This document shows, one piece after another, positions 1 to 64,000 of a stretch of DNA of 64,000 bases. The position numbers were made by a program, and so were the translations under genes. The DNA is taken from contig CM034546.1 in assembly GCA_020055645.1 (NCBI GenBank), positions 134,933,875-134,997,874 of the forward strand. Reading direction: 5' to 3'. Below the pieces are notes generated by a model that was not told the DNA's origin, searched no databases, and saw nothing but the letters and a program-made list of their open reading frames with translations. Position 1 is the first letter of the stretch. Each line of letters opens with the position of its first letter. The DNA comes from Tomocerus qinae. Its lineage: Eukaryota; Arthropoda; Collembola; Entomobryomorpha; Tomoceridae.

Positions 1-566
1 ATGTGAGTAAGTGGACTACGAGTGTAATAAGACGATCTATACAATGTCCCAAGGTCATACTAGAAAACAACTGTGACATTGCTGTGACATTATTACATAT
101 CTTTTGCCACTTGCCAAGCTTTTATGTTTGATTTACAATCTACATTTAAATTTGTTTGTCTAACATTTGTTCTTTATGAAACGCCTACGCAAACCTACCT
201 TATTGTTAGTTACCATTCCACCCCTTCATTGTTTGGTTGAGTAAGTAGACTTTGACCATATACACCTATTTATATTAACTAGAAGTATTTTGGCGGATTT
301 TCGAATGATTTAAACCCGAAGTAAATTTGTTAGAGGTGTAATTTAAGTATGTTAGGTATGATGTCATTATGCATAAATTGTATTCAGAGTCATATCATCC
401 GTTCTAAATGCTACATGTACATACTATATATGGCAAGTATGCTGTTGCTGTACATGTTTGCATTACACTGTATAGCATATGGAAGGTAAACAAAATATAA
501 ATTGAATGATAAGTGGTTTGATATAGTTATCGAGTACAATGAGTGTTAAAATGTCGTTTTTATTGC
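1..566. other. intergenic, no gene seen
   Basis: AT-rich sequence with no open frame that has coding character and no recognisable repeat or RNA gene. The short open frames on the minus strand near 463-741 run through the terminal exon of the neighbouring chitin-binding gene in the wrong frame. Confidence 0.5.
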
Positions 567-1096
567 TCATCCAGAAAATTGATTTACACACCATCCTTCG
601 CACGATGGCAAAGTTCCCGGTGGACCTTCGTTGATAAATATTGCATAAAATAATTAAATATATAGTTTTCCATAAATAGTGTTGAACTATAGTATAAGTA
701 CTTACAATAACTACGGCGTTTTCTTCCATGATAGAGGACATTATACTTATAGGTACACTGTCTTATTCTAGCATCATAAAATGTCCCAGCACCACAAGAT
801 TGGTGCACCGGGGATCCATTATTGCAGATGTAAAAGTGCTTACATGAATATGGGTCTGGGATGATGTAACTATTTCTTTCGCAATGAACGGCAAATGCTG
901 GAAAATAGTTTCAACAACAACATTTTTAATAATTATTCACCTCAATTACAGAAAGTTTAGATTGTTACCTATTTAGATAGTTAGATAGTTGTATTAATTA
1001 ATTGTAATTGACATAACAAAAATAAATTAATTAAAACTTGCACTTACAACTTTCCAATGAAATCAAGACTAAAGTACACAAAATAATGAGCTTCAT
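567..1096 (-). CDS. small secreted chitin-binding (peritrophin-A/CBM14) protein, 3 exons
   Basis: Exons 1048-1096, 706-897 and 567-625 join in phase (1, 1) to give 99 aa. Exon 1 encodes a signal peptide (MKLIILCTLVLISLES). Exon 2 carries one type-2 chitin-binding domain: Cys, then a YIIPDPYSC stretch, FYICNNGSPV, SCGAGTFYD and a following Cys, the usual six-cysteine peritrophin layout. Exon 3 is a short Cys-containing tail ending CVNQFSG. The start is the first ATG before the hydrophobic segment, and exon 1 ends in a consensus GTAAGT donor. Proteins of this family bind chitin in cuticle or peritrophic matrix outside the cell. Two similar genes follow at 1923-2629 and 3404-3855. The last acceptor (AAG) is weak but gives the only frame with a sensible Cys and stop. 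Confidence 0.75.
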
Positions 1097-1922
1097 GATA
1101 AATCTTTTGGTTAGCCAAGTTTTACTTGATCTATGCACAGATGAGTAATTATTTGTTTGCTGACAAAATTGATTTGAATAGTATATATTTGAATGCAAAA
1201 CTGCTTACGTATTTAAATATTATCTACAACAAAACCAGTTACTTACTACTACTATCGTTTCGGAAAAGCGTAAACGTCTTAAGTAGCCTTTAAGTCACTC
1301 GTTTCTAAAATAATATACAATATCTATATACTTTTCATATTTTTTCCATCATCCGTTCGTCATTTAAATAACCGCATCCGCTTTGTGGTGTACTGTAATA
1401 GTGAATTAATGATTATGTCATGTATTTTAATAATTAACAGCATCTGAATATAATTCTTCGACATGAATCTATTGACGACAGAGTTGTTAATGAGAATGTG
1501 TACAAGGAACCAAATAGCACAAAGATAATTATAAAATTGTGTTTTTCTATCTAACATTATTTAGGTCCGATGTTTAAGTTAAGGTCATGAACAGAAAATA
1601 TCGATTTTGTAATTAATGAGATCATACACACACTACGCCAGTCCATCCAAGGAATTTTAATGAATCGAAACTGAGCTGTTGTGGTTTTGATTATCAGGTA
1701 CTACACGATAATGCTTTCAATTATTTTGTCTACTTTAATTGTTTATGCAATATCAGTATTTTATGAGTGATATGATATGGCAAATATTTGTCAGTCGATC
1801 CTTTTGATAATTGGAAGACAATAGTTTATTTATAATTACATTTATCCGTATAATATTATGAATATTTTGATATCTATAATAAGTAATGTAATGAGCAGGG
1901 ACAGTAAGTAAATTCCGTAAAT

Positions 1923-2629
1923 TCAATTGGAATTTTCAGCGCATTGTGCTACACAATCTTGATACCGATTTCGTGTATTTGGCGGCTGTTGGCCGCTCTG
2001 ACCACCGTTATTGTAGTACCCACTGAAAACAGTCCTTGGTGAAGTAACAATTCGAGGTGTTTGAGGCCATTGTGGTTCCACTCTCCCTGGGGATTTCACC
2101 GAACATCCCGCGTAATCGATAGAACCTAAAATTATGCACATACAACGAGAAGAAATCTTTAATCCATCAAGTTACTATATAAAAAGATATCATAAAAAGT
2201 TTTTCTGTGATATAATCTACCTAGAAATTATGAATTGGCATTAAATAAGGTAATTGTAATTTAGGTCATTGCAATGCATTGTTACCTGAAGGTAAATTTG
2301 GCTGACGAAGAACATTTTGTGGGGTGTCACACTGTTTCAGCCAAGCTGCATACCACAATGTTGGAGGGCATTGGAATCGAATCGGATTATTATGATTGCA
2401 AACGTAGTAAGCGTTGCATGCGGAAAGATCAGGAAAAGTCCCAAAGGACCTTGGGCATTGAAATAGAGAACCATCCTGTTGGCCTTTGATTTCTGTTGAC
2501 AAAATAGTAATAAAATATTGTAGAACATGTATAAGATACTTAAGATAAGGATTATTGTGGCTCTTCCTTACCATAGAAAGACACAGCAAACAGAAAGCTA
2601 TAAAACAGCAAGATCTTTGAAGCACGCAT
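1923..2629 (-). CDS. small secreted chitin-binding (peritrophin-A/CBM14) protein, 3 exons
   Basis: Exons 2572-2629, 2286-2492 and 1923-2125 join with phase-1 introns to give 155 aa. Exon 1 is a signal peptide starting MRASKILLFYSFLFAV. Exon 2 has one type-2 chitin-binding domain (FQCPRSFGTFPDLSACNAYY, VCNHNNPIRFQCPP, WLKQCDTP). Exon 3 is a Pro/Gln/Asn-rich tail ending in a short Cys pair (CVAQC). The same exon architecture (signal, domain, tail) occurs in the two neighbours, so the three are probably tandem paralogues. Likely an extracellular cuticle or gut-lining component; family assignment is firm, exact role is not. Confidence 0.8.
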
Positions 2630-3403
2630 CTTAATTTTTGCCTTTAGAATATTAAATGGAGGAAAATATTTTTAATCGGTAGAACTAGATTACTCTCGAA
2701 ACTCTCAATCTAGTTTATTTGTTCATATATCAAGACAATTCATTAAATACAACAACAAAAATTATGCCATTTCGAATCTTTTTCCTTCGTAATATTGTGG
2801 TTTGTGGCAATGATCCAATCGGAGTATTTTTGTTCTTCTATGAATAATTATGTGCGCACTTTGCGTCCATGAAGTATGAGATTAGTACTAGTACATTTTA
2901 AACCGCTTAATGTTTTAAATAAATGTTGACTTAATATTTTAATAAATATCGATTGCGTAGTTTAGTGATTTAACATTTTTTTCAGTGGATTGATGTCTTT
3001 TATTAGGTACTTGATAATAAGGCACAGAATCAAATATTTTATTCCGTCACCTATTCTAATAACATCGTGTTCTATATAATCATCATGAATCATGACACAT
3101 TTAGTTTACATCATTTCTATCGAATCTTTTATTTTTCCTCAAAGCCTCAAGTTCTTTTGTCAACGTATTAATGATTTATTAAATTCGCCGAAATTATTAA
3201 GACGGGATGTTGAGGTTAAGATATGAATAAATAAAAAAAATACACCAAAACTCGTGAATTTCTGTCTTTAATAGAATAATACATTCCTCGCAAAATAGAC
3301 AGTTGTATTTGGATATCACATCAAAATCAAACGGCTAATACGGCTTTTGCTGGGGTTTAGAATATTTATTTTCTTTGGCAAGTTTCATTTCATGATCTAT
3401 AAA
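2630..3403. other. intergenic, no gene seen
   Basis: AT-rich spacer between divergently oriented chitin-binding genes. It presumably contains both promoters, but I can see no specific element beyond scattered TATA-like runs. Confidence 0.4.
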
Positions 3404-3855
3404 ATGAAGACAATGGTGATAGGCTTATACTCTGGGGTGATGTTGTACTTCTTCATAATTCAAGGTAGTTTTTTATTGCTTTTGTGGCTTAAATTTTGGG
3501 AATATAGAGCATATAATTCCATTTTGCCAATTTATTAAGAAATGAATGAAATGAAACAGAATTTATTGCTGATTGCTACAAATTCTAATGGTGATATTTT
3601 ATCTTTGAAGGTGTTAGTGGACAATGTACAAGCGATTTTGCAATTGTGCCTGATCCAAACGACTGCTCTGTATTTTATCGATGCAACTGGGGCAAGCCTG
3701 AGATGTTTTTCTGTGGTTACTACAGTCACTTCAACAGATATACACAAACCTGTGACTACCCACATAATTCTGGATGTCAAAACAGAAGATCTGCCGGAAG
3801 CCCTTGTGCGCCAGGACAGATCAGGGATTATCAAGGAAGATGCTACTATAATTAG
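3404..3855 (+). CDS. small secreted chitin-binding (peritrophin-A/CBM14) protein, 2 exons
   Basis: Exons 3404-3464 and 3611-3855 (phase 1) give 101 aa. Exon 1 encodes a hydrophobic signal peptide (MKTMVIGLYSGVMLYFFIIQ); an in-frame ATG at 3392 is an alternative start adding four residues. Exon 2 carries one chitin-binding domain with the Cys pattern QCTSDFAIVPDPNDCSVFYR, CNWGKPEMFFCGYYS and QTCDYP, plus a short Cys-rich tail (CAPGQ..GRCYYN). Opposite strand to the two upstream paralogues. Likely an extracellular chitin-binding protein. Confidence 0.8.
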
Positions 3856-5079
3856 GATATAATTCAATTCAATTTTTGTAAATTAAATATTAACTTTTAG
3901 TATTTATTGCGGCATATTATACATACCTAACATAACGTTAATTAAAATGCAGTTTTCGTGTTTTTTGACTACAAAAAAGTATAAGTAAAAATTACAAACT
4001 TTCTAATTAGTGTATAAAAATAAGGTTACATTACAAAATAAAGAATAAAGTTTAAAAATTTATTCTCGATTCAATTATGTTACTCAGGTACAAGAAGATG
4101 ACACAACAAAATTCAGTTTACGATTTCAAGTAAAACAGTTGTTAGTTTGTACTTTGAAAACAGAGACAGATCTTACAAAAACCCAACAGTTTAATATACA
4201 ATTAGTTAGTTGTATACATGTAATAATTTATGCGTACTTCTATTAATTGTGCAGATATTTTATAAATTATACATTGAAAAGCTCGATTGAATAATATCAT
4301 ACTACATCTCAATTTTGAAAAACCTTTGCTGGGTGATTGAGAACACAAGTTCATGAGAATCGTTAGGTGGAGAATTTCTTAAACATGTGATAGTGAAAAA
4401 GTCTAAGTCAAAGATGAGCCTACTTTAGATGAGGGCGAAATGAGCTCCAAAAAGTAATTTTATTTACAGGAGAGCAGAAGTATTGTTCTAGAGAACAGCA
4501 GAAATTCAAATTTCTTAAAAGGTGTATTGAGGTAGGGTTACTTATAGAATAGGGATGACACATTTACCTTTCATACATCAAGATTCATCAACTCAAAGTC
4601 CCATATATTTAGAATGCCATCCGGCTTTCAGAGAATAATTATGCGGTTGGATAGCTTGGACTCGTACATTTACAAAAACACTGCACAAAAGTTCAAGTAC
4701 TAATTTGCATCCTATCAGTTTCACAAAGATATAATTTTACATACTAATTTTATGCTGGAGATTTTCTCACTACATTTATAAAGTTCATACCGTATATAGA
4801 ATTTACAGATCCAACTTACTTTAGCACGATTTATTGACTTATTTATTTTAAATTATTTTTATTTTTGATTTTTCAATACCTCGTAACTGATTGAAAAATA
4901 CAGATACAACTTAAATACTGGAAATTGAGTCTACTATTACTTCAGTCACACACTTATGCATTTTTACATTCCAGTACTGTATACTCCTAAAAAATAAATA
5001 GAAATCATGTATAGGTAAGTTTAAACGTTTAACCAGTAAAATAGAAAATAGCAATATCTACACTAATGTTATTATTAAG
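3856..5079. other. 3' flank and intergenic, no gene seen
   Basis: A polyadenylation-like AATAAA follows the chitin-binding gene at about 4038. The rest is AT-rich DNA down to the 3' end of the receptor kinase gene. It holds that gene's probable 3' untranslated region, with no open frame of coding character. Confidence 0.4.
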
Positions 5080-8000
5080 TTAGCTACGTACGTTTGAACT
5101 GACAGTACTTGCAGAGTAATAGTGCAAAAGATGTTCCTGAACATTCCCTAACTGAATTCTATTCCATGGTTCAATTCTCCAACACTCCAGCATTATGTTA
5201 TTATATCTAGAACAAAAAACAATCGTTAAAATACCAATTATCGTATAATATGTTTTAAATTACAAAATAAATCAAGTACATTAAGGGAGGGCAGAATGTT
5301 GGTTTGTTCAATCGATATCCCTCTGATATCTGCATAAGAAACTCGTCGTTATAAACCAAATGAGAGAATGGAATTTGTCCAAAAGAAAAAACTTCCCAAA
5401 GCAAAACGCCATACGACCAAATATCCGATTCGTGCGAAAACTTTTGAAACTGCAGAGCCTCGATGGCCACCCACCTCCAAGGGATGCAACAATCCTAGAA
5501 CTTCACTTATTTAAAACCTCTAAAACTATTTATGAAAATTAGATGAAAATAAAATTAACCTTCTTATTCTGTATATAATTTTCATAATTTAACAGTTGAC
5601 GAGATAGTCCAAAATCTGCAATCTTTGCCACTAGGTTTTCTGTAACGAGGACATTTCTCGCAGCTAGGTCTCCATGAATTATCTATATAACATAATTAAA
5701 CTAATATAAAAATATATAATCATAGAATTAAATTGAAATGTGTTGTAGCTTACATGTTTTTCCTTCAAAAACTGTAATCCCTTTACTACTTGTATTGAAA
5801 ACTGAACGCATTGCTCAATAATCACACCATGTTGCCTTAGGAAATAAACACACTAATTAAAAGTAGTTGTAAAAATGGTAATGTTTTTCATTGTCCCACA
5901 AAAAATCAGAAGGAAACATTCAATTTTTGGATTTTCAATATTACAGGAACAATATATATTCCACATTTCGTGATCTCTATATTATAACCACAGGCTGAGA
6001 TAAAGCAATAAATTTACCTACCTGTCTATCTATGACTGATAGGATTATTGCATAAAATTATTAATTCCGCTGCTATGGGTAACATAAGCATTTTTCAAAG
6101 TAAGGACTGAATTGGACTTTATTGAACTGAATTGGACTTTATTGCACTGAATTGGACTTTATTGGACTGAATAGGACCGAATTGGACTTTATTGGACCGA
6201 ATTTGACTTTATTGGACCGAATTGGACAGAAATGAACCAAAATGGGTTAAATTCAGTAAAAGACATTTTTTACATGAAAAACTAAATTTGCTATAAGTGC
6301 TCTACTTACAAGGGTGTTATTTCATCAAAATGCTTTTTACTGGATGTCTACAGTGCTAGTAAAAGGTTAAAATTTACTTTGTTGTAACAGCTACGCAATT
6401 TTCATCTACATAATGTCGTTCAAATTTTTGGACGTAACTCAGCAGCGAACCGTTTGAACAGAACTCCATGAGTATGTAGATTTCACCTTAAATTGTGTAT
6501 AAATACTTGAATTAGCACCAAAATATTAAATAGTATTTCATGCACTGTATCTTTTAACTGTTACGTTTCTTTAAATTCTCCGTGCAGGCTCCAACAAGAG
6601 TGACCACATTTTCATGATTCCCAATGTATATCATGGTTTTCAATTCCTTAAGTAACGACTTGAAGTAATTTATATCACTAAATGGTTTTAATGTCTTTAC
6701 AGCTACATATTTGTATGGGGAATTTTCTAACAAATATTTAGCCTTGAATATCAATCCGAAATTTCCAGAGCCAATGAGACAGTCCAGACCTTTATAATTA
6801 AAATGTTCAAGTAAAACTTTAAATTGTTAAAATTCTTTGATATTGCAATACCGAATTCAAATTTATTTCTTGGGATCTCATAAGGACTATTTTCATAAGG
6901 AAGATAATAAGCAAATTCATTTCCCATTCCAACTCTAGCCGCCAATTCCGGAATTCCTCTCATAAATTCATTAAAATCGTCGTCGCTTAATTCTTTTAAT
7001 GCTTTCTAAAATATTAAAATTTCATGCATTATTCAAAATTATTCACATTCAAAATAATTTTTATTGTGTATAGATAATTGATACCTTTGTGTTTCTAAGA
7101 ATAACCAAAAGGAATCCAATAATGAATAAAATTACAAGTCCTCCAATACATAAAGATACCCATAAGAGAGTCAAATCTCTAGACGCTGTAAAAAAATATA
7201 TCGATCGATGAAAATGCACTTGGTTTAACTTTTAGAAGATAAAATTTGTTTGTAGACCTTTAAATTTAACTTGAAAGGATTTTGAATCTTTGCCAGCAAC
7301 ATTTTTGGCATGACAAGAGTAAAGTCCATTGAATGACGAGCTGTGCTCGGGGAAATAAATTGTACTACGACTTCTATCTTCAAATTTTTGTAGCCTTGTC
7401 GGCAGCGGCATCTTCAAAATTAGAAAATGCTCAAAATAAAGTTTATGCAATTTTAAGAAACCTGAAGTGACTACGGTTAAGCAGGGTACAAAAAGGTACT
7501 CTTTTTGTACAAAAAATAAAAAAGTACTACATTTAAAAAACCGCCCTTTTTTACTTTTTTACGTTTTTTGCCTTTTTGACATGTAAATTTGAAGTAAATT
7601 GGGAACGCTGCTACATCTAAAAAGGCAAAAAAGAACTGCTTTAAAAAAATCTTACCCCTACCTTTTTAATAAAAAAGGTAAAAGGCAAAAAAGGTCCTTT
7701 CTTGTACCCTGCGGTTAAGAGCGTAGTCACTCGAGACAATTAAACGCAGAATTATCTCACTGAATTATTGTATTTCCAAGTAATAACAGCTTTAGGTTTT
7801 GCCTTTGGATAACATTCAAGTTGTAAGGTATCTCTTGGAGTGAAGATTACTTCTGTTACCGTTCCAGACTTTTCAGAAAATGTAGGACTCATTGAAACTA
7901 AAGCGAATAAATTTCTTTAGCCTACAATTTTAAATTTATTAATCTACAGATCCTTATCTCTATTGCAACCTTCGACATTAACCGGTAGAGAATTATTCAT

Positions 8001-10979
8001 CCAATCCCAGCTGTCTTGACAAGATGCTCTACAAACAATTTTCTTGATATTCGGAGTGAAAAATCTAATTCTTCCGAATCTGTAATAGTAATAAGCTTTG
8101 TCTCTATCATCGAAAGTTTCAACTAGGGCTCTTGTTATATTTACTGCAAATCAAAATTATGACATCAAATTAATCTGACTTAATCGTGAATGTCGAAATG
8201 CCTTCGCTTACTGTTATAACTTACTATGCTCTGTAGGAAAGGGAAGTACTTGTCCATCACTATCTTCATAAGCCCAGCGAGGTGGATCGTTAAAAACAAA
8301 ATTTATGACACGACATTCGAACGTACGGTATTGATTAGTGTAAATAGTGTTTCCCAATTGTTCATTTACATATCTTAGTGATATGAGGTTAGAAATTTCA
8401 GTTGTTTTCCAATCAGAGTCTTTTCAAGAAAAAAATTAAAATTAGTCCATTAGTCATCAAAAAAGCAATTATTTAAAAGTCAAAAGTATTATTTAAAAAA
8501 ATATCTTTGAGATATTTTGTGGCCATACATTTTATAAGATTTTTAGACCCATTTGGCATTCTTAGCCCTGTGAAATAAGTTTCCTGTTTCATGAATCCGT
8601 CCGAATGAAAACATTTTACAATTCCTGCCTCATAACGGTGTCGTATTATTCGGCCCTCTAGAGCAGGTTCTTCGTGTTTGATTATGCTCCCACATCCATC
8701 AGGAATCTTCTAAAAATCATTTATTGTAATTTGGAAATGTAATATAAGCATTATTATATAATATTGTATAATTACTTTTGTGTCCAGCAGGCATTTCTCA
8801 CGCAAACGACATTCGTCGTTTGAACCACATTGCAAATTTATTATTTTAATGTTTGATTTTAATTTGGATTCTGAAGTTAGACAATGAATTTCATCAAGTC
8901 TATAGTAAAATGTTATAAGATCTGAAAATAGTAATAACAACTTTGCCATGAATAATTTCCAATAAGATATGAAAGACTATCTGTAATCGTAAACCTTCAC
9001 TCATGTATTTCCATGTATGAAGAGTAACATCCGACGACATTTGGGTACCAATACATTCAATTGTTCCATACGGTCTATAAACCAAATCTGCAGGATAGCT
9101 ACAAGTATAACTACTTGAGATTGGAGAATTTTCACACTTATGGTTATCAACTCGTTTCCCTTGCTTGATTAACAGTTCCTTGATAAGAAGATCCGAAGAA
9201 CAATTAAAATTAAATTGATCTTGACTAGCGTTTCTGCTTAGGTTTACCAATTCATCTTTGGGGAATACGTCAAGGTGAGAAACTGTAAACATGATTAAGT
9301 GTATTGTCAATTGTAATAATAATCAGTATTTACATATTGTTGCAGATTGTCAAACTACAAATAAGTCAGATTTGCAGGCAGTCTTATACTGTTACTGAAT
9401 AGTTAAAACCTAAACTGCTGCAAAACCAAAAAGTATTTCTATCCCTGAATACAGCACTTTGAATTGAAAATATGTTGGATTATATGCATACTAACCGATA
9501 TTAATGGTTACATAAATTGGATCCACAGACTGCCATTGATGGCGGATAAGTAAAACATTCTGACCATACTCGTAAGTTTTAATTTGAAATCCAGAATAAA
9601 ACGAATATTCATAATCAATTCCCCTGGTCTGAAAAATTAATATTATTAATTGAATTTTATGTACAAGAGACAATATAGTCAACTGTCTAGTATCAAGCAT
9701 AACTTCAGCAGACATATATCGAATAACACTACATGCGTTATAATAAATAGCTACCATTTCCACATATTTATAGTGAGGCGATAAGTTGGACGTCTTATGG
9801 TTCGTATTCACGGTCTGTGACGAATTTTCCATCTGGCTGTCAGTGAATGAGTGAGTAATAGATACCCGGGTAAATACTTCCCAAGACACCTTTAAAATAA
9901 TCGTACATAAAAAGTTTAAAGTACTGTTATTTTGCAAAATCAAAAAAGCGAAGACTATTGATTGTAATCAAATTATTGCACTGTAGTCGTACAAATAGGT
10001 AAAAATAATATTGTTAACAATACATTATGCTTAAAAATAAATTTAAAAAAAACAGACCGGCGGTGAAGTTGTAGGTATAGCTCGAGTTAAGCGAATTGAT
10101 GACTCATTAAGAAACGGATAGTATAATACTACTGGAGTAGAGTGATTAGGTCTGACGGCAGCCACTACTGTGGTGTTAGGATAATATTCCTCAATGCTTT
10201 CCTCAGTATCTAAATTACAGTTACAATTTACAGCATTCAATATATAAAATAAGTTAAGCCATATAATTATGGATTGCAATTAAATTTCACCTGGAGGGAG
10301 ATAAAGATGAAAGGATGATGTCTCCGACTGATTATGAATTCCTCCACACCTATAATACCCTGACGCTTGTTCAACAGGTACCATGTTAAAATTACTTTTA
10401 AAACGGTTATTATCCGAACTGCGGATGGAAAATGTTCGTGCATTGGCCGGTGTGTTTGTCTGAGAAACAGATAAGACATACTTTTAATATATGAATCTAT
10501 TAATTGATTTTGTGATGGACCATAGGACACATTTAAATATGATGCAATAATACATTTGTAATAAACTTAGCGCGTGGGACTCAATTTCGGTCTCAACTTG
10601 ATACAATGGACTAATTAAAAAATAATACCAAGTTTATGAGTACAATGTAAATGTGGTGTAAAATGAAATTTATTAACAAAAACATAGATGCCCATCAAAA
10701 GTATTATAGGAAATAAATACTAGCAAAACAAATATTTACCTGGGGTCCATCAAACATCCAAAAGATAGGAAAGTTGGCAGAGCAAGTAACCCTAATGTGA
10801 ATGACATTTTGATGTCTATGAATAGTCAACGTGTTATTTGAAGGAGTGACCATCAGATGTATTTCACTATAATTACTCGTTGTTAAATACAAATTAATGT
10901 CGGGTCCATTTTCTGATCCATTACACGACTGCACAATGTACAGAATTAAAACAACACATTTTGGAATTGGGAAAATCAT
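5080..10979 (-). CDS. receptor tyrosine kinase with Ig-type ectodomain, 20 exons (PDGFR/VEGFR-like)
   Basis: Exons (minus order): 10740-10979, 10291-10459, 10058-10209, 9755-9889, 9496-9628, 8995-9282, 8776-8921, 8529-8709, 8225-8419, 7970-8143, 7761-7897, 7258-7411, 7085-7185, 6852-7005, 6565-6789, 6378-6486, 5754-5835, 5560-5682, 5280-5494, 5080-5206; all phases agree, giving 1079 aa. Signal peptide in exon 1. Ig-like segments ([22 protein letters not shown] near the membrane) alternate with Cys-rich stretches. Transmembrane helix about 707-730. Juxtamembrane [11 protein letters not shown] resembles class III/V receptors. Kinase: GSGNFG loop 793-798, VAVK Lys818, HGDLAARN 928-935, DFG 948-950, then [14 protein letters not shown]. 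The catalytic loop is HGD rather than HRD. The C-terminal tail is very short and the kinase insert is essentially absent. It would signal ligand binding at the plasma membrane. Subfamily assignment is inference; it could be a lineage-specific expansion. Confidence 0.85.
6106..6230. repeat. minisatellite in receptor kinase intron, about 20-bp unit
   Basis: About six imperfect copies of a unit built on TGAATTGGACTTTATTG(A/C/G)AC lie head to tail in the intron between the hinge and alphaD/E-helix exons. Later copies drift to ACCGAATT. No coding role seen. Confidence 0.85.
7482..7711. mobile_element. non-autonomous hAT-type MITE, 230 bp, with 8-bp target duplication
   Basis: The ends are inverted (CAGGGTACAAAAAGG at left; CAGGGTACAAGAAAGG reading inward from the right) and flanked by the perfect 8-bp direct repeat CGGTTAAG (7474-7481 and 7712-7719). 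CAGGG termini and 8-bp duplications are characteristic of the hAT superfamily. The interior is A-rich with further GTAC/AAAAAGG stretches and no open frame. It lies inside an intron of the receptor kinase gene, just upstream of the last Ig exon. Confidence 0.9.
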
Positions 10980-11466
10980 GGTGATGGGCACCGACCAATT
11001 TATTCTCTACTGATATTATGCAATTGATGGAAACAGGCTGCTTAACTTGTGATGACTGAGGAGGAAGCGATAAATATGGAAAGGGGGCATTGAGCACGAC
11101 CTATCGATATGTGTCACAGATCAGTTTAGAATTTCTCAGTAGAGGTTTTGCTATTACAATTCCATTTATTTCTATATATTATATAGAAAACTATGTATTC
11201 ATAACCTTATGGTTTCCGTTTAGTCATTATTTTTGTACGTTTTAGAGTCTACATATTATATATAGATAAACTAATTTGCCTTTGTTTGTGGCTACTGGTG
11301 TTACGTTTTCTTGGATTTCCACGTCATGCGTTGATCTAAAATTATTACACCTACATTACAGTTCAAATGGTTAGAATATCTTTATTTTTTGCTTAGAAGT
11401 TAATGGAATTAAACAATGTCCTCACAATTACATCCTTTTCTTTCTAAAAAATACAAACTCTTCAAA
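10980..11466. other. intergenic, receptor kinase 5' flank
   Basis: Spacer between the receptor kinase start codon and the stop codon of the next minus-strand gene. Presumably holds the kinase promoter. I see no repeat or gene. Confidence 0.4.
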
Positions 11467-12027
11467 CTATACTCTAATTCGTATTGTTTTTCTTGACGTT
11501 CGATTCATCCTATAAAACTGTTCCAAATATGGATTTTTATAACCAAACGGTCCTAAAATAGCTGTTAACACAACATTAAAAATTCCAGTTGTCAAATCCA
11601 CTGCATTTTGTGCATTAGCCAGTCCTTGTGCATATGCCTGTAATTCAAAAGTAAAATTACTTAGAAAAAGATAAATGCTAGTTGATATCAAGAAAAATTC
11701 TTTGTTTAAATTTTGTAATGGCAAATAATGCCTTTGTAAATCGTATCAAACCTGACAATAAAAGCTTGCAAATTGCAGCATAGTAAATATGCTAAGCTAA
11801 AAACACGATTTATTTTACTATAAACTCAAGTCTATTGCAACAAGCAAGTTTTGGTATCTATTATATTAATGTCGACAATACTAATTACTTACTTTAGTAA
11901 TATTATAAGGTTCTGTTGAAGATTGACTTTTTGTGGTCTCTGTGGTTTCCTTTTCTTCTTCTTGGTCATCGTCCATATGAACGATGGGTAATATTAAAAG
12001 TAGAATTGCAATTTTTAATACAAACAT
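11467..12027 (-). CDS. small secreted protein of unknown function, 3 exons
   Basis: Exons 11893-12027, 11752-11796 and 11467-11637 join with phase-0 introns to give 116 aa. The N-terminus is a signal peptide (MFVLKIAILLLILPIVH) followed by an acidic, Thr-rich segment (DDDQEEEKETTETTKSQSS). An Ala/Gln-rich helical stretch (AYAQGLANAQNAVDL), a hydrophobic Gly-containing stretch (LTAILGPFG) and a basic tail (RMNRTSRKTIRIRV) follow. I do not recognise the family. The middle exon is only 45 nt but has good splice sites and preserves frame. Tyr-rich ends and two Asn-linked glycosylation sequons fit a secreted protein; no function can be assigned. Confidence 0.6.
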
Positions 12028-12432
12028 TATTATTATAAAAGTAGCTTGGTTTTGTGCAGTCTGTCAGCACGTAGTGAATGTGGAACTAAATAATTAACGA
12101 ATAAGGATTTTTGATAAGAGTATCTTATTGGCGGTGGCAACAGGTGCATGCCGTATACGATTAATAATTAGTTTTGTCGTTGTTGGGTTGAAGGTCGCCA
12201 ATTATGTAGGTATTAATTGTAGATATACTCTTTCCCTATAATAAAAATAACACCAATGCAATAATAAAGATATAGTGTTGATGTGCATAATCTCTAGTTC
12301 TAATTTTAATATTTATAACATTGGTCTTATGCGTATACATAAAATCAATATCAAATACTTTTGCTGCATACTGCAGAAAATTGACAAAGAGTGACCGACC
12401 ATTACTATCACGATGAAAATCGATTCCATGTT

Positions 12433-12605
12433 CTACCATTTTCTAAGATTGATACCAAAATATCCCTGAATAAAATATTGTTCAAGAACATTCAAACAAA
12501 TTAATTGCATAGAATGAAGATTAAAAACTTTCGTGAACAACTGAACAAGTGCCTGAACTTGCAAGGCTGTGACATCTACTTGTTTGTAACTGTCTGTTTC
12601 TTGGC
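12433..12605 (-). CDS. possible isolated coding exon, unresolved
   Basis: On the minus strand a TTTTAG acceptor is followed by 57 open codons, beginning GQETDSYKQVDVTALQVQAL and continuing to a TAG, with amphipathic helical character. No partner exon or start codon was found on either side, and the downstream frame 12236-12439 (ending in a hydrophobic tail) cannot be joined by a plausible intron. Could be a gene remnant or chance. Confidence 0.2.
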
Positions 12606-13434
12606 CTAAAAGAATGTTATTAACAAGTTACATGGATGGATACAAAATATTTCCAAATTAATTGCAAACTTTGGTATTTATTTACAGTTTTTATCCCAGG
12701 CAATGTCAGTTAATAAGTTGGATAGACATGCCATTTTCTTTGTAAGTCTTAGGAATTTAGGGATTTCTGCCCATTTTCAAGGCCCGGATAATTAACTCAA
12801 AACGCTTACAATAATAATTAATAAGTACTCAAAAAATGGTGAAATAAGTACATAATAAGTACTAAAAACGGCAAAATAAGCAGTTAAAAGTACAAAAAGT
12901 AAAACAAGTACTAAAAATATTAAATTTTTTAAACATTTTCCTTTAACTTTTACTATGGGTTTGAAATAGAAAAATTGAAATTGAAAAGACATTGTCTAAA
13001 AGGCAATCTCAGTTTGAGACAGTAATAAAATATTATTTACATTGTAGTTGCTGGTGTCCAGATAAAAACATTCATAGTAATATTATTGTCGTAAATCTTT
13101 CTACGACTAATGTCTGGGCTTCTATTTCTAGCCATTATGCGCTAGAATACTCCGAAGTACTCTACTATAATAATACCTAACCATCTTATAAAGTAGTTTG
13201 CTAACACATGCATGAGATTTTAAGTAGCACAGAAGCAGAAGGCAAGACATTTTGTTGAATGTCCGTTGCAGTTTATTGCTACCTTTCTAAACTTCATAAA
13301 TCTTTATTTAACTTTTATATGTGTACAACTGACACTATATCTAATAGTCCTCCATGCCACCATAGTATAGCTATATTTAGAGTCAAAGGGACTTTGGGGA
13401 GAGATTTATTTGCTCATAAGCCTGGCGTAGTACT
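12606..13434. other. intergenic with decayed repeat
   Basis: Around 12790-12950 there is a run of degenerate AAGTAC/AAATAAGTAC repeats resembling the interior of the MITE at 7482-7711, probably a decayed relative. No gene seen. Confidence 0.35.
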
Positions 13435-15285
13435 CAGGGCCGGTGAGGTTTTTATGATGCCCGGGCAAACGCTATTTTGATGCCCCCTTTAACTTTAATG
13501 TGACTTCATATTTTAAGACCAGGAAATATTTTTGTTGCACAAACGTATGTTAAAATAGGGTAGAAATGGAAAGCCAATTTTAAAGTTGCACTTTTAAAAC
13601 ATTAAATCGCTTATGTTTGAGACGGTCAGGGTTAACATTGTTTGGGTTGAGACCGTTTGTGTTGAGATGGTTTGAGTTGAGACGGTTTGGGTTGAGACCG
13701 TTTGTGTTGAGATGGTTTGAGTTGAGACGGTTTGGGTTGAGACGGTTTGGGTTGAGGAGGTTTGAGTTTGGGTTGAGAAGGTTTGGGTTGAGAAGGTTTA
13801 GGTTGAGACGGTTTGGGTTGAGAAGATTTAGGTTAAGACTGTTTGGGTTGAGAAGATTCAGGTTGAGACGGTTTGGGTTGAGACGGTTTGGGTTGAGACG
13901 GTTTCCGTTGAGAAGGTTTCCGTTGAGAAGGTTTGGGTTGAGACTGTTTGGGGCTTGGGTTGAGGCTGTTTAGGCTGGGACTATTTTGGTTAAGACTGTT
14001 TGGGTTGAGAATAATTGGGTTCATACTGTTTAGTTTGAGACTGTTTGGGTTCAGACTGTTTGGGTTCATTCAGACTGTTTGGGTTGAGACGGTTTGGGTT
14101 GTGGCTGTTTGGTTAAGACTGTTTGGGTGAATACTGTTTGGGTGAATACTGTTTGGGTTGAGACTGTTTGGGTCGGGATTGTTTGGGTTTAAATTGTTTG
14201 GGATGAGACGGTTTGGGATGAGACTTTTTAGTTGAGACCAGTTTTATTTCACATGGTTTGGGTTGACAAGGTTTGGATTGGAAGGAAAAAGTTTGAAAGG
14301 GGTTTCGGTTGAGACGGTTTGGGAGGAAAATGAAATCAATTTTGTTTTTAATTAAATCATACCTTATTGAAACATGCAATGCCAAATACATTGTTCTATA
14401 TTTCGGTTCCAATTGTAATTAGTTATTTTTTGCGATGTCTAACAAGCTATTGCACGACTTGGTACGATGAATAGAACTAAATTTACATTAATTTTCAATT
14501 ACTATTTCTTTTAAATACTATTTCTATAATCTAACCTAACCGTTGAGTTTTCGTAGTGTTTTTAGTAGTGTCTGAAAACCTGCAGGCTTTCAATCGAGCT
14601 ATTGCACGACTTGGTACGATGAATCGTTACATCCATTTTTAATTATTTTAAGTTTTTAAATCATATTACTTATTAGGGGAAGGCTACAACTAATTTAGTG
14701 GTGTTTGTGGACATGTCAGATTTCAGTCTAGCTATTGCGTTAATTTATAAAGAAAAAAGAACGGAAGTTACGTCGATTTTTGGTTATTTTCATTTTTCAT
14801 ACGCTTCTCCTAACAGGAGAAGATTACTATAACCTGTTCAGCAATGTGACAAATCATGCCAGCTGTCGAACACACTTTTACACGTCGTTTTATGATAACC
14901 AGAACCAAAGTTACGTCGATTTTTAGTAAAATTTGATCTTTAAACCCCTCCGCTAGTTTACTCCGCTCGAAAGCTATATCGTGAACAGGGATTAACGAGC
15001 GGACAGACAGACAACAGAAATAGTATTCGCATAAAGAGAAAAAAACTTATCTGAATAATGATCATTGTTAGAAACAAGTTGAAATCGGATTGTGGCATTG
15101 ATGTTAAAACGGAAATAAACTAATTAGTGTTTGTTCTCGAGAAATAATTTGTTATATTTTCTTTGGAATACTAATGAATATTTCATATGGGCGGAAAAAA
15201 ATTATTTTTTCGTTCATTTTGCTGCCCCCTTCAGCTTGATGCCCGGTGCCGTCGCCCCGGTCGCACCCCCAATTCCCCGGCCCTG
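13435..15285. mobile_element. non-autonomous hAT-type element, 1.85 kb, with internal minisatellite
   Basis: It begins CAGGGCCGGTGAGG and, read inward from the other end, CAGGGCCGGGGAAT. The flanks carry the perfect 8-bp direct repeat GTAGTACT (13427-13434 and 15286-15293). Both features indicate a hAT element. It encodes no transposase. Its first half is a minisatellite (separate entry). Its second half contains two copies of an 'agctattgcacgacttggta' sequence (from about 14446 and 14600) and further degenerate repeats. The long Arg/Leu- or Pro/Ser/Asn-rich open frames inside are products of the minisatellite, not genes. Confidence 0.85.
13620..14330. repeat. 15-bp minisatellite (GGTTTGGGTTGAGAC family), about 700 bp
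   Basis: Roughly 45 head-to-tail copies of a 15-bp unit GGTTTGGGTTGAGAC. They are most regular at 13620-13950 and then diverge into GTTTGGGTTGAGACT, GGGTGAATACT and GGGATGAGACG variants. The plus strand is G-rich and the minus strand C-poor in G, so strand asymmetry is strong. It lies entirely inside the hAT-type element. Confidence 0.9.
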
Positions 15286-15293
15286 GTAGTACT

Positions 15294-15799
15294 TATTACT
15301 TCCATAGACAGTCAACAATAAATAGCATATTTATATAATTGTTAGTACATAATGCATATAGTGTTATTTATTAGGGGATTCAAAGTCATGTAATAGAAAA
15401 AGTTAAAAATAGATTCAAAACATTTTTCCACTGTATAGACAGTTTTTTGTGTACAAATACCTTATACCTTACATGAAGCACTCAATCTTCCTTATTTGGT
15501 CTACTAATTAGGAACTCTTAGCTCTAAAATCGATAAAAGCGGAATTGAAGTAATTTTACTATGATTTACGATGATGCCTCGTTAAGACAGATGATTATAT
15601 TATAAACCTATCACCTACCTAATACCTATTTTCAGCTATTTTACAGAAACTGTCAGCTTTCGAACGAGATATCTCACAACTTCCGACGATGAACAGAACG
15701 AAAAACATAAAACGTGCAAACAACGTTATTAATAAGACCAGTAAGCAAATGTATTTTGTCATATCCAATCAGAAAATATTATAATATAAAACTTTAAAA
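15294..15799. other. intergenic with a decayed repeat copy
   Basis: Near 15640-15710 a stretch (cagctttcgaacgagatatc, then acgatgaacagaacg) resembles the internal repeats of the adjacent hAT-type element, so a second decayed copy is likely. No gene seen. Confidence 0.35.
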
Positions 15800-17681
15800 T
15801 TAGCTTAAGACAAGTATAGCATAGAGAATGAATCCTCCAGAGCTCATCGTGATCTCGGGATGTGTTCTGTCTACTTCAATCTGCATAACTCGGTAGAAAT
15901 TATCCACAATTTGAATGTTTATGGCAGCATTCTTCTCCTTCAGGTACTCGTAACACTCCACAAGTGGCTATAAACATATTTAGAAAAAATATAGCATATA
16001 TTTTTTTAGAAATATTTTTAACTTAATTTTCTTTATCACATTAAACGTAATATTTTTTGAGAACATATACATAGTGCATTTAAATGACTCAAAGGTATTT
16101 TTGACAAGATCTACTCAAAACGTATTGCATAAAACTGAATTTCAAACAGGTTGAATTTACCTCAACAAATTGTGAATAAATCACAAGTGGGGAGGAAGGG
16201 GAAATGAAACCAATGAGTTTCTTAAGAAGAGAGAGTGGATGCTCCTTTCCTGCCATCAGTAGACCACTAATTGGATTGTCCTTTAAAAATTCTAAAGACT
16301 CTTCATTCATCTGCCGGTTAGTCGTAGCCAAATTAACCTGTAAAGTATAACGCATAAATGTATATTCACCCCTGTCAAAACTAATTTTTATAATTTTAAT
16401 AAATTTTTCTAACCTCTAGTTTTGCTTTTTTGTTGCTTGGTCCTTCCACCTCATCTGTCTTCATTTCTTGCTGCAAAACACATAAATAATGAAGTGTAAA
16501 ATAAAAGATATTATAGGTACTATCATTGTCTTGAGTCAACTTCAAGTTTAAAAGTAGGAAAGGGGGAACAAAAAGATTGCATATATCAACTAGGAAGTGA
16601 AAGTACAAAAATCAAGCCAAAAAACGAATTCGAAGAAGAAAAATGAATCAAAAATCAATTTAAAGTTCAAAATATTAAGTTATAACAAGTCGAGCCAAAA
16701 AAGAACTTAGATTCAAAAAGTTAGTTCAGAAATACAATTTTTAAAAAAGTTACCACTAGACGGTCCAAGTAAAATACATCAAGGCTGCGAAGAACTTGAA
16801 GTGAAGGAAAGTCCATATAATTGACAGCTTGTCTCTGAGGGCAACTTCCTAAATGAACATGAACACAGTTACCAAGTCCCCCGAGCCTTTTCATCACAGC
16901 TGCCACTAGTACTCCATTCATACCCGTTTCATAAACAATGTAGTTCCCATTTGCATGTATGTTTCCGTAGGTCAGCATTTGGGCAACTGCCTCCACCCGC
17001 ATTGTCCTAATAATAATTTATCATGATTTTTGAAACATTCTAATGGTGTATTTATGTTTTAATTATGTAATCAATATACCCATAATGCTGGCAAAGGAAC
17101 GGAAGGTCAACGGGAAGAAAGTGGATGGAATCGCTGTAATGAAGCATTTTCTTTTTGAGATACTTTTGCTGAGAGTACTCCGTTTTCATTTCGAAATTCT
17201 TAGAACTGCTTACAAGGCTCTCCAGAATTTCCCTAATTTCAATACAAACTAAAGATTAAACTGTAAACATGTTTTGTTAAAACTGTTACGCGGCAGATTT
17301 TCTTACCTTCCACTTTTCCCTTCTTCTTTCATTCTCATAATTTCCTCCGCCGATTTGTTACTCACATCCATAATGTTACGATTGTCTGTGCCACATTTCT
17401 GAGGTCCATCTGTGAATTTAAAAAAATTTAAACTATAAAATCATATTTACTATTGCCTATAACGCTTATTATTGGAAAATGTTAATATATTTGCATAAAG
17501 TCGATAAATGTTGTATAGAAATTAGCTACCGAAAGCGGTGCTGGCGTGAAATTCGCTATTTCTTTCCAAAATAAACTTTCTGCCATTTTTTTCAATATTA
17601 AAAGACGAGTACATTGGACAGTCCTTTGCATTGGCCAAGTCAATTTCCATGTGGCTGCTTCCCTTCCCATAATGGACACTT
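15800..17681 (-). CDS. TRMT6: tRNA (adenine-58-N1) methyltransferase non-catalytic subunit TRMT6/Gcd10, 5' end unresolved
   Basis: Seven exons join in phase: 17530-17681, 17307-17409, 17080-17232, 16754-17006, 16414-16470, 16161-16337, 15800-15967, giving 353 codons before the stop. Recognisable family blocks in order: GTDNRNIM; EILESLVSSSKNFEMKTEYS then KYLKKK; VEAVAQMLTYGNIHANGNYI with GGLGNCVHVHLG; a low-complexity linker; NPISGLLMAGKEHPLSLLKK; PLVECYEYLKEKNAAINIQI; SSGGFILYAILV. With TRMT61 this subunit binds tRNA and supports m1A58 formation in the nucleus. No in-frame ATG opens the first exon before a stop, so either a short 5' exon is missing or translation begins at the internal Met about 11 codons in. 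It lies head-to-head with SIVA. Confidence 0.85.
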
Positions 17682-17917
17682 CTGTAATTAAAAATACAAT
17701 CATTTTAATAAATCAATTGACAGTTATTTAGAAGAAAATCCACAGCATCGAACACGTGCGTGAGCTAAATAGTGAGAGGCAATGTTAGCCTTGTGGCCAA
17801 GATCGTCGTGGGCAAAGTCAAAATTACTTCAGTGAAGAAAAAGTGACAACTCGGTCCGATAATCCCCTCCTTAAAACTACGTGACGACCCTCGCTAATCT
17901 TGTCCATCTTTTCAGTA
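17682..17917. promoter_or_regulatory. shared intergenic region of the TRMT6/SIVA head-to-head pair
   Basis: About 240 bp separate the first recognised TRMT6 exon (minus) from the SIVA start codon (plus). No TATA box is obvious. The arrangement suggests a bidirectional promoter; this is inference from spacing. A short TRMT6 5' exon may lie here. Confidence 0.4.
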
Positions 17918-19061
17918 ATGACGGGCACGAAACGCAAAATTGACGAAGACACCTGGATAGTTGGCCAATCTAAGAAATTCAAACTACAATTGCCGGCACA
18001 ACTTCAAGGTATTTTCCCACGGGCAGATACAACCCGGCGGGACTTATCCTGTTTGAATATCTGTAAACTTTTCATTTCATTTTTTGCTTTTAAACGCCGT
18101 TTTTAAATAATTACAACAATTTACAATTTATTATCACCAAAAGGGTAATGTGCTACCTATGACCTAATGACATCCATGCAATGCAAATTACATAAATGGA
18201 AATGTTGAATGTTTGGTTTGATCATTGATTTTCTATGACCTAATGACCTACTATCAACTATGTAATATTTACAGTTGAGATTTGTTTTTCCAATATTTTA
18301 TATGTAGAATATGGTATTGAAATTAAAAGTACTTACCATTTTTGTCAAATTATTGTTAGATATGTATCCTCCTTAAACCGCCATCTCTTCGAAATTGTTT
18401 TTTTTTTAAATTTTGCTATATAGCAAAATATAACTTTGATCTCTAAAAATACCTAAAAGTAGATAAATAAAAAATGAAAAACCCTTACATGTTGCATTTA
18501 TAAATAAAAGCAGACAGGGGAAATATATTTTGGTCTCGGTTTAGTTGTAGTTTCAGTATCTAAAATAATACGTAACTTTATTTACCAGAAAATACACTTG
18601 CGGCACTTCGTCAAGGATCAAGAAACTTTTTTAATAAACCTGCCCAACAACTATCATTAGAAGTAAATGGACGCCAAAGAAATTTTTCGGATAGTAACGC
18701 ACCACCTTGTCACTATTGCTGGACTATGAATAGAAATATCGTCGAAAAATGTAGCTTTTGTGAAAAATCTATTTGTCATTTGTCTGAGTGTTTCAAATGC
18801 TCTGCATCTTTCTGCCTACTCTGCGGTGTTGAAAAGTAAGTAACCGTTAAAAATAACTTTTAGTATGAATATTATAGTAATAAATGTTTTTTGGCAAATA
18901 CCCCACCCGTGGAAATATTTTTCATGCTTAGTCCTTGTGTATAGCGTACTGTATTTTATACTGAATATATTACGAGCAATCAATACATTTTAAGTAAATA
19001 ATTGTATTCTAATTACAGGTATGATGAAGAATCGAAATTTGTCTGTTTTGGGTGCATGTGA
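17918..19061 (+). CDS. SIVA1: SIVA-like apoptosis regulatory protein, 3 exons
   Basis: Exons 17918-18008, 18589-18835 and 19019-19061 (phases 1 and 2) give 126 aa. The basic N-terminus (MTGTKRKIDEDT, then SKKFKLQL) precedes a linker and a C-terminal Cys-rich box: Cys at 71, 74, 85, 88, 93, 98, 101, 106, 109, 122 and 125, with CHYCWTMNRN, CSFCEKSICHLSECFKCSA, CLLCG and CFGCM. This matches the SIVA zinc-binding C-terminus, including the terminal C-x2-C-M. Vertebrate SIVA binds CD27-type receptors and takes part in apoptosis and p53 control; the arthropod role is less known. The start is the first true ATG. Confidence 0.8.
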
Positions 19062-20323
19062 TGGATTTTTGGTAACGTACGGATAAGCCAATATGAATTA
19101 ATCTATTTAAAATTGAACTAATGATATCGATGTCATTGTATAATATAGTTAGCTGGGTAAACCGCAAGCATATTTTACCAGTTGTGATTGTGACTGTATT
19201 TTTTGTATCAATATTTGTATGTGCATGACTATGACGTATAAAACTTTATTTAAGGTCAACGGTGTATTAAAATACGCACTTTTTCATTATTAAAATAATA
19301 CTTAAACTTGCTTATCACTTCTTGCGAGTTGGAAATAATATTATTTACACTATTACCCATTAAACTGGTATTACAAATTACAAATGGAACAAACACTCTT
19401 AAGAAGTACTAAGCCATATAAAAGGCATCATATGGCAGATCAGCGCATGCAAGGTAGTATTGCAGTTCCAGCTCCAAAGTTCCTATTTTCATTAGAAAGA
19501 CATGGATCATATGTTGCTCTGGTAAATAGGCTTATTTTCAATGAAAACTTTGAGAGGTCCAACTGCAGCAATTGCATCTCCCATGTTGACTCTCGTTTGC
19601 AAGTTTTGTTGAAGATAAGCGTATATGGTAATGCATGATGATGTAATGATAATGTAATAAATGATCCATTGTCTTTCTAGGAATTTTGAAGCTGGAAATA
19701 TATATTTTTTGATATACATTTTCGCGGTAGTGATTTTCATTTCTTCTGAGTGAATTTTGTGACTCCAAGTACACAGTAAGGAAAGCCGTGGTATTTTAAT
19801 TGGCTTAAACTTGTTAGTATAGTTTCGTGACTTTTACCGTAGATTTTGGTCGTACCTAAAAAAGGTTTTCGTTTGGCTATCGAGAAAAGTTTATTAAAAA
19901 GAAACCATTTTTCTATATTTACGAATAAAACAAAGTAGTCTTTGATACTTTGAAGAACGTTTTCGTAGAGATGAATATACTTTACATTTTTAAAACATAA
20001 CAGAGATACTTTTATTACCTAATCCCATTTTTGGAATTGACAACAACAAACACATTTGAATCATGATGACGGGACTGAATATGTAGTACATAGTATTTGC
20101 TTTTATAGTTAACAGCAGGGGTAAAATTAAAATGGACATTGCATTACTCAGATTAAAAATACTTCATTTGAGTGAGGGGAGAAAATATTGCATCAAATAT
20201 TTACATACATTTTGCGAAGATTTCCTAATAACTGTTCAATTTTGAGCTTTACACATCCCAACAATAGTGTAAAGGTGGTTATGAAACCCAGAGGCATCAT
20301 TCAAGATTTTTCTTCACCTCCAT
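19062..20323. other. intergenic; only weak open frames
   Basis: Contains SIVA 3' flank and two overlapping open frames around 19384-19740 (one per strand, 77-84 codons). Neither has convincing splice partners or domain features. The minus-strand frame (containing MGDAIAAVGPLKVFIENKPI) looks slightly more protein-like, but I cannot support either as a gene. Confidence 0.35.
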
Positions 20324-21202
20324 TCATAGAAGCAGATAACCAGAGATCATATAGAGAACCATGGATACAAAGGAGAAAAACTATGAATGAATAAAAAGAA
20401 ATTAGTTGTACAACAACAAGAAAACAGAATTCATTATGTTCAATTCTCAAAACAATGAAACATTATGTCAGTACCCAGCCTCCCATTATCTGAAACGTTG
20501 TTCGTACTGTAACAAGTTTGTCACCGCTTTTTACTACAACATTGCAGCTGTCCGAGCCAGGTACTGGGGTATTAAAGCAGACGTCGAATCTAAGGTACCC
20601 CAAAATGAAACTCGCACCACGCAAGGCAACAGCGAGCATGTAGTAGAATATAAGCTACAAAACAACAATCAGTTATTATTTATTGTTACTAATCATAAAA
20701 TACATTTATTAAATATTAATCTAATATGAAAACAACTAACTATTTTCTTATGTTCCGGTGGGTGAAAGCAAATATAGCACAAGAGGACAACAATACCTAG
20801 AGTGAGCACGAAGCTTATCGTTACCAGCCAATATGACCCTATCCGGTCGACATTTACATCGAATGTAATCCTTGCGAACAAAATACACACAAGAGCCAAC
20901 AAAACGAACACCTGCGATATTAAATACATGAAATAAGAAAATCAATAATTAAAGTGCATCAACAAAAACATTGTTTGTAATTTACTAATTATTATGGCAT
21001 TGTTTGAACTTGAGGCAATGGAACAACAGAGAGTACTTGAGAGTACTCGCTCGTCATTACTCTCTCTCATGTCACAATTATTATTTTTTTGACGAAATCC
21101 CCCCTCCAATATGTAATTAATGGCTTTATATTATCAGTTGTTTACCACATGCACAACATGGAAACAAGTCAATTTTTGGCACTGACAACAACAACAAGCC
21201 AT
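20324..21202 (-). CDS. small four-helix membrane protein with Cys-rich N-terminus, 4 exons (MARVEL-like topology)
   Basis: Exons 21146-21202, 20741-20911, 20475-20654 and 20324-20380 all join in phase 0 to give 154 aa. N-terminus MACCCCQCQKLTCF is a probable palmitoylation cluster. Four hydrophobic helices follow: VFVLLALVCILFARI; YWLVTISFVLTLGIVVLLCY; LIFYYMLAVALRGASFILGY; FFSFVSMVLYMISGYLLL, the last ending at the stop. The loop between helices 3 and 4 is polar with two cysteines. Size and topology resemble MARVEL or tetraspan membrane proteins, but no family motif is certain. Higher GC in exon 3 and open, phase-consistent frames support reality. The donor of exon 2 (GTTAGT) is weaker than the others. 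Confidence 0.65.
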
Positions 21203-21235
21203 TTTGATCTCGGTTTATGATTCCACTTTTCAAAT

Positions 21236-21355
21236 ATGAAAGACGACGTCAGTGAAGAGGTCACAATCACCGAGCTATTAGACTTTCTTCGTAAAAAATC
21301 TGATAAGTCTAAATCAACAGATTACTATGGCTTCGGTAAAATGGCAGTTTTATAA
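21236..21355 (+). CDS. possible first exon or 39-codon ORF, low support
   Basis: An ATG opens a charged, helical frame starting MKDDVSEEVTITELLDFLRK, which stays open to a TAA after 39 codons, or to a GGTAAA donor-like site at about 21335. It starts only 33 bp from the start codon of the membrane-protein gene on the other strand. No following exon was found; transposons begin at 21459. It could be the first exon of a gene interrupted by insertions, or chance. Confidence 0.25.
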   Translation: MKDDVSEEVTITELLDFLRKKSDKSKSTDYYGFGKMAVL

Positions 21356-21458
21356 TAGTTAATCACAAATCACTGTGAGAAAAAAGTCTTGAGAAAATCC
21401 AAATCGACAAACCAAACGACCAAATTTTCAATCGCAATCTTTTCATTCTCTCCTCCAC

Positions 21459-22047
21459 CAAGGACGTATTTAGGGGGGGTGCTAGGGTGCTTAAGCACCC
21501 CCTAAATATTTTGAAAACACACTAGATATTATCATGTTTTCACCATTTATTTAATAAATTTAATTCCAAATTGGAAGGAACATATTTATTTTGTTTTCAT
21601 GACTCAATTGCATGTATCTTATTTTCGAGCATTTTCGAATTTGTGTGAGCATTTTTAATCTGTAATCGGTTTGAGCATTTTCGAATCCTTTTTTTCCTAC
21701 ATTAAACCTTAGTATTTGAGATTATCTTACATGTGTTTACAAATGGAAATGTACCTAGCAATGGGTCACTTTTGAAATGAGGTTTTTTGCTAAAGCACCT
21801 AAAATTAAATGCGCCAAACTTAGTGGGTGATGACAGATAAATCACGTATTTAGAAGGGGTACTGAATCCTACTGAACCCCAACCCCACTAAATCTCGATA
21901 TAAAGGGGAGTTTTTGAAAAAGAAGAATAAAAATCGCAAATTTTTTCGCGCTTCGCAAGAACTGTGGCGTTCTAATTTGTTTCATTTATGCAGTACTCAT
22001 TTTTAGAAATTAGCACCCCCTAGATCCAATTTCTAGATACGCCCTTG
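21459..22047. mobile_element. MITE, 589 bp, CAAGGACGTATTTAG termini, 8-bp target duplication
   Basis: Ends are inverted: CAAGGACGTATTTAGGGG at left and CAAGGGCGTATCTAG read inward from the right. It is flanked by the perfect 8-bp repeat TCCTCCAC (21451-21458 and 22048-22055). No coding capacity. A second copy with its own, different 8-bp duplication lies at 60450-62130. An 8-bp duplication fits hAT, P or Merlin elements; I cannot decide which. Confidence 0.9.
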
Positions 22048-23114
22048 TCCTCCACACCCGAGAGTAGAGTTGTTTTTCTCTCAGGCAGGACAGGGCAGTC
22101 AGCAGTATTTGCATTTGCATTGTGCTTTACGCCTTTGGTGTGACATGCGACAATGCTATTCTCAATGACACCACTTTGGCCAATGAATGAATTGCTTTTT
22201 AAATGAATGCCAAATAGTGTCAAAACTTTTGGCAATGTAAAAGCACTATCAATTTAAAGCGTTTTATTGCAAACATGCAACGTAAGGGAAATAAATTTTG
22301 AAATTCATTCAAGTATAATTTTGATTTTGGCCCGTTTAACTTGAGACTTGACTTGAACCCTAAATCTAACTACCATAATGTACATACGGTATTTATGTAT
22401 TTTCAAAAACCAAAATTTGGATTTTAGCCAACCCTTTCATGTAGTTTTGATTGACTTAAAATAGGTTAGGTTCAAAATCAAAACTTATAGGTTTTTGAAA
22501 ATACATCTCTATCTAAGGCTATACGTCCGGGGTGTACAAATCTCCTTTACATGATTGAACCTAAGGTTAAATAAAATCTTTTACATATTATTAGGACTAT
22601 AGGTCGGACAGCTCATAAAGTTGGTTACTCATTGTACTGTCACATATTAAATCCTAAAATGATTTAAAGCTTATAGGTTATCATTTTTTTTCATTTTCAT
22701 CACAAAAGAACCAAAATTTCGTTTAGAACAGTTTTTTGGGATTTTAGCCAGCTATTGGTCTCGATGAATGCTTTAAATACCATATAGTGTTCTTCTGAGA
22801 AAACAGACTAGATTAATTATTAATTACCTTTGCGTTTCAATTGCCTTAATGGAACCAAAGTGGAATTTCTAGACACTTAAAAATCAATTTTAGTGCAATT
22901 ACATTTGATAAATAATAGACGCAGTTCAGCCTCATTCAAATTACAGCATACACTTTTATCAATTCATCAACTTGTAATATGTTAGAAGTTATTAAAAATT
23001 TAGCTGAGAGTCACGGAAAGACGAATTAAGAATATGGAAATTAACTAATTGATATATATTATAATCAAATCGTCAAATGACGCTTTCATTAGCAAATATA
23101 TTATTTGAATGTAG
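22048..23114. other. intergenic, no gene seen
   Basis: AT-rich DNA with a minus-strand open frame (22020-22235) that overlaps the MITE end and has no coding features. Confidence 0.4.
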
Positions 23115-24031
23115 GTCAATTTGGCAAAAGTCATTTTGGCAAAAGCAAAAAACCTTAAAAATTAACCCCTGTGGATAAATTGGCAAATGACGTTTTTGAC
23201 CGTTCGGAGAATTTGGCAAAAAGTATGTACGGATAATTTGGCAAAAGTATTTAGAACCATGATCTTAGTTTTACTGTTGTGTGTTATGTATCCAGTGTAG
23301 TGATGTAGCGAAGCATTCTATTTGGTAATAATCTATGGAAATATAGTCAAATGTAAATGCATAATATCTTAGTTAGCTTCACTCAATAAACTGGAGGTTA
23401 GCTGTCAGGTATCTTCAGACAATGGCCGCGAGTCTTCACACACTAATGAGGACTTAAAGCCCTGCCTTACTAAAGGGGCCGAGTATTTTGAAGTATTTAT
23501 ATAGGTAGAGACTGGGCGCAATATTCACCCAAATTTTGGAAAGCAAGAGATCTCCTTCGCAATTTTGCTCCAAGGACCACAAAATCAATGGAAGGGTAGC
23601 ATAATTGCTTTCATATTAAAATGGGCTATGAAAACCTCCTTTGTGGAGATTTATTTTAATTGTGCTCAAAGATAAACAACGAACCGAAAACGGGTTTCTA
23701 TGCAATCTAAATGGTAGTTTTCCAGCGCGAAAGAAGGCTTTTTACGTTAAAAGTACCAACAGACTTCGAAAAACTAGCAGAAACTACGGAAAGAAACGAT
23801 TGCCATTTTCCCAATTCATTAAAATTAATGCCATGAATTTGAAATTATTTGAATTACCTATTATATTCATTACTTGTTATGCTTTGTTGGCTTTACACAA
23901 CATGCAATTGTATTGCTGACCTAATAAATGTATTTTTGCCAATTTATCCACATCGTTTTGCCATTTTATCCACAGGCCTTTTGCCAATTTGATCATAGGT
24001 CATTTGCCAATTTGACTTTTGCCAAATTGAC
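23115..24031. mobile_element. MULE-like DNA transposon remnant with TIRs of reiterated TTGGCAAAA
   Basis: Both ends read GTCAATTTGGCAAAAGTCA inward and continue as long inverted arms in which (T/A)TTGGCAAAA recurs every 12-20 bp (23115-23250 and about 23935-24031). Between them an open frame (23641-23919, plus) includes PARKKAFYV, RLRKTSRNYG, FSQFIKINAMNLKL, which is weakly reminiscent of the C-terminal tail of MULE transposases. No target duplication was found. Element type is inference, supported by the better preserved relative at 61046-61928. Confidence 0.6.
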
Positions 24032-24887
24032 GGGCATCCTATTATTTTTAGTGTTTGGCCAGACACTGAATAGTGGCAGAAATGGCAGTGCCTAAAATGG
24101 TTTTTAGCCAGAGGCTAAAATTAAAACCAGGCTTTTAAACACTATATTTTTGGTCTTTTTAGACAGTAAAATCATTAAAGCCGGCCTTCTGGGTAGCTAA
24201 AAGGTCAATAAACAGTGTAAAATAAAATAATGATGTTTCATTTCTCTTCAATTCCAGTTCAACTCATCAATCAAGAGATAAATACGTGAAGAGTACTTAT
24301 ATTATAATTAAGAAGTAATTCGAGAAGCTGCATGAGAAACATTAGTCAATGATCTCCAACTCTAACGTAATCGTTGGAATAAGCTATAAAGCTATTAATC
24401 ACCTCTGCGTCCTTGACAACCTTCTATTCATATTTTTCCATCTATAGGTGTAGACCAAGGTGTAGACTATAATATGTCCAGCCCTATCCTATTGGTGTTA
24501 TGCTGGTGTAAGTTCTTGAACCCAATCTTCTTGGTGACTCTTAAGCCTAAACTAAAGTCGAATATTTAAGTGAGTTTCAAAGTTTACGTTCACGATCACG
24601 TTTGAACGAAATGTGACGGAATAGTTATAGTTTACTGTTTGGTTACTTTAGTTGTCGTTTCATTTCCAGTTTATAATATAAACTGAATGCTCCGTAGCTA
24701 TACTTCAATTTTACACAACGGCAACTGAAGCTAAACTTAAACTGAACACTCTCATAGCTATACTTGACGATCACCGATCTCGATAGACTCACCAGCGCGA
24801 AAGTATAAATTTTACTTTGTGTCTGCGAAATGTTCGAACCAAATAATTAATTGCAAATGATTGTCAAATAGCGAAATTCTTACAAAC

Positions 24888-26070
24888 ATGGCTGGAAGAT
24901 CCGATCTGGTAAGTAAATATGGAATTATATTATATTTTATTAATACTAAAATTATGACATGACATTCTTATGATTTGACATGCAAATGACATACCACCAC
25001 TAATCTGTTCACAGGATTTAATGGTTGACCAAGTACGCCTTTTATCAAAAGAGGACTTTTTATCAGTAATGAAATCAATCGCAAAAGATACAATCCACCC
25101 AGAAGCGAGCAAAATAATAGTTAATGCCTTCAATAAGACAAAGCGGCGTCCGGGCTTCAGTGGTGGCAACGACTCCCAAAGAAACGCTGAGTCTCGTCCA
25201 CCACATGAAAGCAGTAAATCGGCTTGGCAGGTAATAACATATTAAACTATTTATTATTTTATTTAATTTGAACATTAACTTTTGAGAATAATAAATTAAA
25301 ATATATGAACACGTTTTGCAGTGCCCAACAATCTTTCGAGGCGACCTTGTACCGGTGAATGACTACGTTGTATTTGAAGTAGAAAAAGTCTCCTTAAAAA
25401 AAGGCTACAATCCTGGATTTGCATCCTTTAAGAAAAATAAACACCTTCTTGTCGGCGCCAATCTATCAGTAGTCGATTATAAAGGAACACTTATTCTCTG
25501 GGTTTTTATTAAATATGACGTTGATGAAGTCTGCCAGTGGAATACCAAACTAACTAAGTTGGACAGAATGAAGATAGGACAAGGAATCAGTTTAACTTCG
25601 GTAGGTATACAGCAGTACGGAGTGTATTAACATTTAATAAATATATAATAAAATATAGCACTATCTATTAAATAAACAATTATCTAAAATTTTAGGTTCA
25701 TGAAATGTTAGATATTGTCTTCAAGGACAATATCTTAGTAGGTCATTCAGTGGACCAGGATCTTGCTTCATTAAATTACACGTTCAAGGGACAGAAAATT
25801 ATAGATGTTGCTGATTATTTCATCGACACTAATTATCAAAAATTCAAACTAAAAGACATTCTTTCGTATTTTAAAGAAAATTCGAGCTTTCAAGAGGATG
25901 AACATTCGTTAGCCAAGGACGCACGTGCAACTTTGCATGTTTTTCTCCTAATGGAGCTGCTGAAGAAAAACGGAATATGGACAGGCAAAGACCTAAAAAT
26001 AAAAAGAAGTGGCAAGGAGAAAATTGTATATGATGTATGTAAATGTGAATGTGTCAAAGTAAGACGATGA
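24888..26070 (+). CDS. DEDDh-type (REXO/ISG20-like) exonuclease-fold protein carried by the Harbinger element, 4 exons
   Basis: Exons 24888-24908, 25015-25230, 25322-25600 and 25696-26070 join in phase 0 to give 296 aa. A charged N-terminal region (MAGRSDLDLMVDQVRLLSKE onward) precedes an RNase H-like exonuclease domain from about 80 to 255. Motif I reads YVVFEVEKV (Glu98, Glu100), where active enzymes usually have Asp-x-Glu. Motif II is ILVGHSVDQDLASL with Asp194. Motif III is HSLAKDARATLHVF with His242 and Asp247, matching the H-x4-D-A signature. The basic tail ends CECVKVRR. Related enzymes trim RNA or DNA 3' ends in the nucleus. Located between the left terminal repeat and the transposase, pointing inward. 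The Asp-to-Glu change may weaken catalysis or may be tolerated. Confidence 0.8.
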
Positions 26071-26497
26071 AATTAAATATTATATCTGTATATTAACTGT
26101 ATTCGATGAAGTTAAATGAAATTTCCGTACTTGTCAACTAATTTCTACACAAATTGTAACAATATTATTGTTTATTATTAAATTAGTTTTCTTTAACAAT
26201 TTACATGAATTTATGTAAATAAACAATTGAAAGGAGTACAGTAGATTACCACAGCTATTTTATACTTTTTAAATAATTTAAAATATTTAGTTACATGTTC
26301 TAATAAGATATTCTTAAACTTCTATGAATTTCTGACTGATAGTTAAATGGAGTCGTAGCAGTTTTTTACTAATATTATGTTCCAACTGCATAACTATATA
26401 GTATATAATAATACTAAACTTTTTCTGACTTCTGTATACATAGTAGAACTAGAATACCAGTCAATATCTGCAAAGGACAACTAGATTCGAACTGGTT

Positions 26498-27979
26498 TCA
26501 ATCATGAAATCCTCGCGTTACGTGATGATATTGCCAGGTTGTCGATCCAACGCCAGAATTAAAGTAATTTTTGAAATCATTTCGTACTTGCGCAGCATCA
26601 TGGGAATGATTTCCATTACTTATTATTGGAATTGGTAATATCCCAGAATTATTAGCTAGCTCAGAACGCCAGCCTCCATCAACAATTTCTCCGTTTTCGT
26701 TGATGAAGTCCCCTGTGAACACGCCATGGTCACTTCGTTTTAAAAGGAAGTTATGAAGAATTAATGTTCCCTCAACAATGAGATGCACTAGGTCCATGTC
26801 GCAATGGATCGGAACGTTGTAAATTCGCCAGCGTGCACTTAAAATGCCAAACATGTTTTCTACGACTCTTCGTGCACGGCTTAGGCGATAATTGAAAACA
26901 GATTTTGGTGTTTCAAGTGAATTCCCAGGAAAGGGTCTCATTAGATACGACTTTAACCCAAATCCTTCATCGCCCAGAATCACATGAGGTGTAATCACAA
27001 GACTTCCGGGTAATTTCCTTTCTCCGGGTAGACCTAATTTATTTTCAAATAACGCTCTCCCCATTGCACTTCTCATCAATATACCGCTGTCTGAAGACGC
27101 ACCATTTCCTCCAATATCGGCTGCTACCACAGAGTAATCTCCTCCTGCTATAGCTAGCAGTACAATAGAAAAAAAACTTTTATAGTTGTGGTTAACAGAA
27201 CCACTATTTCTTGGACATCGCAATCGGACGTGCTTTCCGTCAATAGCTCCACAGGCGTTAGGGAAGTTCCACTTCTCGCAGAAAATTTCTTCCTGTGTAG
27301 CCCACATTGTTGGAGTTGGAGGAGGAAAATAAATTGGCTTGAGATGCCGTATTATGCTTGTAAGAGTCTCTCTCAGGATCATTCTTACCGATGCAGGCGA
27401 CACTCTAAATGTAACTCCGATTGATATCATCGAATTACCAGAAGCCAAGTATCTATAAGTACATATAATATACGGGTCTTCATTTTCTTTTAATGACACT
27501 GATATTAGTATAATAAAATCGAAAAATAGTCAGGCCTTCGCATCCTTTTGATGGCACTGCTATTATTACATATTATATTTTACATTAGGATTTTATTATA
27601 TTGATCAGTTAATTTCATACCGAAGTGTAATCGCCAGCCTTGTCATTGGTGAAATCGGAAGTTGATGGTTTGGAGAATGGGTTACATCTTTTGAAATCAA
27701 ACTGGCAATGTAATCAAAGTTCGATACATTCATCCTATAATTTCGAAATCAATGCATCAACATATGCTATTACATTTTTCAATATATTCAATTTTATTAG
27801 TTGCAGTACCTGAACATTTTATGATGGTAAACGTCATCCTCTCTCAGCATTGCTATCAATGAACTACTGCTTCTGGAAATAAATAAATTCCTGAGGTACA
27901 TTGATCGTTGTCGAGCCCGAGCCCGCCTTTGCCTTCTTCTTAACAGTGCCATTAGTAGTAAAAATCTTATATTATCCAT
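26498..27979 (-). CDS. HARBI1-type PIF/Harbinger transposase, 3 exons
   Basis: Exons 27810-27979, 27621-27734 and 26498-27452 (phase-2 introns) give 412 aa, close to the usual length. The N-terminus is Arg-rich (RRRQRRARARQRS). A helix-turn-helix-like region includes LASGNSMISIGVTFRVS. The DDE_4 catalytic core is intact: GAIDGKH (Asp166), ILGDEGF (Asp256) and RRVVENMFGILSARWRI (Glu293). The upstream codons MSLKENEDPY... seen in the continuous frame are intron read-through, since YLASGNS joins exon 2 across an ATAG acceptor. It would cut and join transposon ends at TWA targets, normally with a Myb/MADF-like partner, which is encoded just upstream at 28267-29367. Confidence 0.95.
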
Positions 27980-28266
27980 TTTCAAATGCAATTAAACTAG
28001 CGTGGAAATAAAATCGAATGAGACAAAGGATAAAATGCTCAACGTTATTTGAAGGTAGCTCAAAGATTTGTGCTAAAGACAAGGCAGTATTTAGATTTAC
28101 CACCGTAGTGCATGAACATGAATATGATCGAAGGGAAATAAATACTTGCCATGTGCTCAAATATATTTATATATATTTCTTTCTAGAACAAAATGTTTAA
28201 TACCACAATATTACATTTAAAGTCGCTATAAACTCGATTAGAAAGCTATAACATTATTGAAATTTT

Positions 28267-29367
28267 TCATTCAAACTCGCTTTCCAACAGTAGTTGATGT
28301 ATCTTTAGTTGGACGGAAGCAGCTTTATGAGCACTTTTTTCGTTTATCCGACGCAGTTTTGGAATTATACTCAAGCCGAACAGTTCAAATTCATCCTTTT
28401 GAATATCCTTAACTTTGGAGTTGTTTTCCAGAGCCTCAATCAACTTTTCATCCACTGGATCCATTTTTCTCTTTGGCATAGATTTACCTATAACATTTCA
28501 AGTAGAATTAGTCGGGCCTTCATTTTCTTTTGAAAACACTGCTAGTAATTATGGAATCACTGTTTAAGGTTTTCGAATATTTTGCAAAACAGGATTTGTA
28601 CAGCTGACATAGGTAAACTAAAAATAGTTAGGTTTTCAATTTCTTATGACAACACTACTACTTTATGATATATTACTTTTGCGAGCAGTTTCAACAGTTA
28701 TAGCAGGTTCAGTTCCTTCTTGAAGGCCATGGAGCTCAATTTCCAAATTATCTTCTGCAATCACACTTTCTTCGGCGGTCGACTCATCCATCACATTCGA
28801 CACAGACCTTAAATATATTTTTAATAGTATCAATATTATGCAATGGCTACGAAATGAAGATTTGTTATTTTATTATTACTTGTATGGTTTATAATGGGGT
28901 TCATAAAACCGCATCAGCTCTGAATGCCGATAGAAATGATTTTGTCGCCCTGACCCAGTTGGCTGTTGAGTCTTTCTTAGGTAAGTAGCGTATTGGTCTC
29001 TCAATCGTTTCCAAATCCTTTCACATTCACCACCTGAAAAGGCAGAAAATGAAAATAGAAATTTACACGAACAAGCACTCCTGAATAAAGTCGAGCCATA
29101 ATTTTTCTTTTTATGGCATTGCTTTCTTGGAATACGCAATGGCACACGGTATCGATCAGTAGTCACAAAGTAAAGTATGGCCAGTATCATTATTTAATTA
29201 TTATTTTAATTACCTTCTAGTTGCATTTGTGCAGCAATCGAAGACCAGGCATTTACTTTTTTCACAGTATCTTTGTAGCTTTTGTCACTTTTGTCATACA
29301 AGTACGGATGATCCACAACTAAAGTGATTAGTTTCTCTTCTACTTCCGCAATATCGTTTGAAGACAT
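28267..29367 (-). CDS. MADF-BESS DNA-binding partner protein of the Harbinger element, 4 exons
   Basis: Exons 29214-29367, 28880-29033, 28677-28807 and 28267-28487 (phases 1, 2, 1) give 219 aa. The MADF (Myb/SANT-like) domain occupies about 8-105: EEKLITLVVDHPYLYDKSDK, VKKVNAWSSIAAQM, then ERIWKRLRDQYATYLRKTQQ and SELMRFYEPHYKPYK. An acidic linker follows. The C-terminal BESS motif is FELFGLSIIPKLRRI with AASVQLKIHQLLLE. In PIF/Harbinger elements a Myb-like second protein binds the transposon ends and brings the transposase to the nucleus; a MADF protein is the usual form in several animal elements. The open frame upstream of the ATG at 29367 lacks a better start. Confidence 0.9.
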
Positions 29368-29831
29368 TTTGATCAAAATTTGGCGAATAGCTTTCAAATT
29401 TTTATAGAATATTTGCACCTGGCAAAAGCCAGCTCAGTTGACTGTTTAAATATTGCGGCATCCAGCAATTCCACCTTGTAGTCGAGTCCTACTTTGCTAT
29501 TGGTCAAAAGCCGAACTGGATACGTTTCGATCGGTTTCCAAATCGGCTGCCGTTGGGTTGTTGAAACGTGATAAGTTTTGATTAACTGAAATTAAACTTA
29601 ATCGAGAACCGAACAGTATAACCATGAAAGATGAAAAGGGAACCACAACGTAAACTTAATCGTGATCGTGATCTGAACAGTATAGTTACGGGAAACTCAT
29701 CGGCAACTGAAACTAAACTTAATCATGAACGTCAACTAAACAGAAAAGGACGGTATAGCTACGGAATCATGAACTACAACGTGAACTTACTAAGTTTGGC
29801 TGTCAAATCAGCAACTTTAGTTTAGGCTTTA

Positions 29832-30954
29832 TGCAATGCGGATATATGTTAGGCAAGGAATAAACCAGATCCTAACGGAGCAATAATACGTAAAATAGAA
29901 AATAGATAATGATGTAAAATATCTTGATGCTTGGATTTTAGTTAATGTCATTTTAACCATTCATTATTGTAATTGTAAGTCAAAAATACTGAGCAAAAAT
30001 GATTTAAATGGTCACTAAAGTCAGTAACTAGAGGCCAGCCAGTATGGAGCTAGTAAAATAATGCTTAAGGAAGGACAATAAAGATTTTATTTCGGATATG
30101 CAAATCGTGGTCCTAAATTTTGTCTGCTGTTCTTATCCTTAAGATGACTTAGGTACTTTAGACTCTTTTGAGTGGAAAATGCTAATTGATTGCTTTGGCC
30201 TAGTAAAATTCTCATTAAAATTCTCATCCATAATTGGCATATTTTTGATATATTTCATCCCATTTTACAAGTAGAAGAAACGTTATTTGGTCTTTCCAAA
30301 ACATCCCCAAGGTACATTATCGTTGAATTTTCGTAAGAAGTTTCATTGAAATCGGTGGAGTGATTCCCGAGATATTTTACTTTTATACAGCAGTTGAATT
30401 TCTACACTTATTTTTACTTTGGCACTGACCTGGGGCGAAATGATTTAATCCTCCAAGTTGATGATGGCTTAATATGCTGATAAGACGCTTAAAAATAATG
30501 ACCTATTTACTTTTTAATTTTCGTTATCATTAGGGTCGAGTGGCGATTTACATATCTCAGGTGAAATCTGTCCCTACCTTTCTTAGGATTTATTTTGTAG
30601 TGATAATGAGATAGTTCACAAGGGTTTTGTTGTCGCTGGAAGCTGAACAAGTTGTCGTCTAGTGCATAATATGTAATCTGCCGTCATTATAATTGTTATT
30701 TAGTAACATTTCCTACTATTAGCATAATACGTATTAATATTAACCACTAATTACTTATTAAAATGCACGTAGTGGTCTGTTTACATTATTAACACAATGG
30801 GGAATAGTAATGAGCGGTAGTATATAGGTATTGTTCTCTTTGCCTTAGACGTCCAGAGGTGAAGTTCATGGCAAGACGAGAGTGTTAACCCATATCTGAA
30901 TTGCTGATACTGAAAAAGTGTGTGCTTGCTGCACTAGAAGCAAAAAATAATAAA
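29832..30954. other. intergenic, no gene seen
   Basis: AT-rich DNA between the Harbinger element and the nucleoside diphosphate kinase gene, with no coding frame or clear repeat. Confidence 0.45.
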
Positions 30955-32188
30955 ATGGCATCTGTTCACCCCTTAGTTCTTTTAGTGTTGATTAGTTTTC
31001 AAAATTTTAGTTTAATTTTTTGTCAAGAAGATTTTGAAAGTGGTGTGTGCATGGTCAGGAAAAATTTAGAGCGGACTTTAATGTTGCTCAAGCCGGATGC
31101 CTTAAAACGAAGTCTTGCTGGAGAGTCAATTAAAAGGCTTGAAACTGGTTGTCCTGGAGGCTGCAAACTTTTAGCTATGAAATTAGTCTGGGTAATTATA
31201 AATAAATGTTTAAATTTTAATAAGTTTTGAAAAGAATTGAATTTTATTTAATTACCCAAGTTTTTATTTTTTTCAGCCCAATGAGACTCAGGTTAAGATA
31301 CATTATACAGACATGGAAAATGAAATATGGTTCACTGAAATGGTTGATTTTATGACTTCTGGACCTGTTATTCCTATGGTATGTCCCCTATTTACATTAT
31401 ATTTTAAATCTTACTATCATTAAAACAAAAATTAAACAGACATTGTTAAAATATTATTTTGTGATTTGGAATTTTTTGTTCTATTTATTTTTTATCATTA
31501 ATTTTATTTTAATATTTTTACACACTAAAGAATTATTTAGTTAAATATATTAATGGCATTTTATTCCTTCATTTGTTAAGATCATAACCATTTTTATTAT
31601 TTACGGTTCTATACAACCAGTTGCAGTTAATTTCTAATTTCAAGGAATTTCTTGAAAAATTAAATTTTTGAAATGAAGAAAATAAATACAATGCACATGT
31701 AGACACGCATGCGCAGTTAATTTATTTCAAATGAAATTTATTGACACGTTTTAAAAATAAATGCATTTTGCCCTATTTATTTATTTCAAGGAAAGTAGAA
31801 GTAAGATATTTAGCGAAATATTTCGCCTATTTATTTCCGAGAAATATTTCAAGTGCAATGTCTGTCTATAACTCTGTTACCTTTTTATTAATGATATGAA
31901 TTTATTCTTGCTTTGAAGGTTTGGGAAGGAGAAAATATGGTATCAGTTGGTCGTGAACATTTGCATGCCATTCGAGAAGAATATGCAACGACTAGGGTGG
32001 TCGTTGGACATCTTTTGAATATCATTCACGGTGCAGACACCGTGGATGCTGCTAAGAGAGAGATGAGACTGTGGTTTAGCGATCAGGAGCTGATTGACAT
32101 GGAGAAAGAGAGTCCAAGCACCAAGAAATTTTGGCCTCTTGAAGACGATTGTCTTTTAAAACCAAAAAGTAATATGTCATCCAAGTAA
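30955..32188 (+). CDS. nucleoside diphosphate kinase-like protein with signal peptide, 3 exons
   Basis: Exons 30955-31191, 31277-31378 and 31919-32188 join in phase 0 to give 202 aa. Residues 1-24 form a signal peptide (MASVHPLVLLVLISF, then IFCQ). The NDK fold follows: ERTLMLLKPDALKRSLAGE with the substrate Lys, HYTD, SGPVIPMVWEGENMV, GREHLH, TTR, and the active-site block NIIHGADTVDAA with catalytic His150 (usual N-x-x-H-G-S-D). The loop around the second exon is slightly divergent, and a 540-bp intron precedes exon 3. The family transfers the gamma phosphate between NTP and NDP. A secreted or ER-lumen form is unusual. The C-terminal tail KPKSNMSSK is short. Confidence 0.85.
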
Positions 32189-33284
32189 ACTTGCGATTTC
32201 GAGTAACTTGCAATTCCATTGATATCAAAATACATTTTAATAAGCATTCCACAAAAATTTATACGAAATGTGTAATAATGAAATGAATGGGAGAATGTTT
32301 CTTATAATTACAAAATAATTTTAATTATTAATAGTAATAAATTATTATGTTAATACTAATACTAAAAGGTTAAATCTTCAGTGCGTGTTCATAAATAAAT
32401 AATTTTAAAATTACGATCTGACTGTGTTTCTTTTCCTATAAATCTTGGAATAATTTTTTGGTTTCTGTCAAAACATACATACATAAAACATAGTAGTCTT
32501 TATTCGTCAACGTACTTAACTCTTAAATTCAGAATGTTTTTATCATCGCATTAACATAATGTTGGATTAGATTTATTTTTTATTAATATTTTCACATCTG
32601 TCATGGTTAGAAAACAAAAAATGTATTCACTGATATCATGTTCTAATGATGCTACTGCTAAAAATAATCAGAATCACTTATCATGGCAAAGAACAAATTG
32701 AGGTAAATATTATTAGCATAGTTTGACTTTTCAATCCTAGTAAGACAAAATTCTCCTGATAAGCATAGATTTCTTAATTATTACCATTTTAGCCTTTGAA
32801 ATTTTCCATGCAATTACAACACCGAAGATAATTAAGTAAGACACATCATGCCATTACACAGTTCAAGGGTAGTGATAATGTAGGCAGAATTTTGAGTGTA
32901 TAATGAAACTTTTCGTAAATTTACTAAGCAATTAATGCTATCAAGATTGAATAGGGAAAAGCCCTAAAATTCAAAGAGGTGTCAAAAAATGAGCAACAGA
33001 AAGTAATCTATTTCAAGAACCTTGCAAACTTCCGGACATGTATAATAATATTATATTTGCGTATTTTTATTTTTGTTCACTGTTTGACTTATATATTTGC
33101 ATGGAGTGAAATAAGCAAAAAATGACGTCTTACTATATAAACATAATTAGTGTATCTGTATATAAATGTTTGCGAACTTTACGAGCGTGAGTCAAAGGAT
33201 TGTTAGTTAAATAATACCACAGACTTAGGAAACTACAGACTCGACTTTACCATTCATTCAATGCATTAGCATTTTGATGCTGAC
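32189..33284. other. 3' flank and intergenic, no gene seen
   Basis: AT-rich; AATAAATAATTTTAAAA near 32392 may be the polyadenylation region of the upstream gene. No coding frame or clear repeat. Confidence 0.4.
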
Positions 33285-33949
33285 ATGGCCGCCAAATATG
33301 GACTTTTAGCGGGAAAGGGATACTTTTGGTTGAAGTTTGATTTATTTCAGTGTAGTCGTATAATTTGTTGTTTTACAACAGACTTAAAATGATTTTGTGA
33401 AAATTTCGAAAAAGTTGTGTATGAGGAATGAGTACCAATTAATTAAGATAAAACAAAACGGGGGACTAAAGGTGCCTTCCGTTGATGTTGTTAAAGTGTG
33501 TGCAATGACTGAAAAAGTATACAGACGTCACACTATTGGTAAAAACTTCAAAAATTCCATCATTTTAAACGAAGTCAAGGGATACTTGCTAATGGACAAA
33601 AATTTGTTCAATTGTCTAAATGAGCATATCACCGAGTTAAGCGTACTGGATAATCATATTAGCCAACTAATTCATCTAATATCCAAAACTTATTGTAATG
33701 TTCGCATGCATTATAGCGCAAAAGTTGTAACACAGGTTAAAATTCCTCACTCTGTACGAAATCAAAATAACAAAATAACTCATTTTTGTGGCGTGTAATT
33801 GTTGTGACTTTTGTTGGAAATTGGAACAAGTTATAGAAATGTAAATAAAATAGAAGCAGAATCTTGTTGTAAAGAATAATACATAATTTCTACGCATCTA
33901 CGACCATTACATTTATTCTACCCGCGAAAAGTCCATATTTGGGGGCCAT
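33285..33949. mobile_element. P-element-like transposon remnant with 29-bp terminal inverted repeats
   Basis: The two ends read inward as ATGGCCGCCAAATATGGACT and ATGGCCCCCAAATATGGACT and extend to GCGGG, about 29 bp with two mismatches. The interior open frame (33397-33798, plus) includes EYQLIKIKQNGGLKVPSVDV and CAMTEKVYRR, which resembles the C-terminal region of P/THAP9-type transposases (pattern GGL-x-x-PS-x-DV). Only this terminal fragment of a transposase is present, so the element is non-autonomous. No clean target duplication was found. P-family assignment is inference. Confidence 0.6.
33397..33798 (+). pseudogene. C-terminal fragment of a P/THAP9-like transposase
   Basis: Open for about 125 codons from the region of 33421, without the THAP or catalytic part. 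Motifs: NGGLKVPSVDVVKVCAMTEK, then a Leu/Ile-rich segment ending HFCGV. Lies between the 29-bp inverted repeats of the remnant element. Confidence 0.5.
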
Positions 33950-34025
33950 ATGCAATTTCTGTCACATGGCGTAACGTCGCATCTAGAAGGTTACCTTATT
34001 ATATATCTATGAATTAGAGAGTTGC

Positions 34026-34328
34026 ACGGGCAGGCAATTTAGTGCCCGTGCCCGCCCGTGCCCGTAACAAAGGAGCCCGTGGCCGCCCAAACCCGCCCGT
34101 GAGCATCCTGATTTTTCCAGGGCTGCCCGAGCCCGCCCGTGGTCATCCTACATTGGCCCGTTCCCGCCCGTGGCCGCAAAAAATCTGTGTTCCGTACCCG
34201 TGCCCGCCCGTGCCCGTGAAAATTCTGTAGCATGTGCCCGTGCCCGCCCGTGCCCGTGAAAATTCTGTAGCATGTGCCCGTGCCCGCCCGTGCCCGTGAA
34301 AATTCTGTAACATGTGCCCGTGCCCGCA
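34026..34328. repeat. subterminal GC-rich tandem array (GTGCCCGCCCGTGCCCG)
   Basis: About eight units. Three near-identical copies of GTGCCCGTGCCCGCCCGTGC with spacer GAAAATTCTGTAGCAT lie at 34195-34325 (about 56-bp higher-order unit). The open frames over it (Ala/Arg/Gly-rich) are artefacts of the repeat. Confidence 0.85.
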
Positions 34329-35330
34329 AAAGATCTTTATAAAAACTTTATAATACGCTATACGTACTGTGTGTGTAGTGTGTAGTGCGCAGTAGATTTT
34401 TATGTAATACTAGTGAACCCAACCCAGCTAAGGGGCACTCAAGAGAAATTAAGCAGGCCCCCCATCACAGTAATAAAAACAATTCCGGGTCAAATGGAAA
34501 AATTCCTAAACCAAAATAATAACTATTTCGTAGTGTCCAATACAGGGAATAATAAAATACTCCATTTTTAATAACCACCCCAGAATATTACCCTTTAAAA
34601 TCAGAAAAATAGGATTCCGGGATTTTGGAAAACGGATTGTCTTCTTTAGCTAATTATTTCTAATCAATCACTATTAATCATCTTATGTGAATTTGTATTA
34701 CTAGTTGAATCCTAGCACACATAAAGTGTGCTAGAAAATGTTGAAATCAGTAAAGCAATATATCCGGAATTACGGGCAATGTTCGGCCCTTTAAAAAATT
34801 GTGACTGCAAACGAATATAGGGCTGAAATTTTTTGTGCTTGATGCTTACATATTTAAGCCTCATATATGTAGAAATCAGCGAGTTCCTATCTCTGAAACT
34901 TGAGTAATTAATTTTTTAAGAAGACAACTTTACTGTGTATTAAGATAGGAAAATAAAAATTTCGAAACAATTAATTAAAAAAAACATATACTGCAAGCTC
35001 CGAATCTCATGAAATTTGGATCAGTCAGAGATTGCACACTGATGAAGGACATGCGTAAGTTTTACGAGGTTCCTATCTCTAGTTTCGGAAATATTGCAGT
35101 CGAAACTAATTTTTAGTTAAGCTTTTATACATTTTATATGCACATACAGGCACAAAGGCAAATTGAATGTGCTAATCAGATAATGACGTCATAAATCGTC
35201 CTTCTGATTTTCAGTTACCATAGTCATCTACCAATCTAGTAACTCAAATGTAACAATTCTAATCTCTTGACTCACAGCAACAAAAGGTGAACGTACAGGG
35301 GCTGTATACGACAAGTTCTCTCCATATTAA

Positions 35331-36824
35331 GGGGGCTGTTCCTGAATTAATTCAAAAGTTTGAAATATTTCGAATTCAAACAAAATATGCTTTTAATGTT
35401 AGCCGAAACCCGCCCAGCCACGTTGGTTTGGTAGAGTACTCAGTGGTCTGACTAATCAATGCGTGCTTTAATTATCAGTTCGATTCTTTTGCTGGGCGAA
35501 ATGGCCGACTGCTGTTTAAAGGCGAGTGTTTGAGTTGTTATTATGGAATTAGGACAAGTACGAGCCCGCAGATACAAGGGCCATCACATGGATACCTCGT
35601 CTCGACTACGAGAGTAGCTTGGATAACCTGTCTTTGTTAGTAGACTTCCGATAACAGTCCTACAACAGTGACTCGTAAATAACAGCCTTTGGCTTCTCGG
35701 GTATTAATTAACAAACAATACCAGTGTTGAGGGAGTTGGCAATAGGCCCGTAATGAGGTCTGCGCCCAGTACTATCACTGTGTACCCCATATAACATACA
35801 TACATAGCTGAAACCCATAGCCCTACCAACCGACAAGCTACCTGTATACGGATATATGCAAACACTCGACAGTAGTGCAATACTCAAAATAACGAAATGT
35901 TTACATTTGGTTTACATCGATTTTCTTAAATGATTTGGCGTCAGCAATGATTGAACATTTGTCCATGTCAAGATTTCAACAGTTTAAAATATAAAATGTA
36001 TATAAACTGGGAGGAATATCGGTAATTTTTTCGGATGCAGCCTAGCCAATCCGTTTGCCATTCCGACCATGTACTACACTAGAAAATCGGGCCAGGACTT
36101 TTGCTAATTTTGAAGCAAATGTCAAGAAGGTTTCATGAAAAAGTTTAAAATGTAAACTGCTTTATACTTGACCGCATGTTAAGGCTATGAATATCCGACA
36201 AATTGAAGGGACCTACCGGAGACCCGAAAACCGAATACCGTAGACCCAAAACCGAATAACGCAGACCCGAAAACCGATTTTCGCGCGGGTTTTTTTAATG
36301 GCGCGAAAATGTCGGTGCCGATTTCTCGGTCAAAAAGCCACATTTTGAAAATTAACAAAGAGCAAAGAGCCTTGGGTTCGAGGTCTAGATCCGTACTTTA
36401 TTAACACTTTTTACTACCATTCAACCGTACTCGAGATTTTTGTACAGGCATTTCAATGTATTAGCCTCCAACTTATCTCAAACTTTTAGCTGGGAGAAGC
36501 TGCAGAAGGAGAGCAAAACAAAACTCATCCTGTTGGCATCACCAAAAGTGGTAGGAGCCTACATTCATGAACATTCTGCAGATGGCTGTTGGTATTGGTT
36601 CCCATTGTTAAACAGCTACACATCCCATTCAAAATTAAGAACTTGGGTGTAAATATTTGTTATTTTGAGTATTGCACTACTGTCGAGTGTTTGCATTTTG
36701 CATATCTCCGTATACAGTTAGGTTGTCGGTTGGTAGGGCTATGGTTTCGGCTAACATTAAATGCATATTTTTGTTTGAATTTCGAAATATTTCAAACTTT
36801 CGAATTAATTCAGGAACAGCCCCC
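35331..36824. mobile_element. TTAA-target DNA transposon (piggyBac- or Kolobok-like), nested
   Basis: The left arm from 35331 and the right arm ending at 36824 are long inverted repeats. They begin GGGGGCTGTTCCTGAATTAA and stay alignable for at least 75 bp. After the SINE at 35412-35805 is removed, the arms continue to match for about 100 bp more (CATAGCCCTACCAACCGACA at 35817-35836 against the right arm). TTAA flanks both ends (35327-35330, 36825-36828). No transposase. The interior also has a short tandem of ACCGAATA..GTAGACCC units at about 36200-36275. Superfamily is inferred only from TTAA and the G-run terminus. Confidence 0.8.
35412..35805 (+). mobile_element. tRNA-derived SINE, about 394 bp, with 11-bp target duplication
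   Basis: The first 85 bp fold as a tRNA-like head. A 7-bp acceptor stem pairs GCCCAGC (about 35413) with GCTGGGC (about 35492); an A-box-like TTGGTTTGGTAGAGTACTCA and a B-box-like AGTTCGATTC are present. The body is unrelated to tRNA and ends in a short ATACATACATA tail. The flanks AGCCGAAACCC (35401-35411) and AGCTGAAACCC (35806-35816) form an 11-bp target duplication with one mismatch. It interrupts the left arm of the TTAA element. It is not a functional tRNA gene. Confidence 0.8.
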
Positions 36825-37932
36825 TTAACAGGGCGAGGATGGGTAGTATACAGCCATGTGTTAGCTGCAGAATACAATACTTCTGTTTATCATCAAAAAG
36901 TGGTTACCATAGGTGAAATACTTTTTTTACTATATGACGTCACTTAACATTTCCATGGGCCCGAACCCGACAATGTGTTTTAAATATAAACAATGGTCTA
37001 TCGGGCCGGAAAGTCCAGCCAAACCGGATATTGTGCTTTCTAGCGACTGCGCATTGGCCCGAATTTCATAGACCGTTGATTGGACTCAGTATTGATAGCC
37101 TAGTCCTTGCTCATTAATTACAAAATATTACCCTTACTCATTAATTACAAAATATTACGGACATAGTAGATACAAACATTTATTCAGGAATAGTGAAAGA
37201 ATCCCATGCGCATGCCCCACTTTATCTTTATGTAGAGTAAAGATTGTTCTGATGTTATAATCATAGAATACCGATAGGTGGCGGTTATAATAATATGAAA
37301 CAACTCATTTCGTTTGTTTAGAGGGAGGGGGCATGCGCTTTCGTGCTTTCAAGGAACGTTTATAGTTGATGGGAGGAGGCGATGTCCAAAAGAGTTACAG
37401 CTAGCACTTGCGCTACACTTGAGAGAGGGGGTTTTAAGTTTTAGGTTATGTAATATGCAGGTTTCCTAGGCTCTCCTACCAAAAATAGAAAGTCAGATCA
37501 GGTATTGGTATTAGTGCGATTATATTATAGAAGACTAATATCTGTGTTATAATAATATAATGTTTCACGGACGGAACATTCATTATTGTATTGTACATGT
37601 TGTGTTGTGTACTGTTATTGTTATTATAAAGTTACGGGCACTTACGGGCGCCCGCGGGCAGCCCGTGCCCGCCCGTGAACATCTTTGATGGGCCCGTGCC
37701 TGCCCGTGAGAATCCTTGGTTGACTCATACCCGCCCGTGCCCGTCCGTGAGTATCCTTGATTAGCCTGTGCCCGCCCGTACCTGCCCGTGAGCATACTTA
37801 GCTAGCCCGGTGCCCGTACATGCCCGTGAAAAATCCGTTTAACGTGCCCGTTCCCGCCCGTGCCCGTACGGGCACGGGCCGGGCAGCTGCCCGTACGGGC
37901 TGCCTGTGCCCGTGCAACTCTCTACTATGAAT

Positions 37933-38628
37933 AATACTAAAAGTAGATGCTGCAGTAATATGAAGTGTTAGGACAGCTCATGTATATTTTTAGGTGTGCG
38001 AGTGTAACGTTATTCATGAAATGTAGCCGAAAGTCATAAAGTCAACACATCCATCACACAGCCTTTCGACGAACTGTACATAAAATGCCTTATCATTATT
38101 ACTTTAAGTTGTTTCCGATGTTTATTTAAATGAATTCATGCCAATTGAGAACATCCTTAAAACCCATTAGTCCTAAAAATCCTATCCTCAGTCGACAAAA
38201 TTCATGTCACAATAAGGGCAACTGTTTTTAATTCTTACATTGTTCTCATTGCTAAAAATCTACATTACCATCAAAAAGCGTTTATTATTATTCACTCTGA
38301 CGCCGAATAGAATTCATTAATAAATATTAAAAGATTTTGAATTGCGAAAAGTTAAACGCAATCAGTTCGGGAAGAAACGACGTTTAATATTCACAAGGTA
38401 GGTAATTGTTTAACTTTGAATAATATTGCCACGTAGTTATAACTTATAAGTATATAGTTAACCTATTTATTTTATTTAAGATGTGTTTAAATGTCTTTAA
38501 TTTTCAATTAATTCAATTTCACCGTAAATATGAAAATATAATTCCAAGAATTTAAATTCAATTTAAATGCATGTTCAGTTTTGATTTTATTCTTAGGTTC
38601 CAAACAAAGTCAAGACGCAATAATCAAA
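37933..38628. other. intergenic, 5' flank of Cys-rich protein gene
   Basis: AT-rich DNA without repeat or gene. A TTCTTAG acceptor-like site at about 38590-38596 precedes the start codon, so a 5' untranslated exon is possible. Confidence 0.35.
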
Positions 38629-39075
38629 ATGACGACAACGGTTCTTACTTTGAGTATGGTCATCAGTTTTCTGTTTCTGGTGACAGAAGGTCAGAGATAC
38701 AGTGGACTGGAAGGGCCATGCAACTCCTTTGGGAATGTGTGTGATCCGAGTAAATATCTGACTTGTGACTTCAATGATAACAGATGCAGATGTCGGAGTC
38801 CTCAGATGGTTTGGGTAAATCTTTATCAGCGATGTACTTACGCTGTAGGTGAAATTTGTCCGGGTAATAATAATGACCATGGTTCCAACTTGCCCGGATG
38901 TCCACCAAACTCTTACTGCAAATCTTCATCCTCCAAATGTGTCTGCAACTCTTCACACCGACCAAACGCTGACCGTTCTGCATGCAACGGTGGAACAAAT
39001 CTACGATTTGCAAGTCCTTTCATCCTAGCCATTTTATTTGCACCCACTTTCTTAACTAAATGTCTTCCACTTTAA
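38629..39075 (+). CDS. secreted Cys-rich protein, probably GPI-anchored
   Basis: A single open frame of 148 aa. Signal peptide at 1-22 (MTTTVLTLSMVISFLFLVTEG). About 12 cysteines follow in two EB/EGF-like blocks: CNSFGNVCDPSKYLTCDFND with CRCRSP, then CPPNSYCKSSSSKCVCNSSH. The C-terminus is a small-residue stretch (NGG) followed by a hydrophobic tail (FILAILFAPTFLTKCLPL), typical of a GPI-attachment signal. Likely displayed outside the plasma membrane. Such EB-module proteins are common in arthropods and have no assigned biochemical activity. The start is the first ATG of the frame. Confidence 0.75.
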   Translation: MTTTVLTLSMVISFLFLVTEGQRYSGLEGPCNSFGNVCDPSKYLTCDFNDNRCRCRSPQMVWVNLYQRCTYAVGEICPGNNNDHGSNLPGCPPNSYCKSSSSKCVCNSSHRPNADRSACNGGTNLRFASPFILAILFAPTFLTKCLPL

Positions 39076-40147
39076 ATAAACGACCACTATTTATAATTAT
39101 TAAATATATTGTATGTTTAAAGATAAAACAGAATGCTTAGACACTTTTAAAATGTTGATACTATATACATACCAAAGATTCATAATATAATGTAATGTGT
39201 TTGCAATCTTAAAGCTGTTCTATATTTAGTATCCGCTATTGTTCTAACCACATGTATACATGACAATGACATTAATTATCGGATAAGTATGCAATTTCTT
39301 GTAAGTAATTTCCTGTAATTCTTATTTATAGATTTTAATAATAATGTGAACCAATCTCTCATTCTTGAACTCTTTCTTGACGCCCAATAAATTAATTTTT
39401 ATTTGTAGTAAGTATAATTCTTAAGTTAATTTTCTAAGTAAACAGAGACAACTCACAGATTTATAATAACTAATTTATATAGGTACTAACAATAGTATTA
39501 ATACTGAGTATATACTGAGTATGTACTTGTGAATATAATTTATCATATTAATTTATTATTCCTACTACTTTCATACTATAAACTATATAATCTATATAAA
39601 CTATATATAAACTACTAATCGTCATAATATCTATTTAAGTAATACAAACACATAAACACAAATAAACATACAGTGAAACTGAACAAAGGAACATAAACAA
39701 AATAATAGCCCCAATGCAAGTCCCATTGTATCTCAATCATTAAATTCACATTTATAAGGTTTTTAGGGCATTTTTATTTTCCTACTGCACAGCTGATGTC
39801 GAATAAGATCACGACAACTATTACATAGAGGAAGCATAAAATATTTCTTTATTAATTTTAGTCTAGGATTATTTATCATGTTGAATTAAAAATTACAAAG
39901 CTTAGGAAAAAGAAAAAAATATAACCAAGCAGAGCTAATTTTTAAAGACTTCTCACGATGTTTTGAAAAAAGAAAATAAATGGAAAAAACTAGAAAACAT
40001 TGAAGGATTACTAGAAGTGCCTGACTATGCCTATTTCCATTACTACAATTTATATAGAAAATACCACAGAGATTTACTATACTTATTTGTATATAACTAA
40101 ACACCCACGCATACATTATGGTTTAATTACTTTAACTAGACGAATTT
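39076..40147. other. intergenic, no gene seen
   Basis: Very AT-rich with short TATA/ACTATATAAA repeats (about 39560-39620). No coding frame. Confidence 0.45.
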
Positions 40148-42966
40148 TCATGGTATACATTCCGTGACTAAATTATCATTAGCATGTTCCATTTCAACTA
40201 CAAAACTTTGATTGGAAAACGAGAGCAAAGTTATAGCTTCCTTTTCTTCTAAATATTTTGTATCGGTTGGTTGCTGGATTCCTTTATTGTGCACTCGAAG
40301 ATGTTGTTTCAAATGAGTACTATTTCTGAATCCTTTGGGACAATATTCACAGAATAAAAGCAGTCCAGTGTGAACACGATAATGCTCTCGCAGTTTAGTT
40401 CCGGTGTGGAAACCCTGGCCACATTCTTCGCACAAGTAAGGTCTATCTTTTTTGTGGTATACAGAATGGGCAGTCAGTGCACTCTTCGTTGAAAACTTTT
40501 TTGTGCAGATGGGACATGTAAACTGTTTCTCGTCATTGTGCAAATACATGTGTTTATTCAAATTGCCTTTTGAAGAAAATATTTTGAAACAAATTGTACA
40601 TTCAATCACTTTCGATTCTCTAGAAGTCTTTGGGGGTTTAGCATGACTTGATAATTCATGATTTTGTAAACTCACTACATCAGTAAACACTTGACTGCAC
40701 TCTCCACAGTTTATTTCTGTCCCTGTGGGCAGATGACTATATTGATGATAAATCAATTTTCTTTTACTATAACAATTCTTATCACAGTCTGCACATTTGT
40801 ATAATTTCTTTGGTCTTATTTGGACACCCTCAACGTTTTTAATTTTGCGCCTCTTTAGATTACTTTTGATTGCAGTTTCAACTTCCGCTTCTAATTCTTC
40901 TTCATTTTCAAAATTCGATTCAAATCTAAAAATAATAAACAGAAACATTACATGCAATCTATTTCAATATGAATAATAAATATTTTATTTATGCTGTGAA
41001 TGGAATTACCCCCATTCTATATTTATAACTAAATAAATTTAAAACCTTACTTAAAGTTGTTTGGGTCATCATTGCTACTTTCTTCTTTGACGCTTTTGAT
41101 TGATGTTTCTGTCAAGTTCAGTAGAAGTTCGTCGTCTATTTTTCTCTTCAGTTGCTTTTCTTTTCCTAGAGCAATGGCTTTCTCACACAGTTTGCATTCG
41201 CCGTCGAAATCTTTAGTGTCATCGTGATGTTTCTGGATTCTTACGTGATCTTTTAAACAATGCATGTACTTGTAAGTGTTTTTACAATGAGCGCATTTAA
41301 ATACCTTCTCACTAAAATGTTTCTTTTTCAAATGCTTCAAAACAGAGGATTGCATGGCGAAACGAAATCCACATTTAGGACAGGCAAATGGTCTTTCTTC
41401 ATTGTGGATGCTAATATGAGATTCTAAATCCGTTAATTTCGTGAATACTATTTTGCAGTATTTGCATTTGTTTCTACTAATACTTCGTTTACTACAAGTC
41501 TTTTTCTTTAAGTCGCTCTTCACTGGACGCCTCCGTCTTTTGCCAATTTTTCTTAATTTCAAATCGTTATAGGAACCTGACGACGATTCTCCAAACCTAA
41601 ATATTATTTCAAACAATTCATTACAATTTTTTAATGTTGGTTTTGAATTTATCGAAGAATTTCGTTCGGGTTTTTAATTATGTCCACCATTATATCTGGA
41701 TATGATTATTAATTAAAATATTTTCATCTATACTTATCTACACTAACTTTCTAGTTGCTTTTCTAAGAATACCAATGTTATTATACATGCAGTAGTTGAT
41801 AGTGTACAGCCTTAAATATATACGTACATGACATATATTAGATATATAATTTATTTACTAATTAATTAATTATTGAGATTTTTACATTTAAGAAAACGAC
41901 TGAACTTAGTCACATTTAAAGGAGTAACGCAACCATATCCCTTCTTCTATTTTTAGAAATTTTTTAGACATAAATACATTAGGAAATTTTTCCTTACATG
42001 TTTATTTGACAATCATCTCCAGCTTCTTCCGAATCATCGTCCAATTCTTCTACACCATTATCTCCTATTCCTTCAAAATTAGTACAAAACAGTTTAGCTG
42101 CTTTTAATGCAGCTTTTCGACGTGGTAAAATATGCCTCCGTTTTACGTATTCTAACTCTGTAAGGTAAAATGTAAAACATTGTTAAGACATTATACTAGC
42201 TGTGTATATTTTAATTTTAAATTTTTATAATTTTAATAGCTGATTTAAGAAATTATTCCATAAGTGAAATAAATATGACTATGGAGAAATAATGCTAGAT
42301 TCGAACAATTTGCTGCTTACTGTTCCTTGACTTACTGCACACTTTCCTCACATTATTTCCTATTCGCTTCACAATTGGTTCCCGGGATGCTAGGGTAAAG
42401 TCGTTAGAAAAAACATCATTGGCATTGAAACTGTCTTCCTTTTCGTCTTCATGAGAATTGTCAGAGTGAACAATTTCTGTCTTAATTGTCAATCGTTCGC
42501 CTTCTGCACAATTTTCTGGATACAATATTGTCGCTTCTCCATCTGAAACTCCAACAGTTTCATTCGCCTGACTCTCTTCATAAGAAACAAATGGATCCGG
42601 GTCTGGAAGGTCGATGTCAGAGGATACCGTTTCATTTTTAACATTGCAAGTATTCTCGTCCCTTCTTCTCTGAAAGTCTACTGTGAAGTGCTCGACTAAT
42701 TCATCAATTTTTCCCTGGAGAGCCTCCAGTTTGGTGTTCAACAGACAGATTTCCTTGGCACAAAGAAAACAATCTTGACAAAACGGAAGAGGTGTACAAT
42801 TATTCCACTTGAAAAAGTACTCGCCGAGATCCTCTTTGCTTATTAGTCGACAACAAATGTCATAAACATCTTGGCTACTCATAAATTCAGATTTTAGCGA
42901 TTCGACATTATCTAAATTCTTGAAGCAAAATGGACACATTTCCATAATGTCATCTGTGTTTTCCAT
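40148..42966 (-). CDS. ZAD-like C2H2 zinc-finger protein, nine fingers, 4 exons
   Basis: Exons 42336-42966, 41998-42157, 41051-41596 and 40148-40925 (phases 1, 2, 2) give 704 aa. The N-terminus has a ZAD-like treble-clef pattern with Cys pairs at 11/14 and 63/66, then a coiled stretch (LLNTKLEALQGKIDEL). A long acidic linker follows. Fingers: three in exon 3 (CKYCKIVF, CPKCGFRF, CAHCKNTY) and six in exon 4 (CADCDKNC, CGECSQVF, CTICFKIF, CPICTKKF, CEECGQGF, CEYCPKGF), each ending in H-x3-5-H. Exon 1's open frame runs past its splice site to a stop, but the GTAAGT donor at 42335 and a phase-matched exon argue for splicing. Probable nuclear transcription regulator that dimerises through the ZAD. 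Confidence 0.9.
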
Positions 42967-44690
42967 GACTCGTACAAGTGACAGCTGGCAGGTGCACAGC
43001 TAACAGCTGATTATGGGATTGATATTTGTCAAAATCCAGAAAGCCCTGTAGATTAGATGAATTGGAAAATTAAATTATATCAAGTTTTGGGTAAGTGGTA
43101 AGAGTAGCAATGTCAGGGTAGGAAACATTTTTTCTAATTTTTGTAATTAACATAATTAAGATATATTTACTAACTATTATATTTATTACACTTATGACTT
43201 ATAATTTTAAAAGCTTACATATAGTGTATTATTGTAAGCAGAATCTGCGTAAAAACTTGAGATTGTGAGTAAAACGTTGCGAGTCTTCAGTTTTAGTTAA
43301 AGAATATTTCCATTTTACAGCCTTCGTATTCGTTCTTCAGTTTAGTTGTCCAGCCAATCCAGTAACCCAGTCCACTTTTCAGTTTTTTCATTACTGTATG
43401 TTTATTTGTATGGATTCTGGAGATTTTCTATTTTGATTTTTCGCAGTCAAGTTAACATCTCTGTTTCTCTGCCCATTGTGTCTCAGTTGTCCCCTTTATT
43501 TCTTACTCGATATTTTTGTCAAATTTTATATATTTTATCGTTTTAAAAATTGAATTCAAAGAATTAATAAAAATTAAAGCTCAAAAAATTTCATAATATG
43601 ATGATACTACAAAACATGATATTATAATGTGTGAGATCCATTTCATCAGATGAGGATCGAATTAGAAGTTACTAATTTCCATGAGATTTTGAATTTCGTT
43701 ATCCAGGTATCATGTCATTTTTACCTGTTAAAAGACAAATCCATAAACAGTATACTATGACTATGACAAATCTCAAGATTGTTATTGCATTGTAAACTAT
43801 TAGCTAATAGGAATTATCTACCAGGAAAACCCGGCATTACAATTTCCACTCCACAAACTCCACATTGATAGTATTATTAACATGAGTAAGCAGAATCTTG
43901 ATGATGAAGACTATTGTTCGTACATTTTATTTGTTAATAAGTTATCCTTTTAGACTGTCTCCAGTATTTGGTTTTAGCGATAATAAGTAACCTTTGGTCG
44001 AAGTCGAAGGATGTTGCCATCTCATTCTGGATTTGACTGGATATAATTTGGTTTAGCTATAGTAGTTGATGTAGAGAACAAAGTCCATTCTATATAGTAT
44101 AATAGAGTATCACTAGAAGAAAATAATTGTTTGCCTTTAAAGTGATACTTCTGCAACCATTTACTACTTCATTCATTCAATGTTAGACAAATATGGGGCC
44201 AAGGAAAGTTGTGGTAAAATGAAACAACATTTGCAATTGGTATTAAAATGTTGACACATGGAAATTGAAGCTAATTATGTCTCATTTTCTTAGCACTTAT
44301 GACAGACATAATTAAAACAACCAATAATTACTCCAGATTCTAAATTTTTCAATTAATTATTACCCCACGATCTACCTATATTAGTATAACCTTAACCTTG
44401 TATTTGAATAATTGAACATTTTTCATCAATGCATTACCATCAAAATTTTGATACTTACTCTTTCATTTACTACTTTGTTCTGCTTATTGCCCTGTTTTCG
44501 ATGAGTAAAATCAAAAATATTCATTTTTCTCTCCGATTCGAAAAATAAAAATCTATTTTAATAGACAGTAAAACGTTCATAAGTGTTTAAGAAAACTTTG
44601 GACATTAAAACTGAGTGAGTGATATAATTCTAAAGGAAAGAGCAGAATTAAATAATTCTGAGGAAAATGATCAGGTATAGGAATTTTAAC
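42967..44690. other. intergenic; 5' part of the segmental duplication
   Basis: From about 43330 the sequence matches 56190 onward (for example gattttctattttgattttt in both), forming the upstream part of the duplication. It presumably contains the promoter of the 44691 gene. No other gene seen. Confidence 0.6.
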
Positions 44691-46480
44691 ATGTCAATGG
44701 GGACTAAGACTAAAATGGGTACTAAAAGTCCATCGGAATCTCGGGCAGAAATTACTCCAGCAATGTTGAAAAAGGAAGCCTCTGATCAACACCTGGAATC
44801 TTTAGCTAAAGAGAAATTTCAGCATTCAATTGACGCTTTGAAGGACAGAATAAAAGCAAGAAGAAATCTGGTTGTTAAACATTCAGAAAGTCATACAGAC
44901 TGTACAGAGCCAGTCAACGAAAATATTCCTGAAGCTCCTCCACCATATCCTCATCCTCCTCCTTATGAAAATCCGAAATTAGAAAAGCCAATCGTCCCCC
45001 GTTTTGATGCCGAAGAAATTAAGAAAACACTAAAAAAGCTTCAGAAAGGCAGAAATTTAGAAAAGTTGCTCGAGACGCATGGAATTCGCCAAGGCGTTGA
45101 TGTACCTTCCCTTAAAAAGCACATGGACGTTGTTTTAAAAGATGTTAAAACAAAAGAAAAGAAAGACAAACCTATTGCTAAAGGTATGAAGTATTCGTAT
45201 GTTGCTTGACTTCCATAATGTCATTATTAAGTATTGAATTAAAATTACTTTATGTTTACAGATCTTAAACCTGAAGTCGAGCCTATTGCAAAAGGTTAAC
45301 ATTTAACATTGATTTTTTATTCATTCATTCATCTCTGCTATTTATTCAAAGGATTAAAAGTTAGTACTTTTAATTATTTTTTCACACAGGTGGTCGTCTT
45401 AGCCCTAAAGTCAAACCTATTACAAAAGGTTAGCTTCGCACTTAGTATTTATTTTTTTATTGAATCTGAATATTATTATCTACAATCTAAAATTAAACAG
45501 TTATCTAAAACTTCATTTCTTAGATCTGAATCCTGCAGATAAATGGCAGAGACAAATGTCACAACTAAAAGATTTAAATCATGGAGACAACTTGGAAAAA
45601 TGGCTCGAGAGCTTGGATGTTCCTAATAATGTGTCAGCTCCTCATGTCAAAGCAAAATTAAGAAAGTATTTCATGCATGAGACTTTTGAAACTTTACAGG
45701 GTAGGAATATTCTTTAGAGCATTTTTCATAAAACTGTTAACTTGAGTTTTAGAGTATAATATGTAACTGGAAAATAAATATGTCATTTTTGTTTAATAGG
45801 AAGGTCCATAATTTATGAGGAAGATACTAGAGCCAAAAAGCTCTGGGACCAATTTAAAGGTATTTATATTTCCAACGTCATAGGAAACTGTTGAGAAAAG
45901 ACTGACCAAAAGATAAAATCGGAATTTCTTTCCTTTTAAGACATGAACCCAGCCAAACAAGTGGCCGTCGTTGTCGGAATTACAGCCGTGACCGCAGTAG
46001 TTGGCTTTTTTACTTGGGAACTCTTAACGTTAGGTAAACTCCTCATTTTACACAGTAACCTTGTAATTATTATTATATTTATATTATTTCTATTTGAGTA
46101 AAATGTGTCTAAATACATTTAAACATATAGTTAAAATGTTTATTGCAATTAAGTTGATAAAAACCAGTCATTGTAATAAATTTTATTTATAGTATTCCCG
46201 AGTGTAATGGCTGTCAACCCATTTTTAGTGGAAGTTGGGGCTCAAGTATTTGTTCAGAGACAAGAAGGTGCATATCATTTGCTAATGAACCAAACAGAAA
46301 GGATGAAGCCACTCAGTACTGCATGGGCAAATCAATTTATCCTATGGAAATATATTTAACTCGATAAATTCTCAAGAAAGCTAAAAAACATTACAGTGAA
46401 GTGGAAAGTAATATGAAAATGAAAAATAAAAATATAATCTATAAAAACAGAATCCATGCTATCTGCTTATATACCTAAAT
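43330..46480 (+). repeat. segmental duplication, copy 1 (partner 56190-59650, direct)
   Basis: Direct, diverged copy of 56190-59650, including the whole 7-exon gene, its introns and about 1.4 kb of 5' flank. Exon sequences are more similar than introns. Limits are approximate because they were judged by eye. Confidence 0.8.
44691..46359 (+). CDS. unrecognised membrane-anchored protein with PPxY motifs, 7 exons (paralogue 1)
   Basis: Exons 44691-45183, 45262-45294, 45390-45428, 45524-45700, 45800-45859, 45941-46033 and 46193-46359, all phase 1, give 353 aa. Order: basic, charged N-terminus; two PPPY motifs (83-86, 89-92; candidate WW-domain ligands); helical module around GRNLEKLLETHGIRQGVDVP; two micro-exons of 33 and 39 nt encoding similar PKVKPITK/PEVEPIAK peptides; a second, related helical module (GDNLEKWLESLDVPNNVSAP); one transmembrane helix about 275-297 (VAVVVGITAVTAVVGFFTWE); a C-terminal domain ending FILWKYI. 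I do not recognise the family. The start was chosen because the acceptor-like TATAG at 44680 precedes it and the paralogue starts at the same place. All splice sites match the copy at 57787. Confidence 0.8.
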
Positions 46481-47094
46481 GTAATTCAATTTCATGGTCT
46501 TCAATTATACCTAAGTCATATACGAAAGGAAAGCCGAATGGTGTATAGAAGTTACGCAGGAAAATATCTCGTATCATGGGAGAACATCAAATTGTCAACA
46601 CGTTTTTGTCAATACATTTATTCTACATGGTTAGATTAGGTTAGAGTATAATATAATAGGTTATAGTTTCGACAAAAAGGTGTTGACAATTTGGGGGTGA
46701 ATCATTTACTGATAGCTGCATTGCCATTTGTGGCATATAAGTAGCCAAATTACTCAAAAGCCTGCATCTCTCCCTGAAACCATAGGAAATTCCTACCAGT
46801 AGAAAATTCAGTAGACAAAAGGGTTAAAAATTGAAATGCATTTTTATTTAGAAATTCTCACATTAAAAACAAATCACAATGTCTATTAGCAAAGATGTAA
46901 TGGCAAACGTACCCTTATGAAATTGTCTATATGAAAATGATACATCGATATTTTACAGTTATAGCCATAAATTTAATTAAAGTTTGATTTCATTACAACA
47001 GAAATTGGCAAATTTTGGCAAATTGGCAAAACTTATAATACTGGGACAAATATTATGTCCTGTTTTAAGCAATATAATTTAAATAGTTCTTTGA
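46360..47094. other. intergenic, no gene seen
   Basis: Holds the 3' end of the preceding gene (AATAAAAATATAAT at about 46425) and AT-rich DNA. No repeat or coding frame recognised. Confidence 0.4.
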
Positions 47095-47775
47095 TCACCA
47101 CTGACGTCCCCGTCGGGGTAAGTCGTTTCTTATATTTCCGAAGGTGTTACAGTAGAGAGCTTCAGCAGATCCAGCTACATGTCCACTAGGCATTAGACAT
47201 GTGACATCCAGGTCAAAGCTGGTAGGTCTTCGGTTGTTCAAATCCTCGCCGTAGTTTACCCTTACATTCCATATGACCACTCCACCACGGTTGTTGTTCA
47301 AGAAATCCCTAACTGCATTCTCGGTATTAAACCATTGGGAAAAAAATTGTGGTCCATTGATGTAGGCATTAAAATTTCGGTTGACTGATCTGTGTTGGGG
47401 GACTAAATTGTACCAGCCCCCAACTCCGCCAAGCGTTGCCGCAACTAAATGCCCTGCTTCGTCATCTCTTCTTGCTTGTAAATTTCTCATAATAATTCTT
47501 AAGGGACCGTTAGGGAAGTTCCTGCGATTGTCCCTAGCAGTTACCTCTGTTATTACCGCGTGGATTTGTTCAACTCGGAAAAATTGGGGTTCTCTAGTTA
47601 TTGGGTGTTCGTAATCTCTAACTATTACCCACTTAATTGAATCCCCTGGCTGAGCATGAGGAAATGTCAAGTTTCGTGTGAAGTGACTGGCAATGTATTG
47701 GCTGAAAATTGCACGAATTTGCAGCGTCAAAATCACCAGGAGAATTGCAGAGAGCTTCTTTGTAAATGATTTCAT
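47095..47775 (-). CDS. secreted DNA/RNA non-specific endonuclease-like protein
   Basis: A single coding exon of 226 aa. Signal peptide at 1-25 (MKSFTKKLSAILLVILTLQI). The C-terminal half has the nuclease core: RRDDEAGHLVAATLGGVGG (catalytic His109), then YNLVPQHRSVNRN (metal-binding Asn) and an alpha-beta tail. This matches the compact betabetaalpha-metal endonuclease domain of bacterial effectors (EssD/RHS-associated type) more than mitochondrial EndoG. The Asp/Arg before Gly-His of many members is Glu-Ala here. A CTATTTCACAG acceptor just upstream suggests a 5' untranslated exon. Absent from the corresponding part of duplication copy 2. Likely extracellular nucleic-acid degradation; bacterial origin is a hypothesis. 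Confidence 0.75.
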   Translation of the reverse strand: MKSFTKKLSAILLVILTLQIRAIFSQYIASHFTRNLTFPHAQPGDSIKWVIVRDYEHPITREPQFFRVEQIHAVITEVTARDNRRNFPNGPLRIIMRNLQARRDDEAGHLVAATLGGVGGWYNLVPQHRSVNRNFNAYINGPQFFSQWFNTENAVRDFLNNNRGGVVIWNVRVNYGEDLNNRRPTSFDLDVTCLMPSGHVAGSAEALYCNTFGNIRNDLPRRGRQW

Positions 47776-48629
47776 ATTCTGTGAAATAGAAATCAATTTT
47801 TTAACATAATATATATTATATAAAAAATTTTCGAACCACTATAGACTTGATTAAATTTTTTTAATTGTATACTTAAATATTCTATGTGGAAAGCAAAAAC
47901 CAACCGTAAACGCTTCGATGTTTAAATAGCGGACGAAAATATTGGATTTTCTAATGACTTGATACTAGTTGATACTGCGTAAAGAATGGACGTACAATAT
48001 GATATTTATGTACAAGCAAAATGAACCAAGCATCTATATAATATTATAGCAAGAGTTGGTCGTATTTATAGTGTTAGTATTAACATATTATTCAATCTGT
48101 TGGTAGGTAAGCAAGTTTTACCAAGTATTAAACACTAACAGATAAGTATTTAGGTTAAGACGTGTCCGACTGACTGGGCGTCTTTGGGTGTGTCATTCTT
48201 AATTGTGAATCTTAATTTTATTTATCTAGTGTAGAATATGTACATTAACGCCCACTCCCTTGAGTAGTAAATGATGAGATGGTGAAGAGCCAGTGTTAGA
48301 TAATTAATAGCAAATAAATATATTGATTACAAGATAAACAGGATGCCACATAATGTAGTTATTGGGTAGCCAATACTGTTGGACGCTTACGTAGAAAACA
48401 ACTTGGCCTTTTTTCGTTTATTGGGTTGGGAGCAACTTTGTTTTCTGTTAATCTGGGATTTACATGCATACGTATTATAAGCCACCGCGCCAAAATGAAC
48501 TACGTATTGTGTATGCTTGAATTCTGTTAATTATGCCACCAAGACCATCCTTTGCCTTCGCATGTACAGAATCTTATAATTTAAGCTTTGCAACTTTATT
48601 TTTTATTTACAAGAAATAAATTTGATGAG
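47776..48629. other. intergenic; contains part of a rearranged duplication
   Basis: From about 48240 to 48610 the sequence matches 60018-60420 (for example gtagttattgggtagccaat against a near-identical copy), the region downstream of paralogue 2. No gene. Confidence 0.6.
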
Positions 48630-48920
48630 CTAATCGTTTTTAGATTTGGTAGAGTTGACGACATAGAATAAAATGTAATTCAAAGGATACTTGATAATGT
48701 TGAAATTAGCATGACCAAAAACACATGTGTGATGTAACAGGACAGTTTTCCATAAAAGTTCATTTAATTGTAAAGATGACGCATTTAAATCCCACTAGAA
48801 AACAGACTTGGAAGTGAAAAATGGTACTCATTTGCCAATCCCACAGAAAAGGGCATCTTGCAAAGTGATGACACCGATATCTGCTTTCTTCATGCTGGCA
48901 ATAACAACAGAGGATTTTCT
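48630..48920 (-). pseudogene. truncated copy of the 3' end of the MpaB-type oxygenase gene
   Basis: Matches 62170-62490 of the intact gene on the same strand. It has a 1-nt deletion near 48710, loss of about 23 nt near 48780 and of 5 nt near 48910, so the frame is destroyed. It ends abruptly after gaggattttct; the rest of the gene is absent. Confidence 0.85.
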
Positions 48921-49414
48921 CATAACATCGGACATCCCAATCAAAATATATTACATAAATTCATTTTTACGTTTTGCTTTTATATTGCTTTGCTACATTA
49001 ACAGTTACGAAAACATTAACTTATAGCACTTCACGCTGTTCAGGAATAAGATTAAACTAGTTTTAATCGATGGTGCTAGTATCGTCTCCATAGTTACTAA
49101 CATTTGGTAATGATCATGTAACTGGAAAAAGCCCGTCCTACGGACGGGAAATTATCAACACTCCCCACTCCTAACAATACCAAATCCAATCATTTTACCA
49201 AAAAGTGAAATCTTTTCTAACGTTGCCTTTTATCATCCGCGCAGCATTTGGTTTAATTTCGAAATATTGTAATTATTCTTGCGCCTGCGTACTTACACGA
49301 AGTTCATCTTTTACATTCAAACATTATCACGGAAATTTTTCATTGCGCAACTCCACTTTAAGATTATCTTATGGGTATGATTATGACCAAAGGTATCCCT
49401 CTTAGTCTACCACA

Positions 49415-49810
49415 TATATTTTTACTTTTCGAATCGGAGAGAAAAATAAATATTTTGTGTTGTTACTTATCGAAAACAGGGCAATCAAAGTAGTGCATGA
49501 AAAAGCATCAACTCTTGATCGTAAAGCAATGATGCAAAAAGTTCAAATTATTCAAATACAATACTACTAGGTAGACCATTGGGCAATTATTGAAAAAAAT
49601 AGGATCTGGAGTAACACTTGATTGTTTTAATTATGCCTCATAAGTGTTAACAAAATAGGACATAATTAGTTTCCATTTCAATGCGTCAACTATTGATTAT
49701 GTTTACATTTTACCACTATAATTTCCATGCCCCCATATTTGTGTAACATTGAATGAATGGAAAATGTTAAATAGAAGCAACTTTTTACTGGCGAACAATT
49801 GAATTTACTA
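49415..49810 (-). repeat. inverted copy of the 5' flank of the duplicated 7-exon gene
   Basis: Reverse complement of about 44160-44550 and 57270-57640, the region just upstream of both paralogues, from the ...CGAATCGGAGAGAAAAATAAA... element to the GAACAATTG junction. No coding exon follows on the minus strand, so it is a flank without its gene. A weaker related piece lies at 49240-49370. Confidence 0.75.
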
Positions 49811-50591
49811 GAAGAAGAAGTGCCGATTTCAAAATCTGTATATGTAGTGATAAAATAAACAAAATTTTAGGGGTCAGTCAACAATTTTGGGATACCAAAT
49901 GTGATTAAAAAATTAAATTGTAAAATGAATCGCTTCAGGTAGCAGTGGTGATCTCTTTTTTGGGCTATTAGAAAAAATGTTTGCTGCCATTGATCGCAAA
50001 AAAATCCGCACAGATATCAACAAAACTTAAATTCAGAGATTACTGTCGTCATCCACGAGTTCTGACAGGTAATTTAAAATTTGACCTAGATCAAGCCCCT
50101 CTCTCTATGGTCCAAATTTTTTGTCATTAGCTAATGAAATTGCAGATATCCAAGACTTAAATTTATACGATTTCCAAAATGCATTTTAAGAGGTACCGTG
50201 AATAGAGAATATTATGCACTCATAATAAAGAAATTAATATTGGGATAAATGCAAATCTAAATCTTATTTGCATGGACATTTGAGGTATTGGAAATAACTT
50301 GTGAATTAAAACATGTAGCAATATCTACAGCTAAAATCTGGAAATTAAATTGAACATAGTCATTAAACTGAAGTTTCACGGTAAAGAGATTTTGTGTCAC
50401 TTGAGTTGACTTTGAAAGCTTTATATCCATTTTGAAACGTAAGGGATAAAAGGTTAATAATATAAGTTAAGGTTAAGGCCTAAAACAAATAAGATTCATT
50501 TTTAAAGGTTTAATCTTAAGTAATTTCCAATAACTCAACTATGTCCATACAAATGAGGTTGCAATACGATTTAAATTTGGCATTCATCCTA

Positions 50592-51030
50592 GAGAGTTGC
50601 ACGGGCACATGATACAGAATTTTCACGGGCGAGCACAGGCAGATCAAGGATACCCACGGGTGGGAACGGACAGCCACGGGTAAATCGGGATGCTCACGGG
50701 CAGGCATGGGCTCATTTGCCACGGGCAGGAAATTTCATGCAGCTCGCGGGCGCCAGTATATACCCGTAAATATATATAGTAAAAAAGCCAGAAATTTTGT
50801 TTTTTTGTGTGCCCGGCCCGTGCTCATACTACAAATTTCTCACGGGCGGGCACGAGCACACAGCACAGAATTTTCACAGGTACAGGCGGGCAGGACACGG
50901 GCCAATCAAAGATGATCACGGGCGGGAACGGGGAGGCAAAGACAAATCCGAAAGCTCACAGGTGCACCGCCTAGGCGGTACGAGCGGGCATGGGCTCATT
51001 TTCTACGGGCACGGTATTCACGGTATTTGC
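50592..51030. mobile_element. truncated copy of the GC-rich hAT-type family
   Basis: Starts TAGAGAGTTGCACGGGCA, identical to the terminus of the element at 34015-37924, and contains CACGGGC(G/A)GGCACG units. The other terminus is missing, so it is a fragment or solo end. Open frames over it are repeat artefacts. Confidence 0.75.
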
Positions 51031-51364
51031 TTCATTAAATCCTACCCCTTCAAATACATTTTGGAAATCGTATAAATTTATGTCATTATGTCATGGAAAT
51101 CTGCAATTTCATTGGCTAATGACAAAAAAATTGGATTAATCAAAGAAGGGCTTGTCCGAGGTCACATTTTGAATCACTGTCAGAAGAACTCATGGTGACG
51201 ACTGTAATATAGACTACAAATATGACGGTCTACGTGGTTTACGGAATTTCTGAATTTGAAAGAAAATGTAAAATATTATCTATTCAAACAGCAAATGTGC
51301 GCGGAAATAGTTTATGAAAATACCCCCAGGTCTGCAGTTGACCGAAAATCTCTATGGTAATTAT

Positions 51365-51600
51365 TGGATTTTTTGAAATCGGCACTTCTTCTTCTAGTAA
51401 ATTCAATTATTTTCGTAGTAACTAGGTCCCATTCCTCCGGTGAATTTCAAAAGATTTACGCGTCAACATTTGGTTTAATTATCTAATAATTTAATTAGGT
51501 TAATGTTAATGGTTTAAAAATTAGGTTGCACTAAGTTCATCTTTTACATCAAACATTATCACGAAATTTTTTCATGGCGCAACTCACCTTCGCGGTTATA
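51365..51600 (-). repeat. second inverted fragment of the duplicated 5' flank
   Basis: Reverse complement of about 57070-57250 (for example CTTCGCGGTTATACTA and TTAATTAGGTTAATGTTAATGG match the complement there). Together with 49415-49810 it brackets a region holding the truncated hAT fragment, as if one inverted flank had been split by insertions. Confidence 0.65.
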
Positions 51601-52732
51601 CTAAGTAAGTATCATGACATGATGATATGACGCTAACAATACTTTATTATACTATTTATAGAATGGAGTATGTTCTTTGCATCATTACTATATAGCTGAT
51701 CCAAAATGTGAGCGAATCGTTTCAATCCGATACAATGATATAGTAAATCCATAAAAGTAGTAAGGAATAGCGTTACTACTATTCTGCCATACTTGTGTAT
51801 GCATGTAATGTTATGTAACTTCAAAGATAAGATAAGATAAATAAGTGCATCAGTACTAAAGAACATTGACTTGAGATGATTGATAGATATAGGTTCTGGG
51901 TAATTACTAGCCTAGCATGGTGGTAGTTTAGTTGAAGTCTGCATTCACTCTGTAATGGCAAAACAGAGGAGGAATGAGTATGTTTGAATCCAAAAAGAAT
52001 CAGTATCTTCAAGTCATAAAATTTGGCTTTTTAAAGGTTTATATAAGCTTTTAAAAGGCAAATATCTAAGTTCGATGACCACGGTCAGTAAACAGTTAAA
52101 ATGTTCATCGTAAAGCTCTAAGTGAAATCAGGCAAGGATTCTAATGAAGCTACAGAAAAACGTTGTGAGTCTTCAGTTTAGTTATCGAAAACTTCCCACG
52201 AAGTTGTGATTTTATACACTTATTCTGAAAATGGCCTTTTGCGGACAATAATCTTTAATTTCTAGTCTTTATTTTATAATAAAAATTAGACTATATTAAT
52301 GCAGACTAGGCATAGCAACTAAACAGTATTATGAGTTTGGCATTCGTAACTCCAATTTGAAATGTAGACAAGAAGGATTGGAAAAAAATTAAATAGAAAA
52401 CTCAAAGGAACGATTTGATCACTAAACAGTCGTAAAATATCTGACAGCAGCTTAATTACTTAGACTGGCCTTTGAATGGAAGCAGTGACTGAAGTAAAGT
52501 TCAAAAGGGTCCAATATTTTTAATTTTTAATACAACAATTTTATTCGTTTCCTGAATGCTTTTGTAACATAATTATTGCATAAAATATCACATGGCATTT
52601 TAATTTATAATAATATTAGATAATTATTTATTTAATTGATAATGGATAATGGGAGTAAAGTTCAAATGAGTTTGACAAACAGTTTGCCACTCTCTTTAAT
52701 GTATAAAAATAAACATTCTAGTTACCAGACGT
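51601..52732. other. intergenic, no gene seen
   Basis: AT-rich DNA. Minus-strand open frames at 51633-52012 show no coding features. It includes the 3' flank of the RAP1-like gene. Confidence 0.4.
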
Positions 52733-55701
52733 TTATTTTTTCAGTATCGTCATTGTCTCTAGACAAATGGGTGCTTCAGCTGCCCGTTTATTGGAGTCGA
52801 GGAACTTCTTAGCCTTCAGAAATTCTCGTAAAACGTGTCTTTTCAAATTAAAAGACTTAATGTTTGGCTGAATTTGTTTTCTAAAATGTTCTTTTAAACT
52901 CTGGTGAGTTCTGTTACCTGGTATTTCCTACAACATTTGTTTGAACATTTTAATCCAACTTAGTTTTTAAATTAATATCTCATCACACGTGAATTGAACA
53001 TAAAGTATATCTTACATTTAGATGCTCGAGGAACTGCCAGATCTTATTCCCTCGAGTATAATTATAGAATTTATGTTTTGCGATGAAGTTTATAATTGCC
53101 ATACGATCTGCCTCGGTATATTCCAGACTAAAATTGTAAAAATTTGGTAATTTCGACACCATAAAATGTATAATCTGAAAATCTGAAATCCTCGAAAATT
53201 TTACGGTACCGTTTACGCTTTTGTGGTGTACTGTGTTGTACTGTGTCGCCGTTGTTAGCAGACACATCCAGGATGTCCTCTTCCGATGAAAAATCGCTTA
53301 CAGGACTGCCAGGGGGAGATTCATTTGGCGTTTCAGTTCTAATTGCTTTTGGTAAAGGTAAAGCATGACAAGCAACCATCATACGCCCTAAACTGAGCGT
53401 ATCGTTTTCCGCTCCAATTGTCACTACTGTAGCAGATTTCGACGACGATGGCTTTTCTCTATCTTGAGGAATAAATGATTTCAACGACAATGGCTTTTCT
53501 CTATCTTGAGGAATAAATGATTTCGACGACGATGGCTTTTCTCTATCTTGAGGAATAAATGATTTCGACGACGATGGCTTTTCTCTATCTTGAGGAATAA
53601 ATGATTTCGACGACGATGGCTTTTCTCTATCTTGAGGAATAATTGATTTGGACGCCTTTTTTCCCTTTTCTTCGGCCGTAGACTTATCCTTTTGATTATT
53701 TGACATTTTAAGACCAACTTGTAATTCTGGTCTGAAAACAACACAATAGGAATTAATACAAATACAAATATAGTGGAGAGAAAGAATTGAAAATCTATGA
53801 TACGGTACCTTTTCATCAAGACTGCCATCTCTTTGACTTTGGCCGTTTTGCCTGGATGATCTTGGAAACCCGAAGTGGCTTGATCAAATTTTCGATGACA
53901 TTTTATCGAGGACTGAGGTGATTTCTCTAGAAGACCGTCTCTTCCGCACTTTTCCAACAACTTCATCCGAGAGGTCGATAACACTCCTTTCTCATTGCCG
54001 GTTACTTTAGACGCGTAGTTTTCCAGTAATGATCCTGACGAGGATGGATTTTCCTTTGCATAATGTGATTTGCTTAACGTTTCTGTCTTTCCTTTATCTG
54101 AAAATATTGAATTTTCTGCGTCTCTGTTTTCAAACGTAACTTCGTTCGCTGTTAGTAAATCAAATGCTACCTTCTTGACTTTTGGTTTACTTCCAGATGT
54201 AATTTTCTCTCCCTTATCAGTCAGTTGAGAAAAATTTGTTATTTTTTGAGGATTTTTTGTCATTTTCACAGAATTTTCTCTGTTTTCCATAGTTGATTTG
54301 GATTTTTCGCCGTCAGTAGTTTGTCGTGATGAATTATGTTTTCCTAATGGATCAGCAGGTATTGACGATACTTCCTTACTCCTAAGGTTTGACCATTTTA
54401 GTCTTCTATTAAGAATTCGATTGGCATCATATGGCCGAAACTGAGACTTTCCAATTCTGTTATTAAGTCAAAATTATAAAATTACGAATAATTTAAACCA
54501 AGCTGAAGCTATATTAAACGTACTAATACAACAACGCAACATTTCGCTTGTTTCATTAAAGAGACAACTGTGTAATTAATATGCAAGCTAGCAACTAACA
54601 ATCAGCTTTAGGACTAATTAAATTATTTTTTCTCCAATAAAACTAAGCCAATATAACAAGCTAAAATTATATTTTAATGCGTGTTAAGTTAAAAAATCTT
54701 ACAGATATTGATTTAAATCCTTTAATTTTTGATCTTCAAAGCAATCAAGAATAAACTGCTCATCAAAACGGTCGTAATTTTTGACGTAGGTGACAAGATT
54801 TCCCGAATTTTTACTACCGATAATGATCGTGTAGTCGTCTTCCAAACAGTCATCAACAACATATCCTCCTCGGCTCTAAACAGCCAAAACATGAAGATAA
54901 ATTAAAATCAACAAAAAATGCATATTTCTAATACCAATGCTATGACCCCAAATCAAAGTTTTAAACGAAGAGAGATTACGAAATTTACTAAAACATTTAC
55001 TGGTGTATACGATTTTTCATCACTTATTAATTGACTACTTATTTGGCATCACTTTCTACTATTACACATTATGTCATATGTAGCAGCAGATAGTGGTAAT
55101 GGGAGCGGGCTTTTCCCAAGTGTCAATGCCAAGTCTCAGTCACGTGACTCGTTAAAAATCATCTCTAAAGTCATCTCTAAAAGATTTTTTCATAGTTTTT
55201 TTAAAAGCCATTTGAACTACGTGGTGTACTAAAAAGTCATTCCTAAAGTTATTTCAATAACTTTAGGAAAAGTGATCGCTAAAGCCGTTTTAATCACGGG
55301 GTTTCTTAAAAGGTCATCTCAGTCTCGTAGAATTTTAAAAAGTCATCTCAATCACGTCACTCATTATAAAATCAGTTCAGTCAGATTACTTCCAGCATTT
55401 AAAAGACGATCATGTGTCAAGAGACTATGTATATATCTCACATAAGTTATCTTAGAAGAATTAGTCCCACCGCTGCGCTGACCCTCATCACTGATATAAA
55501 ATTAAAATGTGAAATAATATTCAATATTAATGGATTTAAGTGATTATTTAAACATTATACTTGTCTCACCAAAATCCTTTGACAAATCCGATCATTGGAA
55601 TTGGAGGAATCCACATGAAAAATCATGGATTCTTCACAGTCGTCATTAATACGGACCGTAAACAATTTGGCTTTCCAAGGCTTTCGAGTAGTAGTACCCA
55701 T
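52733..55701 (-). CDS. TERF2IP: RAP1/TERF2IP-like telomere protein, 6 exons
   Basis: Exons 55570-55701, 54703-54875, 53809-54456, 53210-53731, 53016-53127 and 52733-52927 join in phase to give 593 aa. N-terminal BRCT-like domain about 10-101 (AKLFTVRINDDCEESMIFHV; RGGYVVDDCLEDDYTII; FDEQFILDCFEDQKLKDLNQ). A long Ser/Lys-rich linker contains five 14-residue repeats (348-417). The Myb-type domain follows at about 493-565: LEYTEADRMAIINFIAKHKF, GNKIWQFLEHLN, then HQSLKEHFRKQI. The BRCT-linker-Myb order is the RAP1/TERF2IP layout; that protein binds telomeric shelterin and also regulates transcription. The C-terminal RCT domain of vertebrate RAP1 is not obvious; the protein ends soon after the Myb domain. 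Homology is called from motif spacing by eye. Confidence 0.75.
53434..53643 (-). repeat. 42-bp in-frame tandem repeat, five copies, in the RAP1-like gene
   Basis: Five copies of a 42-bp unit encode the 14-residue repeat FIPQDREKPSSSKS. The first has Ile for Phe, and the fourth has LSL for SSS. Copies are almost identical in DNA, indicating recent expansion. The unit is basic, phosphorylatable and disordered. Confidence 0.95.
54876..55569. repeat. RAP1-like gene intron 1 with degenerate repeats
   Basis: Within this 694-bp intron, about 55130-55400 contains many degenerate copies of AAAGTCATCTC(T/A) with spacers of 15-35 bp and a small inverted repeat AAAGTTATTTCAATAACTTT at about 55246. Function unknown. 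Confidence 0.6.
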
Positions 55702-57786
55702 TATTTCTTAATTGATAAATTCCCAGTTTTTAAAATTTCTCAGCAGTGACCAGTAGCAGCTGACAGGCTCTTTCAACTTTTTCAAAACGATGAAAGACAA
55801 ACGACGTCAGTATCTACAGTCTGGCTTTACTGACTATAGGTCTGGACCTTCTTGTGATTTTGAGATATCAAGGTGTAGATTTCAATAAAATTTGCATATA
55901 GATCTATTTACTTTCTTCGACCGTAAGTGTAATGAAAGTAGTTAATATATTTAGTAGTCACCTTCACCTGCACTAACTCCAATTGGGTTTCTTGTTTCAA
56001 CAGGAAAGGCTGGGATTTGAGTGTTGGATTGAAATGGACTGATGTAAAAATGAAGCCGCGCTCTTTAGCATTCAATTCAAATCCAAGATTTCTTGTACAA
56101 ACATCCAAGGAAGTCTCTCATCTAAGTTACAATTATTGATTGTAACTTTGTAACCCATTGCCATTTACCATTGTCTCATTTTCCAGTGTAGCTCTCCCAG
56201 CCCAGCCCGTCCAGCAGACCATTTTCCAGTTTTTATTTTTTATAGTACTACTACTGTATGTTTTTATTATTTGTAGAGACACTGGAGATTTTCTATTTTG
56301 ATTTTTCGCAGTCTAGTTAGCATCTCTGTTTTTCCTCCCATGTCGACTCAGTCTCCGTTGCCCCCTTCTTTTTTCTTTCCCAATTTTTGTCGAATTTTAT
56401 TTCTTTTAATACCGTTTTAGAAATTAAATTTGAAGAATAATTAATAAAACGAATAAAATTGTCATGTCATATCATGAACAAAAATGTCAGAAACATGCAT
56501 TTAATAAAATGCATGATTTCATAATGTGTGAGATCAACTTCATCAGATTTGATGATCGAACTAAGAGTACTAATTTCCACCAGTTTTCGAATTTCGTTAT
56601 TACGTTTCATGCCATTTTTATCTGTTAAAAGACCAATCCAATAAACAGTACATTATAACAAATCTCAAGATTGTTATTGAATTGTAAACCATTAGCTAAT
56701 GGGTAGAATTATCTGCCAGGAAAACCCCGCATTACAATTTCCATTCCACATTAATAATAAGTGTTAATAAGCTGTCTCCGTCCACCATTTGACTTAGCTA
56801 TGATAAGTAGCCTTTAGTCGAATTTGAAGGCTGTCCTTCTCATTCTGGATTGAACTGGCTGGATACATTCATTTTGGAATAGCTGTGTAATAATGATGTA
56901 GAGAACATACTATACTCCATTCTACAAATAGCATAATAGAGTATAAATAGCGTCATTTTATCCACACCACAGCAATGTACTAATCTAAGGTTTGTTACAT
57001 TGTCGCGGTCATGATAAAATGGTTTGTTACTTTGAAATATTAAGCAGACCATATCATCATGCTTATAGTATAACCGCGAAGGTGAGTTGCGCAATGAAAA
57101 AATTCCGTGATAATGTTTGATGTAAAAGATCTTAGTGTAACCTAATTAAACCGTCAACCTAATTAAATTATTAAGATAATTAAACCAAATGTTGACGCGC
57201 AAATCTTTTGAAATTCAAAGGGAGGGCTGGGGACCTAGTTACTAAGAAGATATATTGTTCGCTTGTAAAATGATGCTTCTATTTTACATCTTCCATTCAT
57301 TCAATGTTAGACAAATATGGGGCCGTGGAAATTATAGTGGCAAAATGTAACAACATAATCAATAGTTGACGCATTGAAATGGAAACTAATTATGTCCTAT
57401 TTTCTTAACACATATGGCAAGCACAATTAAAACGACCAAGTGGTACTCCAGATTCTAAATTTTTCAATTATTATTGCTTCATGATCTACCTATATTAGTA
57501 GCAGTGTATTTAAATAATTTGAACATTTTGCATCAGTGCATTGTGCAGTACGATCACGATTTGATGCTCTTTTATCTACTACTTTGCCCTGTTTCGATGA
57601 GTAAACATACGTTTTCCTTTCCGATTCGAAAAATAAAAATATATTTTAATAGACAGAAAACTATTCAAAAGTGTTTTAAATTCAATAAAACTTTTGACAT
57701 TAAAACTGAATGAGTTATCATTCTAAAGGATAGAGCTGAATTTAATAATTCTGAAGAAAATTAAAAAATAGTACAGGAATTTTAAC
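55702..57786. other. intergenic; start of duplication copy 2
   Basis: The first part is the RAP1-like 5' flank. From about 56190 it matches 43330 onward. No other gene; the open frames at 55561-55749 and 55908-56108 are shadows or chance. Confidence 0.5.
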
Positions 57787-59650
57787 ATGACAATGGGGAC
57801 CAAGCGTAAAATGGCTTTTAAAGGTCAATCGCGGACAGGAATTACTCCAGCAATGTTGAAGATGGAAAAAGAAGCATCTGATCAACATCCGGAATGTTTA
57901 GCTAAAGAAAAATGTCAGCATTCAATTGGAATTTCGAAGGACGAAATGAAGCTAAGAAGAAATCTGGCTGTAAAACATTCGAAATGCCATACAGAGCCAG
58001 TCAACGAAGAAAACAATCCTGAAACTGCTCCACCATATCTTCATCCTCCTCCTTATGACAATCCCGTAGAAAAACCAATCCTGCCTGGTTTTGATGCCGA
58101 AGACATTAAGAAAATTCTAGAAAAGCTTCAGGAAGGCAGAAATTTAGAAGAGTTGCTCGAGACGCATGGAATTCGCCAAGGCGTTGATGTACCTTCCCTT
58201 AAAAAACATATGGACGTTATTTTAAAAGATGTCAAAACAAACGAAAGGAAATTTGAACCTATTGCTAAAGGTATATTAAAGTATCCGTACTTTGCTTAAA
58301 GCTTTGATATTTCACTAAAGTGCCGAATTGTATTTCTGAAATTCTTATTTGTGTTTACAGATCTTAAACCTGAAGTCAAGCCTATTGCAAAAGGTTAACA
58401 TTTAGGTTTTACTTTTTATTCATTCATTCATCTCTATTTTAAACCCTGAATTTAAACTTGGTACTTATTTATTTACTTATATTTATTTTCCACACAGATC
58501 GTAGCCCTAGCCCTATAGTCAAACCTATTACAAAAGGTTCGCATTTAGTATTTATGTTTTCATTGCATTTAATTATTATTATCTACAATCTAAATTTTAA
58601 AAAGCCATCTAAAACTTAATTTCGTATCATAGGTCTTAATTCTCCAAATAAATGTCAGAGACAAATGGCACAACTAATAGATTTAAATCATGGAGACAAC
58701 TTGGAAAAATGGCTCGACAGCTTGGATGTTCCTAATAATGTGTCAGCTCCTCATGTCAAAGCAAAATTAAAGAAGTATTTCATGCATGAGACTTTTGAAA
58801 CTTTACAGGGTAGGAATATTTTTTACTCTAGAGCAGGAGCAAGTTTTCATTTTTCATAAAACTGTTAACTTGAGTTTTAGAGTATAATTTAACTGGAAAA
58901 TAAATGTCATTTTTGTTTCATAGGAAGGTCCGTAATTTACGAGGAAGATACTAGAGGCAAAAAGATCTGGGACCAGTTTAAAGGTAATATATTTCCAACG
59001 TCATAGGAAACTGTTGAGAAAAGACTGACCAAAAGATAAAATCGAAATTTCTTTCCTTCTAAGACATGAACCCAGCCAAACAAGTGGCCGTTGTTGTCGG
59101 AATTACAGCCGTGACCGCAGTAGTTGGCTTTTTTACTTGGGAACTCTTAGCGTTAGGAAGTAAGCCCTTTATTTCACATAATAACCTAATAATTAGCATC
59201 ATATATTTGTATTTGAGCAAAATTTGTCTAAATGTCTTAAAACGTGTATAGTTATAATTTTTGTTACAATTAAGTTGCTAAAAAGTAGTTATACCAATTT
59301 TATTTCTAGTATTCCCGAGTATGCTCGTCAACCCATTTTTAGTCCAAGTTGGAGGTCAAGTAGTTTCAGAAACCAGGTTTTTACAGAGCCAGGAAGGTGC
59401 ACCCCATTTACTTAAGAACCAAACAGAAGAAAAATTGAAACCACTCAGTACCGCATGGGCAAATCACTTTTTCCTTTGGAGACATATTTAATTCAATAAA
59501 TCCTTAAGAAACTAAAAACTTTCGTTGGAAAGCCATATGGAAAAGAATTTTAAAAAAATCATTTTCACAAACTTAACAATGCCATCGAAGTATGTACTTA
59601 AATGGAAAGCAATTTCATGGTCTTCAATTACCTAAGTCATACACGAAAGG
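56190..59650 (+). repeat. segmental duplication, copy 2 (partner 43330-46480, direct)
   Basis: Same order and strand as copy 1: 5' flank, seven exons, 3' flank. The region beyond the shared part differs: copy 1 continues into the nuclease gene, copy 2 into the oxygenase locus with a rearranged 60018-60420 segment. Confidence 0.8.
57787..59491 (+). CDS. unrecognised membrane-anchored protein with PPxY motifs, 7 exons (paralogue 2)
   Basis: Exons 57787-58270, 58361-58393, 58498-58536, 58633-58809, 58924-58983, 59064-59159 and 59310-59491, all phase 1, give 356 aa. Same architecture as the gene at 44691: one PPPY (the upstream site is altered to PPYL), the two helical modules (GRNLEELLETHGIRQGVDVP and GDNLEKWLDSLDVPNNVSAP), two micro-exons, the transmembrane helix and the tail ending FFLWRHI. 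The helical modules and membrane segment are nearly identical between copies; the N-terminus, the second micro-exon and the C-terminal tail have diverged most. Exon 6 uses a donor 3 nt further downstream, adding one codon. Both copies are intact, so both are probably expressed. Function unknown. Confidence 0.8.
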
Positions 59651-60449
59651 AATTACTATATTTAAAATTATTTCTTGCTATGTCGCATTTATCCATCTAT
59701 GCGAGGCATAAATTGCATACAACAATGAACTACACTCTGGAATAATAATGTTTCAAAATTAAACCAAATATTGACACACACATCTTTGAAAACCAATAAG
59801 AGTACTAAGAGTAAATTCTAATTAGCCTAGATTTTATAGATTGACATATTACTAAGATTGGATATCCTAATCAAAAGATATTGCAATAAAAGCGAAACTT
59901 GACGTTCAACCTTAATATTTCAAATCTAGGCTAATTAGATTCGTTTTAATCGATAGTGCTAGAATCATTTCTCTTGCTAATACCGTTTAGTAGTTATCAT
60001 CATATGTTTAGAATATGTACATTAACACTCACTCCATGAGTGGTGAAGGATGATATGATGAAGAGCTAGTGTTAGATAATTAAATAATTACCAACAAATA
60101 AATATGTTGATTACAAGATATACAGGATATGCCACCATGTTAGTTATTGGGTAGCCAATATTGTTCTACACTTACGTAGAAAAAAACTTGGCCTTTTTTT
60201 GTTTATTGGGTTGGGAAAAACCTAAAACGTTTTCTGTTAATCTGGGATTTACATGCATAACTATTATAAGCCACCCAAGCGAAGTCAAAATAAAGAAATT
60301 GTAGGTATGCTTGAATTCTGTTAATTATGTCTCACGACAATAAGACCATCATTTGCCTTCGCATGTACAAAATCTTATAACTTAAACTGTTTTATTTTTT
60401 ATTTACAAGAAATAAATTTGATATTCATTATTTTCGTTGTGTTTATCAT
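59492..60449. other. intergenic; rearranged segment shared with 48240-49080
   Basis: 60018-60420 matches 48240-48620. A short piece at 59938-59975 (tttaatcgatagtgctagaa) matches 49062-49085, which lies on the opposite side of the segment in copy 1, showing rearrangement. No gene. Confidence 0.55.
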
Positions 60450-61045
60450 CAAGGACGTATTTAGGGGGGGTGCTAGGGTGCTTAAGCACCCCCTAAATAT
60501 TTTGAAAACACACTAGATATTATCGCGTTTTCACCAAGTATTTAATTCCAAATTGGAGGAAACATATATTTTCTTTTTCATATGACACAATAACATATAT
60601 TTTATTTTCGAATATGTTTGAACATTTTCGAATCCTTTTTTCCCTGTAATGAACCTTAGGATCTGAGATTACATTACTTTATATTATATTGTTACAAAAT
60701 GGAAATGTGCTTAGCAATTGACCACTTCTGAAATGAGGTTTTTTGTTTAAAACATCTAAAACTAAATCGGCCGAACTGGGTGGGTGATGACAGATAAATC
60801 ACATATTTAGAAGGCCCCCAGCCCCTTAATCTTGATATAAAGTGGATTTTTTTGACAAAGATTAAAAATCATAAATTTTTTCGCGCTTTGCGCGTATATT
60901 TCTTCTTTTTTTACTAATATAATGATGCAAGGACGTATTGAGGGATGGGCTTTACCAAAATCAACAAAAAGAGGCATTTTTTCTCACAATCACAAAAAAT
61001 TTCGTGCTCCGCGCGATTATTTCCTATTTTAGGCCTTTTTTGACT

Positions 61046-61928
61046 GGTGTCCGGATATAAGTGCCAAAATAAAAGTGCCAATTGGCACTGTCAATGTCCA
61101 TAAGTGTCAATTTCAAAAGTGCCAAAAACTTTTGTGCCAAAGCATTTAATGCCAAAATCCCAAAATGATCTATACTAAAATATTTATGCTTTCCTAGCAT
61201 AGATCATCCATTCTATGTATAGTAAATGGAAGGCTAACGAACTAAGATCTATCAAGACTTGTGTAATTTGAATACGCTGATATGTAAACGCTAAGCAGAT
61301 AAGCTAAAGTCCTAGCTTAGGGAACAAATATCTTCCATTTATATATCTATATATCTTCCATATATTTTGAAAAAACATATGTGGGACGTTACAAAAATCC
61401 TCTTTTCCCCCCAACAATGTGGTCGGTTTACAAACGTGTACAAGAAAATGTACCAAGAACAACAAATTCCTTGGAAGGTTGGCATCATGGTTTTAATTAT
61501 AGAGTGGATAAACCGCATCCATCAATTTGGATGTTGTTGTCCCATTTCCAAAGCGAACAAAGCAACTGTTCGCTTATGATCGTTTATTACTTTAACAGCG
61601 GAATGGCACCACCTCAAAAGAAAAAGTACAGGGAGCTTGATGAAAAGATTTCTTTTCAGGTTGCACAGTATTTCACAAAACCTAATATCGATTATTTAAA
61701 AGCATGTACGCATTTTGTGGGACGGAATAATCAAGGATGAAAGGTTTAAACTCACATACGATTATAATTTTCAGCGTAATACCCTCGTACATAACATGAG
61801 ACTTAAAAATGACTGATTAAACTTGTATTGGCATTTAATTTCATTGGCACTTTTGTTTTTGGCACTTCTCAAAATCTCTGAAAAAAATAATTGGCACATT
61901 TGACCTTTGGCACATATATCCGGGAACC
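61046..61928. mobile_element. MULE-like transposon with GTGCCAAAA-reiterated TIRs, nested
   Basis: Ends read inward as GGTGTCCGGATATAAGTGCC and GGTTCCCGGATATATGTGCC, continuing with repeated GTGCCAAAA/GTGCCAATT units on both sides. Flanked by TTTTGACT on each side (61038-61045 and 61929-61936). The interior encodes a MULE transposase C-terminal fragment. Shares with the element at 23115-24031 the habit of TIRs made of reiterated TGGCAAAA/TGCCAAAA words. Confidence 0.85.
61381..61740 (+). pseudogene. C-terminal fragment of a MULE-type transposase
   Basis: 119 codons, open, lacking the catalytic core. Signature: NPLFPPTMWSVYKRV, PRTTNSLEGWHHGFNYRV, HPSIWMLLSHFQSEQ, then KKKYRELDEKI and YLKACTHFVG. 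The T-N-(S/N)-x-E-G-W-H block with HPS-x-W is diagnostic for the MULE transposase C-terminal region often annotated with FLYWCH-type proteins in animals. Confidence 0.85.
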
Positions 61929-62169
61929 TTTTGACTCATTTCCGTCAAAAAAATCTATAAATTTTCGCGCTACGCTCAAATAAATATTATTTACATATCT
62001 ATGGGATTAGCCCTTTCCGAAACTCAGTTCTGTATACGTGCTTGTAATGACGGTTCTAATTGCTTGATTTATGTAATACTCATTTTTAGAAATTAGCACC
62101 CCCTAGATCCATTTTCTAGATACGCCCTTGTTTATCATTACTACTATTTATTAGTGTGAAAGTAATTAG

Positions 62170-63249
62170 CTAATCGTTTTTAGAGTTGGCAGAGTTGACG
62201 ACATAAAATAAAATATAATTCAAAGGATACTTGATAATTTTGAAATTAGCAATGACCAAAAAGGCATGTGCGATGTAACAGGACAGTTTTTCATAAAAGT
62301 TCATTGAATTGTAAAGATGCTTCCCTTGAAAATTAGGAAGGATGCGTTTAAATCCCAAGTAAAAAACAGACTTGGTAGTGAAAAATGGTACTCGATTGCC
62401 AATCCCACTGAAAAGGGCATCTTGCAAAGTGATGACACCGATATCTGCTTTCTTCATGCTGGCAATAACGACGTTGAAGAGGATTTTCTGAAACAATTCC
62501 TGATCTGCGTGGAGTGCTAAGTTGAATCTGTCTTCTTGTCCTAAAAGTCTTCCGTTGACAGCAAATTGGTGGAGGAATCCTTTGTATCCATTTCCATTAA
62601 GGTCGAATAAACTCTTGTAGAAGTAGACGTATCCGATAAAAGCGAATTGGGTCACTGCCATATCCCACTGGCTGAACACAAGTTGCGGGTCCCAAGTCAG
62701 CAACTCTTCCGGAGCATCGCTTGTGTCTAAATATTCCAAATCAGCTTTGATCACTCTGATCAATTCTTCCTTCCGCTTAGTCACGCCTAACTCTTCGTCG
62801 GTAGGAAAAGTCTTTCGAGATTTCGCTCCACCCGCGTGCATTTTTCGGACATTTTCAAAAGTTTTGAACTTTTCATCAAATTCTTTAGAAAATATGTCAA
62901 CACTTCCCCAGCCTTGGATATGGTCCACCGTCTCCTTGAAACGAAGGAAAGAATCGTCTGGTTTATTGAATCTTCTCGTCTTCAGCAAAACTAAGGCCAC
63001 TGGTTTCACGGAAAACAATAAACACAACGAATAAATTGTTGTTAAAACAATTCCCAAGAAATTTTTTTGGACAAACTTTCGTCCCTCTTCCAATAACTTG
63101 GGCTGTACCCAAGGAATATCTTTTGGGTGAATTATGTCACAAATATCACCAGGAATTACAGGAGCGTCTTCATTTAGCCTACTATAGTAAGAATTTATAT
63201 TTGATCGGAAATCTTTGTCCCAATTGATATTTCTATTGCTACTGTCCAT
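62170..63249 (-). CDS. MpaB/rubber-oxygenase-type (DUF2236) protein
   Basis: A single open frame of 359 aa from the ATG at 63249 (MDSSNRNINWDKDFRSNINS); codons further upstream lack an ATG. N-terminal membrane segment FLGIVLTTIYSLCLLFSVKP. The catalytic-domain region contains DHIQGWGSVDIFSKEFDEKF, KMHAGGAKSR, VFSQWDMAVTQFAFIGYVYF and HQFAVNGRLLGQEDRFNLAL. The family is haem-dependent (latex-clearing and MpaB oxygenases) and acts at the ER membrane in fungi; arthropod members are poorly characterised. The motif RKMHA..A resembles the family's conserved region. A truncated copy of its 3' end lies at 48630-48920. The upstream flank contains no other exon that I can support. Confidence 0.75.
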   Translation of the reverse strand: MDSSNRNINWDKDFRSNINSYYSRLNEDAPVIPGDICDIIHPKDIPWVQPKLLEEGRKFVQKNFLGIVLTTIYSLCLLFSVKPVALVLLKTRRFNKPDDSFLRFKETVDHIQGWGSVDIFSKEFDEKFKTFENVRKMHAGGAKSRKTFPTDEELGVTKRKEELIRVIKADLEYLDTSDAPEELLTWDPQLVFSQWDMAVTQFAFIGYVYFYKSLFDLNGNGYKGFLHQFAVNGRLLGQEDRFNLALHADQELFQKILFNVVIASMKKADIGVITLQDALFSGIGNRVPFFTTKSVFYLGFKRILPNFQGKHLYNSMNFYEKLSCYIAHAFLVIANFKIIKYPLNYILFYVVNSANSKND

Positions 63250-64000
63250 TATTTCAAATACAAGGAGAATCTGAGAATAAACAGGATCCAGCAAACAAAA
63301 TATTCCGTGACTGAGCACAACAACAAATGCATCTAACGATATTTTTCATTTCCATGTAACATAGTAATATCCTTCGTTTCGTATACATGTAGGTCTTTTA
63401 GGCATCAGAATATTATAGATAATACAGAGAGGCTAATATAGCCAAAGAATGTGGGTTGAAATAAATCCTATATATTCATATTATGATTTATTACAATCCA
63501 TACATTTAGTGTATAAAAAAATCACATAACACAGCTGCTTATATAGAATTATAACTTAATATTATTACCTATATGTATATCGTTCTTTTCCTTCCTCCAG
63601 ATATATAATTTTGCTGAAAATAATGTAACAATAATAAGCGGTTTGTTCATTCAGTCTTAGTTTTTGTGCGGTTTTGTGTTGAAAGTTCTGGCATAGAACA
63701 GACGAAGTGTAATACATGCATAAACCTTAATAATATAATATGATTTTCCTCTTGTACTTTTCAAGGTTACGTACTTGTTAATTTGTGTGGCTATACAGTA
63801 GTTTCTACTCAGTGGTGTTACGTAGATTTCTTACTTTACAGGTTCGTATTGTATACGCATTTGGAAATTCAATTTCATTCTGTCTGATTGCTGTTTCTGC
63901 TGTACATCGTTGCGTTATGAACACATAAACTGATAAAAAGGATGCAACATAAAAAGCTGTTGCATGTTGGTGAGACTTTGAGAAAAGGACTTTGTTGCGA
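63250..64000. other. oxygenase gene 5' flank, no gene seen
   Basis: AT-rich DNA to the window end. No coding frame, repeat or RNA gene recognised. Confidence 0.4.

Follow-up and report, generated by a model that had tools for sequence, protein, structure and literature searches.

Cut-and-paste transposons are usually described as having one or two genes and as leaving repair and silencing to the host. The window analysed here, 64,000 nucleotides of the Tomocerus qinae genome (assembly GCA_020055645.1, contig CM034546.1, 134,933,875-134,997,874; coordinates below are window positions), holds a PIF/Harbinger element that was originally predicted to be intact and to carry a DEDDh-type exonuclease as a third gene. 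Does the exonuclease belong to the element, where did it come from, and what would it do? Our main reading, to which we give a probability of roughly 0.75 from sequence comparisons, is that the element belongs to a three-gene PIF/Harbinger family whose exonuclease is of one gene family with that of Kolobok-type elements in the same genome.

The element is 5285 bp long (24544-29828, computed from its ends), and the predicted perfect 15-bp inverted repeats and TTA duplication are both present (Table 1). The terminal repeat, AGCCTAAACTAAAGT, follows the PIF/Harbinger rule of short repeats that start with A or G (as given in the text available from PMC4482050), and the 3-bp TWA target duplication of PIF/Harbinger is found in the window element and in its family. 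In a search for a paralogous empty site, the joined flanks matched nothing but the two flanks themselves. The transposase gene is open, as predicted, and its spliced product (412 aa) matches Pfam family PF13359 (DDE_Tnp_4) at 1.8e-21 over the whole profile (positions 1-158 of 158). The 219-aa partner protein had been called MADF-BESS. It matches MADF (PF10545) at 3.8e-18, and so the Myb/SANT-like partner of PIF/Harbinger (MADF in insects) is present; the BESS domain comes from a reading of the protein, and no BESS family was among the Pfam matches listed, with E values up to 1. With the exonuclease gene on the other strand, all three predicted genes were found.

Table 1. Features of the PIF/Harbinger element, in window positions.
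Feature	Position	Strand	Basis
Left target-site duplication, TTA	24541..24543		compared with right flank
Left terminal inverted repeat, 15 bp, perfect	24544..24558	+	L009 and L042 have this repeat at each end
Left end, 98% identical to 917-bp non-autonomous derivatives	24544..24788	+	6 of 6 loci examined
Exonuclease exon 1	24888..24908	+	by-eye model checked on alignment of 15 copies
Exonuclease exon 2, N-terminal stretch	25015..25230	+	copy alignment and splice comparison
Exonuclease exon 3, motif I of DEDDh fold	25322..25600	+	alignment, profile, splice comparison
Codon of first catalytic residue, Glu in window copy	25376..25378	+	Asp in all 13 other copies with this stretch present
Exonuclease exon 4 and stop codon; motifs II and III, CxC at the C-terminus	25696..26070	+	alignment, profile, splice comparison
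Transposase exon 3, DDE domain, with stop	26498..27452	-	gene model and Pfam match
Recombination breakpoint, with L009 identity shifting from 75% to 96%	26845..26910		inside transposase gene
Transposase exon 2	27621..27734	-	spliced gene model
Transposase exon 1	27810..27979	-	spliced gene model
MADF gene exon 4, with stop	28267..28487	-	gene model
MADF gene exon 3	28677..28807	-	gene model
MADF gene exon 2	28880..29033	-	gene model and Pfam
MADF gene exon 1	29214..29367	-	gene model and Pfam
Right terminal inverted repeat, 15 bp, perfect	29814..29828	-	pairs with 24544-24558
Right target-site duplication, TTA	29829..29831		compared with left flank

The third gene encodes a predicted DEDDh-fold exonuclease, and its 296-aa frame is open across four exons with GT-AG introns. 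When a profile of seven family members was compared with solved structures, the nearest were ISG20L2 (1.1e-13) and ISG20 (2.1e-12), followed by PAN2 (9.6e-9), SDN1 (4.7e-8), and DnaQ (3.8e-7); the nearest structures are mostly RNA enzymes. The catalytic residues (D-x-E, D, H, D) are complete in six of the seven aligned members; the exception is the window copy. Its first catalytic Asp is Glu, and all 13 other copies that have this stretch have Asp (L042 lacks the stretch). Thus, the predicted frame and fold held up and the complete catalytic set did not, and the window copy's own exonuclease is probably weakened or dead. Furthermore, the window copy is 96% identical to its sister L009 to the right of position 26850 and 75% identical to the left, which identifies it, by sequence comparison, as a recombinant (chimeric) element. 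Because of the Glu and the chimeric structure, the window copy cannot be called intact.

Is the exonuclease an accident of one copy? Exons 3-4 of the gene were found at 15 places in the genome with a transposase within about 3 kb of each, and these places, together with the alignment of the copies, rule this out. The original prediction would have been undermined if other copies consistently lacked the exonuclease or if it sat at a host locus without terminal repeats. Instead, all 15 elements keep the exonuclease (L042 in part), and in 14 of them it lies inside the repeats, with both ends seen. Identical 3-bp target duplications flank 13 of the 15 (TTA for eight, TAA for four, TAT for one); in L037 the duplication differs, and L036 is missing one end. 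An old relic still holds a remnant of the exonuclease gene.

The exonuclease might still be a functionless passenger, and two observations fit this: its frame is open in just 5 of the 15 copies and the window copy has lost a catalytic residue. However, open frames are equally few for the transposase and for the MADF gene (6 of 15 each). Also, dN/dS between far-diverged copies is low. The comparison, which the original prediction had proposed for the exonuclease, used the window copy, L009, and L037, with L042 added for two genes and cut at its first stop. For the exonuclease, the ratios were 0.077 and 0.044 in the two pairs (among the window copy, L009, and L037) for which they could be computed; these are rough because dS is near saturation. 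The corresponding ranges among the same three open copies were 0.085-0.109 for the transposase and 0.066-0.127 for MADF. All three genes, the exonuclease included, are under purifying selection between diverged subfamilies. Given this, and given that the exonuclease's catalytic residues are kept across two transposon superfamilies, a passenger is very improbable.

The second superfamily was found among distant relatives of the exonuclease in the same genome. There were 111 such loci (merged from 115 listed hits, with close-family hits left out; as 150 of 220 candidates were scored, this is a lower bound). At least 63 of the 111 have a transposase of Pfam family PF20700 within 8 kb among the matches listed, on the opposite strand in 63 of 63 cases and downstream in 61 of 63. 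With random placement of the loci (restricted to contigs C1-C5, using an assumed length for C4), the mean was 0.57 PF20700 neighbours and the maximum in 200 trials was 3, versus 63 observed. For the neighbour test, 114 of 245 PF20700 candidates and 150 of 423 candidates for the other transposase were scored, with 121 and 150 matches listed, both of which are lower bounds; at 47 of the 111 loci, no transposase of either kind lies within 8 kb among the matches listed. Both ends of L050 and of L051 (two of two loci) have TTAA, the Kolobok duplication. L052 has no convincing TTAA-flanked ends, so these ends were seen for one class only (L050/L051); by Pfam, L052 carries a YqaJ nuclease besides the exonuclease. 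Separately, at C1:9997197, a weak exonuclease-like match (25%) adjoins a PF13359 match.

The Harbinger exonuclease and its Kolobok-type relatives share more than a fold. The splice positions around exon 3 are identical in the two groups, as judged with exon-border peptides that were chosen by eye; exon 2 ends before GT in four of the six cases found, and the other two are L052 and L055, where the chosen border is a guess. Convergent placement of the exonuclease beside the transposase is also common to both kinds of element. Together, membership in the same family, the intron positions, and the convergent placement suggest that the gene passed between the two superfamilies as intron-bearing DNA, or that both acquired it from one common source. 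Since relatives with the same introns occur in an unrelated kind of transposon, the gene appears to be a shared tool of these elements.

Alternatively, Harbinger and Kolobok-type elements may each have taken the exonuclease from the same host gene, with no exchange between transposons. Shared introns would be expected from a common host gene as well, and our tree of the exonucleases leaves the order of events open. The tree has 11 rows (3 Harbinger, 4 Kolobok-labelled, 2 unplaced, and 2 PDB, with near-identical copies left out); both L050 and L057 are incomplete sequences, and the latter, which has no PF20700 within 8 kb among the matches listed, is called Kolobok by likeness alone. It does not show which way the gene moved, and the transposon exonucleases are grouped with weak support (49/18 for the Kolobok group). 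Nevertheless, we consider independent capture unlikely: the convergent placement is alike in both kinds of element, and a six-frame search, with RNase_T matches above the cut-off at C3:15471330 and C2:14927478-14928550, showed no host gene of such make-up, although one could be missed because the search ran exon by exon. The best reading of these sequences is an accessory 3'-5' exonuclease that is common to more than one transposon superfamily. A bolder version, which we think rather doubtful, is that the exonuclease is itself a mobile accessory gene: it would move with its introns between Kolobok and Harbinger, whose chemistries are unrelated, be exchanged among Harbinger elements when they recombine, as part of a left-half module, and serve as a common anti-host tool (by counteracting small-RNA silencing or by directing the repair of breaks) however the element jumps.

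What would a shared exonuclease do? The transposase and the MADF protein would perform the cutting and joining, and the exonuclease would act in trans on something common to Harbinger and Kolobok-type elements. Its likeliest target would be the 3' ends that excision leaves at DNA breaks, in which case it would steer the repair of these breaks. By a narrow margin, we favour DNA ends over RNA as the substrate because L052 also has a YqaJ nuclease and because the authors who described KolobokD propose degradation of DNA intermediates (in the text available from PMC9587614). It is also possible that the substrate is host or element RNA. In particular, the enzyme may break down small RNAs of the host, or other element-directed RNA, and so suppress silencing; any transposon would benefit from this, irrespective of its transposase. 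The best solved relatives point this way, as they include ISG20L2, ISG20, PAN2, and the small-RNA-degrading nuclease SDN1, and the occurrence of the gene with two unrelated transposases fits a host-side target. On the other hand, DnaQ matches too, the YqaJ nuclease in L052 points to DNA, and DEDDh enzymes within one subfamily can take both DNA and RNA. A parallel in favour of the silencing role is the TET/JBP genes, which act on an epigenetic mark and pass between 11 DNA transposon lineages (available text of PMC12730594). Some other substrate seems unlikely. That a nuclease under selection accompanies two unrelated transposases suggests a step which both require and which the host either fails to provide or opposes. 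Because this genome holds both versions, elements whose three genes are all open, and short derivatives with the same ends, the step that needs the nuclease becomes testable.

The comparisons with known systems that follow use the portions of the cited papers that were available. PIF/Harbinger elements with a MADF partner (PMC9710019, PMC4482050) resemble the window element in their DDE transposase, their MADF (Myb/SANT-like) partner, their short A-starting repeats, and their 3-bp TWA duplication; these elements have two genes, whereas the window element has a DEDDh exonuclease as a third gene on the opposite strand. We found no DEDDh nuclease in a Harbinger element in the open-access literature searched. 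The novelty is nevertheless smaller than first thought, because DEDDh nucleases of DNA transposons are already in print for KolobokD (PMC9587614) and have been mentioned for P and piggyBac (PMC3627910). KolobokD is likewise an animal DNA transposon that carries a DEDDh nuclease, but it has a Kolobok transposase and a TTAA duplication. The PF13359 transposase and the TTA duplication rule out that the window element is KolobokD. By description, the nucleases differ as well: that of KolobokD was likened to exuperantia, TREX, and ERI1, and ours is nearest to ISG20L2/ISG20. P and piggyBac, compared by description, have a DEDDh nuclease as an accessory gene, as here, and belong to other superfamilies; in the meeting report cited for these nucleases (PMC3520738), the word DEDDh is absent. 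ISL2EU (PMC4482050, PMC9179366) is a Harbinger relative with a nuclease gene, but its nuclease has the YqaJ fold, its duplication is 2 bp (AT), and it has no MADF partner. The window element is not ISL2EU, as no YqaJ was among the matches listed for its proteins and its duplication is 3 bp. HarbingerS (SET) and the TET-bearing Harbinger of rust fungi (PMC12730594) also show an extra gene in a Harbinger relative, although these encode histone or DNA modification enzymes rather than nucleases and are from oomycetes and fungi. The TET gene family, like the exonuclease described here, is common to more than one transposon superfamily.

The original prediction was of an intact PIF/Harbinger transposon with a DEDDh exonuclease as its third gene. 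The gene and its Harbinger setting were both borne out, and the window copy does have perfect terminal repeats, a target duplication, and three open genes (see table). The transposase matches DDE_Tnp_4 from Pfam at 1.8e-21, with the whole profile covered (we identified its DDE residues by eye). The proposed MADF-BESS partner stood in part: MADF was found (3.8e-18), and BESS was absent among the Pfam matches of the element's proteins at E up to 1.

Features of the window (C1:134933875-134997874; positions along the window) and of related loci (C1 positions)
Feature	Position	Strand	Description
Harbinger element	24544-29828		5285 bp; perfect 15-bp terminal repeats; TTA on both sides
Exonuclease gene		+	296 aa; four exons; phase 0, GT-AG introns; spliced by eye, alignment-checked
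Transposase gene		-	412 aa; three exons; spliced by eye, alignment-checked
MADF gene		-	219 aa; four exons; spliced by eye, alignment-checked
Glu codon at first catalytic Asp	25376-25378	
Switch in identity to L009	around 26845-26910		within transposase gene
Tandem arrays	13617-14280, 34156-34327, 37692-37829		44 repeats of a 15-bp unit; two arrays of 40/41-bp GCCCGTGCCC-like units
Local gene pair	44652-45209, 57772-58299	+	frames encoding similar proteins
42-bp tandem repeat	53435-53654	-	~5 copies within frames; repeats SFIPQDREKPSSSK in one frame
L052	1354-6010 of C1:78826800-78834000		Kolobok-type element with two nucleases
L049, L053	C1:81.94 Mb, C1:74.49 Mb		exonuclease relatives; near-identical copies
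L056	C1:84.57 Mb		exonuclease relative
Weak exonuclease-like match (25%)	C1:9994667-9997405		a PF13359 match that does not belong to the family lies ~2.3 kb away

Across the 334-Mb genome, exons 3-4 of the exonuclease matched at 15 places and the transposase at 20 stretches. The exonuclease is a regular component of this Harbinger family in the Tomocerus qinae genome, since the transposase lies beside it at all 15 places and a remnant (25 amino acids of exon 2, 88%) persists in a decayed relic that is split into two pieces ~17 kb apart. Three of the 15 elements are window-like (the window copy, L009, and L042, whose exonuclease is missing exons 1-2 and some of exon 3). The other 12, whose ends are related, form a second subfamily: nine are near full length (5.69-5.75 kb), L036 has a deletion and is missing its left end, and L045 and L046 are a rearranged pair. 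One full-length copy (L035) is 99.2-99.9% identical to the other eight over long aligned pieces, so this subfamily spread recently. Further copies with target duplications keep the exonuclease: 13 of the 15 elements have identical duplications (TTA in 8, TAA in 4, TAT in 1), the exceptions being L037, where they differ, and L036, with one end missing.

The exonuclease frame is open in five of the 15 elements (the window copy, L009, L034, L037, and L040, where it is one codon shorter), the transposase frame in six (the window copy, L009, L036, L037, L040, and L043), and the MADF frame in six (the window copy, L009, L034, L035, L037, and L043); all three are open in the window copy, L009, and L037. 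(The stop that was counted in the L009 transposase is the protein's own end, so we considered this frame open.) We computed dN/dS by the Nei-Gojobori method for pairs among these three copies and for L009/L042. The proposed comparison of exonucleases gave 0.077 (window/L009) and 0.044 (window/L037), which are rough values because dS is high, although dN is just 0.13-0.16; for L009/L037, dS was saturated and the ratio was not computable (bootstrap 0.05-0.10). In the same order of pairs, the values were 0.109, 0.085, and 0.091 for the transposase and 0.127, 0.076, and 0.066 for the MADF gene. With the decaying copy (L009/L042), we obtained 0.47 for MADF and 0.059 for the transposase (147 codons), both with wide intervals.

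The window copy itself is not intact. Six of seven aligned exonucleases retain the full catalytic set (D-x-E, D, H, D), and the odd one out is the window copy, with Glu at the first Asp; that Asp is present in all 13 other copies that retain the stretch. In two-metal nucleases, Glu at this position should weaken or abolish activity. Furthermore, the window copy is a recombinant. Identity to L009 is 75% left of 26850 (1699 of 2270 aligned bases), versus 96% to the right (2860 of 2969; Fisher 3e-121), and the synonymous divergence (1.66 for the exonuclease, 0.26 for the transposase, and 0.14 for MADF) agrees with this switch. At each of the six loci examined (L003-L008) is a 917-bp non-autonomous element, flanked by TTA duplications, whose terminal repeats are those of the window element. 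Over the left 245 bp of the window element the match is 98%, and at the right end just 76-77%. Thus, the left half, with the exonuclease, comes from the lineage of the short derivatives, and the right half from the lineage of L009. These derivatives, which occur genome-wide at 38 or more places (40 of 61 candidates were scored), are an independent witness to the recombination. The exonuclease half was swapped by recombination inside the Harbinger family.

By itself, the window exonuclease matches RNase_T from Pfam weakly (0.026, under the cut-off), and the L009 protein matches at 6.3e-5 over the whole profile (24.0 bits, the cut-off itself). With E up to 1 allowed, five of seven family members match, the best of them at 2e-7. 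A profile from three Harbinger copies reached SDN1 and PAN2 just at 0.008-0.014 and up; a seven-member profile matched ISG20L2 (1.1e-13), ISG20 (2.1e-12), PAN2 (9.6e-9), SDN1 (4.7e-8), and DnaQ (3.8e-7). RNase_T matches above the cut-off at two other genomic places are probably host genes.

The exonuclease gene family, introns included, is common to Harbinger and Kolobok-type elements of this genome. When L009 exons 3-4 were used in a translated search, at least 166 matches were obtained, and many of these were distant, at 21-43% identity. We merged 115 listed distant matches into 111 loci; among the matches listed, at least 63 loci have a PF20700 transposase within 8 kb, as compared to a mean of 0.57 (maximum 3) in 200 random placements. 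PF20700 is on the opposite strand in 63 of 63 cases and downstream of the exonuclease in 61, and this convergent arrangement is also the layout of the Harbinger element. Neither transposase type was found at 47 of the 111 loci, among the matches listed, and one locus has a weak Harbinger-type match (C1:9997197). L050 and L051 (one class) have the Kolobok signature of TTAA bounds and imperfect terminal repeats, with a transposase remnant similar to the L052 transposase. In L052, an open frame of 567 aa matches PF20700 (1.6e-70) and is followed on the same strand by a YqaJ nuclease frame (9.9e-15), with the DEDDh exonuclease on the other strand; we looked for element ends at this locus and found none. 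YqaJ nucleases are DNA enzymes by family. No transposase was identified in the carrier elements of L049, L053, and L056.

In seven sequences (two Harbinger, three Kolobok-type, and two unplaced; borders chosen by eye), exon 3 starts after AG and ends before GT at the same points in all seven, and exon 4 is preceded by AG in six. Family members have in common an N-terminal stretch and, at the C terminus, a CxC; an acidic, Trp-bearing tail ends the Kolobok-type and L049 versions and is absent from the Harbinger and L056 versions. The tree groups the Harbinger exonucleases (100/100) and sets ISG20/ISG20L2 apart from the transposon exonucleases (100/100), but it does not order the Harbinger, Kolobok, and unplaced versions relative to one another.

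We observed the parts of the element, how these are conserved, and a gene family common to both kinds of element, whereas the exonuclease's role is proposed. Excision and insertion would be carried out by the transposase and MADF protein, as in other PIF/Harbinger elements, and the exonuclease may act in trans at a step independent of transposase type. We favor 3' DNA ends at excision breaks as its substrate because L052 has a YqaJ nuclease beside its DEDDh exonuclease and because the KolobokD authors propose degradation of DNA intermediates for the DEDDh enzyme (PMC9587614). The enzyme is nearly as likely to remove host small RNAs, as the closest solved relatives are mostly RNA enzymes.

The Harbinger exonuclease gene is a real, conserved feature, and among the open-access papers examined, we found no report of a Harbinger element that carries a DEDDh exonuclease. 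According to the papers cited here, insect Harbinger elements have MADF partners (PMC9710019), ISL2EU carries YqaJ (PMC4482050, PMC9179366), and KolobokD carries DEDDh (PMC9587614). DEDDh in P and piggyBac is mentioned in one sentence of PMC3627910; the meeting report cited there (PMC3520738) nowhere contains the term DEDDh. The sharing of the gene family with Kolobok-type elements and the recombinational exchange of the exonuclease half among Harbinger elements, both of which went beyond the original prediction, are the most interesting part of these results. Harbinger relatives with third genes (SET, TET) are described in PMC12730594, where TET genes are also reported to have passed between transposon lineages.
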